Below, piece by piece: positions 1-40,662 of a stretch of DNA of 40,662 bases. The stretch is from a virus. Where the stretch lies: positions 1-40,662 of the IMG/VR virus record IMGVR_UViG_3300047388_000120, one strand, 5' to 3'. Position numbers and translations under genes: made by a program. A model generated the notes under the pieces. That model had not been told where the DNA came from, made no database searches, and worked only from the letters and a program-made list of their open reading frames with translations. How positions within the stretch are numbered: position 1 is the first letter of the stretch; each line of letters begins with the position of its first letter.

Positions 1-127
1 CCGTCGGGTCGGGCCACTGCGGCTGCTCGACGAGCAGGCCGTGACCCGTCAGGACGACGTAACGCCGCACCTGTACTTCGCGGTCGACCGGTTCCGGGCG
101 TTCTCCACCCCTTCCTGACCCACCCCC
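1..127. repeat. Terminal direct repeat, left copy (circular contig overlap)
   Basis: Bases 1-127 are identical to 40536-40662. The repeat cuts through the tail-terminator gene rather than lying in an intergenic region. A length of exactly 127 fits a maximum assembly k-mer overlap better than a biological terminal repeat. The natural reading is a circular contig (unit about 40,535 bp) linearised at an arbitrary point. Confidence 0.9.
2..118 (+). CDS. Tail terminator, 3' fragment (duplicate of the end of the 40225 gene)
   Basis: This open frame has no start and encodes the last 38 residues of the tail-terminator protein, ending at the TGA at 116-118. It is not a separate gene. It is the duplicated C-terminus of the gene that starts at 40225, present because the contig ends overlap by 127 bases. 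Joined across the circle, the gene is intact and directly precedes the small beta-rich protein gene at 195. Confidence 0.9.
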   Translation, partial: RRVGPLRLLDEQAVTRQDDVTPHLYFAVDRFRAFSTPS

Positions 128-194
128 TGTTCCACCAACCACCCGGGCGCCGTTCGGGTTCTTCGGCACGCCCCAACCCGTCCAGGAGGACGTC

Positions 195-515
195 ATGGCA
201 GTCATCCCCGTTCAGGTCGTCTCGATCGCCGGGACCGCCCCGAACTTCGTCGCAGCATCCGCGGGTGGCGACACCGTCGCCGCAGGGGACCGCACCCAGC
301 TGCAGGTCAAGAACGCCAGCGGCAGCCCCATCACCGTCACGATCACCACGCCCGGCACCGTCGCCGGCCTCGCGATCGCCGACGTGGTCGTGTCCGTCCC
401 GGCCACGACCGGCATCCAGTACATCGGGCCCCTGACCGCGGCCCTGTTCAGCGACCCGGCGCAGGTCACGTACTCCGCGTCGACGTCCGTCACGGTCTGC
501 GCGGTGGCCTGCTGA
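195..515 (+). CDS. Small beta-rich structural protein, hypothetical
   Basis: This 106-residue protein is rich in Val, Thr and Ala with alternating hydrophobic residues, as in a single beta-sandwich domain. It contains the segment GDRTQLQVKNASGSPITVTI and no signal peptide or membrane helix. Similar small proteins are common in actinophage structural operons, usually without a named function; virion decoration or tail accessory roles are guesses. It sits between tail terminator and major tail protein, preceded by an AGGAGG ribosome site (184-189) and followed by a TGATG overlap with the next gene. It resembles the head-region protein at 36204-36575 in length and composition. The start ATG is clear; the function is not known. 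Confidence 0.75.
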   Translation: MAVIPVQVVSIAGTAPNFVAASAGGDTVAAGDRTQLQVKNASGSPITVTITTPGTVAGLAIADVVVSVPATTGIQYIGPLTAALFSDPAQVTYSASTSVTVCAVAC

Positions 516-739
516 TGCGGATCATCCACCCAGACGTCGAGAACCTCGCCGACGTCGAGCAGGAGCAGTTCGACCGGCTCTACAAGGCCCGCGGCTGGGA
601 GATCTACATCGCCCCGGAGCCCGAGCCGGACCCCGAGACCTCGACCCCCGACGCGCCGGTCGAGGACGACAAGCCCCACCGCAAGGCACGTCACACCCCC
701 GGCCAGCAGGCCACCACCACCAGCACTGAGGAGACCTGA
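515..739 (+). CDS. Small acidic protein between tail terminator and tail tube
   Basis: This 74-residue protein starts in a TGATG overlap with the upstream gene and ends in a TGATG overlap with the major tail gene, so it is translationally coupled on both sides. The N-terminal half (about 1-33) is a compact sequence with LADVEQEQFDRLYKARGWE. The C-terminal half is a Pro/Glu/Thr-rich, presumably disordered tail. A similar layout (short folded N-terminus, low-complexity tail) occurs in small head or connector-associated proteins of actinophages, but I do not recognise a specific family. The location argues for a minor structural or assembly role. Confidence 0.7.
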   Translation: MRIIHPDVENLADVEQEQFDRLYKARGWEIYIAPEPEPDPETSTPDAPVEDDKPHRKARHTPGQQATTTSTEET

Positions 740-1212
740 TGAGCAGGATCGTGTTCGACGGCAACTACCACGTCTACTGGCTCGCCTCGAGCCCCGCCAA
801 CGCCGCCGCCCCCACCGTCGCGGAGATCACCGCTGGCGTGGAGCTCACGACGTGGATCCCGAAGGACGGCTTCAACCCGGCTGTCACGAACAACCGCGTC
901 ACCGGCGGTGACCTGTCGACGGCGTTCGTCGACGAGGCCATGGGGACCTGGGGCTCGCAGCTGGAGATCACCGCCTACCGCGACGCGGTCGGCGCCAACG
1001 ACACCGCCTACACGACCCTGACGGACTTCGCCACGGGCGCGATCGTGGTGTGCCCCTTCGCGGCGAAGGCCACCAGCGTCAAGGCCTACGTGTGGCCGGA
1101 CGTGCAGTGCGGCGTGCGGGTCCCGATGCAGACCGCGGAGAACGCGCTGCAGAAGTTCGTCCAGAACCTCGCGGTCCGCAAGCAGCCCAACATGAACGCC
1201 ACGGTCGCCTGA
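739..1212 (+). CDS. Major tail (tube) protein
   Basis: This 157-residue protein should polymerise into hexameric rings to form the siphovirus tail tube. It is called from gene order (directly after the tail terminator and before the tail-assembly chaperone pair and tape measure), its typical size, and a beta-rich sequence with no Cys-His metal motif or catalytic signature. The segment FVDEAMGTWGSQLEITAYRD resembles the tail-tube fold seen in actinophage major tail proteins. The start is ATG in a TGATG overlap. It should be one of the most abundant virion proteins. The alternative is a different tail tube-associated protein, but no other candidate exists in the cluster. Confidence 0.82.
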   Translation: MSRIVFDGNYHVYWLASSPANAAAPTVAEITAGVELTTWIPKDGFNPAVTNNRVTGGDLSTAFVDEAMGTWGSQLEITAYRDAVGANDTAYTTLTDFATGAIVVCPFAAKATSVKAYVWPDVQCGVRVPMQTAENALQKFVQNLAVRKQPNMNATVA

Positions 1213-1213
1213 C

Positions 1214-1822
1214 ATGGGTGCTTCGGGGGACAGCACCAGCGGCGAGGGCGCTGTCAGTTTCGACAGCGTCCTCGCCGGCGCCAAGCCGACCGTCAAGCGC
1301 ACGCGCATCAGCATGCGCGGGGACTTGGTCGACCAGCTCGAGCAGCTCGAGATCGCGCTGCACCGGGCTCGGATCAGCGACGAGATGGAGAACAGCCCCG
1401 CGAAGGCCCCTGGCCTGGCGGCGCAGATCGTGGGACTCACCACGCTCGCGCGTGAGGCCGAGGTGGAGTTCGTCTTCACCGCGATGGGCCGTCGTCCGTG
1501 GCGGGACCTGATCGCCGCGCACCCTCCCACGGAGGAGCAGGCAGGTAAGGGCGCGGACTTCAACCCTGAGACCCTGCCCGCAGCGGCGATGGCAGCGTGC
1601 TGCATCAGCCCCACCGGTGCGACGGTCGAGAAGTTCGAGGCACTCCGCGACGGCGACGTCATCGGCGATGCGCAGTGGAACGAGCTGTGGACCGTCGTGC
1701 ACGCCGTGAACACGGGCGGGGCGCAGATCCCTTTGTCCGTGGCCGCATTCGCGCTAGTGCGGGGTACCGGCGTGAACTCCGAGCGGCCAGAGACCACGGA
1801 GTCCCTCGCAGCATCCTCCTAG
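1214..1822 (+). CDS. Tail assembly chaperone, short form (gpG-like)
   Basis: This 202-residue, mostly helical protein lies immediately upstream of the tape-measure gene, where lambda-type phages encode gpG. The chaperone binds nascent tape measure and recruits tail tube subunits; it is usually absent from virions. The segment about 30-60 (RISMRGDLVDQLEQLEIALH) is charged and helical. The frame ends at the TAG at 1820-1822, but the -1 frame stays open from well upstream to 2103, so a longer gpG-T fusion is expected by ribosomal frameshifting (see the slippery site at 1729-1735). It starts two bases after the tail-tube stop. Confidence 0.8.
   Translation: MGASGDSTSGEGAVSFDSVLAGAKPTVKRTRISMRGDLVDQLEQLEIALHRARISDEMENSPAKAPGLAAQIVGLTTLAREAEVEFVFTAMGRRPWRDLIAAHPPTEEQAGKGADFNPETLPAAAMAACCISPTGATVEKFEALRDGDVIGDAQWNELWTVVHAVNTGGAQIPLSVAAFALVRGTGVNSERPETTESLAASS
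1729..1735 (+). other. Candidate -1 ribosomal slippery heptamer CCCTTTG
   Basis: In the frame of the gene at 1214 the codons read ATC CCT TTG, giving an X XXY YYZ heptamer, C CCT TTG. Slipping back one base re-pairs CCC and TTT and enters the open -1 frame at base 1735. That frame continues to 2103 without a stop. The form fits the general rule for -1 sites, but no experimental support is visible, and slippage nearer the stop at 1820 cannot be excluded. Confidence 0.45.
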
Positions 1823-2103
1823 GCCGCCCGTGGCCCGCACCGGGCGAGCCGCTGTTCCTGCCTGAGGACACCGACGGGGCACTCGCGTTGCTCATCGACG
1901 AGGACCTGATGGGTCCGTGCGGACAGCCGCATGACGAGTCGATGCGCGCCGACGCTGAGGGCAAGTACCACGTCCGGCACATCTCCTGCCATGCGTGCGC
2001 AGAGAAGAGCAAGTCCCAGCGGGACCTGCACGAGGGCAACTCCGACCACGGAGTCTTCCTGGTCGTGGAACGAGACACCCGAACCGAGAGGAGCATGGAA
2101 TGA
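1735..2103 (+). CDS. Tail assembly chaperone, frameshifted C-terminal part (gpT-like)
   Basis: This is the -1 frame extension of the chaperone; the fused product would be join(1214..1735,1735..2103), about 296 residues. The downstream part has a recognisable domain from about 1840: LALLIDEDLMGPCGQ, then RHISCHACAEKSKSQ. It holds three Cys and several His, typical of the T-domain of actinophage tail chaperones. No good independent start with a ribosome site precedes this domain, which supports expression only by frameshift. The stop overlaps the tape-measure start (ATGA at 2100-2103), as expected for gpGT followed by tape measure. The shift position is inferred. Confidence 0.65.
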   Translation, partial: VRGRIRASAGYRRELRAARDHGVPRSILLGRPWPAPGEPLFLPEDTDGALALLIDEDLMGPCGQPHDESMRADAEGKYHVRHISCHACAEKSKSQRDLHEGNSDHGVFLVVERDTRTERSME

Positions 2104-5100
2104 CACGCTCGGTGACGGTGAACCTGCGCGCCAACAACGCCCAGTTCGACGCGGCCTACGTGAAGTCGGCGACGGGCGCGAAGGTCCTCGGCGACGAGGT
2201 CACGAAGTCGGGTGCGAAGAGCCAGAAGGCCATGACCGAGGTCGGCAAGGGCGGGGTCCTGCTCGGTGGGCTCCTCGTTGCCGGCTTCGGTCTGGCCGTC
2301 AAGTCGGCGTCGGACTTCAACGCCCAGATGAGCCAGGTCAAGACCCTGTCTCACGCGACGTCCTCGCAGCTCGACCAGCTCCGTCACGCAGCCCTGACCA
2401 TGGGCCAGGCCATCGGCTTCTCAGCGGTCCAGGCCGCTGATGCCGAGACGGAGCTCATCAAGGCGGGCATCGGTGTCTCCGACATCATGGGCGGTGCTCT
2501 GAAGGGCTCGCTCCAGCTCGCGGCGGCCGGGCAGATCGACGTCGCGAAGGCCACGGAGATCGCGGCGATCGCCATGACCCAGTTCAAGCTGGCCGGCTCG
2601 GACATCCCCCACATCGCGGACCTCCTGACCGCTGGGGCGGACAAGGCCCTCGGTGGCGTCGGCGACCTCGGCGAGGCCCTCAAGAGCGGCGGGCTCGTCG
2701 CCAAGCAGTTCGGCCTGTCGATCGAGGACACCATCGGCACCATGTCCGCGTTCGCGCAGGCAGGGCTGATGGGCGAGGCCGCCGGCACGGACCTGCGGCA
2801 GATGCTGCTGAAACTCGCCGCTCCGAGCGCCGGGTCGGCCAAGACGATGCACGACCTCGGGCTGAGCATCTACGACGCCTCAGGGAAGTTCGTCGGGATC
2901 ACCAGCCTCGCCGGGCAGCTGCACGACAAGCTCGGCAAGTTGTCCGAGGCGCAGCGCAACCAGGCCCTCGCGACGATCTTCGGTGCCCGAGCGATCGTGG
3001 GCGCGAACATCCTCTACCAGAACGGTGCCAGTGGCATCCAGGACTGGATCGGCAAGGTCGACGACAGCGGCTTCGCGATGCAGCAGGCCAGCGGCAAGAT
3101 GGACAACCTCAAGGGCGACCTGAGCAAGCTAGGTGCAGCGTTTCAGACAGACCTGATCGACTCGGGTACGACCGCGAACGGGGCACTTCGCGGGCTGACT
3201 CAGGGCGCGACCGGGCTGCTGAAGGCATTCGGCGACCTCCCAGCACCCTTGCAGGCTGGCGCGATCGCCACCGCAGGCCTGACAGGGGCGCTGACGCTGC
3301 TCGGCGGCGCAGCCCTCATCGCGGCACCGAAGATCGCCGCGGCCGACGCCGCGATCCTGGGACTGTCGAAGGGGTCATTCGGTCTGACCGGTGCTCTCGG
3401 CCGCCTCGGCGCCGGGATGCTGGTCGTCGGGACCACCGTGACCGCGGTCGACGCGCAACTCACCGCGCTCAAGCAGGGCGCGAAGGACGCGGAGAGCGAA
3501 CTCGCCGATCTTCTCGCCCGACCCGACACAGGCACCGAGAAGGGCCTGGCAGCAGCCACTGACCAGCTCGAGGCATTCCGTGCCAAGACCCAGGCCACCG
3601 AGGGCAACACCCGCAGCCTCGGGGGCATCGCGGCCGGGGTGTGGCACGTCTTCAACGGCGAGACCGCCCGCGCTGAGGGTGCACTCCGCGGGACCGACGA
3701 CGCCTTCGGCCAGATCCAGGCCAAGCTCAACACGACGACGACCAACCTGATCGACATGTCCAGCGCCACCGGGCTCTCGACGACCAGCCTGCAAGCCCTC
3801 GCGAAGGCCGCCGGCGTGGACCTGTCCGGGAACATCCGGGACGTCACGAGCAAGATCGTGGGCTACTACAACGCCAGCGTCGCGGGCGGACCTGCTACGG
3901 AGCAGCTGGCTGCGTCGCTCACGAAGATGGGGGACACCGCGCAGGACGCGGCGAGCAAGGCCGATGCGCTCAAGTCGGCTCTCGACGCGCTCATCGGTGT
4001 GCACCTCACCGCCGACCAGGCCGCCGACAACTACCAGCAGAAGCTCAACGACCTCAGCAAGGCCCTGCGCGGGAACGGTGTGTCGCTGGACAACCTGACC
4101 CAGAAGGGCCGGGACAACAAGGCCGCGATCCGCGACGCCATCCAGGCCACTCTGGACCTGCGGGACGCCCGTGCTCGCGAAGGTGCGAGCGAGGCCGAGC
4201 AGCGCGGGATCCTCGATGCTGGCCGGCTGAAGCTCGAGTCGGTCGCCAAGCAGTACGGCCTGACGAAGGCTCAGCTCGACAAGTACCTCGCGCGGCTGGG
4301 CGACACCCCAGCCACCGTCTCTACCGTCCTGACCCTGAAGGGGCAGGAGGTAGCGCTCGGGAAGATCCTCGACCTGAACCGGGCGCTGAATGGGCTGAAG
4401 GACCGCACCATCAAGGTGCTGCTCGACCCGCGGGCCCTGAACAACGGAACGCCGGTCGGGACCAGCAGTGCGGGGACGCCGACGAAGGGCAACCCGCTCG
4501 CTGGCTTCACCGCCCACGCCACGGGCGGCCTGATCGACGGCCCGGGGACGGGCACCTCAGACAGCATCCTCGCGCGGCTGTCGACGGGCGAGTTCGTCGT
4601 GAAGGCCAGCGCCGTCAAGCACAACCTGCCGCTGCTCAAGGCCATCAACGACGCCCCCACGTTCGCCGGCGGCGGGCAGGTCGGCTACAGCCCCAAGGGC
4701 GGGAGCCTCTACGGCCAGGCGAGTGCCGTCGCGTCCCGGGGCGGGTCGATCGACAGCGTGAATGCTCTTGTCGCGGCCTACGACGCCTACCTGAACGCTC
4801 TGGACCAGGCCGCGCAGCGCGAGAAGCTCCTCGGGGACGTCCACGATGCGCAGATCGCGAAGGGCAAGGCGAACGCGTCGGCCCGCGCTGCCGCGCAGCA
4901 GACCTTGAACGACGCGGTGAAGGCACTCGCCTCGTTCGACAACGCGGCGCGCATCGACAAGGAGAAGGCTGCGACGGACCGGCTGATCGCGTCGATGCAG
5001 AAGCGCTTGGACACGATCGCGCACACCACCGAGATCCAGAACAACATGTACGACCTGGGGAAGATCAGCGCCGCACAGGAGGTCAAGAACCTCGGCGCCC

Positions 5101-6554
5101 AGATGCGCGGGCTGGAGAAGTACAGCGACGCGTGGACCTCGCTCTACAAGCAGCAGCAGCAGATCCTGAGCGACCAGAAGGCCGCAGCGCAGGCCGCTGC
5201 TGACGCGCAGCAGGCCGCGGCGGACAAGGCCGCTCAGGCGCAGGCAGACCAGTTGGCGGCGCTGAACAAGCTCCTCGACGAGCAGCAGGCCGCAACGGAC
5301 AAGTTGACCGCGGCCGACCAGGCGTATGCGGCGAAGAAGGCCGACCTCCTCGTCCAGCAGGGCAAGGCTGAGACTGACTTCTACGCGAACATGGGCAAGG
5401 CCGCTGCGGACTACGCGACGACCGTCGACCAGCTCCTCGCGACCCGGCAGAACAGCCTCACGTCGTGGATCGGTGCGGCCGACACGGCCACGCGGCACTG
5501 GGGCTCGTCGGTGTCCTGGCTCACGGGGAACGTCAACAGCCAGGTCAGTGCCTTCGCGGACTGGATGGTTGCGCTGAAGAACGCCCGCGCCCGCGGCGTC
5601 TCCGAGGGTGTGATCAGCGCTCTGGGCCTGGACCAGGGGCCGCAGGCTCTCGACCAGCTGCGCCAGTTCACGTCGGCGACGCAGGCCGAGATCGACGGGC
5701 TGAACTCGGCGGTTGCGGCCAAGACGGCCATCGCTGGGCAGGAAGCGCACGATGAGCAGGTCGGCGGGTACGGCCAGCTCGGGCAGGATCTTGTGACGGC
5801 GCAGCAGTCGTATGCCGCGGCGACCTTGACGTTGCAGCAGCAGTTCCAGGCCACCCAGGCCGATCTGGCGTCGCAGCTCGCGGCGGCGCAGGCCGACTTC
5901 AGCGCGGCGCAGACGCAGTATGCGACGGACCTCGCCGCGATCGGGCAGGACCAGGGCCGGTCTTACGCGCAGGCACTCGCCGCCGGCCTGACCTCCGGGT
6001 TGACTGCGGTGCAGGCCGCCGCGAAGGCCCTCGGGGGCGCTGCCGCTGGCGGCATGAGCAGCATGGGTGGTCCTGACCCGCTCAACGGTCCGAACGGCAG
6101 CATCTACCAGCGTGCTGCGGACGTGCACTCCGCTGCCTATGACGCCTGGTTCGCCCTCCACGGTGACCAGGCCGCCGCGGATGCCTACAACACGGACGCG
6201 GACCCCTACCGGCAGCGCGACAACGGCGCCCATGTCAGCGACTACTACGACAGCCGCGGCGTCTACGTCGGCCCGGGGTCGGTCATGGACAACGGGCAGT
6301 TCAACAGCGGCACCTACGACGATGGTGGGCTCCTGCAGCCAGGCCTGACGCTGGTGAACAACGCCAGCGGCCACCCGGAGCCGGTCCTGAACCAGCAGCA
6401 GTACCGCGACCTCGCCCAGGGCGGTGGTAGCGGCGACGTTGCGGTGCGGGTGTTCATCGGCGACCGCGAGTTGACCGACATCGTCCGGGTGGAACGTGAG
6501 ACCGGCTTGGGTGCCCGGAAGGTCTCCAGTGCGATCGCGGGGAAGCGCTCATGA
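2100..6554 (+). CDS. Tape measure protein
   Basis: At 1484 residues this is the longest protein in the genome. It sets tail length and lies inside the tube, probably also helping DNA ejection. Residues about 55-320 match the TP901-type tape-measure core (NAQMSQVKTLSHATSSQLDQ, then AAIAMTQFKLAGSDIPHIAD, then DLRQMLLKLAAPSAGSAKTM). A hydrophobic Ala/Gly-rich stretch follows. Around 805-860 is the conserved tape-measure motif ATGGLIDGPGTGTSDSILA with LSTGEFVVKA. The last 600 residues are Ala/Gln-rich and probably coiled-coil. The start is ATG 2100 (ATGA overlap); an upstream in-frame extension to 1995 would overlap the chaperone and is rejected. Confidence 0.93.
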   Translation: MTRSVTVNLRANNAQFDAAYVKSATGAKVLGDEVTKSGAKSQKAMTEVGKGGVLLGGLLVAGFGLAVKSASDFNAQMSQVKTLSHATSSQLDQLRHAALTMGQAIGFSAVQAADAETELIKAGIGVSDIMGGALKGSLQLAAAGQIDVAKATEIAAIAMTQFKLAGSDIPHIADLLTAGADKALGGVGDLGEALKSGGLVAKQFGLSIEDTIGTMSAFAQAGLMGEAAGTDLRQMLLKLAAPSAGSAKTMHDLGLSIYDASGKFVGITSLAGQLHDKLGKLSEAQRNQALATIFGARAIVGANILYQNGASGIQDWIGKVDDSGFAMQQASGKMDNLKGDLSKLGAAFQTDLIDSGTTANGALRGLTQGATGLLKAFGDLPAPLQAGAIATAGLTGALTLLGGAALIAAPKIAAADAAILGLSKGSFGLTGALGRLGAGMLVVGTTVTAVDAQLTALKQGAKDAESELADLLARPDTGTEKGLAAATDQLEAFRAKTQATEGNTRSLGGIAAGVWHVFNGETARAEGALRGTDDAFGQIQAKLNTTTTNLIDMSSATGLSTTSLQALAKAAGVDLSGNIRDVTSKIVGYYNASVAGGPATEQLAASLTKMGDTAQDAASKADALKSALDALIGVHLTADQAADNYQQKLNDLSKALRGNGVSLDNLTQKGRDNKAAIRDAIQATLDLRDARAREGASEAEQRGILDAGRLKLESVAKQYGLTKAQLDKYLARLGDTPATVSTVLTLKGQEVALGKILDLNRALNGLKDRTIKVLLDPRALNNGTPVGTSSAGTPTKGNPLAGFTAHATGGLIDGPGTGTSDSILARLSTGEFVVKASAVKHNLPLLKAINDAPTFAGGGQVGYSPKGGSLYGQASAVASRGGSIDSVNALVAAYDAYLNALDQAAQREKLLGDVHDAQIAKGKANASARAAAQQTLNDAVKALASFDNAARIDKEKAATDRLIASMQKRLDTIAHTTEIQNNMYDLGKISAAQEVKNLGAQMRGLEKYSDAWTSLYKQQQQILSDQKAAAQAAADAQQAAADKAAQAQADQLAALNKLLDEQQAATDKLTAADQAYAAKKADLLVQQGKAETDFYANMGKAAADYATTVDQLLATRQNSLTSWIGAADTATRHWGSSVSWLTGNVNSQVSAFADWMVALKNARARGVSEGVISALGLDQGPQALDQLRQFTSATQAEIDGLNSAVAAKTAIAGQEAHDEQVGGYGQLGQDLVTAQQSYAAATLTLQQQFQATQADLASQLAAAQADFSAAQTQYATDLAAIGQDQGRSYAQALAAGLTSGLTAVQAAAKALGGAAAGGMSSMGGPDPLNGPNGSIYQRAADVHSAAYDAWFALHGDQAAADAYNTDADPYRQRDNGAHVSDYYDSRGVYVGPGSVMDNGQFNSGTYDDGGLLQPGLTLVNNASGHPEPVLNQQQYRDLAQGGGSGDVAVRVFIGDRELTDIVRVERETGLGARKVSSAIAGKRS

Positions 6555-6976
6555 CGACCGTGGCGCTCGTCAAGGCTGACCTGGCCTTGTTCTCCGACCT
6601 GACGCAGCGTGTCCAGATCCCCCGGCTGACGGCGAGCTCGACCGTCCGGAAGTACGCGGGGACGACCGCCCAGTTCGCCGGCGACACGTTCCCGACGCCG
6701 TTCCGTGGCACGACGCGGGCGAAGACGTGGCAGTTCACGGCCCGGTACATGGCCGCCGATCAGTCCCTGATGTTGGCGCTGATCAACCTCGTCGAGGTCG
6801 CCGCGAATGCCCCGGACTCACGGTTGCTGCTCCGCACGAACTACGGGCAAGCGTCCGGCCTGGACGAGGCCACCGCCGTGGTGGTGCTCGAGGTCGACCC
6901 TGCCCCGCAGATGGGCTTGTATGCGGACCTGGGCTTCACGTGCGAGGCATGCCAGTTCACGTTGGACCTCGGCTAG
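6551..6976 (+). CDS. Minor tail protein (distal-tail-like)
   Basis: This 141-residue protein starts in an ATGA overlap with the tape-measure stop. Position, size and beta-rich sequence fit a small distal tail (Dit-like) or tail-tip adaptor protein, which forms a ring joining the tube to the baseplate hub. The central segment TRAKTWQFTARYMAADQSLM is polar and aromatic. Two Cys lie near the C-terminus (CEACQFTLDL). It is followed by the probable hub protein with a TAGTG overlap. Tail location is firm; the Dit role is inferred from order alone. Confidence 0.72.
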   Translation: MTTVALVKADLALFSDLTQRVQIPRLTASSTVRKYAGTTAQFAGDTFPTPFRGTTRAKTWQFTARYMAADQSLMLALINLVEVAANAPDSRLLLRTNYGQASGLDEATAVVVLEVDPAPQMGLYADLGFTCEACQFTLDLG

Positions 6977-8163
6977 TGCAGGCCCTCACGGGTGGCCCGC
7001 GGTCCGGGCTGACCGAGGCTGTGGTCAGCGAGGCCTTGGACCTCAAGCGCGGTGCACATATCCGGCACGGCATCACGGTCCTGGACCAGGCCGGCCTTGA
7101 GACGATGGAGACCTTCGCGTTCACGGGCGCCTCAGTGACCTGGTCCTACCGGCCCCCGGATCTCACCGCGGGGCAGCAGGCTGAGGTCGCTGCGGTCCGC
7201 CGACAGGCCAGTGTCCAGACGGCCGGGGCGGTCACGATCAACCTGGTGACCCGCCGGTTGCGCTTGTGGACCGAATGGCAGCTCGCCGACAGCACCTGGG
7301 CCCGGTTCAACCTCGGCGTGTTCATCATCGTGAACCCGGGGGCGCTCGTCGACGACGGGATGGTCCTCACGCGCACGTTGCAGCTCGCGGACAAGAGCTA
7401 CCTGTGGAACCTGGCGACCCTCACTGATCCGCTGACGGTCGCCGCCGCAACGAACGTCGTGCAGTACATCAAGACCGACATGACCTCCCGGTTCGGTGAG
7501 ACCTCGTTCGCGATCACCGATACCGGCGCGTTGCTCGGTGGGGCGGTGACCTTCGAGGCGGGCACGACCTGGCTCGAGGCGTACAGCAAGCTCCTCGCCG
7601 CGATCGGCTATGACCAGCTGGTCGCCGATGAGGACGGTCATCCTGCGTCGACGCCGCTGGCGACGTTGACGGCGAAGGGCCCGGAGCGGTTCTTCGGCCC
7701 GGGTCTCGGGAAGATCGTGGAGGCCGGTTCGCTCGAGCCGCTGGTGCCGGTGCTCCCGAACCGGTTGCGGTTCGCGGCCCGGCAGGGACCGTCCACCGGT
7801 GGTGTGGTCGGGAACGGCCTGTACATCGTGGACAACCAGAGCGCCGGGCCGGCCTCGATCGACAGTCGCGGGTATGTCGTGGAGCAGCGCGTCGACGTCG
7901 AGGCGTATGACCAGGCAACCCTGGTCGCGGTCGGCGATGCGGAGAAGCAGCGGTACTTCGCCGGCGGCGGCGACAAGTTCACCGGCAGTGTGGCCTTGAA
8001 TCCTCGCGCGTCGGATCGGGATGTCATCGCGATCACCCTGCCGCGGTTGAGCATCGCGGGCACGACGTGGCTGGTCACGGACTGGACGTACCCGATGAAC
8101 CCGTCCTTGAGCGACGCGAGCTCGGTCCTGATGCCGATCGTGGCTGAGCGGCGGGTCACGTGA
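6976..8163 (+). CDS. Minor tail protein, probable baseplate hub (Gp37/Tal-like)
   Basis: This 395-residue protein begins at GTG 6976, overlapping the previous stop as TAGTG. The frame runs open farther upstream, but that would overlap the neighbouring gene. The sequence resembles the actinophage minor tail family annotated as ReqiPepy6 Gp37-like, the hub second after the tape measure. N-terminal and C-terminal beta domains flank a segment with FNLGVFIIVNPGALVDDGM. Such hubs close the tail tube and hold the fibre proteins. There is no obvious peptidase or lysozyme motif. It is followed by a GTGA-coupled gene. Confidence 0.72.
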   Translation: MQALTGGPRSGLTEAVVSEALDLKRGAHIRHGITVLDQAGLETMETFAFTGASVTWSYRPPDLTAGQQAEVAAVRRQASVQTAGAVTINLVTRRLRLWTEWQLADSTWARFNLGVFIIVNPGALVDDGMVLTRTLQLADKSYLWNLATLTDPLTVAAATNVVQYIKTDMTSRFGETSFAITDTGALLGGAVTFEAGTTWLEAYSKLLAAIGYDQLVADEDGHPASTPLATLTAKGPERFFGPGLGKIVEAGSLEPLVPVLPNRLRFAARQGPSTGGVVGNGLYIVDNQSAGPASIDSRGYVVEQRVDVEAYDQATLVAVGDAEKQRYFAGGGDKFTGSVALNPRASDRDVIAITLPRLSIAGTTWLVTDWTYPMNPSLSDASSVLMPIVAERRVT

Positions 8164-8759
8164 CGCGCCTCGGGTGGGTCACGCAGGTCAGTCCGTTGCG
8201 GGTGCAGATCATCGGCGACACCGCTGATGCGCTCTCGGAGGCGGTGAGCGACTTCACCGGCGCGACAGCTGGCGCGAGCCCGGCGACGTCGACCCTGGTG
8301 CTGGTCGACGCGATCCAGAGCCGCCGCTTCGCGACCCGTGTGGTTCTGCCTGCTGCGGCGGTCGACATGGGCGCTTGGACCGCCTACACCCCGACGCTGG
8401 GCGGCACGGGCTGGGCCCTCGGGAACGGAACCCTTGCGTGCGCGTACCAGCGCGTCGGGAAGGGCGTCCACTACCGGGTCAGCCTGACCTTCGGCTCGAC
8501 GACGACCGCCGGGACGGGCGGCCTGACGATCGCGCTGCCCCTGACGGCCCTGGCTGCTGGGGATCAGCCCCGGATGGTCGGGGAGTTCTTGAAGGCCAGC
8601 AACAGCGCCCGCTACCCCCTGCAGGGGATCGGGACGTCCTCGACGGTCGACAGCGTGTTCGTCGCGACGTCCCCGATGGGGGCGCTGACCTCCACGGTCC
8701 CGCTGGCGCCCCTGACCGGCGACAAGGTGCTGCTGTCCGGCCTGTACGAGTCCGCGTGA
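8160..8759 (+). CDS. Minor tail/baseplate protein with C-terminal beta domain
   Basis: This 199-residue protein has a GTGA start overlapping the hub stop. The first 65 residues (LGWVTQVSPLRVQIIGDTAD) look like an OB-fold-like baseplate piece. From residue about 77 comes a domain beginning GAWTAYTPTLGGTGWALGNG, a motif common in actinophage tail-tip and receptor-binding proteins, where a beta-sandwich follows the sequence W-x-x-Y-x-P-T. This suggests an attachment domain fused to a receptor-facing domain. No enzymatic motif is visible. The assignment rests on position in the tail operon and this motif. Confidence 0.65.
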   Translation: MTRLGWVTQVSPLRVQIIGDTADALSEAVSDFTGATAGASPATSTLVLVDAIQSRRFATRVVLPAAAVDMGAWTAYTPTLGGTGWALGNGTLACAYQRVGKGVHYRVSLTFGSTTTAGTGGLTIALPLTALAAGDQPRMVGEFLKASNSARYPLQGIGTSSTVDSVFVATSPMGALTSTVPLAPLTGDKVLLSGLYESA

Positions 8760-8777
8760 TGATCGAGGGGATTGCTT

Positions 8778-8993
8778 GTGGCTAGGGCAGTTTGGTCCAC
8801 TGGCACGCCCGTGAAGGCTGTCGACCCGGTGACGGGGACGTTGTCGATGACGGTCCCGATGCTGAACAGCGGCGTCCGCCTGGGCGTGATGGTCCTGACG
8901 TTGACGGCTGACTACACGCTGCGGTTCGACTGGCAGCAGGACCCGAGCACGACACCGCTGGTCTCACTTGCTGCGGCTTGGAGCAATGTCTGA
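8778..8993 (+). CDS. Small tail-operon protein, hypothetical
   Basis: This 71-residue protein lies between two tail genes. GTG 8778 is chosen because the GAGGGG at 8765-8770 sits 7 bases upstream; the TTG at 8772 is too close to it. The sequence alternates hydrophobic and polar residues (LGVMVLTLTADYTLRFDWQQ), consistent with a small beta domain, with no Cys and no signal peptide. It ends in a TGATG overlap with the fibre gene, so translation is coupled. Small proteins in this slot are frequent in actinophages, but their role is unknown. Confidence 0.65.
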   Translation: MARAVWSTGTPVKAVDPVTGTLSMTVPMLNSGVRLGVMVLTLTADYTLRFDWQQDPSTTPLVSLAAAWSNV

Positions 8994-10615
8994 TGGCCAC
9001 GACCTTCTCCTACACAGGTGCGGCCCAGACGTACACCGTCCCTGCGGGGGTGGTGCTGCTCCAGCTCGAGTGCTGGGGCGCGTCCGGTGGCGACTACAAC
9101 AGCAGCGGAACCCGGGCCCTGGGCGCCTATGCCAAGGGCTCGCTTGTTGTCACGCCCGGTGAGGTCCTCAACATTTACGTCGGCCAGGCCGGCGTCACCG
9201 GCGGCGCGGGCGGATCCGGTACGGCCGCTTTCAACGGCGGCGGCGCGGGCGGCACCGGCACGGGCGGCTACGTCGGTGGCGGTGGTGGTGCGAGCGATGT
9301 CCGTCAAGGCGGCACGGCCCTGTCGAACCGCAAGATCGTCGCCGGTGGCGCTGGTGGCGGCGGCCATGCTGGCGCGGGTGGCATCGGCGGCACCACCACC
9401 GGCTCCGCGGGCGGTAACGACGGCACAGCCATCGGTGGCGGCGGCGGCACCCAGTCCGCTGGCGGTGCGGCCGGTACTGGCACCAGCAACGGTGTCGCTG
9501 GCTCGTCCGGTCAAGGCGGCAATGGCGCCGTCGTGGCCACGAACTTCGCGGGCGCCGGTGGTGGCGGTGGCTACTTCGGTGGCGGTGGCGGTGGCTCCGC
9601 GACCACGGCCAACAACGGCGCGGCAGGTGGTGGCGGTAGCAGCTACGTCGGTGGCGTCACCAGCACCACCCAGACCGCAGGCGTCCGGGCCGGCGCCGGT
9701 CAGGTCATCGTCACCGTCCTGGACCAGCAGCCCAACGCGCCCTCGCTCATCAGCCCCGCAGGTGCGGTCGTCCTGGACCGCGGGATCATCCAGCGGTTCT
9801 CCTGGACGTTCAGCGACCCCGACGCCGGCGACACCCAGTCCCAGTTCGACCTGCAGTACCGGGTCGTCGGCGCCGGCTCATGGACCCCGGTTACGGGGAC
9901 GACCCCGAACACGTTCTACGACATGCCCGCCGGGACCCTCGCCGCCGGGGACTACGAGTGGCAGTGCCGGACCTACGACGCCCTCGGGTTCGTCGGCCCC
10001 TACTCAGCGTCATCGTTCTTCACCGCGGCCACCCAGCCGTCTGCCCCGACGATCACCGCCCCGACCAGCGGCGGCACGGTCGGGACTGTCACAGCCACGT
10101 TCTCCTGGTCCAATGCGACCGAGACCGACTACCAGGTCCGGAAGGTCGCCGACCTGGCAGGTAGCCCCGACACCAGCACCATCTACTACGACAGCGGCGA
10201 CGTCGTCGACAGCGTCACGCGCTCCGTCAGCCTGTCCTTCCCGGTGAACAACCGGTACGAGCACCTGCAGGTCAGGATCAAGAACAGCGGCCTGTGGTCC
10301 GTCTGGAGCAGCATCCGGGTCCTGGTCTCCTACACCGCCCCCGCGACCCCAACCTTGGCGGTCACCACCCAGGCCGCGCCCGGGACGGTGACGCTCACGG
10401 TCACGAACCCCACCCCCACCGGTGGCCAGCCCACCGTCGCCTACTGGGACATCTACCGGCGCATCGGAGCCACCGGCACCGCGATCCGGATCGCGAAGAC
10501 CATTACCGCCCCATGGATCGACTACACCGTCGCGAACAACGTCGACTACCGGTACTTCGTCCGGGCCGTCGGTGCCGTCACGGGAACCACCGCCGACAGC
10601 GCATGGAGCGCCTGA
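8993..10615 (+). CDS. Tail fibre/receptor-binding protein: glycine-rich domain plus FN3-like repeats
   Basis: This 540-residue protein starts at ATG 8993 in a TGATG overlap. Residues 1-50 begin FSYTGAAQTYTVPAGV, the usual lead-in of the bacterial Gly-rich domain. About 55-235 is extremely rich in Gly, Ala and Ser (runs such as GGGGGASDV, GGGGHAGAGG), probably a stiff packed fibre stalk. About 240-540 holds two or three Ig/FN3-like modules (LISPAGAVVLDRGIIQRFSW; PSAPTITAPTSGG; TPTLAVTTQAAPGTVTL). This layout suits a host-surface-binding fibre at the tail tip. Codon composition shifts in the Gly-rich part because GGN codons dominate. The ligand is unknown. Confidence 0.75.
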   Translation: MATTFSYTGAAQTYTVPAGVVLLQLECWGASGGDYNSSGTRALGAYAKGSLVVTPGEVLNIYVGQAGVTGGAGGSGTAAFNGGGAGGTGTGGYVGGGGGASDVRQGGTALSNRKIVAGGAGGGGHAGAGGIGGTTTGSAGGNDGTAIGGGGGTQSAGGAAGTGTSNGVAGSSGQGGNGAVVATNFAGAGGGGGYFGGGGGGSATTANNGAAGGGGSSYVGGVTSTTQTAGVRAGAGQVIVTVLDQQPNAPSLISPAGAVVLDRGIIQRFSWTFSDPDAGDTQSQFDLQYRVVGAGSWTPVTGTTPNTFYDMPAGTLAAGDYEWQCRTYDALGFVGPYSASSFFTAATQPSAPTITAPTSGGTVGTVTATFSWSNATETDYQVRKVADLAGSPDTSTIYYDSGDVVDSVTRSVSLSFPVNNRYEHLQVRIKNSGLWSVWSSIRVLVSYTAPATPTLAVTTQAAPGTVTLTVTNPTPTGGQPTVAYWDIYRRIGATGTAIRIAKTITAPWIDYTVANNVDYRYFVRAVGAVTGTTADSAWSA

Positions 10616-10980
10616 TGACCACGAACAGCCCCGACACCCTCGCCATCGCCATCACCCGCATCGAAGGCAAGCTCGACCTGAGCGCCCAGCAGAACACCCA
10701 CATGCAGGGTTCCCTGGAGGAGATGAAGCAGTCGATGCGGGAGGACCGCCTCGGCATGGAGGTCCGCCTCAAGGACCACACCGAGGCCGTCAACCCGCAT
10801 CCGGCGCAGGAAGCGTGGCTCCGGCAGGTTTACAGCGGCCACGATGCCCGCTTGAAGGCGTTGGAGAACGAGAGCGCAGCTGACACCGGCCACGACAGCG
10901 CGGTCCGGTGGCTCATCGGGATCGCCCTCACTGAAGGCCTGGCGCTCGCTGGGCTGATCGTCCAGGTCTTCCACCCCTGA
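10615..10980 (+). CDS. Coiled-coil membrane protein, possible holin component
   Basis: This 121-residue protein starts at ATG 10615 (TGATG overlap). Residues about 10-85 are charged and helical (RIEGKLDLSAQQNTHMQGSL onward), likely coiled coil. Residues about 97-118 form one hydrophobic segment (WLIGIALTEGLALAGLIVQV), a single C-terminal transmembrane helix. The layout, N-terminal coiled coil plus C-terminal membrane helix just before the endolysin, recalls XhlA/haemolysin-type lysis accessory proteins. It may act with the small two-helix protein at 11847. A tail role is possible because it is coupled to the fibre gene. Confidence 0.6.
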   Translation: MTTNSPDTLAIAITRIEGKLDLSAQQNTHMQGSLEEMKQSMREDRLGMEVRLKDHTEAVNPHPAQEAWLRQVYSGHDARLKALENESAADTGHDSAVRWLIGIALTEGLALAGLIVQVFHP

Positions 10981-10998
10981 CCTGACCCACCCAACCCC

Positions 10999-11025
10999 GA
11001 GCCCGCCCACCTGGTGCGCGGGCTC
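10999..11025 (+). terminator. Hairpin upstream of the endolysin gene
   Basis: GAGCCCGC (10999-11006) pairs with GCGGGCTC (11018-11025) across an 11-nt loop, followed by TTCGG. It lies in the 69-bp gap between the tail/membrane gene and the endolysin. The stem is strong but the T tract is poor, so it could be a partial terminator or a processing hairpin. Confidence 0.4.
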
Positions 11026-11049
11026 TTCGGCATGCCTGAGGAGCCCCGG

Positions 11050-11850
11050 ATGTACCCGTTCGTCGAAGGCAGCAGCAAGCACCAGAGCGGACCCAACGGG
11101 CCCATCACGCGGATCGTGATCCACGGGACCTGCTCCGGGACCCATCAGGGTGGCGCCATGGAGAACGCCCACTACTTCCAGCAGGACACCGCAGGTGGGC
11201 TCGCGCACTACGTCGTCGACCCCGGCGAGATCGTGCAGTGCTGCGCCGAGGACACCGCCTGCTGGCACGCCCCGCCCAATCACGGGTCGATCGGGATCGA
11301 GCTGTGCGACCCGCAGACCGGCCCAGCCGCGCGCTGGCAGAGCCCGCAGGACGAGGCGATGCTCCACCTCGCCGCCCAGCTCGTCGTGGAGATCGCCGCG
11401 CGCACCGGGGTCCCGCTCGTCCGGATCGGCCCAGCGGACCTCCGCGCCGGCAAGCACGGCATCTGCGGCCACGTCGACGTCACCGACGCCTTCCACCAGT
11501 CCTCGCACACCGACCCGGGCCCGGACTTCCCCTGGTCGCACTTCATGGATCTCGTCCACGCCGCCGCGGTCCCGGTGGTCGTGAAGCCCCACACCCACGT
11601 CCCACCGACGCCCATCAAGCCCCCGCCCACCCCTGAGCCCCTCAAGCCAAAGGACATCGTCATGCACGTCACCGCGACCGGCCACAGCAAGACCCTCGTC
11701 ACCGTCGAACCAGACGGTGATCACCTCCACCTCAAGGCCCTCACAGACGGGCAGTCCAGCGCCCTCGCCGAGGCCGGCCTGCCGCTGACGCGGATCACCA
11801 CGACGGCGTACAACGAGCTCATCGGCATGAAGAAGCCGGTGACCGCATGA
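11050..11850 (+). CDS. Endolysin, N-acetylmuramoyl-L-alanine amidase (Amidase_2/PGRP fold)
   Basis: This 266-residue zinc amidase cuts the bond between N-acetylmuramic acid and L-Ala in peptidoglycan at lysis. The N-terminal domain (about 15-165) has the expected metal ligands by analogy with AmpD/T7 lysozyme: H25 in RIVIHGT, H141 in GHVDV, and D155 in HTDPGPDFPWSHF, with E84 in IGIELC. A Pro-rich linker (about 177-200, VPPTPIKPPPTPEPLKP) leads to a small C-terminal domain that may bind cell wall. There is no signal peptide, so export needs a holin. ATG 11050 is chosen for the GAGGAG at 11039-11044; an upstream ATG lacks one. It ends ATGA-coupled to the holin candidate. Confidence 0.9.
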   Translation: MYPFVEGSSKHQSGPNGPITRIVIHGTCSGTHQGGAMENAHYFQQDTAGGLAHYVVDPGEIVQCCAEDTACWHAPPNHGSIGIELCDPQTGPAARWQSPQDEAMLHLAAQLVVEIAARTGVPLVRIGPADLRAGKHGICGHVDVTDAFHQSSHTDPGPDFPWSHFMDLVHAAAVPVVVKPHTHVPPTPIKPPPTPEPLKPKDIVMHVTATGHSKTLVTVEPDGDHLHLKALTDGQSSALAEAGLPLTRITTTAYNELIGMKKPVTA

Positions 11851-12023
11851 CCGCGGCCCGGCTTAAGGAGATCCGCAAGGCGCTCGTCGCGCTCGGCGGG
11901 GCACTAGGTGAGGCGCTGAGCCTCGGTGTGCTCCACGGCACCGTCCAGTCGGTCGCTGTGGTCGTCCTGGGCGCGCTGACGGCCCTCGGGGTCTACCACG
12001 CACCGAACGCGACCCGGACGTGA
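11847..12023 (+). CDS. Holin candidate
   Basis: This 58-residue gene overlaps the endolysin stop (ATGA) and the next start (GTGA), between endolysin and C1 protease. After a basic N-terminus (ARLKEIRKALVAL), two hydrophobic stretches follow: LGGALGEALSLGVL and VAVVVLGALTALGVYHAP. The C-terminal pattern ALTALGVYHAPN is typical of small holins encoded beside actinophage endolysins. Holins form pores in the cytoplasmic membrane at a set time and release the endolysin. Size and position support the call, but membrane topology is not certain. Confidence 0.7.
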   Translation: MTAARLKEIRKALVALGGALGEALSLGVLHGTVQSVAVVVLGALTALGVYHAPNATRT

Positions 12024-12661
12024 GCCGCCTCGGCAGGTTCGTCGAGCACGACTCCCGGTCCCGGGACTTCGGCGCCGACCAGACCGCCCCCGTCCAGACC
12101 GTCCTGTGGACGCGTCGCAGCCCGATCCTTGACCAGGGCGACCTGGGCTCGTGCACCGGCCATGCCGCAGCGGGCTGGCTCGCGACCGACACCGCTCGCC
12201 GACCGGGCCGGAAGGACGTCACCGAAGACCTGGCCGTCGAGATCTACAGCAAGGCCACCCACCTCGACCGGGTCGCGGGGATCTACCCGCCCCACGACAC
12301 CGGATCGAGCGGCCTGGCCGCAGCGAAGGCCATGCGCGCGCTCGGCCTCACAACCGGCCCGTACCGGCACGCGTTCGGGCTGACCCACGCCCTCCAGGCG
12401 TTGCAACTCGGCCCGCTGCTCGTCGGGATGACCTGGCTCACCGGATGCGACAAGCCCGAGACGTCCGGGCTCATCCACTACAAGGGCACTGTCCGTGGCG
12501 GCCACGAGATCCTCCTGCGCGGCTACGACAACCAGACCCAGGTCTTGACCTTCGACAACTCTTGGGGCGCCGGCTTCGCCGACAAGGGCTCGTTCTACAT
12601 GACCTGCGACGACTTCGCCCTGGCCCTCGCCGACCACGGCGACGTCACGAGCCCGTCATGA
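12020..12661 (+). CDS. Papain-like (C1 family) cysteine peptidase in the lysis cassette
   Basis: This 213-residue protein starts at GTG 12020 (GTGA). The full C1 peptidase signature is visible: Q39 and C45 in ILDQGDLGSCTGHAA (oxyanion Gln and nucleophile), H162 in RGGHEILLRGYD, and N180 in FDNSWGAGFADKGSFYM. There is no propeptide or signal peptide, so it would act in the cytosol or follow the endolysin through the holin. Substrate is unknown: cell-wall peptide, a surface protein, or a virion or host protein are possible. The enzyme class is well supported, the role is not. It lies between holin candidate and the Acb2/Tad1-like gene. Confidence 0.82.
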   Translation: MSRLGRFVEHDSRSRDFGADQTAPVQTVLWTRRSPILDQGDLGSCTGHAAAGWLATDTARRPGRKDVTEDLAVEIYSKATHLDRVAGIYPPHDTGSSGLAAAKAMRALGLTTGPYRHAFGLTHALQALQLGPLLVGMTWLTGCDKPETSGLIHYKGTVRGGHEILLRGYDNQTQVLTFDNSWGAGFADKGSFYMTCDDFALALADHGDVTSPS

Positions 12662-12700
12662 CCATCCGCCCGACAAACACCCCCCTGAAGGAGAACCGCT

Positions 12701-12961
12701 GTGCGGACCCTGTCTGACGCGCTCGACCAGTTCGCCTACCACCCAGCCACCCCCGCGGCCGCCGAAGCCTTCGGCGCCATCCGCGACAAGACCGCCGCGT
12801 TCCTGGCCGACGTCTGGGACCTCATCCCGGACGGCCCGGAGAAGACCATCGCCCTGCGCGGCCTGCAAGCCTTCCAGATGAACGCGAACCTCGCCGTGGC
12901 GCTCACCACCCCGGCCGACCTCACGAACCATCACGTCGCCCGGGTCATGCCAGCCGGCTGA
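12701..12961 (+). CDS. Acb2/Tad1-like hairpin-domain protein (putative anti-CBASS/anti-Thoeris sponge)
   Basis: This 86-residue helical protein starts at GTG 12701, 8 bases after AAGGAGA. Residues about 9-68 match the pattern I know for the Acb2/Tad1 hairpin domain: an F-x-YH-x-P start (QFAYHPATPAAAEAFGAIRD), a P-DG-xEK-x-xAL turn (LIPDGPEKTIALRGLQAF), and a helix ending MNANLAVAL where relatives have M-W-A-N-A-A-I-A. Members bind cyclic oligonucleotides or gcADPR-type signals and so blunt CBASS or Thoeris defence. The family match is by memory of the pattern. This copy is divergent and has an extra C-terminal tail, so signal binding is inference. It is the last gene of the late operon. Confidence 0.6.
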   Translation: MRTLSDALDQFAYHPATPAAAEAFGAIRDKTAAFLADVWDLIPDGPEKTIALRGLQAFQMNANLAVALTTPADLTNHHVARVMPAG

Positions 12962-12980
12962 ACACCCCGCCCCACGATCT

Positions 12981-13022
12981 GCGCCCCGCGCCACCTCTCC
13001 CCCGGAGGTCGGCGCGGGGCGC
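12981..13022. terminator. Strong bidirectional terminator between convergent operons
   Basis: GCGCCCCGCGCC (12981-12992) pairs perfectly with GGCGCGGGGCGC (13011-13022). An inner ACCTC/GAGGT pair extends the stem. CTTCTTC follows on the plus strand. It sits between the end of the rightward late operon (12961) and the end of the leftward lysogeny cluster (13034), so it can serve both. Confidence 0.85.
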
Positions 13023-13033
13023 TTCTTCGCGTT

Positions 13034-13240
13034 CTAGGAGAACGCCTTCACCAGGTAGTGCGCGGCCACGACGAGCAACCCGAGGGCGACCCATCCAACG
13101 AGTGACGCCGAGCTCAGCAGGCCGTAGCGAAGCCGGATCGCTGCCACTCGAAGTGCGCCCGCCCGCGCGCCGCACCCAGGGCAGCGGGTGGCGGACGGCG
13201 CGAGGTCGCGACCGCAGTCCACGCACGGCTTCAAGGTCAC
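13034..13240 (-). CDS. Small zinc-ribbon membrane protein
   Basis: This 68-residue protein is read from a GTG that overlaps the upstream stop (GTGA at 13240-13237); a longer reading would invade the lipoprotein gene. Residues 6-23 hold two CxxC pairs (CVDCGRDLAPSATRCPGC), a rubredoxin-like zinc ribbon. Residues about 42-64 are hydrophobic (LLSSASLVGWVALGLLVVAA), one transmembrane helix. It is the last gene of the leftward cluster, co-transcribed with the lipoprotein, so it may be expressed from the prophage and act at the membrane. No specific family is recognised. Confidence 0.68.
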   Translation of the reverse strand: MTLKPCVDCGRDLAPSATRCPGCGARAGALRVAAIRLRYGLLSSASLVGWVALGLLVVAAHYLVKAFS

Positions 13241-13602
13241 GGTCGGAACCGCTCCCGTTCTGTGAGATAGAGAGAGGCCCCGGTCTCCGCGAGGGTCGCC
13301 GTGTCGATGACGCAAGCGTTGGTGACCCCATCCTGGAACTCCGTGATCAGGTCATCGGGAGCGACCCCTGTGCCACCGTCGCCCTTGTCTCTTGCCCCGG
13401 ACAGCATGTCTGCGGCGGCGGCGAACTTCTGGCCGCTCGTCATCTCGCCGTTCCACTCTGCGCACGTCGTGTCGCTGTAGGCCTTCGGCCAGGTCTGCGC
13501 GTACTTCGAGTCCCCCGCGCTCGAGTTCCCCATCTTGATCGCGACACCGCATCCCCCGACGACGATCAAGGCGATCACGGGCAGGAAGAGGCGCCGGTTC
13601 AT
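13237..13602 (-). CDS. Putative lipoprotein, prophage-expressed candidate
   Basis: This 121-residue protein has a basic N-terminus and hydrophobic segment (MNRRLFLPVIALIVVGGCG) with a lipobox-like VGGC, predicting lipidation at Cys18 and export. The mature part contains TTCAEWNGEMTSGQKFAAAA and, farther on, a second Cys in TNACVID, perhaps a disulfide. Related small secreted proteins with a T-C-A-x-W motif occur in actinobacteria. ATG 13602 is chosen because AGGG lies 9 bases upstream and it gives a clean signal peptide; an ATG at 13626 in TGATG overlap is possible and adds 8 residues. A superinfection-exclusion or lysogenic-conversion role is plausible but unproven. Confidence 0.68.
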   Translation of the reverse strand: MNRRLFLPVIALIVVGGCGVAIKMGNSSAGDSKYAQTWPKAYSDTTCAEWNGEMTSGQKFAAAADMLSGARDKGDGGTGVAPDDLITEFQDGVTNACVIDTATLAETGASLYLTERERFRP

Positions 13603-13625
13603 GCCGCGAACCCTAGACGGCGGCA

Positions 13626-13868
13626 TCAGCCAGCGAGGTCGATGACGAGCGTGTCACGAAGGCTGGCGGCGGCGCAGCCGGCCCAGGTGTCGAGGTCGAT
13701 CATCGCGTCGGCGATGCTGCCGGGGAAGGGCGAAGCCTCGGCGAGCGCGGCGGCCTGCGCGAGCGTCATGTGCATCATGCGCAGGCGGATGCGGTTGGCC
13801 TGGCGCGCGAGCGCGTCTAACTCCTCGGCCAACTTCGTATCGGTGGGGTAGGTGTCGATGTGAGCCAC
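13626..13868 (-). CDS. Hypothetical helical protein in the lysogeny cluster
   Basis: This 80-residue protein starts at GTG 13868 with GGAAG about 7 bases upstream. It is mostly helical, with a basic stretch RQANRIRLRMMHMTLAQAAA that could be a dimerising helix. No Cys pairs, signal peptide or membrane segment are visible apart from one Cys near residue 66. The gene lies between the helix-turn-helix gene and the lipoprotein gene on the same strand. Its function is not recognised; its place suggests expression in the lysogen. Confidence 0.6.
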   Translation of the reverse strand: MAHIDTYPTDTKLAEELDALARQANRIRLRMMHMTLAQAAALAEASPFPGSIADAMIDLDTWAGCAAASLRDTLVIDLAG

Positions 13869-14004
13869 CTGGGCGCTTCCTTCTGCCGCGGTCGGACGTC
13901 TTGGTTGGACGTGACCGGGGGGAAGGCGGCGCGCGTCTGATCTGCCGTCGGAGACTAGACCCTGCGGGTGACAGGGGGTACCTGCGCCTCACGGTCAGAC
14001 TTGG

Positions 14005-14352
14005 CTATCCCCTGCCGAGGCGGCGCTTGATCTTGGCGAGGATCTGGGATGCGGACACGTAGGTCTCGGCCGATCGATAGATCAGCTGCTGGCCGCGGGC
14101 CTTGCCGACCCCGAAGTGACCGGCGATCCGGAGCGCCCCGAGGCCCTGGTCGTTGTGGAGCTTGTACACCGACACGTCCCGGATCGCGGTGGCGTCGACG
14201 CGGCAGGCGTCCAACCACGTGATGTAGGCCGTGGCGGCTCGGCCGCGCTCCACCTCGTCGCTGGCCTCCAGCAGGTAACGCAGGCGTTCGTCGTGGAAGG
14301 CGATCAGGGCGGCTTCGTCGTCAGCCACCGGCGGACCCAGCGTCACAGTCAT
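14005..14352 (-). CDS. Helix-turn-helix DNA-binding protein, immunity repressor candidate
   Basis: This 115-residue protein starts at ATG 14352, two bases after GGGGGAG; the frame is open farther upstream but without a ribosome site. Residues about 70-93 (GLGALRIAGHFGVGKARGQQ) look like a helix-turn-helix: helix, G-V turn, recognition helix. The C-terminus is basic (ILAKIKRRLGRG). It is the first gene of the leftward cluster beside attP and integrase, the usual place for a lysogeny regulator, and no other repressor-like gene is present. It may bind the two palindromes at 16125 and 16244, but this is inference; a sigma-like or accessory role is possible. Confidence 0.6.
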   Translation of the reverse strand: MTVTLGPPVADDEAALIAFHDERLRYLLEASDEVERGRAATAYITWLDACRVDATAIRDVSVYKLHNDQGLGALRIAGHFGVGKARGQQLIYRSAETYVSASQILAKIKRRLGRG

Positions 14353-14470
14353 AACTCCCCCTCTGAGAGGCGGGGCAAGGCCCGCCGAGGAGAAGATCAC
14401 ACCGCGAGCAACTAGAGCAAGTCACGCGATGCCTAGCCCCCTACCCGGTCTGCTGGCCAACAGACGCTCC

Positions 14471-14513
14471 GTGTTGGCACTCAACTTGTGCCGATGTTGG
14501 CACAGCGTTGGCA
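14471..14513 (+). repeat. Left arm-type repeats of attP (three TGTTGGCA-like copies)
   Basis: GTGTTGGCAC begins at 14471, TGTTGGCACA at 14495 and GCGTTGGCA at 14505. An inverted CCAACA lies at 14457-14462. Short direct repeats flanking a tRNA-like core are typical binding sites for the N-terminal domain of tyrosine integrases. Confidence 0.6.
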
Positions 14514-14583
14514 GACTACGCGCCTCGTCCTGCCGTTTGGGTGCTTGCAGGAGCATGCGTCCCAGGTCAGAGGCTTATTTCTG

Positions 14584-14630
14584 TGGTCGGGGTGACAGGA
14601 TTTGAACCTGCGGCCTCTACGTCCCGAACG
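14584..14630 (-). other. attP: attP core: 3' half of a tRNA-Pro(CGG) gene
   Basis: Read on the minus strand, this gives an anticodon loop TTCGGGA, the T-arm GCAGGTTCAAATCCTGT, the acceptor strand CACCCCG, discriminator A and CCA. These features match an actinobacterial tRNA-Pro with anticodon CGG. The 5' half is missing, and the sequence to the left of the anticodon stem no longer pairs (CATCG opposite CGTAG), so this is not a functional tRNA. Integration here would rebuild the 3' end of the host tRNA gene. It lies about 230 bp from the integrase 3' end. Confidence 0.85.
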
Positions 14631-14737
14631 ATGCCGCCACAAGATCATCCCGAGCGCGGCTAGGCGTGTCGTCGCAGGTCAGAGGGGATATTGGCCTAGT
14701 CAGGCACAGTCACAGGCGACGGGCTCTAGTCACGCTC

Positions 14738-14757
14738 GTGTTGGTCCTGTGTTGGCG
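14738..14757 (+). repeat. Right arm-type repeats of attP (two GTGTTGG copies)
   Basis: GTGTTGG occurs at 14738-14744 and again at 14749-14755, in the same orientation as the three copies left of the core. Together they bracket the tRNA-like core, as P and P' arms do in tyrosine-integrase attachment sites. Confidence 0.55.
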
Positions 14758-14810
14758 CTCGCGCATGCGCTGTACGAAGCGCGCACCGGGCGGGTAGACC
14801 CCTGGACGTA

Positions 14811-14847
14811 GAAGCGCCCCCGACCCATCTCAGGTCGGGGGCGCTTC
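14811..14847. terminator. Terminator downstream of the integrase
   Basis: GAAGCGCCCCCGACC (14811-14825) pairs perfectly with GGTCGGGGGCGCTTC (14833-14847) around a 7-nt loop (CATCTCA). It starts 13 bases beyond the integrase stop, which is read leftward, and separates integrase from attP. The minus-strand T content after the stem is modest, but the stem is very strong. Confidence 0.85.
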
Positions 14848-14860
14848 GGCCGGTCGGGGG

Positions 14861-16108
14861 TCAGGTGTCGCCGTCCTGCTCGCGGTGCTGGAGCAGGTGG
14901 TCGGCGAAGGCGTCTGCGGCCGGGCTGTCCTGCGGGCCGATGAACTCCTCACCGCAGCGCGGGCAGGTGTAGATCACGGTCGGCTCCTTCGGGTCGTCGC
15001 CCCGCATGAGCGAGGTCATGGCGTCGGTCCCGGCCTGGGTGACTGGGGGCATCAGGTGGGTGTAGATCTGCACGGTCGTGGCGTATTCGGAGTGCCCGAG
15101 GCGGTACGACACGTCCAGCGGGTGGACGCCGGCCGAGAGCATCAGGCTGGCCGACGTGTGGCGCAGCTGCCTGAAGTCGATGCCGCGGTGCTGGAGCTCG
15201 GCGTTCCTGAGAGACCGTTGCAGCACCCGTCGGACGACGGAGCGGTCGGCCACGGTGAACGGGTCGCTGACGTCCCCTGGCCACAGGAGCGCGCCGGATC
15301 GCTGGTCCCTAACGTGCTCCCTGAGGTGCTTGCGGAGGGCATCGACGATCGGGTCGGGGAGCGGCACGACCCGGATGGCGGCCCGGTTCTTGGTCCCGCG
15401 GATCGTGACCCGCTTGGTGTCGAGCCGCAGGTCTCCGCGCGTGATCCGCAGCCCTTCTGAGAGGCGCCAGCCGAGCCAGGCGCAGCAGAGCAGGAACGGC
15501 GCCCACCGCTCGGGCGCCGCAGCTACCAGGGCGTCGACCTCGGCGGGGCTCAGCACGTCGTCGCTGGTGATGTCGCGGTGCGGCCGGTTCGGGACGGTCA
15601 CGCCCTCGGCGACGTTTTCGTGGATCTTCTTGTTCCGGACCGCGTCGCCGAGGACGTCACGGACGAGTTGCCTGCAGTCGCGGACGGTCGCCCAGGCGTA
15701 GGGGTCGCCGAGGACGTCGTCGCCGTTCTCGTCGCGGCCCACGACGCGCGGGCGGGTCCGCAGGTCGTTGACCCAGCCCTGGAGCCCGTCGTGGGTGATG
15801 TCCTCGAGCGCGACCTTTCCCCAGCGGGGGAGTACGTGGTTGCTGGCCAGGCTGTCCTCGGCAGCGGACCGGACGGCGTGTCGCAGCGCCCGCCAGGCGT
15901 CGTACTGGACCTGGAACAGGGTCCGGCGCGCGCTCGGGTCGATGTAGCTCCCGGCGCGTAGCTCCCGGCGGAGGTCCTCGGCGAACGCGTCGGCCTGGCC
16001 CTTGAGGCCGAACGTCTTCTGCCGCTGCTTGTTCGTCTTGTCCCGCCACAGGACGCGCCACGGCTCGCCCTTCTTCTTGACCCGCTGTCCGACGCTTACT
16101 GATGGCAT
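14861..16108 (-). CDS. int: Tyrosine integrase with C-terminal zinc-finger-like tail
   Basis: This 415-residue tyrosine recombinase integrates and excises the phage at attP/attB. N-terminal about 1-60 is a basic arm-binding domain (VSVGQRVKKKGEPWRVLWRD), about 65-170 the core-binding domain, and about 185-360 the catalytic domain. Catalytic residues visible are R215 (GWRLSEGLRIT), K240 (RGTKNR), R316 in RQLRHTSAS, H339 (LGHSEY) and Y349 (TVQIYTHL). The usual first His of the HxxR box is R313. After the catalytic domain comes an extra tail with C382, C385, H404 and H408 spaced like a C2H2 finger. The start ATG has no ribosome site and may be leaderless. Confidence 0.95.
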   Translation of the reverse strand: MPSVSVGQRVKKKGEPWRVLWRDKTNKQRQKTFGLKGQADAFAEDLRRELRAGSYIDPSARRTLFQVQYDAWRALRHAVRSAAEDSLASNHVLPRWGKVALEDITHDGLQGWVNDLRTRPRVVGRDENGDDVLGDPYAWATVRDCRQLVRDVLGDAVRNKKIHENVAEGVTVPNRPHRDITSDDVLSPAEVDALVAAAPERWAPFLLCCAWLGWRLSEGLRITRGDLRLDTKRVTIRGTKNRAAIRVVPLPDPIVDALRKHLREHVRDQRSGALLWPGDVSDPFTVADRSVVRRVLQRSLRNAELQHRGIDFRQLRHTSASLMLSAGVHPLDVSYRLGHSEYATTVQIYTHLMPPVTQAGTDAMTSLMRGDDPKEPTVIYTCPRCGEEFIGPQDSPAADAFADHLLQHREQDGDT

Positions 16109-16115
16109 GACGAAG

Positions 16116-16146
16116 AGGTTAGGGGTAGACCCCTACGCCATGTCAA
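16116..16146 (-). promoter_or_regulatory. Putative integrase promoter (TTGACA / TAACCT)
   Basis: On the minus strand TTGACA (16146-16141) is a perfect -35 box, followed after 19 bases by TAACCT (16121-16116). The integrase ATG begins 7 bases beyond the -10, about where transcription would start, suggesting a leaderless mRNA as is common in actinobacteria. The spacing is slightly long. The palindrome 16125-16136 lies between the two boxes. Confidence 0.5.
16125..16136. promoter_or_regulatory. Operator-like palindrome 1 (GTAGACCCCTAC)
   Basis: This is a 12-bp inverted repeat with GTAG/CTAC ends, within a longer AGGGGT-AG-ACCCCT symmetry at 16121-16134. It sits between the -35 and -10 boxes of the putative integrase promoter, where a bound repressor would block transcription. 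It matches the second copy at 16244 in 11 of 12 positions. Confidence 0.5.
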
Positions 16147-16221
16147 GTGACAGCAACTCTAGTCAAATATGGCGGGAGCGGTGCAGCGTCGGTCAGGTTC
16201 GGTCCACCTTGCGTGTCGGTC

Positions 16222-16250
16222 TTGCAATCGTCCCGCGAAGGGCGTAGACC
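16222..16250 (+). promoter_or_regulatory. Putative early rightward promoter (TTGCAA / TAGACC)
   Basis: TTGCAA (16222-16227) is followed after 17 bases by TAGACC (16245-16250). The -10 match is weak, but it coincides with the second operator-like palindrome and faces the long rightward early operon, which has no other obvious promoter near its start. Confidence 0.35.
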
Positions 16251-16255
16251 TCTAC
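16244..16255. promoter_or_regulatory. Operator-like palindrome 2 (GTAGACCTCTAC)
   Basis: This second copy of the GTAGACCYCTAC palindrome overlaps the putative -10 of the rightward promoter. Two near-identical palindromes at the two divergent promoters are the usual arrangement for a phage repressor. A weaker 10 of 12 match (GTAGACCCCTGG) occurs at 14794-14805. Confidence 0.5.
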
Positions 16256-16328
16256 CCACTCCACCTCGGCACTGACCGCAGCGAGGAGTACCCCACTACC
16301 CAACTCCCCCCACGGAGAAGTAACCGCC

Positions 16329-16520
16329 ATGGACAAGGCAACAGCTCAGTTCCTGACCCTCGCCGATGTGCGCCATCGGCTCCACATCTCCGACTCCACC
16401 GCCCGTCGACTGATCAAGGGCGGCGAACTCCCGGCCTTCAAGTTCGGCGGTCAGATCCGCTTCGATCCCGTCGAGGTCCAGGCGTTCATCGACCGCAGCC
16501 GGACCGCCGCCGCCTGCTAG
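16329..16520 (+). CDS. xis: Excisionase-type helix-turn-helix protein
   Basis: This 63-residue protein is a single MerR-like winged helix-turn-helix of the HTH_17/excisionase family: FLTLADVRHRLHISDSTARR, then LIKGGELPAFKFGGQIRF, then VEVQAFIDRS. GGAGAAG lies 8 bases before the ATG. Such proteins bend attachment-site DNA and direct integrase toward excision, and some also regulate early genes. It lies divergently from integrase as first gene of the early operon, which supports a recombination directionality role; a purely transcriptional role (Cox-like) is also possible. Confidence 0.8.
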   Translation: MDKATAQFLTLADVRHRLHISDSTARRLIKGGELPAFKFGGQIRFDPVEVQAFIDRSRTAAAC

Positions 16521-16579
16521 GCGCTCAAGCCGCAGCTTCTCCCAATACCCCCAAGCCTTCGAGGAAGGTCCTCCCCGCC

Positions 16580-16843
16580 ATGCCCAAGTCCGGCCTTCGT
16601 GCTGCTCGATTGCAGCGCAGCGCTACCCGTCTCGCTCGTCTCGGTTCCGCGATCCGCCCCACCCGCAACGGTGACCCTGTCGGGCGCCCCGAGCCCCGCC
16701 GCCGGCTCCTGTCCGGCCAGACCGTCCCCGCCAGTCAGACCGGCCTCACCTGGCACGAACTCATCGCCCCGGGGCCGCCCCCCACGGGCGGGGCGAAGGC
16801 CGACCCGAACCACCCGAGCCGCAAGCACGACACCAGCTCATGA
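16580..16843 (+). CDS. Hypothetical basic protein
   Basis: This 87-residue, Arg/Pro-rich protein starts with LRAARLQRSATRLARLGSAI, a basic helical stretch, and ends in a Pro/Gly/Ser-rich tail. The ATG at 16580 has GAGGAAGG 11 bases upstream, somewhat far. It ends in an ATGA overlap with the next gene, which supports the frame. A frame open upstream to 16169 would cover the whole promoter region and the excisionase and is rejected. No family is recognised; nucleic-acid binding is possible from its charge. Confidence 0.5.
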   Translation: MPKSGLRAARLQRSATRLARLGSAIRPTRNGDPVGRPEPRRRLLSGQTVPASQTGLTWHELIAPGPPPTGGAKADPNHPSRKHDTSS

Positions 16844-17133
16844 GCGCCTACGCCGACGCCGTGGAGCACGCCACGATCCAGGTTCTCCACGCGAAGAACT
16901 ACCTGGCCGAGTCGGCCCGTCGCCTTGAGGTGTGGGAGCTCGACGGCGACCCGCTGAAGGCGCAGGTCGAGAAGGACACCCGGGCGCTGGCGGTCCGCCG
17001 GGCCGCGTTGACGGCGATCCTCGACGGGCGCCCCGCGCAGGCTGAGCCGCAGCCCCCGCCGCCCATCGACTGGGTCAAGGACGGGCGGAACCCGCATCTG
17101 AACCCGGTCCGGGCCGCTCGGGAGCAGTGGTGA
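16840..17133 (+). CDS. Hypothetical helical early protein
   Basis: This 97-residue protein is coupled upstream by ATGA and downstream by GTGA. Residues about 1-65 form a likely helical hairpin (VEHATIQVLHAKNYLAESAR and KAQVEKDTRALAVRRAALTA). The tail is Pro-rich (AEPQPPPPIDWVKDGRNP). No Cys, signal peptide or membrane segment is present. I do not recognise the family. It belongs to the unnamed block of small early genes between the excisionase and the clamp. Confidence 0.65.
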   Translation: MSAYADAVEHATIQVLHAKNYLAESARRLEVWELDGDPLKAQVEKDTRALAVRRAALTAILDGRPAQAEPQPPPPIDWVKDGRNPHLNPVRAAREQW

Positions 17134-17393
17134 GCGGCCGGGTGTTCCCGATCGCGGTCGGGGACCGCGTCCGGGTCCTCGACACGGACTACACATCCCG
17201 CGCGGGTGAGCACATCCGACTGATGATCGGCCGGGTCGGGACCGTCACGGAGGTCACGGACTACGCCGCGGATGCGCTCACGGTCGGCTTCGACGCGCTC
17301 TACGACGTCGAGGTCCCCCCGTTCGTGCCGGTCCCGCTGATCGAGGCTGACCTGCAGCTCGTCGAGCGCCGCGCCCGCCTCACGAGCCTCTGA
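17130..17393 (+). CDS. Hypothetical small beta-rich protein
   Basis: This 87-residue protein starts at GTG 17130, giving the standard GTGA overlap; a second GTG one codon earlier is equally possible. The sequence VFPIAVGDRVRVLDTDYTSR followed by LMIGRVGTVTEVTDY reads like an SH3/KOW-type beta barrel (V-G-D-x-V-x-V ... G-x-V-G-T-V). Such barrels bind nucleic acid or protein. It ends in a TGATG overlap. The fold call is by pattern only. Confidence 0.65.
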   Translation: MSGRVFPIAVGDRVRVLDTDYTSRAGEHIRLMIGRVGTVTEVTDYAADALTVGFDALYDVEVPPFVPVPLIEADLQLVERRARLTSL

Positions 17394-17893
17394 TGGCCAC
17401 CGTGACCGCCGGTCAGGCTGCTGTCCTGACCTCGACGTGCCTGGTTGCGACGTCCCGCGGCCGCTGCCAGCACCTCCTCGTCGCGGCCGCCGTGTCGTTC
17501 ACGCCCCTCGGGAAGGTCCGCGTCGGCCACGGCCCGGTCTGCGGCCTGCGGTCCCGCCGTCTCCGCATGACCTTCACCAACGCTCTGCCGGTCTGCCGTC
17601 GCTGCCTCGCCTGGGCCGTCCGGCGCCGCCCGGACCTCGCGAACCCCTACCTGTTCCCCGAGATCACCCCCGGGCAGGTCCACTCCGCGCTCCTCGCCGT
17701 GACGAGCCCGGCCGAGCTGCACCTGATCGTCCACGCGATCTGCTCCCGCGCAGACCTCGTCCACCACGTCGTCCTCGACCAGGCGCGCCACTTCGGCGCG
17801 AAGCCCACCCGCCGCCGCCTCACCACCTACGTCCCCGCAGCGCGAGCGCGCTGCGCCCTGAACACCCCATCGTCTCGGAGGAACCGCACATGA
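17393..17893 (+). CDS. Hypothetical Cys-containing early protein
   Basis: This 166-residue protein is coupled on both sides (TGATG, ATGA). Cys residues occur at about 16, 25, 50 and in VCRRCLAWAVRRRP (about 68-71), which may form a zinc site. The middle is rich in Arg and His. The C-terminus is basic (RARCALNTPSSRRNRT). No membrane segment is present. I do not recognise the family. A 16-base sequence CCGCAGCGCGAGCGCG near its 3' end recurs in the next gene at 18019. Confidence 0.6.
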   Translation: MATVTAGQAAVLTSTCLVATSRGRCQHLLVAAAVSFTPLGKVRVGHGPVCGLRSRRLRMTFTNALPVCRRCLAWAVRRRPDLANPYLFPEITPGQVHSALLAVTSPAELHLIVHAICSRADLVHHVVLDQARHFGAKPTRRRLTTYVPAARARCALNTPSSRRNRT

Positions 17894-18201
17894 CCCCGTT
17901 CGGCAAGAGCATCCTCACCCTCACCTTCGGCCTCGTCGTCACCGGCGTCCCGTTCCTCCTCGGCCGCTGGAGCACCGGCCTGCGCTACTGCGCCCCTTGC
18001 GAACGCCGCCAGAAGGCCACCGCAGCGCGAGCGCGCCACAACGGCGAGCACGTCGCCAGGCTCAAGCAGCGCGCCACCAGCCCCGACGACGTCCGCGCCC
18101 AGGCCGACGCCGACCGGCACGAACGCGCACTGCTCCTCCAGACCGGACGGATCAGCCCCACCGTGGCGCTCCGGACCGCTCCGAACGGCCGCGCCCGATG
18201 A
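17890..18201 (+). CDS. Small membrane protein with cytoplasmic charged tail
   Basis: This 103-residue protein starts in an ATGA overlap. Residues about 6-26 (KSILTLTFGLVVTGVPFLLG) form one transmembrane helix near the N-terminus. A CAPC pair at about 34-37 follows, then a long charged, Arg/Ala-rich helical tail. It could be a membrane-anchored early protein; the role is unknown. The N-terminal helix has no clear signal-peptidase site, so it is more likely an anchor than a cleaved signal. Confidence 0.6.
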   Translation: MTPFGKSILTLTFGLVVTGVPFLLGRWSTGLRYCAPCERRQKATAARARHNGEHVARLKQRATSPDDVRAQADADRHERALLLQTGRISPTVALRTAPNGRAR

Positions 18202-18247
18202 ACGGCGCCACAACGGTCCGCGACAACAACAACCTCAAGGAGACCTC

Positions 18248-19219
18248 ATGAGCACCCTCGACCTCGACACCCTCGTCCTCGACTCCGGCGGCCACGCCAC
18301 CCGGTCCGCCGGGTTGTGCTTCAACGAAGCCGCGGCCTGGTTCGCAGGCGAGCCCCACTCCGACCGCCCCGCGTGTGTCAGCCCGGTCCTGCGGAACTAC
18401 GGGCTGCGCCTGAACGACCGCTACCCCGACGACCTCCGCCAGGAGCTCAAGCGCTTCATCCCCCTCGTGGTCGGCACGGCCGACGACGGCCTCGACCCGC
18501 GCCGCCGCGAGATCGCCCGGCAGGCACTCACGACCGAGATCCTCCCGCCGTGGCTGCGCCTCGCCGGGCTCGAGGACCTCGCCCTGAAGGTCGAGGGCGC
18601 CAGCGGCCTGGACCGGCCCGCACTGAACAAGATCCTGCGGGAGGTCCGGGACGCCACCTGGGCGGCCCGCACGGAACGACGCATCGCGTTCCGCGCCCTG
18701 ATCAAGGCCAAGATCCTCGAGCGCCTACCTGCCGCTGCCGCTGCCGATGCCGCTGCCGCTGCCGATGCCGCTGCCGCTGCCGATGCCGCTGCCGCTGCCG
18801 CTGCCGATGCCGCTGCCGCTGCCGCTGTCGATGCCGCTGCCGATGCCGCTGTCGCTGTCGCTGCCGCTGCCGCTGCCGCTGCCGATGCCGCTGCCGCTGT
18901 CGCTGCCGCTGCCGCTGCCGCTGCCGATGCCGCTGCCGCTGCCGCTGTCGCTGTCGATGCCGATGCCGCTGCCGCTGTCGCTGCCGATGCCGCTGCCGAT
19001 GCCGATGCCGCTGCCGATGCCGCTGCCGATGCCGATGCCGCTGCCGCTGGCGCTGTCGCTGCCGGGGACCGTTGGGACTCCGTCTACGGCGCCGTGTACA
19101 AGACCATGCGGGCCTACTACGAGACCGCCGAGTCCTTCGCGGCTGTCCGTGAGCTCCGCGACTCGCAGCGCATGTTCGGGATCACCCTGTACGAGCGCCT
19201 CATCACCGCGCAGGCCTGA
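18248..19219 (+). CDS. Ala/Asp tandem-repeat protein
   Basis: This 323-residue protein has three parts. The N-terminal domain (about 1-160) includes HATRSAGLCFNEAAAWFAGE and SDRPACVSPVLRNYG, a pattern I recall from a family widespread in Streptomyces and actinophages. About 161-272 is almost pure Ala with spaced Asp and Val, encoded by degenerate GCC-GCT-GCC-GAT units. The C-terminus (about 273-323) is YGAVYKTMRAYYETAESFAA and onward. Relatives carry similar Ala/Asp/Trp/Arg repeats between the same kinds of ends. AAGGAG precedes the ATG. The repeats should form a long helix. Function is unknown. The repeat tract is prone to slippage. Confidence 0.8.
   Translation: MSTLDLDTLVLDSGGHATRSAGLCFNEAAAWFAGEPHSDRPACVSPVLRNYGLRLNDRYPDDLRQELKRFIPLVVGTADDGLDPRRREIARQALTTEILPPWLRLAGLEDLALKVEGASGLDRPALNKILREVRDATWAARTERRIAFRALIKAKILERLPAAAAADAAAAADAAAAADAAAAAAADAAAAAAVDAAADAAVAVAAAAAAAADAAAAVAAAAAAAADAAAAAAVAVDADAAAAVAADAAADADAAADAAADADAAAAGAVAAGDRWDSVYGAVYKTMRAYYETAESFAAVRELRDSQRMFGITLYERLITAQA
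18729..19063 (+). repeat. Degenerate hexanucleotide tandem repeat (CTGCCG/ATGCCG/CTGTCG)
   Basis: About 335 bases consist of CTGCCG-type hexamers with ATG and GTC variants. The unit keeps the Ala/Asp/Val frame. All three plus-strand frames are open across it, giving spurious Pro-Leu and Cys-Arg readings. It is coding, not a CRISPR array: there are no unique spacers. Confidence 0.95.
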
Positions 19220-19224
19220 CCCGC

Positions 19225-19566
19225 ATGAGCGCCGTCAAGCTGTCCTCAGGGCTTCCCGATGGGGAACCCAACGGGTTGACCGAGATCGTCCATCACCTCA
19301 TCACCGCACCCCACGAGATGACGTGCCTCGTGATGCTCGTCGACACCAAGTCCCTGACCACCGACATGGACTCCGGGGACGTCATCCCCACCGCCCGGGT
19401 CCGACGGATCGAACCGATCCTCGACAAGTCTGACCGGCGTGAGGTCACCCGCCTCATGGCTCGCGCGAACGAGCGCCGCATGGGCCTGTCCGTCCTGCCC
19501 CTCGACCTCGAGCACGAGCTGCGGTCCCTCGGGATCGACACCGGCACTGGCGAGGTGTCCGAGTGA
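19225..19566 (+). CDS. Hypothetical conserved-type early protein
   Basis: This 113-residue protein follows the repeat gene by 5 bases, without a strong ribosome site. It contains MTCLVMLVDTKSLTTDMDSG, a DxxRVRRIEPI segment and a helical C-terminal half with ERRMGLSVLPLDLEHELRSL. A motif close to VLPxDLE recurs in small actinophage and Streptomyces proteins of unknown function, as far as I recall. There is no Cys pair or membrane helix. It ends GTGA into the next frame, which is weak support for a longer reading of the following gene. Confidence 0.68.
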   Translation: MSAVKLSSGLPDGEPNGLTEIVHHLITAPHEMTCLVMLVDTKSLTTDMDSGDVIPTARVRRIEPILDKSDRREVTRLMARANERRMGLSVLPLDLEHELRSLGIDTGTGEVSE

Positions 19567-19581
19567 CCGCCCTGACTGTGG

Positions 19582-19620
19582 CCCGGCCGGCTCCCCTTGG
19601 GGAAGGGGGGAACGGCCGGG
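19582..19620 (+). other. GC-rich hairpin in the gap before 19692
   Basis: CCCGGCCG (19582-19589) pairs with CGGCCGGG (19613-19620) around a loop that itself holds CCCCTTGGGG. It lies in the 125-base interval between the stop at 19566 and ATG 19692. It could act as an attenuator or partial terminator. It also argues that the open frame through this stretch is not translated. Confidence 0.35.
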
Positions 19621-19691
19621 TCGCTTCACTGGTCCTGGTCGGCGACGGCGGGTCGGGCCGGGCAGCGTTCCTGGGACAACGCAGGGTCGCG

Positions 19692-20051
19692 ATGAGCATC
19701 GACCTGTGCCTCGAGCTCGTCGACGCGGTCCGATGCGCCGACCGGACCCGGGTCGCGACATCCATCGACCTCCTCGACGCCCCCGCGGCCCTCGTGGTCC
19801 TCGCCGCGATGGTCGACCAGGAACGCACCCCCGCTGACCTGCTCGCCTGGACCGACACGATCCTCACGAAACGCCAACACCACCGGTTCCGCGGCCAAGC
19901 CCAACCGTGCGGGACCCACGCCGCGTTCAACCGGCACAAGGCCACCGGCGAAACACCCTGCGCTGCCTGCGTCGAGGGGGAACGTGCCTATCAGCGGACC
20001 CGAGCCCGCCGTCGACGCCTCGCCGCCGCGTCCGACCGGGTCCCGTCATGA
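19692..20051 (+). CDS. Hypothetical protein with Cys/His zinc-like C-terminus
   Basis: This 119-residue protein has an N-terminal domain MSIDLCLELVDAVRCADRTR followed by LDAPAALVVLAAMVDQERTP. The C-terminus has PCGTHAAFNRHKATGETPCA then ACVEGERAYQRTR, a Cys/His pattern widespread in small actinobacterial and actinophage proteins and probably zinc-binding. ATG 19692 is chosen because related proteins, as I recall them, begin this way. A GTG at 19563 (GTGA overlap) would add 43 low-complexity residues across a strong hairpin. It ends in an ATGA overlap. Confidence 0.62.
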   Translation: MSIDLCLELVDAVRCADRTRVATSIDLLDAPAALVVLAAMVDQERTPADLLAWTDTILTKRQHHRFRGQAQPCGTHAAFNRHKATGETPCAACVEGERAYQRTRARRRRLAAASDRVPS

Positions 20052-20233
20052 CCCGCCGCCTCAGCCGCGCCCCGACTGTCACATCGCAGCCGTGCCCGTG
20101 TGGTGAACCCCTGACCCGCTGGTTCTACCTCGGCTGGCGCTGCACCACCTGCGCCCCTACCGAGGCCCAGATCCGCACTCACGCAATCGACCGCGCCATC
20201 GCACGCCACCACCTTCAGCAGCGGACCCCATGA
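20048..20233 (+). CDS. Small CxC-CxxC protein
   Basis: This 61-residue protein is coupled by ATGA at both ends. After a basic N-terminus, Cys occur in QPCPCGEPLTRWFYLGWRCT and TCAP, giving a CxC and CxxC pair about 13 residues apart, probably one structural zinc knuckle. The remainder is a basic helix (RTHAIDRAIARHHLQQ). The family and role are unknown. It is one of several tiny zinc-type early proteins in this genome. Confidence 0.6.
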   Translation: MTRRLSRAPTVTSQPCPCGEPLTRWFYLGWRCTTCAPTEAQIRTHAIDRAIARHHLQQRTP

Positions 20234-20583
20234 CCCGCCCTGACACCGCTCTCGCTCGCGGTGCCGCCGCGACCGAACCGACCTTGGGCGATCAGCTCCG
20301 CGAGGACGCGCTCCGCACCGTCCTCGGGCGGATCCCGCCGGGTGACCCGTGGCGCCTGGACGCGGTGAAGGCCATCGCGGGCCTAGCCCAGACACCCGGG
20401 CTGGTCTTCGAGGCCTATGACGTCATCCGACTCGGCGTCCCCGAACCCGCTCATCACTCCCGGTGGGGAGCGGTGTTCCGGCTCTGCTTCGACCAGGGCC
20501 TCATCGAGCTCGCCGGCGCCGGTCCGTCATCACGCCCAACGACCAAGCGCAGCCTCGTCCGCTTCTGGCAAGGCACCCCCTAG
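20230..20583 (+). CDS. Winged-helix-like protein upstream of the sliding clamp
   Basis: This 117-residue protein starts ATGA-coupled. The C-terminal half (FEAYDVIRLGVPEPAHHSRW, GAVFRLCFDQGLIELAGAG, then RSLVRFWQGTP) matches a winged-helix pattern found in small actinophage proteins near replication genes: an entry helix, a P-x-x-x-x-RWG helix start, and a final W. DNA binding is likely, but no specific target is visible. The position one gene before the DnaN-like clamp suggests a replication-linked role, which is inference. Confidence 0.62.
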   Translation: MTRPDTALARGAAATEPTLGDQLREDALRTVLGRIPPGDPWRLDAVKAIAGLAQTPGLVFEAYDVIRLGVPEPAHHSRWGAVFRLCFDQGLIELAGAGPSSRPTTKRSLVRFWQGTP

Positions 20584-20610
20584 CCCTCCTGACCCTGAAA
20601 GGAACCTCAG

Positions 20611-21837
20611 ATGTCCGCAGTGACCGTGGCTGATGCTGACGCCCCACCCGTGCAGAACCTCCGCTTCACCGCTCCCGTCAACGACCTCCGAGCTGCCCTG
20701 TCCTGGACTGGCTGGGCTGTCCCTCGCCGCCCCGTGAGCGCAGTCCTGAAGGGTGTGCACCTGCTGATCGTCCGGGGTGTCCTGACTGTCCACACCACCA
20801 CGACCTGGGCGACGGCCAGCGCGACCGTGAACACCCCCGGCGGATCCGGTCAGGCCCTCGTGCCGTTCGCCCAGCTCCAGCGCGTCATCTCGGCCTTGCC
20901 AAAGGGCAGCGGCGTGACCCTCGAAGCCACAGGGACCGATCTCACGATCACGGGAGGCAACGAGGGCGGCGAGATTGTCGTCCATCTGCCCCTGATGGAC
21001 CTCGCAGCGTTCCTCGACATCGCCACCCATCCTGCGCCGACATCGGTGATCAGTCGCCTGTCCGGGCTGGCCCTGGCGGATCTCGGCCGCGCCACCATCG
21101 CCGCTGGATGGGACGACTGCCTTCCCACGCTCACCGCGGTGGAGCTCGGCTCTGATCATGACGGGCACTCGATCGTGGCAGCTGCGACCGACCGCTACCG
21201 CCTCGCGGTCTCCAGCGTCCTCGGCGACTGGGCCGCCCAGAAACCGATGCTCATCCCGGCAGGCGTCCTCGAACGCGCAGCGACCGAGTTCCGGAAGGAC
21301 CCGCAGGTCACTGTCCTGTCGGACGTCGACGACACCAACCTGCTCGCCAACGACCCCGGCAGGGTGACCTTCACGACCGGCACTCGCACCCTCACGGCCA
21401 CCCTCACCCAAGGCGCGTTCCCGAAGTGGCGGACCCTCGTGCCGACCGAGACGCCCCGCACCATCAACCTGGCCCGCGACGCCACACGGACCGCCCTGAC
21501 CGTCTGCGAAGCCGTGACCTACCGGCACAGCCCCTTCCGCATCCACCTTGACCCAGGCAAGCCGCTCCGCTTCGAAACGGGCGGCCACAAGCTCCACGAC
21601 TGCCAGGCAAGCAGCGTGAACGTCCCCAGGGCGACCCACACCGGCTTCACCGCCCCGACCGTCATCGGGCTCAACCCGACGTACTTCCGCGACGGCATGT
21701 CCAGCCTGCGAGGCAACGACGTCCTGATCTCCGCCAGCCTCCCGACCCGCCCGATCATCATGCGCGACGCCGTGAGCGACGACGCAGCCAAGGACGAGTT
21801 CTTCTACCTCCTCATGCCCGTCCGGATCCCCGCGTGA
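20611..21837 (+). CDS. dnaN: DnaN-like DNA polymerase III sliding clamp (beta subunit)
   Basis: At 408 residues this is somewhat longer than bacterial beta clamps (about 370-400). Three tandem clamp domains can be followed. The central motif ATDRYRLAV (about 192-200) is the diagnostic beta-clamp sequence, and the C-terminus ends FYLLMPVRIPA, matching the conserved MPVR/K end that lines the partner-binding pocket. The N-terminus has PVNDLRAALSWTGWAVPRRP, a usual first-domain sequence. The protein would form a ring on DNA and tether polymerase. AAAGGA precedes ATG 20611. No phage polymerase is present, so it probably works with, or competes for, the host polymerase. It ends GTGA-coupled. Confidence 0.88.
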   Translation: MSAVTVADADAPPVQNLRFTAPVNDLRAALSWTGWAVPRRPVSAVLKGVHLLIVRGVLTVHTTTTWATASATVNTPGGSGQALVPFAQLQRVISALPKGSGVTLEATGTDLTITGGNEGGEIVVHLPLMDLAAFLDIATHPAPTSVISRLSGLALADLGRATIAAGWDDCLPTLTAVELGSDHDGHSIVAAATDRYRLAVSSVLGDWAAQKPMLIPAGVLERAATEFRKDPQVTVLSDVDDTNLLANDPGRVTFTTGTRTLTATLTQGAFPKWRTLVPTETPRTINLARDATRTALTVCEAVTYRHSPFRIHLDPGKPLRFETGGHKLHDCQASSVNVPRATHTGFTAPTVIGLNPTYFRDGMSSLRGNDVLISASLPTRPIIMRDAVSDDAAKDEFFYLLMPVRIPA

Positions 21838-22076
21838 AGCCCGTCACGGTCGTCGTGGGCCTCACCTACGACGACGCCCGCCAGTACGTCCTCACGCACA
21901 TGGACAACCGCCCCGTCCTGCGCGACGCCAGGCTCGTCTCCGCTTCCGTCCGCGGCCACGCCATCCAAACCCTGAGCGTCCACAGGGTCATCGAGACCCC
22001 CGGCGCACGCCTGGGCCGCTACTACGGCGAGGTCATGCCCGTGCTCCGCCGCAGCGCTGTGATGGCGCTCCGATGA
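21834..22076 (+). CDS. Hypothetical small protein after the clamp
   Basis: This 80-residue protein starts at GTG overlapping the clamp stop (GTGA) and ends in an ATGA overlap. The sequence VTVVVGLTYDDARQYVLTHM suggests a beta strand followed by a helix, and a basic C-terminus follows (VLRRSAVMALR). No motif is recognised. Tight coupling to the clamp suggests related timing or function. Confidence 0.62.
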   Translation: MKPVTVVVGLTYDDARQYVLTHMDNRPVLRDARLVSASVRGHAIQTLSVHRVIETPGARLGRYYGEVMPVLRRSAVMALR

Positions 22077-22261
22077 TCGGCCTCCCGATCGTCGCCCCTG
22101 CGCGCGTCGTGATCGAGCCCGACTTCGGGTACTGGCACAAGACCGACCTTGAGATCAGTCGGAGCAACGAGCTCGACCGTGAGGCCGCTGTTCTGGTCAA
22201 CGGCGAGTCGTTCCTCGAGCGTGAGGTGCCCTTCGGGTCGCCCGTCCGGGGGCGCAGATGA
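22073..22261 (+). CDS. Hypothetical small protein
   Basis: This 62-residue protein is ATGA-coupled on both sides. It contains RVVIEPDFGYWHKTDLEISR and NELDREAAVLVNGESFLERE and has no Cys. It lacks a signal peptide or membrane helix. The two coupled overlaps and high GC at third positions support it as a real gene. No family is recognised. Confidence 0.55.
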   Translation: MIGLPIVAPARVVIEPDFGYWHKTDLEISRSNELDREAAVLVNGESFLEREVPFGSPVRGRR

Positions 22262-22593
22262 GCACCGCTGGTAATGGTCCTTCTCGGAGGCTTGGAACTG
22301 AGCCTCGCTGGCACGCTGTGCACGAGGTAGTTCTCCCCGTCTACGAGCACGACACGGATGCGTTCATGTCGCCGCCCGAGCACGTCCTGACCGTTTCGGT
22401 GGTCGGAGAGCGAGCCTTCCTGAGCGTGCGGAAGTACGAGGAGACTCCCAAGGTCACCACCACGAGGGAGATCGTCAGCGAGGCCGTGAGTGCCGAGGCA
22501 CTGCTGAACGCGCTCGTGATGCAGATGGGCGTCGAGTGGGTGCAAGGGCTCCTGCGCGTCATCGAGAACGACGGCTCCGGAGCGCAGTCATGA
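22258..22593 (+). CDS. Hypothetical protein upstream of the DNA methyltransferase
   Basis: This 111-residue protein has a beta-rich N-terminal half (HEVVLPVYEHDTDAF, HVLTVSVVGERAFLSVRKYE) and a helical C-terminal half (EIVSEAVSAEALLNALVMQM). Third-position GC is somewhat lower here than in neighbouring genes. It is ATGA-coupled to the methyltransferase, so the two may work together, for example as a specificity or protective partner, but no sequence feature shows this. The family is not recognised. Confidence 0.62.
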   Translation: MSTAGNGPSRRLGTEPRWHAVHEVVLPVYEHDTDAFMSPPEHVLTVSVVGERAFLSVRKYEETPKVTTTREIVSEAVSAEALLNALVMQMGVEWVQGLLRVIENDGSGAQS

Positions 22594-24353
22594 CCCGGGC
22601 CATGGAGAGCGTCCCGTCGTACAGCGACTACTTCTGCGGCTTCGGCGGCAGTAGCCAGGGCGCGCGCAAGCTCGGCCTGAACATCCGGATGGCCGCGAAC
22701 CACTGGGACCTCGCCGTCGAGACCCACGCGCTGAACTTCCCCGACAGCGACCACGACCAGGCCGACATCAGCGGCACCGACCCGCGCCGGCATCCCACAA
22801 CGACGATCGCCTGGTTCAGCCCGGAGTGCACGAACCACTCGATGGCCAAGGGCAAGAAGCGCCAGGCGAAGGCCACCCAGATGGCGTTCGGCGACGAAGC
22901 CCCACCGCTCCCGGATGCTGCTGCTGACCGCTCCCGCGCCACGATGTGGGACGTCCCGCGGTTCGCCGAGTACCACCGCTACCGGTACATCATCGTCGAG
23001 AACGTCGTCGACGCCCGCTACTGGATCATGTGGGACGCCTGGCTCCAGGCGATGCTCGCGATGAACTACGAGCACGAGGTCGTCTACCTCAACAGCATGC
23101 ACGCCGGGAGCCCCGTCGCCGCGCCAGCTCCGCAGTCCCGGGACCGGATGTACGTGGTGTTCTGGCAGCGCGGCGAGACCAAGCCCGACCTCGCGATCAC
23201 CCCGCCAGCCTGGTGCGGGCACTGTGACCGTGAGGTCGCCGCGAAGCAGTCCTGGAAGAAGCCCCTCCACAGGTGGGGCCGCTACCGGGCCCAGTACCTC
23301 TACCGCTGCCCGGGCTGCCTGAGCATCGTCGAGCCCTACACGCTCCCGGCAGCGTCGGCGATCGACTGGGCCACCCCGGGCGCCAGGATCGGCGACCGGG
23401 ACAAGCCCCTCGCGCCGAAGACGATCGCGCGGATTCGCGCTGGGATCGACCGGTACGCCCGCCCGTTCCACCTCGAAGCTGCGGGCAACACCTACGACAG
23501 CGCCGACCCCAAGCACGCCCAGCACGGCGAACCTCAGGCGTACATGCGCGCGTGGCCCGCCGACACCGAGCCCCTCCGGACGCTGCACAACACGGCGTCG
23601 AAGGCGCTCCTGGTCCCGGTCGAGGGCCGTGACGGCAAGGCCGCCCGGTCCACCGCTGAGGTGATGCGCACCATGACGACCCGCAACGAGACCGGCCTGG
23701 CCGTCCCGCCGTTCATCACCGTCCACCGCGGCGGTCCGGACGGGCGCCGGTCGAGCAGCATCGACAGCCCAGTCCCGACCTTCACCGCCTCGGGCAACAC
23801 GCACAGCCTCGTGGTCCCGCCGTTCATCGCCGAGCTCCGTGGCGGCGGCAGCAAGCACCGCCTCGCCAGCCACCCCCTGGCGACCCTCACCGCCTCCGGG
23901 ACCCATCACGGCCTCGTCCAGCCCCCCGGCACGGACGGGATCGTCATGCGGAACAACACGCCCCGCGGGAACCCCGCCCAGATGTGCACTCCCGTCCGCG
24001 AACCACTCCGCACCCTCACCACCCACGGCCACCAGAGCCTGATCACCTGGCAGGCCCTCTACGGGTACGACGGCGGCGCACTCCGCGACCTCGCCATGCC
24101 GATGCCCACCCAGACCACCATCGCCGGCGACGGGCTCCTGACCGGCAAGGGCGCTCCCGACGTCGACGACTGCCTGTTCCGGATGCTCACCCCCGCCGAG
24201 ATCGGCCTGGGGATGGCCTTCGAGCTGGACTACAAGGTCCTGGGCAACAAGCGCGAGCAGGTCCGCGGCTACGGCAACGCCGTCACGCCCTGCGCCGGGT
24301 CGCTCCTCCTCGGCCGGGTCGTCAGCGCCCTGACTGGGGAGGTGGCCGCGTGA
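22590..24353 (+). CDS. C5-cytosine DNA methyltransferase with internal repeats
   Basis: This 587-residue protein transfers a methyl group from S-adenosylmethionine to cytosine C5. Motif I is YFCGFGGSSQGARKLG (about 14-29). Motif IV is SPEC at 77-80, giving catalytic C80 in an unusual PEC form in place of PC. Motif VI is ENV (137-139), motif VIII is PQSRDRMYVVF, and motifs IX/X are RMLTPAEIGLGMAF and RGYGNAVTP near the C-terminus. Between VIII and IX lie a four-Cys ribbon (CGHC...CPGC) and at least five degenerate copies of a P-x-x-T-x-T...H-x-L unit. This is probably the target-recognition region. The role may be evasion of host restriction. The ATGA start is clear. Confidence 0.9.
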   Translation: MTRAMESVPSYSDYFCGFGGSSQGARKLGLNIRMAANHWDLAVETHALNFPDSDHDQADISGTDPRRHPTTTIAWFSPECTNHSMAKGKKRQAKATQMAFGDEAPPLPDAAADRSRATMWDVPRFAEYHRYRYIIVENVVDARYWIMWDAWLQAMLAMNYEHEVVYLNSMHAGSPVAAPAPQSRDRMYVVFWQRGETKPDLAITPPAWCGHCDREVAAKQSWKKPLHRWGRYRAQYLYRCPGCLSIVEPYTLPAASAIDWATPGARIGDRDKPLAPKTIARIRAGIDRYARPFHLEAAGNTYDSADPKHAQHGEPQAYMRAWPADTEPLRTLHNTASKALLVPVEGRDGKAARSTAEVMRTMTTRNETGLAVPPFITVHRGGPDGRRSSSIDSPVPTFTASGNTHSLVVPPFIAELRGGGSKHRLASHPLATLTASGTHHGLVQPPGTDGIVMRNNTPRGNPAQMCTPVREPLRTLTTHGHQSLITWQALYGYDGGALRDLAMPMPTQTTIAGDGLLTGKGAPDVDDCLFRMLTPAEIGLGMAFELDYKVLGNKREQVRGYGNAVTPCAGSLLLGRVVSALTGEVAA

Positions 24354-24715
24354 CCGAATCCATGTCCGGTAACCCGCACTATCCGCCGGGGTGGACGGTG
24401 CCGGTGGAATTCCGAACCGCCTGCCCGTTGAGCGGCGAACCGTGCCGGTCTTGGACGTGTCTCCAAGACGTGTGCGTTGGTCCCGAGAGCCTGCCACCCG
24501 GCTATGGGACGCCCGAGGCTCAGCGCGTGAGTGCTCAGGTTGAGCGTGAATTGATGCGTGAGGTGCTGGAAGCGGTCTGTGTCCGTGACGGCTTCTCGCT
24601 GGAGTCCAGGGTCAACCCCGGTGAGCCTGCGCGGAACTACGAACTGGCCCTCCGACTGCGCATCGGGCACGTCTTCGGACTGGCTGATAGCGACCAGTAC
24701 GAGGCTCAGCCGTGA
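24350..24715 (+). CDS. Hypothetical Cys-containing protein
   Basis: This 121-residue protein starts at GTG 24350 (GTGA overlap with the methyltransferase). Residues about 25-43 hold four Cys (ACPLSGEPCRSWTCLQDVCV), probably a zinc site. The C-terminal half is helical (VERELMREVLEAVCVRDGF). Codon use is slightly less GC-biased than in the methyltransferase. No family is recognised. It ends in a GTGA overlap, within a run of small Cys-rich genes. Confidence 0.6.
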   Translation: MTESMSGNPHYPPGWTVPVEFRTACPLSGEPCRSWTCLQDVCVGPESLPPGYGTPEAQRVSAQVERELMREVLEAVCVRDGFSLESRVNPGEPARNYELALRLRIGHVFGLADSDQYEAQP

Positions 24716-24939
24716 CGCCCCGAATCGCGCTCGAGGCGCTCCGGGACCTCCACGAGCCCTACCTCCCCGTCCTGGCGGGGATCGTCGACTGCCAGGGCTA
24801 CGACTGCGACCTGATGCGTGCGCCGACCGTGGACGAGCGGGCGGCCGCGGTCGAGCTCTGGTGCGACGCCTGCCGCCTACCGGCAGCCCGGTGTGTCCAG
24901 TACCCCCTGATCGTTGACGCCCTCCGCGGGCTCGCATGA
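24712..24939 (+). CDS. Small Cys-rich protein
   Basis: This 75-residue protein starts at GTG (GTGA). Cys occur in DCQGYDCD (about 27-32), CDAC (about 51-54) and RCVQ (about 61), a spacing that could bind one zinc. The N-terminal helix is IALEALRDLHEPYLPV. It is coupled to neighbours on both sides. Function is not recognised; similar tiny zinc proteins fill actinophage early regions. Confidence 0.6.
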   Translation: MTPRIALEALRDLHEPYLPVLAGIVDCQGYDCDLMRAPTVDERAAAVELWCDACRLPAARCVQYPLIVDALRGLA

Positions 24940-25112
24940 CCGCCCCCGAGATGGGCCTGTGCCCGATGACCTCGTGCAAGGTCTGCACGGCGTGCGCGCA
25001 CAGCCGTCACAACGAGTGCCGCCACACCGTCCAGTGCCCCACTGACGGTGTGGTCCGGGTCTGCTCCTGCTGCGGCGTCACGGGCGTCTTCCCTGCTGAG
25101 GTCGCGCGCTGA
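24936..25112 (+). CDS. Very small Cys-rich protein (9 Cys in 58 residues)
   Basis: This ATG-started frame overlaps its upstream neighbour by ATGA and the downstream start by TGATG. It encodes CPMTSCKVCTACAHSRHNEC then CP and CSCCG, nine Cys in 58 residues, with two His that may complete two zinc sites. The length is below common gene-calling limits, but coupling on both sides and the Cys spacing support it. A small treble-clef or double zinc ribbon is likely. No partner is known. Confidence 0.6.
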   Translation: MTAPEMGLCPMTSCKVCTACAHSRHNECRHTVQCPTDGVVRVCSCCGVTGVFPAEVAR

Positions 25113-25351
25113 TGCTCCCTTGCGGATGCCCGACCGGCCCGGCTCACAAGATCACGAGCCAGGACCGGCACGACGCCTTCCATGCCCTCGTCGTCGAGCA
25201 GGGCGGTCCGGCCGGGGTCGTGAACCTTGAGACGCTCCAGGCCGCGCGCGGGTTCAAGACCCTCACGCAGGCGGGGGAGACGATCCTCGACGAGCGCGCG
25301 CGGAAGTCGGGTCGGCGTGCGAGCGGGAAGCTCCGTGAGGCCAGCCGATGA
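25112..25351 (+). CDS. Hypothetical helical protein
   Basis: This 79-residue protein starts TGATG and ends ATGA. After CGCPTGPAHK at the N-terminus it is mostly helical: DAFHALVVEQGGPAGVVNLE, then QAARGFKTLTQAGETILDER and a basic tail. The early Cys pair is CxC. No family is recognised. It lies three genes before the DnaD-like/HNH gene in the same coupled chain. Confidence 0.58.
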   Translation: MLPCGCPTGPAHKITSQDRHDAFHALVVEQGGPAGVVNLETLQAARGFKTLTQAGETILDERARKSGRRASGKLREASR

Positions 25352-25563
25352 GCCAGGAGCAGCCCGCGAAGCCGAAGCGGCAGAAGAACTACGAGCAGCC
25401 CTACCAGATCGTGGTGCACCGGGACATCCGCCCGGGTCTGACCTGGGCGCATCTCGCGTGCGGCCACGTTGAGCCCGCCACGGGCAAGGACCATTGGGTC
25501 GAGATCCGCTGCGAGCAGTGCAACCCCGTCCCCCGCGGCGGCGCGCTCCCGGGCTGGACCTGA
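25348..25563 (+). CDS. Small Cys/His protein upstream of the DnaD-like gene
   Basis: This 71-residue protein is ATGA-coupled upstream and TGATG-coupled downstream. A basic N-terminus (QPAKPKRQKNYEQP) is followed by LAC-GHVEP and RCEQCNP, a CGH...CxxC pattern typical of a small zinc ribbon. The role is unknown. Close coupling to the DnaD-like/HNH gene suggests co-expression during replication. Confidence 0.6.
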   Translation: MSQEQPAKPKRQKNYEQPYQIVVHRDIRPGLTWAHLACGHVEPATGKDHWVEIRCEQCNPVPRGGALPGWT

Positions 25564-26483
25564 TGAGCTGGACCAAGAAGAGTGACACCGCGGCGTTCCA
25601 CCCGCGCGTGATGCGCCTGGGTAGCAGCAAGGACGTCCGGCTCCTCAACGAGTGCTGGGGTTTCCTGGACCGCGCCCTGACATGGTCGGGCGCGCACTAT
25701 ACGGACGGGTTCCTCCCTGAGCACTTCGCGGTGGCGCTCGCCCCCGGCCGCGCGAGCGACGTCGTGAAGGTCGCGATCCGCGCGGGAATGCTCGGCCCGA
25801 AGATCAAAGACCCCGATGGTGTCCCGGGTTGGCAGATCCTCTACGAGGTCGACGACCTGATGCACATCCGCAGCAAGGAGGAAGTCGACTGGGAGAAGCG
25901 ACACCGTCAGCAGCTCCGCGACCCAGAGATCTGGGTGCCCGTCCGGGTCCGTGACGGCGATGCCTGCCGCTACTGCGGACGGGTCGTGAAGTGGTACGAC
26001 AACAAGTCAGATCGCGGGGGAACCCTAGACCACGTCGACCCCGACCGCGACGAACTCGTCGTGGCCTGCCGCAAATGCAACAGCCAGAAGCAAGACCGCA
26101 CACCCGCCCAAGCAGGGATGACCCTGCTCCCAGCCCCCGCAGAGCCCTACTACAGCCCCGCCACCGTCACCCGCCTAGCGAAGTTCGACACGACTGTCCC
26201 AGCGCGCACGCAGCCCCCCACGGGGCGCGAGACGCAGCAACCAGCGCGAGACGCAGCCCCCACCGGCGCGCACGCAGCAGACGAAACCGACCGATCACCG
26301 ATCAACCGATCGTCACCGGTTTCTGGACAGCCAAACCGAATCCCGCCGGGTCGGGACGGGAACGGGTCAGGGCCGGGGTCTGGGTCGGGTGTTCCGACGC
26401 AACCACGAGCGGGACCTTCACGGACCCGCGGATCTCGAGGCAGACGCAAACCCCCACCAGACCAGACCGACCCGAAGGACTGA
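25563..26483 (+). CDS. DnaD-like/HNH fusion, putative replication initiator
   Basis: This 306-residue protein starts in a TGATG overlap. Residues about 1-110 form a winged-helix-type domain (SWTKKSDTAAFHPRVMRLGS, then LPEHFAVALAPGRASDVVKV, then GWQILYEVDDLMHIRSKEEV) like the N-terminus of phage replisome organisers. Residues about 125-178 are an HNH nuclease: C135/C138, D156-H157, C169/C172 and N173. From about 205 the protein is low-complexity (Pro, Arg, Gly, Asp). The DNA for this tail carries iteron-like repeats (26201-26311). The likely role is origin recognition with nicking or host-helicase loading. An alternative is a homing-type endonuclease that has captured a winged helix. Confidence 0.7.
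   Translation: MSWTKKSDTAAFHPRVMRLGSSKDVRLLNECWGFLDRALTWSGAHYTDGFLPEHFAVALAPGRASDVVKVAIRAGMLGPKIKDPDGVPGWQILYEVDDLMHIRSKEEVDWEKRHRQQLRDPEIWVPVRVRDGDACRYCGRVVKWYDNKSDRGGTLDHVDPDRDELVVACRKCNSQKQDRTPAQAGMTLLPAPAEPYYSPATVTRLAKFDTTVPARTQPPTGRETQQPARDAAPTGAHAADETDRSPINRSSPVSGQPNRIPPGRDGNGSGPGSGSGVPTQPRAGPSRTRGSRGRRKPPPDQTDPKD
26201..26345. other. Candidate replication origin: four iterons plus AT-richer stretch
   Basis: The repeat GCGCG-C/AG-ACGCAGC occurs four times, with ACGCAGC starting at 26208, 26232, 26251 and 26272 (spacings 24, 19 and 21). Copies 1-2 and copies 3-4 are in different reading frames, so the protein does not repeat and the conservation is in DNA. Three ACCGATC units follow (26290, 26297, 26305). 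Bases 26281-26340 are about 55% GC, low for this genome. The block lies inside the DnaD-like/HNH gene, like lambda ori inside gene O. Confidence 0.5.
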
Positions 26484-26486
26484 CGC

Positions 26487-26780
26487 ATGTCTCCACCCTC
26501 AGAAGACGACCTCGCGAAGGTCCGACGCATCGCAGGTCACTCCCCGCTCGACCAGGCCGCCGTGTGCACGGGCGTCGAAGTCACCGGTGCTTGCGCTCCA
26601 CTCGTCGGCCGGGCTCCTCTGCCGGCGCTCGCGTTCACCTTCACCCACACGGATGGGACCGAACTGACTCCGATCGTGCTGGTCCTGTCGACTCTCGCAA
26701 TGCACGATCTCGCCGAGATCGTGCACGAGCAGGTCCACAGGGCGATCGGGAAGACCGCCCAGATCCGGCGCCTGTCATGA
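26487..26780 (+). CDS. Hypothetical protein, carries a 25-bp DNA palindrome
   Basis: This 97-residue protein starts 3 bases after the DnaD-like stop. It has a helical N-terminus (PPSEDDLAKVRRIAGHSPLD), a beta middle (ALAFTFTHTDGTELTPIVLV) and a helical C-terminus (MHDLAEIVHEQVHRAIGKTA). The C-terminal codons contain a near-perfect palindrome at 26701-26725. No family is recognised. It ends ATGA into the RusA-like gene. Confidence 0.6.
   Translation: MSPPSEDDLAKVRRIAGHSPLDQAAVCTGVEVTGACAPLVGRAPLPALAFTFTHTDGTELTPIVLVLSTLAMHDLAEIVHEQVHRAIGKTAQIRRLS
26701..26725. repeat. 25-bp palindrome inside a coding region
   Basis: TGCACGATCTCG (26701-26712) and CGAGATCGTGCA (26714-26725) are perfect inverted copies around a single central C. 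Twelve paired positions are very unlikely by chance. It encodes MHDLAEIVH without any protein symmetry, so a DNA-level function such as a protein-binding site is plausible. Confidence 0.6.
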
Positions 26781-27169
26781 CGGGCCGCGTGTGGCGTCTC
26801 GACTTGCCGTTGCGCACGCCCCTGTCGATGAACGACCGCGAGCACCGGATGGTCCGGCACCGTCGTGTCGCCCAGGTCCGCTCCGACGCGAAGCTCCTCG
26901 CCAAGGCCGCGAAGATCCCCAAGCTTGAGCGGATCAGCGTCGAGCTCCACTACTGCCCTCGGGACAGTCGCCGCCGTGACCCGCTGAATCTGGTCGCGAC
27001 CTTGAAGCCGCTGGAGGACGGCATCGTCGACGCTGGTGTCATCCCGGACGACACGCCGGTCTGGTCGCTCCCGACGATGCCGATCATCGACCTGCCTGAC
27101 AGCACCCCCGGCACCGTCCGGCTCTACGCCATCGTGCGCGAGCTCGAGCCGTTCGAGGTGCTCACGTGA
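26777..27169 (+). CDS. rusA: RusA-like Holliday-junction resolvase
   Basis: This 130-residue endodeoxyribonuclease would cut four-way junctions formed during replication and recombination and prepare branched DNA for packaging. The RusA pattern is visible: an N-terminal strand with TPLSMNDREHRMVRHRRVAQ, then RRRDPLNLVATLKPLEDGIV and DAGVIPDDTPVW. The acidic metal-binding residues D68, D81, D85, D91 and D92 and K77 occupy the expected region. Length fits the family (about 120-140). It starts at ATG 26777 in an ATGA overlap; a frame open far upstream to 25991 is the shadow of the DnaD-like gene. Confidence 0.82.
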   Translation: MTGRVWRLDLPLRTPLSMNDREHRMVRHRRVAQVRSDAKLLAKAAKIPKLERISVELHYCPRDSRRRDPLNLVATLKPLEDGIVDAGVIPDDTPVWSLPTMPIIDLPDSTPGTVRLYAIVRELEPFEVLT

Positions 27170-27312
27170 AGCCCGAACGCTGCAGCCACTCCATCGGCGG
27201 GGCGATGCGCTGCCACTACTGCGGATGGAAGACCTGCTCGATCTGCCACCACGGACCCCAGCACCTCAAGCAGTGCCCCGAGACCCGCAAGCGCGAGACC
27301 CGCCCGCGATGA
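27166..27312 (+). CDS. Very small Cys/His-rich protein
   Basis: This 48-residue frame starts at GTG (GTGA overlap with the RusA-like stop) and ends in an ATGA overlap. It contains C6, C16, C19, C24, C27 and C37 with several His (RCHYCGWKTCSICHHGPQH), so it should fold around one or two zinc ions. It is too short for most gene callers, but coupling at both ends and the metal pattern support it. Its role is unknown. Confidence 0.6.
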   Translation: MKPERCSHSIGGAMRCHYCGWKTCSICHHGPQHLKQCPETRKRETRPR

Positions 27313-28022
27313 ACGAGACCTTGCACATCCTCGTCCACGAACTGACCTCCTCCTGGAAGCACGACCTCAACAAGGGCGACCGGGGCCTGATCAGCCTCCT
27401 CGAACGGAACACCGATCCCGTCTCCGGTGCGGGTGGCACGGGCGGCGGCAAGATCAGCGGCTCACCCGCACCCTGGGGAGACCAGGTCGAGGAGTTGCTC
27501 TGCCATATCGACTCCTCAGCCCGCCACCTCGAAGCAGACCTACGCCGCGCCCTGGACCTAGCTGTGATCGACCGTGGCGGCAGCCGGAACAACACCCGGG
27601 CCGCCGTCGACCAGCTGCCCGACCTGACCGACCGCCTCGAGCGAGCCGACCCCGCCCATCGGCTCGTCCGAGGGGACCGGCACCCCAAGCAGGGCTACCG
27701 CTCGGGGAAGGTCGTCCGCGAGGTCGCGTCCTGGCATCGGCAGGCCCGGGTCGCCCTCGGCGTCATCCGTCATCACGAGCTCATCCCCCAGTCGTGCAGC
27801 GGCATCGTCGGCGAGGGCGACACCGAACAGGTCTGCGGACAGCGAGCCATCCGGCAAGTACCCGGGTCGAACGCCTTCACCTGCGGCGCGTGCGGCGAGA
27901 CCTACACGGCCGACGAGCTCCACGAGTGGGCCATCGCCCACGCACAGCCGAAAGACCAACCGCCAATGCCCGAGAACCCAACACACCCCCTCACCGAAGG
28001 AGCCGCCCATGCCCAGATCTGA
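27309..28022 (+). CDS. Hypothetical protein with C-terminal zinc ribbon
   Basis: This 237-residue protein starts ATGA. The N-terminal about 1-140 is helical and charged (NETLHILVHELTSSWKHDLN; VDQLPDLTDRLERADPAHRL). The C-terminal about 160-210 has Cys in PQSCSGIVGEGDTEQVCGQR and FTCGACGETYTADELHEW, a four-Cys zinc ribbon followed by a helix. The overall layout matches unnamed proteins common in actinophage early or replication regions. It may bind DNA or act with the neighbouring resolvase and methyltransferase, but nothing in the sequence proves this. Its end overlaps the next gene by 14 bases. Confidence 0.68.
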   Translation: MNETLHILVHELTSSWKHDLNKGDRGLISLLERNTDPVSGAGGTGGGKISGSPAPWGDQVEELLCHIDSSARHLEADLRRALDLAVIDRGGSRNNTRAAVDQLPDLTDRLERADPAHRLVRGDRHPKQGYRSGKVVREVASWHRQARVALGVIRHHELIPQSCSGIVGEGDTEQVCGQRAIRQVPGSNAFTCGACGETYTADELHEWAIAHAQPKDQPPMPENPTHPLTEGAAHAQI

Positions 28023-28410
28023 GAACTCACCGCCCATTTGTCGCAAGGTCGTCCTGGCCGCCGTCCTACTCGTCACGGCATGGCTCGTCCCCGCAGCCCA
28101 CGCCAGCACCAACGTCGTGTCGGTGTACGGCACAAGCACCTGCATCAGCGGCACCTGGACGCTGTCGATCCGGCTGACGGACCAGCGGATCAGCGGCGAC
28201 CTGGTCGACGCCTACAACACCGACCCGGCCGTGCCGGTGAAGCTGGCCGACAGCGTCCCGCTCACGTTCGGTGTCCCTCTCGACCCGGCGTTCACCTTCA
28301 GCGCCGGTCGCGACCGAAAGGTCACTGTCGACGTCGTCCCCCATGGCGCTCTCGCAAGCGCGCACATCGGTGAGTCGCGCGGAGTGCGCCCGGACGGGTG
28401 TGCGCGATGA
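28009..28410 (+). CDS. Secreted protein with cleavable signal peptide
   Basis: This 133-residue protein has a classic signal peptide: basic start (PRSENSPPICRKV), hydrophobic core (VLAAVLLVTAWLVP) and an AHA-S cleavage site at about residue 32. The mature part is beta-rich, with two Cys (TSTCISGTWTLSI; GVRPDGCAR) that may form a disulfide. AAGGAG lies about 6 bases before ATG 28009. A secreted product inside the early operon is unusual. It might block superinfection, modify the host surface or be a converting gene. No family is recognised. Confidence 0.68.
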   Translation: MPRSENSPPICRKVVLAAVLLVTAWLVPAAHASTNVVSVYGTSTCISGTWTLSIRLTDQRISGDLVDAYNTDPAVPVKLADSVPLTFGVPLDPAFTFSAGRDRKVTVDVVPHGALASAHIGESRGVRPDGCAR

Positions 28411-28733
28411 GCGATAACCCGGCTTACCGAACACCCGAGACGGGGCGGACTCCATCACCTGAGCCTGAGTGCCAGCACTGCTCCGACACGCTGCGCGATG
28501 CGTCGGGCACCTGGGTTCACAGTGAGGACGGTTCGATGTGGTGCGGACAGAACACGAAGGCCGAGCCACTCGTCGCAAAGTCCGGCCTCCCCGTCGTTGC
28601 TTGCTGGCATGGTGACGCGGCGTCGTTCCTGCACTGCATGTCCTGCAACCCCAACGGCTATGGGCTGGACTGCGACAAGGGCTGTCCGAACCGAACCATG
28701 TCCGATAACGACCAGGAGCGTCCTCATGGCTGA
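28407..28733 (+). CDS. Cys-rich hypothetical protein
   Basis: This 108-residue protein starts in an ATGA overlap. Cys occur in ECQHCSDT, MWCGQ, VVACWHG, HCMSCNP and DCDKGCP, ten or so residues that could bind two or three zinc ions. It has no signal peptide, so the Cys are more likely metal ligands than disulfides. It overlaps the next gene by 8 bases. The function is unknown. Confidence 0.58.
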   Translation: MSDNPAYRTPETGRTPSPEPECQHCSDTLRDASGTWVHSEDGSMWCGQNTKAEPLVAKSGLPVVACWHGDAASFLHCMSCNPNGYGLDCDKGCPNRTMSDNDQERPHG

Positions 28734-29001
28734 GCCTCGTTACCGTGCACAGATGAACCCTGAGCGCGTGATCGAAGTGACCATCGGGTTGTGGGATCAC
28801 GCCGCCGCACCGCGCGGAGAGAACCCGCCACGCCTGGCAGCAGCGATCATCGACGCCCTCGCCAAGGCCGACTACTTCATCCGCTACGAACCACCGTCTG
28901 CTGGCCCCAGCTCGTCTGAGCGAAAGGCCGAGGTAGACGCCGCCGATAGCGGCCCTTCCACGGGCCACGACCAGTCTCCACCTCCCGGCGACGGTCAGTG
29001 A
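28726..29001 (+). CDS. Hypothetical early protein
   Basis: This 91-residue protein has AGGAG about 7 bases before ATG 28726. The first 60 residues look folded and helical (RVIEVTIGLWDHAAAPRGEN; LAAAIIDALAKADYFIRYE). The C-terminal 30 are Ser/Pro/Gly-rich and probably disordered. A small domain with the same general pattern (W-D ... A-x-x-I-x-x-A-L) recurs in actinophages, with no known role. It ends GTGA into the helix-turn-helix gene. Confidence 0.6.
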   Translation: MAEPRYRAQMNPERVIEVTIGLWDHAAAPRGENPPRLAAAIIDALAKADYFIRYEPPSAGPSSSERKAEVDAADSGPSTGHDQSPPPGDGQ

Positions 29002-29249
29002 CCTTCGATTGGCTCCTGTCGCGGAACGAGGTCGCCGAGCAGATCGGCAAGACGCCGACGACCGCGAAGGTCTGGCTCCACAGGCACGGGCTCAAGGCAG
29101 CCAAGCGGATCTCGGTTGGAGAGCGAGCCACGCGTGCGCTCTACGACGGGCTCGCTGTCAGCCAGCACCAGGCATCTGCGATCGTCGCCTGCCCGGGATG
29201 CGTGTCCGCTCGACGAGGGTCCTTGACGCGGCAAACTACAGGCGTGTAA
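28998..29249 (+). CDS. Helix-turn-helix protein at the end of the early operon
   Basis: This 83-residue protein starts at GTG (GTGA). Residues about 9-35 (RNEVAEQIGKTPTTAKVWLH) form a helix-turn-helix with a basic C-terminal extension (RHGLKAAKRISVGERATR). One CPGC pair lies near the end. It is the last gene before the putative late promoter at 29223 and could regulate the switch to late transcription, the job often done by the last early gene. That role is inferred only from position. Confidence 0.6.
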   Translation: MTFDWLLSRNEVAEQIGKTPTTAKVWLHRHGLKAAKRISVGERATRALYDGLAVSQHQASAIVACPGCVSARRGSLTRQTTGV

Positions 29250-29252
29250 CTT
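29223..29252 (+). promoter_or_regulatory. Putative late promoter (TTGACG / TAACTT)
   Basis: TTGACG (29223-29228), an 18-base spacer and TAACTT (29247-29252) give a good sigma-70-type match. It overlaps the end of the last early gene and would give a leader of about 60 bases before the HNH gene and the long structural operon. The leader contains a GCCGC/GCGGC hairpin. Confidence 0.5.
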
Positions 29253-29322
29253 CGATTGCAGTGAGCGCACGTGTGCCCGCACTAGCCGCGCGAAGCGGCC
29301 AACACCGTTTGCGAATGGCGAG

Positions 29323-29673
29323 ATGAGAGCCTCCCGGGTCTGCTCAACACCTGGCTGTCCGACGATCACCACGGATGGACGTTGCCCCACCTGCCTCGCG
29401 GCAGCCGACGTCGCACGTGGCACGAGCCAAGACCGCGGCTACAACACACCAGGCCATCGCGCCTTCCGCGCGCGTGTCCTCCGCCGAGACCCGATCTGCG
29501 TCCTGTGCGAGGTAGCCCTCAGCACGGTCGCCGACCACTACCCCCTCAGCCGCCGTGACCTGCAAGCACAAGGGCAGAACCCCAACGATCCGGAACTCGG
29601 CCGCGGGCTCTGTGCTCCGTGCCACAACCGGCACACCGCCAGCGCCCAACCGGGTGGCTGGAACAGCCGCTGA
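29323..29673 (+). CDS. HNH endonuclease, packaging-associated
   Basis: This 116-residue protein begins with a zinc ribbon (C7, C12, C21, C24). Its HNH core follows: ICVLCEVALS (C59/C62), VADHYPL (D71-H72), and LCAPCHNRHT (C97, C100, H101, N102, H104). HNH proteins beside the terminase genes work with terminase in cleaving cos DNA during packaging in HK97-like phages. The position, 174 bases before the small terminase, fits. Its ATG follows a 60-base leader from the putative late promoter. A free-standing homing endonuclease is a less likely alternative. Confidence 0.85.
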   Translation: MRASRVCSTPGCPTITTDGRCPTCLAAADVARGTSQDRGYNTPGHRAFRARVLRRDPICVLCEVALSTVADHYPLSRRDLQAQGQNPNDPELGRGLCAPCHNRHTASAQPGGWNSR

Positions 29674-29847
29674 CCCCCTGAGGGTGGGGGGGTGCCCCCC
29701 TCCGACCGACCGGCGCGGTACCGCCGGGGAGGTCGCTCGCAATGTGTACGGGTTCCAGGTGGCTGGGATCGAGATCTGTCGGCGGGGCGCAACGCCTTCG
29801 CCTAGTCCAGCGTGGCCGGCGCAACGCCAGCCAAGGAGGTCCCCCTC
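29674..29847. other. Candidate cos region between HNH and small terminase
   Basis: This 174-base non-coding gap holds a G/C tract palindrome, GGGGGG-TG-CCCCCC (29687-29700), and two identical 11-mers GGCGCAACGCC at 29786-29796 and 29818-29828. G-rich cohesive ends and nearby repeated terminase-binding sites are typical of actinophage cos regions next to HNH/terminase genes. The exact cut site cannot be read from sequence. AAGGAGGT at 29833-29840 is the ribosome site of the small terminase gene. Confidence 0.4.
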
Positions 29848-30333
29848 ATGCCCGGTCCCGCTCCGAAGCCAGAAGGCCAGCGTCGGCGGCGCAATGCTGT
29901 CCCAGGCACGATCCGGCTCCCTTCCGAGGGCAGGACCGGACCCGTCCCGACATGGCCGCTGCTAGGTCGCGCACCAAGGATCTGGGCCGAGCTCTGGACC
30001 CTGCCTCAGGCCGCAGCGTGGGAGCGTCTGCACCTGCAGCGGCTCGTCGCGAAGTACGTCCAGGACTCCCTGGACGTGGCGACCTTGCGGTCGGCGCTGA
30101 CCCGGACCGGTGAGGCGCCAGCGCAGTACTCCTCACTGAAGAGCAGGATCGACCGACTCGAGAACGACCTCGGCCTGACCCCTCTCGGGCTGATGAAGAA
30201 CCGCTGGGAGATCGTCGCGGACGAGGTCGCGGAGAAGCGCGAGGAGACCGCCGCAACGGCCACTGTCGCGGTCGAGAGCACGCCCAGGCGTCGGCTGAGG
30301 GTGGCTGGCGGCAGTGCCGTGGCGGGGTCCTGA
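29848..30333 (+). CDS. terS: Terminase small subunit (P27-like)
   Basis: This 161-residue protein recognises phage DNA and hands it to the large subunit. It begins PGPAPKPEGQRRRRNAVPGT, the basic Pro/Arg start typical of P27-family small terminases. A helical middle (WELHL-type segment ELWTLPQAAAWERLHLQRLV) follows, then a coiled-coil-like SSLKSRIDRLENDLGLTPLG region. AAGGAGGT sits 7 bases before ATG 29848; a frame start at 29812 has no ribosome site. It overlaps the large subunit start by 20 bases. Confidence 0.85.
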   Translation: MPGPAPKPEGQRRRRNAVPGTIRLPSEGRTGPVPTWPLLGRAPRIWAELWTLPQAAAWERLHLQRLVAKYVQDSLDVATLRSALTRTGEAPAQYSSLKSRIDRLENDLGLTPLGLMKNRWEIVADEVAEKREETAATATVAVESTPRRRLRVAGGSAVAGS

Positions 30334-31975
30334 CCCTGACTGCCCCGATGAGGTCCCGACCCTGGGATACCTCAACGGTGAGTGGATCGAGCGTCACTGC
30401 GTCGTAGCGGATGGTGACTCCCGGGCGAAGCCCTACGGCCTCACCGACGAGATGTGGACGTTCCTGGCGCACTTCTACCGCGTCCGGGTAGACGCCAGGG
30501 CCGACGACCCCGCCTCGAAGGTCAGCGCGCACCGGACGGCCTCGAAGGACGCCTGGACGTACCGCCGTGGGCAGCTGGTCCGTCCTCAGAAGTGGGGGAA
30601 GGGCCCGTTCTCTGCGGCGATCGTGTGCACGGAGGCGGTCGGGCCGACGTACTTCGCCGGGTGGGCCGCTGCAGGAGACGTGTACGACTGCGCCGACCAC
30701 GGGTGCCCCTGCGGATGGGTCTACGCCTACCGCGAAGGCGATCCCATGGGTCGGCCGTGGTCGACACCGCTGATCCAGATCACCGCCGCCTCAGAGGACC
30801 AGACCGACAACGTCTGGCGCCAGCTCGTCCCCATGATCGAGCTCGGGCCGCTGGCCTGGATCATCCCCGACACCGGCGAGACCCGCATCAACCTCCCGGG
30901 CGGCGGGAAGATCGAGCCGGTCACGAGCAAGGCCCGGTCCCGACTGGGCGCTCCGATCACCTTCTGCGTGCAGGACGAGACGGGCACCTGGACGGTCAGC
31001 AACGGCGGCCAGAACCTCGCCGACACCCAACGACGTGGCCTGGCCGGCATGGGCGGCAGGGCGCTTGAGACCACGAACGCGTGGGATCCGGCGGAGAGCA
31101 GCGTCGCGCAGAAGACGTTCGAGTCCAGGGCGCTCGACATCTACCGGGACTACCGGCAGGCCCCGAAGACCTGGTCCTACGGCGACAAGCGTGAACGCCG
31201 CAAGATCCACAAGTTCGTGTACGGCGACTCGTGGTGGGTCAGCCTGGACCGCATCGAGGCTGACGCGGTCGAGCTGATGGAGCGGGACCCCACCCAGGCT
31301 GAGCGGTTCTTCGGGAACCGGCCGGTCATCACGGGTGGGTCTTGGCTCAAGGAGGGCTTGTGGGCCTCCCGCACGGCCCCTGAGCGGGTGGTGTCGCCTG
31401 GCACTGAGGTCTGCCTCGGGTTCGACGGGTCCGACAGCGACGACTTCACGGCGATCCGGCTCGAAACAGCTTCAGGGTTCCGGTTCACCCCCGTCTACGG
31501 TCCGGACAAGCGCCCAACGGTCTGGAACCCGGCCGAGTGGGGCGGCTCGATCCCCCGCGCGGAGGTCCACGCGGCCGTCGACGAGATCTGTCGGCGGTTC
31601 AACGTCCGGAAGGCCTACTGCGACCCGCGGGACTGGCAGTCCGAGATCGGCGACTGGGCCCAGCGGCACGGTGAGCAGATCTTCCTGGAGTGGCAGACCT
31701 ACCGCATCGTCCAGATGCACGCCGCGCTGCAACGCCTCGTCGTGGACCTCGGCTCAGGCCGCACCGACCACGACGCCTGCCTGATCACCGAGCAGCACGC
31801 CGCGAACGCCCGCAAGCTCGCCCGCAACGGTGACCGCTACATCCTCGGCAAGCCCAACCAGAACCAGAAGATCGACGCCGCGATGGCTGACGTGCTGTGC
31901 CACGAAGCAGCAGCTGATGCGCGCGCCGAGGGCTGGGGAACCGACACCGGCTCCTACGGCTTCGCCTACGTCTGA
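30314..31975 (+). CDS. terL: Terminase large subunit
   Basis: This 553-residue packaging ATPase and nuclease starts at GTG 30314. The ATPase has a Walker A-like RPQKWGKGPF (about 90-99) and Walker B ITFCVQDETG with D221-E222. The C-terminal RNase H-like nuclease shows D371 in LGFDGSDSDD, D437 in YCDPRDWQ and D521 in KIDAAMADV. This sequence type is the HK97-like group common in actinophages. It pumps DNA into the procapsid through the portal and cuts the concatemer. It ends TGATG just before the portal ribosome site. Confidence 0.95.
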   Translation: MPWRGPDPDCPDEVPTLGYLNGEWIERHCVVADGDSRAKPYGLTDEMWTFLAHFYRVRVDARADDPASKVSAHRTASKDAWTYRRGQLVRPQKWGKGPFSAAIVCTEAVGPTYFAGWAAAGDVYDCADHGCPCGWVYAYREGDPMGRPWSTPLIQITAASEDQTDNVWRQLVPMIELGPLAWIIPDTGETRINLPGGGKIEPVTSKARSRLGAPITFCVQDETGTWTVSNGGQNLADTQRRGLAGMGGRALETTNAWDPAESSVAQKTFESRALDIYRDYRQAPKTWSYGDKRERRKIHKFVYGDSWWVSLDRIEADAVELMERDPTQAERFFGNRPVITGGSWLKEGLWASRTAPERVVSPGTEVCLGFDGSDSDDFTAIRLETASGFRFTPVYGPDKRPTVWNPAEWGGSIPRAEVHAAVDEICRRFNVRKAYCDPRDWQSEIGDWAQRHGEQIFLEWQTYRIVQMHAALQRLVVDLGSGRTDHDACLITEQHAANARKLARNGDRYILGKPNQNQKIDAAMADVLCHEAAADARAEGWGTDTGSYGFAYV

Positions 31976-31995
31976 TGAGAGGGAGGGAGGTTCCA

Positions 31996-33561
31996 GTGAC
32001 GCAGCCGGACCTCGCTCCCACGCCCTACTACGACCCGGAGACCCAGGCCGCCCGGATGCTCGTCATGGAGCTCAGTAACGGCCTGGACCGCCGCATCGGC
32101 GACGTCCTGCGGCTCCAGCGCTACTACGACGGCCACCAGCCGTTGAAGTTCGCGACGGTCGAGTACCGCAAGCACTTCGGGCGGCAGTACAGCGGCTTCC
32201 ACGACAACTGGTGCGCCCCGGTGGTCGACACGACCGCCGAGAAGCTCACCGTTGCCGGGCTGCGCCTCGGTGATGCGCGGGACACCCTCGACGATGCGAG
32301 CGGCAGCGACATCGCCCGGACCGCCGACCGGGACTTCGCGCGGATCTGGAACGCCAACGACGGCGCGCAGGAGTCCTCGCAGGCCTTCATCGAGGCGTGC
32401 ATTGCCCGGCGCTCGTTCGCGCTGGTCTGGGGCAATGGCGACGACGAGCAGACCCCTGAGATCACCTTCGAGAGCCCCGACGAGGTGATCGTCGGGTACG
32501 AGCCGGGGTCCAGGCGTAAGCGCAAGGCCGCGTTGAAGCGCTGGACCGATGGTGACTGCGACTTCGCGACCCTGTACCTGCCCGATGCGCTGTGGAAGTG
32601 GCAGCGTCGTCGGCCGCAGAGCTCCAAGAAGCTCTGGACTCCTGACGAGGTCGACCGGTACGCGTGGCTGATCCGCGACATGCCCGGCGGCGCCCCGGCC
32701 CGGATCCCCAACCCTTCGGGTGTCGTCCCGATGGTCGAGCTGGCGAACCGGCCCCGGCTGCGTTCGGAGCCTCTCAGCGAGGTCGAGGGTGCCGCGGCAA
32801 TGCAGGACGCGATCAACGCGCTCTGGTCCTACCTGTTCACCGCTGCCGACTTCGCCGCGATGCCCCAGCGTGTGCTGCTCGGCGCGACCGCCCCGAAGAT
32901 CCCCGTCCTCGACGCTGACGGGAAGCCCACCGGGGCCATGAAGGACGTACCGGTCAACGAGTGGCTGAAACCGGCCGCGATGTCCCGGATGATGAGCTTC
33001 GAGGGCGACGCGAAGATCGCCCAGTGGGACCCGTCGAACCTCGAGACGTTCACGAAGGCGATCGAGTTCGCGGTTGGGCACCTCGCGGCGCAGTCCCGCA
33101 CGCCGGCGCACTACTTCACGGGGAACATCCAGAACATCAGCGCTGACGGCCTGACCGGACTGGCGCAGGCGCACATCTCGAAGGTCCGTGAACGGGCCGT
33201 GTACCACTCGCTGGCGATCAAGGAGATCGCCGCGGTGTCGTACCTGATGCTCGGCGACCGGCCCAAGGCCGCGGCTGCTCGGGCTGGTCGGGTGATGTGG
33301 GAGGACTTCGAGCTCCGCTCCGAGGGCCAGATGGCGGATCTGGCGATCAAGATGCGCCAGAGCGGATTCAGCTTCGAGTACGTGGCGCAGAAGTTCATCG
33401 CCGATCCGGTCGAGCTGGCCGAGGAGATCGAACGCCACAACATCGAGGAGGCGGCGAAGGCTGCCGCGATGGAGTTCGGGCCCAAGACGGACCAGATGCC
33501 CTCCCCCGATGAGCAGCAGGGCGACGGGCCGGCTGAGGACGATCCCTACGCCGGGTCCTGA
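31996..33561 (+). CDS. Portal protein (SPP1 gp6-like)
   Basis: This 521-residue protein forms the dodecameric DNA channel at one capsid vertex. The N-terminus (PDLAPTPYYDPETQAARMLV, then RRIGDVLRLQRYYDGHQPLK) and the central WCAPVVDTTAEKLTVAGL are typical of actinophage portals related to SPP1 gp6. GTG 31996 is chosen because GGAGG ends 5 bases upstream. The earlier ATG at 31975 would translate the ribosome-binding site itself as MRGREV. An acidic C-terminal tail follows. It ends in a TGATG overlap. Confidence 0.92.
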   Translation: MTQPDLAPTPYYDPETQAARMLVMELSNGLDRRIGDVLRLQRYYDGHQPLKFATVEYRKHFGRQYSGFHDNWCAPVVDTTAEKLTVAGLRLGDARDTLDDASGSDIARTADRDFARIWNANDGAQESSQAFIEACIARRSFALVWGNGDDEQTPEITFESPDEVIVGYEPGSRRKRKAALKRWTDGDCDFATLYLPDALWKWQRRRPQSSKKLWTPDEVDRYAWLIRDMPGGAPARIPNPSGVVPMVELANRPRLRSEPLSEVEGAAAMQDAINALWSYLFTAADFAAMPQRVLLGATAPKIPVLDADGKPTGAMKDVPVNEWLKPAAMSRMMSFEGDAKIAQWDPSNLETFTKAIEFAVGHLAAQSRTPAHYFTGNIQNISADGLTGLAQAHISKVRERAVYHSLAIKEIAAVSYLMLGDRPKAAAARAGRVMWEDFELRSEGQMADLAIKMRQSGFSFEYVAQKFIADPVELAEEIERHNIEEAAKAAAMEFGPKTDQMPSPDEQQGDGPAEDDPYAGS

Positions 33562-34487
33562 TGCTTCCCGCCGAGCTTGAGCGGGCCGCGCGGAAGGTGT
33601 ACGTCGAACGGCAGCTCCTGGCCCGTCGTGCGGTCCTCGCGACCGGACATGCCTGGTCGCAGGTCGACCCGTCTGCCATCCGTGCCTCCTGGCGGTCCCT
33701 GGTGGGCCCTGCAGTCCTCCAGATCACCTCAGGGGCGCAGTGGGACGCCGCAAGCACCGCTGACGCCTCCACGCGGGCCCTGACGGCCGCGCAGGGGCTC
33801 GCTGATGACCCTGCCGGGCTGGTTGACCCGGCGATGTTCTCCGGGATCGCCTCGGATGGCCGGGACTTGCCCTCGCTGCTCGAGACCTCCAACGTCATCG
33901 CGCTGCGGCAGATCGGGTTCGGCGCCACCCCGGCGCAGGCCCTGTCCAACGCTGGCTCGTGGCTCCAGATGACAGTCGGGACGCAGGTCGCCGACGCCGG
34001 CCGCACCGCCAGCGGGGTCGCGACCGCCTCCCGGCGCAACGTTAGCGGCCAGATCCGGATGCTCACGCCCCCCTCATGCTCGCGCTGCGCGGTCCTCGGC
34101 GGCCGTTGGTACCGCTGGGATGCAGGGTTCGAACGGCATCCGCGCTGTGACTGCATCGGGATTCCCGCAGGCGAGGACGTAGCGGGTGACGCACGGACCG
34201 ACGCCCGGCAGGCCATCATCGACGGCCAGGTCAGCGGGCTCAGCAGGGCCGACACGAAAGCGATCATCGACGGCGCCGACCCGGCCCGGGTTATCAACGC
34301 GCACCGCGGCATGTACACCGCCGACGCCTACGGCCAGCAGGGCCTGAAGGCCACGACCGAACGGGCATCCCGGTCCGGCCTGGACCGCGGAGTACCGCGG
34401 CTGCGCCCGGAGACCATCTACCGCCTCGCCGCCGGCGACCGCGACGAGGCCCTGCGCTTGCTGAAGCGCTTCGGCTACATCACCTAG
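33561..34487 (+). CDS. MuF-like minor capsid protein
   Basis: This 308-residue protein lies directly after the portal, the usual place of SPP1 gp7/MuF proteins, which are injected or bound to the portal and aid assembly. The N-terminal 160 residues are helical. C173, C176, H193, C196 and C198 in PPSCSRCAVLGGRWYRW and ERHPRCDCIGIP are the MuF-type Cys/His motif (CxxC...HPxCxC). In some actinophages this region also carries the capsid protease, but no Ser-His-Asp or Cys protease signature is clear here. The start is TGATG. Confidence 0.85.
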   Translation: MLPAELERAARKVYVERQLLARRAVLATGHAWSQVDPSAIRASWRSLVGPAVLQITSGAQWDAASTADASTRALTAAQGLADDPAGLVDPAMFSGIASDGRDLPSLLETSNVIALRQIGFGATPAQALSNAGSWLQMTVGTQVADAGRTASGVATASRRNVSGQIRMLTPPSCSRCAVLGGRWYRWDAGFERHPRCDCIGIPAGEDVAGDARTDARQAIIDGQVSGLSRADTKAIIDGADPARVINAHRGMYTADAYGQQGLKATTERASRSGLDRGVPRLRPETIYRLAAGDRDEALRLLKRFGYIT

Positions 34488-34541
34488 ACCCTCCGCGTCG
34501 CGCAAGGCGACCCGGACTGACTCTCGCAACGAGAGGAACCC

Positions 34542-35267
34542 ATGACCGGCACGACGACTCTGGGCGCCATCGACATCGAGGCGCTGCTCGCACTGCACCG
34601 CGCCACCTTCGGCGGCCTCCGCATGGAGACCGACGAGGAGAAGGCAGCCGCAGACGCCGCAGCGGCCGCCGCTGCCGCTGAGGCGGACGACGATACCGAC
34701 GAGGCCAGGGCCGCCGCGAAGGCCGCTGAGGACGCGCTCGGGGACCCGGGTAAGAAGGCCCTCGACGCCATGAAGGTGAAGTGGCAGGCCGAGCGCACCA
34801 AGCGCACCGACATCGAGGCCAAGCTCGCCGCCGCCCTCGCGGCCAAGAAGCCCGCTGACGGTGACGACGAGCTCGCCCAGGCCCGTCAGAAGGCCGTCGA
34901 CGACGCCATCGGGACCGCCATGAAGAAGGCCAACGCCCGGATCCTGGCCTCAGAGATCAAGGCCGCCGCTGCTGGCAAGCTCGCCAACCCTGCGTTGGCC
35001 CTCAAGCTCCTCGACCTGAGCAAGTTCGAGGTGGACGACGACGGCAACGTCGACGCGGAAGAGATCAGCGACGCCATCGCCGACCTGATCAAGAACGAGC
35101 CCTACCTCGCGGCGCAAGGCCGGAAGTTCCAGGGCGATGCAGACGCGGGGCCCCGCACCGGGGCGAAGACAGCCCAGCTGTCCGAAGCGGACGTCAAAAA
35201 GATGACCCCGGAACAGATCGTCGAGGCCCAGAGCAAGGGGCTCCTCGCCGACTACCTGGCCAGCTAA
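34542..35267 (+). CDS. Scaffolding protein
   Basis: This 241-residue protein precedes the major capsid gene. It is strongly helical, rich in Ala, Lys, Asp and Glu, and has no Cys. An Ala-rich acidic stretch (about 34-62) is followed by KVKWQAERTKRTDIEAKLAA, likely coiled coil, and a C-terminal TAQLSEADVKKMTPEQIVEA motif that resembles capsid-binding tails. Scaffolds guide procapsid assembly and leave before packaging. GAGAGGAA precedes the ATG. No protease is found, so exit is probably without cleavage or by an unrecognised enzyme. Confidence 0.85.
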   Translation: MTGTTTLGAIDIEALLALHRATFGGLRMETDEEKAAADAAAAAAAAEADDDTDEARAAAKAAEDALGDPGKKALDAMKVKWQAERTKRTDIEAKLAAALAAKKPADGDDELAQARQKAVDDAIGTAMKKANARILASEIKAAAAGKLANPALALKLLDLSKFEVDDDGNVDAEEISDAIADLIKNEPYLAAQGRKFQGDADAGPRTGAKTAQLSEADVKKMTPEQIVEAQSKGLLADYLAS

Positions 35268-35298
35268 CCCCCACCTTCTCTGCTCGTAAGGAGCAACC

Positions 35299-36174
35299 AT
35301 GAGCATCCAGCGCTTCAAGCCGGAAATCTGGAGTGCGAACCTTCTGGTCGCGCTCCGCAAGGCCCTCGTCTACGGCGGCCCGATGGTCGTCAACCACGAC
35401 TACGAGGGCGAGATCGCCGAGGCCGGCGACACCGTGCGGATCACCTCGATCAGCCGCCCCACCATCGGGAACTACGTCCCGAACAGCACCACGATCACCC
35501 CGGAGCAGATCCAGGACGCCCAGCGGACCCTGGTCGTGGACCAGTCGAAGTACTTCGCGTTCAGCGTCGACGACGTCGACGCCCGCCAGGCCAAGGGCAA
35601 CGTCCTGCCGCAGGCCGCTGACGAGGCGGCCTACGCCCTGGCCGACGTGATCGACCAGTACCTCGCGTCGCTCTACACCGGCGTCCCGACCGCCAACACG
35701 GTCGGCACCTCGGGCGCCCCGATCGGCCTCACGGGCGGGACGAGCCGCTTCGTCTACAACCAGGTCCTCGTGCCGCTGCGCACGCGCCTGACGAAGGCCA
35801 ACGTCCCCACCCAGGGCCGCTACGCCATCATCGACAGCGACTCCTACGGCCAGCTGCTGCAGGACGACCGGTTCGTGAAGGTCAACGAGTCCGGCACCTC
35901 GGACGCGCTCCGGAACGGCTTCGTCGGCCGCGCGGCCGGGTTCGACATCTACGAGTCGAACAACACCCCCAACCCGACCGGCACCGTCCGGGTCGTCCAG
36001 GCCGGCACCAACGCCGCCATCTCCATGGCGGAGCAGATCAACAAGACCGAGGCCTACCGGCCGCAGAGCGCGTTCTCGGACGCGATCAAGGGCCTGGCGC
36101 TGTACGGCGCGAAGCTCCTGCGCCCGGACAACCTCGCGATCGCGTTCGTCGACCCGGCCGCTGCCGGCGTCTGA
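35299..36174 (+). CDS. Major capsid protein (HK97-type fold)
   Basis: This 291-residue protein starts at ATG 35299 with AAGGAG upstream. It forms the icosahedral shell. Key segments include MSIQRFKPEIWSANLLVALR at the N-terminus, the E-loop region SISRPTIGNYVPNSTT, and the C-terminal FVGRAAGFDIYESNN and KGLALYGAKLLRPDNLA, close to the P22-coat/actinophage capsid group. No N-terminal propeptide of the HK97 delta type is present, which fits the separate scaffold upstream. Confidence 0.93.
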   Translation: MSIQRFKPEIWSANLLVALRKALVYGGPMVVNHDYEGEIAEAGDTVRITSISRPTIGNYVPNSTTITPEQIQDAQRTLVVDQSKYFAFSVDDVDARQAKGNVLPQAADEAAYALADVIDQYLASLYTGVPTANTVGTSGAPIGLTGGTSRFVYNQVLVPLRTRLTKANVPTQGRYAIIDSDSYGQLLQDDRFVKVNESGTSDALRNGFVGRAAGFDIYESNNTPNPTGTVRVVQAGTNAAISMAEQINKTEAYRPQSAFSDAIKGLALYGAKLLRPDNLAIAFVDPAAAGV

Positions 36175-36203
36175 TCCCCCACACCGAGAACTAGGAGAAG
36201 ACG

Positions 36204-36575
36204 ATGGCACGCACCGCAGTCCCGTACAGCACCGCCCTCATCAACGGCAGCCTGGCCGACCCGGCTGGCACCTCGATCGCATCGGGCGCCGGCAACGGCG
36301 GCCAGATCCCCGCCACGACGCTCGGGGGTGCCTTCCCGGAGCAGACCTTCCTGCGGGTCGTCGCGACCACGGCAGGGAACGCCGTGATCAAGGCAGGCAG
36401 CCTGCCCCTGGCGATCGCGAGCGGCCAGGGTGACCTGACCATCGCGGTGGGCACCAGCGCCACCGTGTGGATTGGTCCGCTCGAGTCGGGCCGGTTCCTG
36501 CAGAACGACGGCTCCCTGATCGTCGAGACGACCCAGACCATGGTCGTCACGGCGTTCCGGGTCCCGCGCCACTGA
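36204..36575 (+). CDS. Small beta-rich head protein, possible decoration protein
   Basis: This 123-residue protein has TAGGAGA upstream and follows the capsid gene, where decoration proteins are usual. Its beta pattern (TFLRVVATTAGNAVIKAG; DLTIAVGTSATVWIGPLESG; RFLQNDGSLIVETTQTMVV) matches a family commonly found behind actinophage capsid genes as I recall. It probably trimerises on the shell. It resembles the protein at 195-515 in general build. It ends in a TGATG overlap. Confidence 0.72.
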   Translation: MARTAVPYSTALINGSLADPAGTSIASGAGNGGQIPATTLGGAFPEQTFLRVVATTAGNAVIKAGSLPLAIASGQGDLTIAVGTSATVWIGPLESGRFLQNDGSLIVETTQTMVVTAFRVPRH

Positions 36576-36922
36576 TGGCCGAGTCCATCTTCGTCCTCGG
36601 CGAGGGGGGCGGCATCTTCGAGATGTCGCTCCCCTTGCCGGAGGCGATCGAGGACCGCCTCGCGAAGGGCTACCTGCGCAGGGTCAACCAGGACGGCACC
36701 CCGTACAGCGACGGTGTCCCACCGGTACGCCCCGCCTCGAGCTCGGCGAAGGTCGAGTGGGTCGGCTGGGCCGTGCATCACGGGATGACCCCTGACGATG
36801 CCGACGCGCTCACAAAGGCTGACCTGATCGAGAAGTTCGGCAAGCCCGTTAGCGCCGACCTCGGATCGGACGAGGCCAAGCAGGTCGCCGACAAGTTCTT
36901 CGAGCAGCCCAGCGCCCGCTGA
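36575..36922 (+). CDS. Small head-associated protein
   Basis: This 115-residue protein starts in a TGATG overlap. The N-terminal half (SIFVLGEGGGIFEMSLPLPE, AIEDRLAKGYLRRVN) forms a small strand-helix domain. The C-terminus contains WVGWAVHHGMTPDDADALTK and ADLIEKFG, resembling a SAP/Rho-N-like helix-loop-helix. Comparable two-part proteins occur after actinophage capsid genes. Location in the head module suggests a connector or decoration role. The exact job is unknown. Confidence 0.65.
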   Translation: MAESIFVLGEGGGIFEMSLPLPEAIEDRLAKGYLRRVNQDGTPYSDGVPPVRPASSSAKVEWVGWAVHHGMTPDDADALTKADLIEKFGKPVSADLGSDEAKQVADKFFEQPSAR

Positions 36923-36949
36923 CCGTAACGACCGAGGGGAGGTTCACCC

Positions 36950-38770
36950 GTGACGCGTAGGGCCTTTGGCTTCACCTCGGCTGACTTCACGACGGACTCG
37001 CGGGGCAACTTCGAGCCCGCGGTGACGCTGTCAGCATGGTCGGCCCAGTCGGGCGGCTCGCAGGTCACGGACCTGCAGTCGCCCGCGGGTGTCGCCTTGG
37101 CGGGTGGCGTGATCGTGTCGGACAGCCACGGTCAGGTGGGGTTCTTCGGTCCGGCCGATGGCACGTCATCGTTGTGGGTCCAGAGTGCCTCGGGGATCCG
37201 GGTGCTCATGGCCGCCAACGACGGCGTGGACGGGACCGCGGCATCGACGAGGTTCACCCCGACCGGGACGATCAGCGCCACGAACGTGCAGGCGGCGCTG
37301 GCTGAGGTCGCGACGGAGTACGCGAATGCTGACACGGCATTGCAGGGCGGCATCACCTCGAACGCGGCGGCGATCGCTGCGGAGGTGACCGCCCGCGCAA
37401 ATGCTGACGCGGGCCTCTCGCCCCTGCTCGGCCTGGCATCCCGAGGTATCACGGCGACGCTCAAGCGAGGACAACGGTCCACCTGCCTCGCGATCGTCGG
37501 GGACTCCACAGGTGACGGTCGGCTCGTCGGTTCACCCTCGACGCTGGTCGATGAGTGGCCGCAGGTCCTCGTGAAGCGCCTCGCGCTTGACTACCCGGCG
37601 TACTCGCTGCTAGAGCGGAAGTGGAACGACACGAACCAGGCGTATGACCTGCCGATCGTCTGGACTCAGGGCGCTGCTGGGGTGCGCTACGCCCAGTTCT
37701 CGAAGACGACTGCGGGGAGTCTGCAGTACCTGGGGACTGCGATCACGGGGGACCTGGACATCCGGGCGCAGATCGCGCCGACGACGTGGACCCCCACGGG
37801 CGATCAGACGATCCTCGCGAAATGGGAGAGCACGGGCAACCAGCGGTCGTTCCTGTTTGTCCTGAAAACCACGGGGGCCCTAGGGCTGAACTGGTCTACG
37901 GCGGGGACCAGTGGGTTCGGTGAGAAGGACTCCACGGCCACGATTCCCGCCACCGCCAACCCTGGTAACGGGAACCCGCTATGGGTCCGGGCGACTCTGA
38001 AACTGGACAACGGTGCCTCGGGCAACGACGTGAAGTTCTACTACTCCACGGACGGGACTGCCTGGACCCAACTCGGGTCGACCGTGACGACAGCCGGGGT
38101 CACGACCCTGTTCGGTGGGACCGCGCCCTACCAGGTCGGCTCGTTCACCTCGGGCCTGTCCACCCCGTTCGATGGCAAGGTCTACTGGGTCCAGGCGCAC
38201 GCAGGCATTCAGACAGTGGGCTTTGGACAGACGTCGGTGGTCCCCCCACTGCTGGACGACTGGGACTGGTACTCGCCAGAGACGACGGTGACCTATGGCG
38301 GGGCACCTGTCCTGATGCTCCTGAACGGGTCGATCAGCGGGCAGAACGTGGCCTACTTCGACAATGCCACCCGCCGAGTCATCCTGCACCAGCCGCACGG
38401 GCAAGGGTTGCAGTTCATCAGCACCAGCCACAACGACGGAACGCAGCAGCGTCAGGTGTGGATCACGAACTACTCCGCGATGGTCACCAACATCAAGGCG
38501 CTCATCCCTGGCGTGCCGATCGTGGCCGTCGCAGAGAACCCAGCCGGGCTGGGCGGTTCGTTCAGCATCACGGCCCAGGGCCAGGAGCTTCGGGCAGCCC
38601 GCGGTGCGCTCCTGATGCAGTGGGCAGCATCGCAGCAGGGCGTGTTCGGCTTCGACGCGTGGCCCCTGCTGACGTCCGCGGACACGACCGACCAGCTGCA
38701 CCCGACAACAGGCGCCGGGTCCGGCTCCGAAAAGTGGGGCCTCGGGGTTTACGCCTCGCTCGCGAAGTAA
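36950..38770 (+). CDS. Head-module fibre protein with SGNH hydrolase core and inserted LamG-like domain
   Basis: This 606-residue protein starts at GTG with GAGGGGAGG upstream. About 1-90 is a beta attachment domain (SQVTDLQSPAGVALAGGVIV; GFFGPADGTSSLWVQSA). About 98-165 is a coiled-coil segment with TISATNVQAALAE, the usual fibre shaft motif. The SGNH core starts with G184-D185-S186 (LAIVGDSTGDG) and resumes with HND at 494-496 and D581-x-x-H584 (TDQLHPT). The roughly 300 residues between include a laminin-G/concanavalin-like insert (about 247-437). The likely role is esterase or deacetylase action on surface glycan. Its place in the head module suggests a capsid fibre. Confidence 0.75.
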   Translation: MTRRAFGFTSADFTTDSRGNFEPAVTLSAWSAQSGGSQVTDLQSPAGVALAGGVIVSDSHGQVGFFGPADGTSSLWVQSASGIRVLMAANDGVDGTAASTRFTPTGTISATNVQAALAEVATEYANADTALQGGITSNAAAIAAEVTARANADAGLSPLLGLASRGITATLKRGQRSTCLAIVGDSTGDGRLVGSPSTLVDEWPQVLVKRLALDYPAYSLLERKWNDTNQAYDLPIVWTQGAAGVRYAQFSKTTAGSLQYLGTAITGDLDIRAQIAPTTWTPTGDQTILAKWESTGNQRSFLFVLKTTGALGLNWSTAGTSGFGEKDSTATIPATANPGNGNPLWVRATLKLDNGASGNDVKFYYSTDGTAWTQLGSTVTTAGVTTLFGGTAPYQVGSFTSGLSTPFDGKVYWVQAHAGIQTVGFGQTSVVPPLLDDWDWYSPETTVTYGGAPVLMLLNGSISGQNVAYFDNATRRVILHQPHGQGLQFISTSHNDGTQQRQVWITNYSAMVTNIKALIPGVPIVAVAENPAGLGGSFSITAQGQELRAARGALLMQWAASQQGVFGFDAWPLLTSADTTDQLHPTTGAGSGSEKWGLGVYASLAK

Positions 38771-38817
38771 CTCCTACCGCCCCGCTCGACCGCCACGCCT
38801 TGAGGAGGTGACCACCC

Positions 38818-39438
38818 ATGCCGATCCCTTCCCCGGACATCCCAGCAGCTCCTCTGGTGACGGTGGCCGACTTCTGCGGCAGGCTCGGGATCCCCGTCCC
38901 CACGGACGGCACCGCCGCGTTCATCTCGACGCAGGCTGCCCTCCAGGACGCCTCCGACCTCCTGCGAGACGCCATCGGGCAGCCCCTCAACCCGCAGACG
39001 TCCACGCTCCTGGTGGAGGTGAACGACTTCGGTTTCGCCCTGATCCCCGTCTCGCCTGTCTCCGCGGTCCTCACGGTGGTGGATCCGAACGGCGTGACGC
39101 TCCCGGGCGACGGCAGCGCGTACCAGGCGGTCGGGCAGCGCCTGAACATCTATCGGACGTACTTCACCTACAACCCGCACGCGGACCTCCCGCCGCTGTT
39201 CCGGGTGACCGTCAATCATGGGTGGGACCCGATGCCGGGCGAGATCCTGCGGTGGGTCCGGATGCTCGCCGGCGCGCAGCTTGCCGCTGCGGCGATGGGG
39301 AACCTCGGGATGAACGGTGGTGTCGGGTCGGTCGCGATCGACGACGGGAAGGTCGCCTTCACCACCGGCCCGGCTGTGTCGATCCCCGCCGAACACCGCG
39401 AACGTCTCCGCGCGACCTACGGCGGCGAGCAGCGATGA
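38818..39438 (+). CDS. Head-tail connector (gp6-like adaptor)
   Basis: This 206-residue protein has GGAGG upstream. Helical N-terminal segment TAAFISTQAALQDASDLLRD is followed by a beta region (LIPVSPVSAVLTVVDPNGVT) and EILRWVRMLAGAQLAAAAMG, the pattern of HK97 gp6-type adaptors that bind below the portal. It is the first of the four-gene connector set that leads to the tail terminator. It ends ATGA-coupled. Confidence 0.78.
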   Translation: MPIPSPDIPAAPLVTVADFCGRLGIPVPTDGTAAFISTQAALQDASDLLRDAIGQPLNPQTSTLLVEVNDFGFALIPVSPVSAVLTVVDPNGVTLPGDGSAYQAVGQRLNIYRTYFTYNPHADLPPLFRVTVNHGWDPMPGEILRWVRMLAGAQLAAAAMGNLGMNGGVGSVAIDDGKVAFTTGPAVSIPAEHRERLRATYGGEQR

Positions 39439-39851
39439 GCATCGGCCCGATCCTGGCCAGCACCATGCCCTATCTGCGGACCCAGGCCGAGTCGATGATG
39501 GGCGAGACCTGCACCATCACCCGCACCAACCCGGCGCCCGGCCCGTTCGACCCGGTGACCGGGATGTACGCGACCCCCACGCCCCTCACCGTGTACAGCG
39601 GGCCGTGTCGGGTGAAGGGCAACGTCCGGGCCGACCGGATCGTCCACGCCGGTGAGCAGCCCGTCACGCTCTACCGCTTCACCGTCAGCGTCCCAGTCGG
39701 CTCGACGGTCTTCGAGGTCGACGACACGGTGCACGTCACAGCGTCCGCACTCGACCCCGGCATGGCAGGGCTGAATCTGCGAGTCCGCGAGCCCGAGTAC
39801 GGATCACAGATCACCGCCCGCCGGCTCGGGTGCGAGCTGAACGCCGGATGA
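39435..39851 (+). CDS. Head closure/stopper protein
   Basis: This 138-residue protein starts in an ATGA overlap. It contains ETCTITRTNPAPGPFDPVTG and a beta barrel-like run (YRFTVSVPVGSTVFEVDDTV), the pattern of small stopper proteins (SPP1 gp16-like) in actinophages. Stoppers close the capsid after packaging. Order between adaptor and tail-completion protein supports the call. It ends ATGA-coupled. Confidence 0.75.
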   Translation: MSIGPILASTMPYLRTQAESMMGETCTITRTNPAPGPFDPVTGMYATPTPLTVYSGPCRVKGNVRADRIVHAGEQPVTLYRFTVSVPVGSTVFEVDDTVHVTASALDPGMAGLNLRVREPEYGSQITARRLGCELNAG

Positions 39852-40228
39852 GCAGCGCGTCGGACGTCTCACAGCTCGCGGCGCTGGGCGTCGACCTGGC
39901 GACGGCCGGGCCGGTCGCTGCGGTGAAGATCCGCGCGGTCGTGGCCAAGGGGGCGCTGAACATCAAGAAGGACTGGCAGGACGGTTGGAAGGGCCTGGCG
40001 CACGCCCCCCGCTTGCCCTTCGCGATCAGCTACGACACGGCCGAGCTCGTCGGTGGCGCGTCGGCCGTGATCGGCCCGGACAAGACGAAGACCCAGGGCG
40101 CCTTGGGGAACCTGCTGGAGTTCGGCAGCGCCAACAGCGGCCCGCACCCAGCGGGGCAGGCCGCGCTCGACCGTGAGGAGCCGCGGTTCCTCGCCGCGCT
40201 CGAGCAGATCGCCGGGGAGGTCCTGTGA
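39848..40228 (+). CDS. Tail-completion/HK97 gp10-like protein
   Basis: This 126-residue protein starts ATGA. It carries the HK97 gp10-like pattern: an N-terminal helix, then LNIKKDWQDGWKGLAHAPRL, PFAISYDTAELVGGASAVIG, and EFGSANSGPHPAGQAALDRE, where the H-P-A motif is frequent in the family. These proteins join head and tail or complete the tail end. It precedes the terminator with a GTGA overlap. Confidence 0.8.
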   Translation: MSSASDVSQLAALGVDLATAGPVAAVKIRAVVAKGALNIKKDWQDGWKGLAHAPRLPFAISYDTAELVGGASAVIGPDKTKTQGALGNLLEFGSANSGPHPAGQAALDREEPRFLAALEQIAGEVL

Positions 40229-40653
40229 TCTACCTCGGGTCGCCGCACACCGCCGCCGTCCTAGCGCTCATCAAGACCGCATGGGCACTCGTCGGTGACG
40301 GGGTCGCCCCTGATGGCCTTACCCGCGATGCTGACGGTCGGCTCATCCAGCCCTACGTGGTGCTCTACCCGCTCGGAACGCCTCGCTTCGACGGGTCGCT
40401 GGGGCCTGGTGATGAGCAGTCCGACGCCTGGCCGGCTGTGCAGCTCACCTCGGTGGGGAGCAGCCGCGAGCAGGCCGAGTGGATGCGAGACAAGACCCGC
40501 ACTGCCCTACTCGGGCAGTACCTGACGGTCATCGGCCGTCGGGTCGGGCCACTGCGGCTGCTCGACGAGCAGGCCGTGACCCGTCAGGACGACGTAACGC
40601 CGCACCTGTACTTCGCGGTCGACCGGTTCCGGGCGTTCTCCACCCCTTCCTGA
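40225..40653 (+). CDS. Tail terminator protein
   Basis: This 142-residue protein starts at GTG 40225 (GTGA). Tail terminators (lambda gpU-like) cap the tube and bind the connector. The call is based on position between the gp10-like protein and, across the circle, the small protein and tail tube, and on size. The segment SDAWPAVQLTSVGSSREQAE is typical of actinophage terminators. Its last 38 codons are repeated at 2-118 because the contig ends overlap. Confidence 0.78.
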   Translation: MIYLGSPHTAAVLALIKTAWALVGDGVAPDGLTRDADGRLIQPYVVLYPLGTPRFDGSLGPGDEQSDAWPAVQLTSVGSSREQAEWMRDKTRTALLGQYLTVIGRRVGPLRLLDEQAVTRQDDVTPHLYFAVDRFRAFSTPS

Positions 40654-40662
40654 CCCACCCCC
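40536..40662. repeat. Terminal direct repeat, right copy (circular contig overlap)
   Basis: Identical to 1-127. It includes the end of the tail-terminator gene (stop at 40651-40653) and nine bases beyond. Removing one copy gives a circular genome with an uninterrupted tail operon. Confidence 0.9.

Follow-up and report, generated by a model that had tools for sequence, protein, structure and literature searches.

In bacteriophage lambda, the replication origin consists of iterons and an AT-rich tract located in the middle of the initiator gene (PMC7466680). For the mycobacteriophage RepA, a position of the origin within the gene was also suggested earlier (PMC7157519). The DNA analyzed here, which is called the window, is a complete IMG/VR virus record (IMGVR_UViG_3300047388_000120) of 40,662 nucleotides, containing an integrase gene, a portal gene, a capsid gene, and a probable replication initiator gene at 25563-26483 on the plus strand. 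The region at 26202-26389, in the 3′ tail of this gene, is most likely the replication origin of the phage, served by the product of the same gene and working in the manner proposed below. As judged from its sequence, the locus is very probably a cis-acting origin element within the initiator gene, in which a G-run array is added to a lambda-like layout.

The probable initiator gene and its product

The protein encoded at 25563-26483 consists of a winged-helix domain at approximately residues 1-100, a helix, an HNH domain at approximately residues 124-190, and a low-complexity tail at approximately residues 210-306. The N-terminal domain is homologous to the replication initiation proteins of PHROGs in the profile-profile comparison (hhalign, probability 97.6%, E = 2.8e-12, 102 columns), and the window protein matches phrog_3926 with an E value of 5.7e-5; by homology alone, the product is a probable initiator. 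Replication genes are located near it, namely a sliding clamp gene at 20611 and a RusA-like resolvase gene at 26777, and a DNA methyltransferase gene and a terminase gene are also found around it. Homologues of the gene, referred to as family A, are present in 88 phage records, mainly of Actinobacteria, and in many IMG/VR contigs. No close relatives of the whole protein were found in the viral and genome contigs searched, and an alignment-based search was required.

The original prediction had described the protein as DnaD-like, which was not borne out. The Pfam matches of the window protein were to HNH models alone and included neither a DnaD family nor lambda O, and the structure search with the AlphaFold model (mean pLDDT of 93) gave only weak matches, to the HNH domains of Cas9 and to winged-helix regulators, none of which was confident.

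The zinc-binding Cys pairs and the catalytic His and Asn of the HNH domain are intact in the window protein and in 95 of 99 homologues, and these residues mark the domain of the window as a predicted catalytic nuclease. The catalytic His is replaced by Ser in three homologues, and the protein of the phage Juicebox is without three of the four zinc Cys. Furthermore, the initiators of a second family, family B, carry the array described below without an HNH match. Nicking through the HNH domain, which had been suggested as a possible step in initiation, is therefore unsupported as a required step, because four homologues have lost HNH residues and the array-bearing family B has no HNH match. The homologues in which catalytic or zinc residues are lost are L007, L012, L072, and L090; the array is located within the gene in L007 and L072 and just downstream of it in L012.

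Repeats and the AT-richer segment in the gene tail

Four iteron-like units of the form GCGCG(C/AG)ACGCAGC are arranged at 26202-26278 on the plus strand, where GCGCGCACGCAGC is found at 26202-26214 and 26266-26278, and GCGCGAGACGCAGC at 26225-26238 and 26244-26257. These units may be binding sites of the initiator. Their ACGCAGC cores start at 26208, 26232, 26251, and 26272, in agreement with the four repeats and the spacings of 24, 19, and 21 nt in the original prediction, the coordinates of which required slight correction; the core positions also agree with its statement that copies 1-2 and copies 3-4 lie in different reading frames. The three ACCGATC units reported to follow the iterons are present at 26290-26311 on the plus strand, with starts at 26290, 26297, and 26305. 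The stretch of 60 bases at about 55% GC was likewise recovered, as the GC content is 55% in the 60 nt from 26276, compared to the mean of 69%.

This AT-richer segment at 26276-26335 (45% AT relative to the mean of 31%) is a candidate unwinding region. It is at the 99.7th percentile for AT in the window, several other places of which are equally AT-rich, and the place at 16113 is richer. The latter, 16113-16172, is the most AT-rich 60 nt of the window and adjoins the integrase gene (14861-16108, minus strand); it could be an attP or promoter site. An inverted repeat, GAAACCG/CGGTTTC with a 27-nt loop, spans 26283-26323 and is by itself not significant in the single-strand folding (fold z of about −1.1). 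In the homologues L083, L089, and L098, ACCGATCGGT palindromes are located immediately before the G-run arrays.

The iteron motifs are not over-represented over the whole window, where 11 copies of ACGCAGC were found and 11.3 were expected. Therefore, their clustering was tested instead. A 7-mer occurring four times in 26195-26290 was obtained in 1 of 1000 shuffles of synonymous codons within the gene, in which the protein was kept. Three other places in the window, at about 5.1, 9.6, and 18.7-18.95 kb, also contain four or more copies of one 7-mer within 100 nt; therefore, the iterons alone do not single out the site. At 18691-18950, an unannotated coding stretch contains dense TGCCGCT repeats, up to eight per 100 nt.

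In 39 of 77 family A genes, the 250 nt preceding the array contain more direct repeats than the codon shuffles, and about half of the family A homologues have no significant direct-repeat excess in the tail. The iteron sequences vary from lineage to lineage, as is expected of binding sites that change along with their protein. On the question of whether homologues keep the protein tail while losing the repeats, the comparison is mixed: neither the exact iteron sequence nor the tail is preserved, and what persists is the class of element. The iterons are weaker support for an origin than the G-run array, and the cumulative GC skew of the window has no extremum at 26 kb.

The G-run array in two initiator families

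The G-run array, GGGTCGGGACGGGAACGGGTCAGGGCCGGGGTCTGGGTCGGG, is located at 26348-26389 on the plus strand and consists of eight runs of G3-G4 separated by loops of 2-3 nt. It is the largest G-run cluster of the window, and a cluster of equal size appeared in 2 of 300 simulated contigs. With at least four runs of G3 and short loops between them, the array has the pattern of a putative G-quadruplex-forming sequence. Absent from the earlier reading of the sequence, it is the best-conserved part of the locus in the sequence comparison. The clue to it was that the homologous tails appeared to share the peptide Gly-Arg-Val-Gly-Ser, which is the product of a 5-nt GGGTC repeat. No published description of such an array was found in a literature search, in which subscription papers were poorly covered and absence is weak evidence.

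A cluster was defined as at least four runs of G3 with gaps of at most 6 nt. In the family A sample of 99 homologues, comprising the window, 18 annotated phages, and 80 contigs, an in-gene cluster is present on the coding strand in 92, mostly at 0.71-0.93 of the ORF, compared to 13.1 predicted by codon shuffling that keeps the protein and the codon usage. Outside the gene, eight further clusters were found on the coding strand in 546 kb. The excess per gene is often modest (p ≤ 0.01 in 55 of the 99), and the strength lies in the set, the members of which are not independent events. In the Corynebacterium phage Juicebox, the array is outside the annotated genes, at a distance of 160 nt downstream of the gene, and is not covered on that strand by any open frame that has a start codon upstream. 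The gene of the Rothia phage Spartoi (GC 0.51; L003:3001-4617) has a long duplicated tail without a G-run array. In five whole family A genomes and one family B genome, the array pattern occurs at a single place, which is at the initiator gene.

The array loops are 2 nt long in 354 of 401 cases in family A and in 261 of 288 in family B, and are mostly AC and TC. GGGAC and GGGTC units number 149 and 140, respectively, in family A, and the loop is TC in 202 of 288 cases in family B. A rigid GGGWC pentamer was rejected as the conserved unit, because the units differ between phages and the spacing in the window is irregular. Nor was the reading frame accepted as evidence for the array, since any frame of a 5-nt repeat gives an identical peptide period.

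Family B was found by a scan of viral contigs that used the array pattern only. Among the matches listed were family A homologues, unrelated low-complexity sequence, and many genes whose products start with M(A/P)WFKVDD. The latter, which constitute family B, are classed as replication initiation protein in PHROGs and have a weak DnaT-like C-terminal domain in Pfam; this domain is absent from the window protein, which has the HNH domain in its place. The winged-helix N-terminal domain of family B is homologous to that of the window protein, and a search of the PDB with family B sequence found nothing.

The test sample of 80 family B members was picked by the N-terminal domain alone to avoid selection on the array. 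An in-gene cluster is present on the minus strand, at about mid-gene, in 61 of the 80 and on the plus strand in one, and codon shuffling predicts 23.1. Outside the genes, the family B loci and ten DUF1376 loci (376 kb) contain 17 clusters, all of them on the minus strand. Where family B members have no G3 cluster, GG runs with a spacing of 5-6 nt are often found in the corresponding place; under a looser GG rule, where the background is higher, the counts are 69 on the minus strand versus 4 on the plus strand in family B and 88 versus 2 in family A. Among the DUF1376-type phage replication proteins, a thin sample of ten, three (L300, L306, and L307) have coding-strand G-run arrays. In the Propionibacterium phage B3, the array, of three to four GGGTAC units, is outside the annotated genes; the stretch between annotated genes at L312:1820-1990 has GCAAACGGGTAAGCAA-type repeats, a minus-strand GGGTAC array, and a short palindrome.

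The flanks of the array have a polarity. Immediately 5′ of the array on the G strand, AT is enriched by 21 points over 20 nt in family B and by 7-8 points over 60 nt in family A; the side is the same in the two families despite their opposite gene directions. In 44 of 58 family B cases, a hairpin is located at this position whose stem is 5-11 bp long and whose short loop is often TTTA or GTCA. The mean stem in family B is 6.7 compared to 3.5 in shuffles, about 13% of which have a stem of at least 5; inverted repeats near the array are only mildly enriched in family A. Viewed along the G strand, family A has its iterons upstream of the AT patch, whereas those of family B lie beyond the array. 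Therefore, the shared core is the patch or hairpin together with the array.

The iterons, the AT-richer segment, and the G-run array are conserved as DNA over the two initiator families, irrespective of gene orientation. The proposal that an origin lies inside the initiator gene gains support from the PHROG-homologous N-terminal domain, the tail repeats in the homologues, and the conserved array at the same place.

Possible roles of the element and comparison with known origins

If selection had acted on a low-complexity peptide tail (Gly-Ser/Thr-Gly-Arg) and the array and the repeats had arisen as its side effect, the low complexity of both tails would be explained, and a GGGWC repeat does give an equal peptide period in any frame. 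However, codon shuffling yields 13 of 99 rather than 92, the family B array on the other strand encodes Pro-Asp-Pro-Thr-Arg, and the arrays of Juicebox and B3 are non-coding, which makes such an origin of the array very unlikely. A neutral microsatellite, growing by slippage in an unconstrained linker, is just as improbable. The short tandem unit, the disordered stretch, and the copies of a 198-bp repeat in the corresponding tail of the AGM phages are consistent with it, but the strand is fixed (88 versus 2 in family A and 69 versus 4 in family B), as is the position, GGGAC and GGGTC units are mixed instead of identical, and the array is found at one place per genome with an AT patch and a hairpin alongside.

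Two further explanations assign a function to the array. It could provide primase start sites within an origin, where the primers of the first lagging strand would be laid; GGGTC is the recognition sequence of T7 primase (PMC12839067), and GGGTC units are common, most of all in family B. This is unlikely, considering that GGGAC units are no rarer than GGGTC units in family A and that GGGTT, GGGTAC, GGTAAT, or GGAGT units are found in other phages. The element could also control transcription or messenger stability, as a G-rich structure near the gene end or through an R-loop, since G-runs are able to stall polymerases and the G strand of family A is the non-template strand. In family B, however, the G strand is the template and the array is located mid-gene, where no single transcription role fits both families, and the array is tied to initiator genes instead of genes in general; we consider this role quite unlikely.

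In the preferred reading as a replication origin, the winged-helix protein would bind the iterons, and this binding would strain the AT-richer inverted-repeat segment, where the strands would part. The G-rich strand would then fold, probably into a G-quadruplex, or be bound by an oligomer of a single-strand-binding protein, and the folded or bound strand would keep the strands apart during the loading of the host replicative helicase. A G-quadruplex is favored because the loops vary around constant G runs and the spacing in the window is irregular, and it is disfavored because some phages carry GG runs only. Weighing against the origin as a whole are the lack of a GC-skew turn at 26 kb, the differing sides of the array on which the two families have their iterons, the family A tails with no repeat excess, the array-free gene of Spartoi, the family B members that have just GG runs, and the non-significant inverted repeat of the window. 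As a tentative generalization, such origins may form a class shared by hundreds of phages and spanning at least two related initiator families. The hallmark of the class would be a G-run array that is unique in the genome and has a hairpin or AT patch to its 5′ side. This array would serve as a G-quadruplex gate and prevent the melted origin from closing, and its polarity would be constant whatever the direction of the host gene.

To our knowledge, most origins of actinobacterial phages are unmapped. A mark present once per genome in the initiator gene would make origins predictable by eye in many phages, including the easily tested phages of Mycobacterium smegmatis and Gordonia, and would offer a clean setting in which to examine a role of G-quadruplexes in the initiation of DNA replication.

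Among the known systems, the lambda ori in gene O resembles the window in that iterons are followed by an AT-rich tract inside the initiator gene, in the coding part outside the DNA-binding domain. Unlike lambda, the window has a G-run array, an HNH-bearing initiator, and a segment that is merely AT-richer, and its protein does not match lambda O in Pfam. Iteron plasmids and DnaA-type origins (PMC5043065) share with the window the repeated double-stranded sites adjoining an opening region, whereas, as described there, they are without a G-run array. The Brevibacterium AGM phages (MN023176-MN023191) have the gene family of the window, tail repeats, and a G-run array at the gene end, but the unit is far longer, with 198-bp tandem repeats whose copy number differs between isolates. 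In phage AGM10 (L005:3793-4842), the 198-bp tail repeats are annotated, and the genome lengths of the AGM isolates differ by about one unit. The actinophage initiators of PHROG 2447 and 3926, such as those of the mycobacteriophages Geralt, Cerasum, and Megiddo, have a winged-helix N-terminus homologous to that of the window and an in-gene G-run array; they differ from the window in the weak DnaT-like C-terminus in place of HNH, the mid-gene position of the array on the opposite strand, and the strong hairpin.
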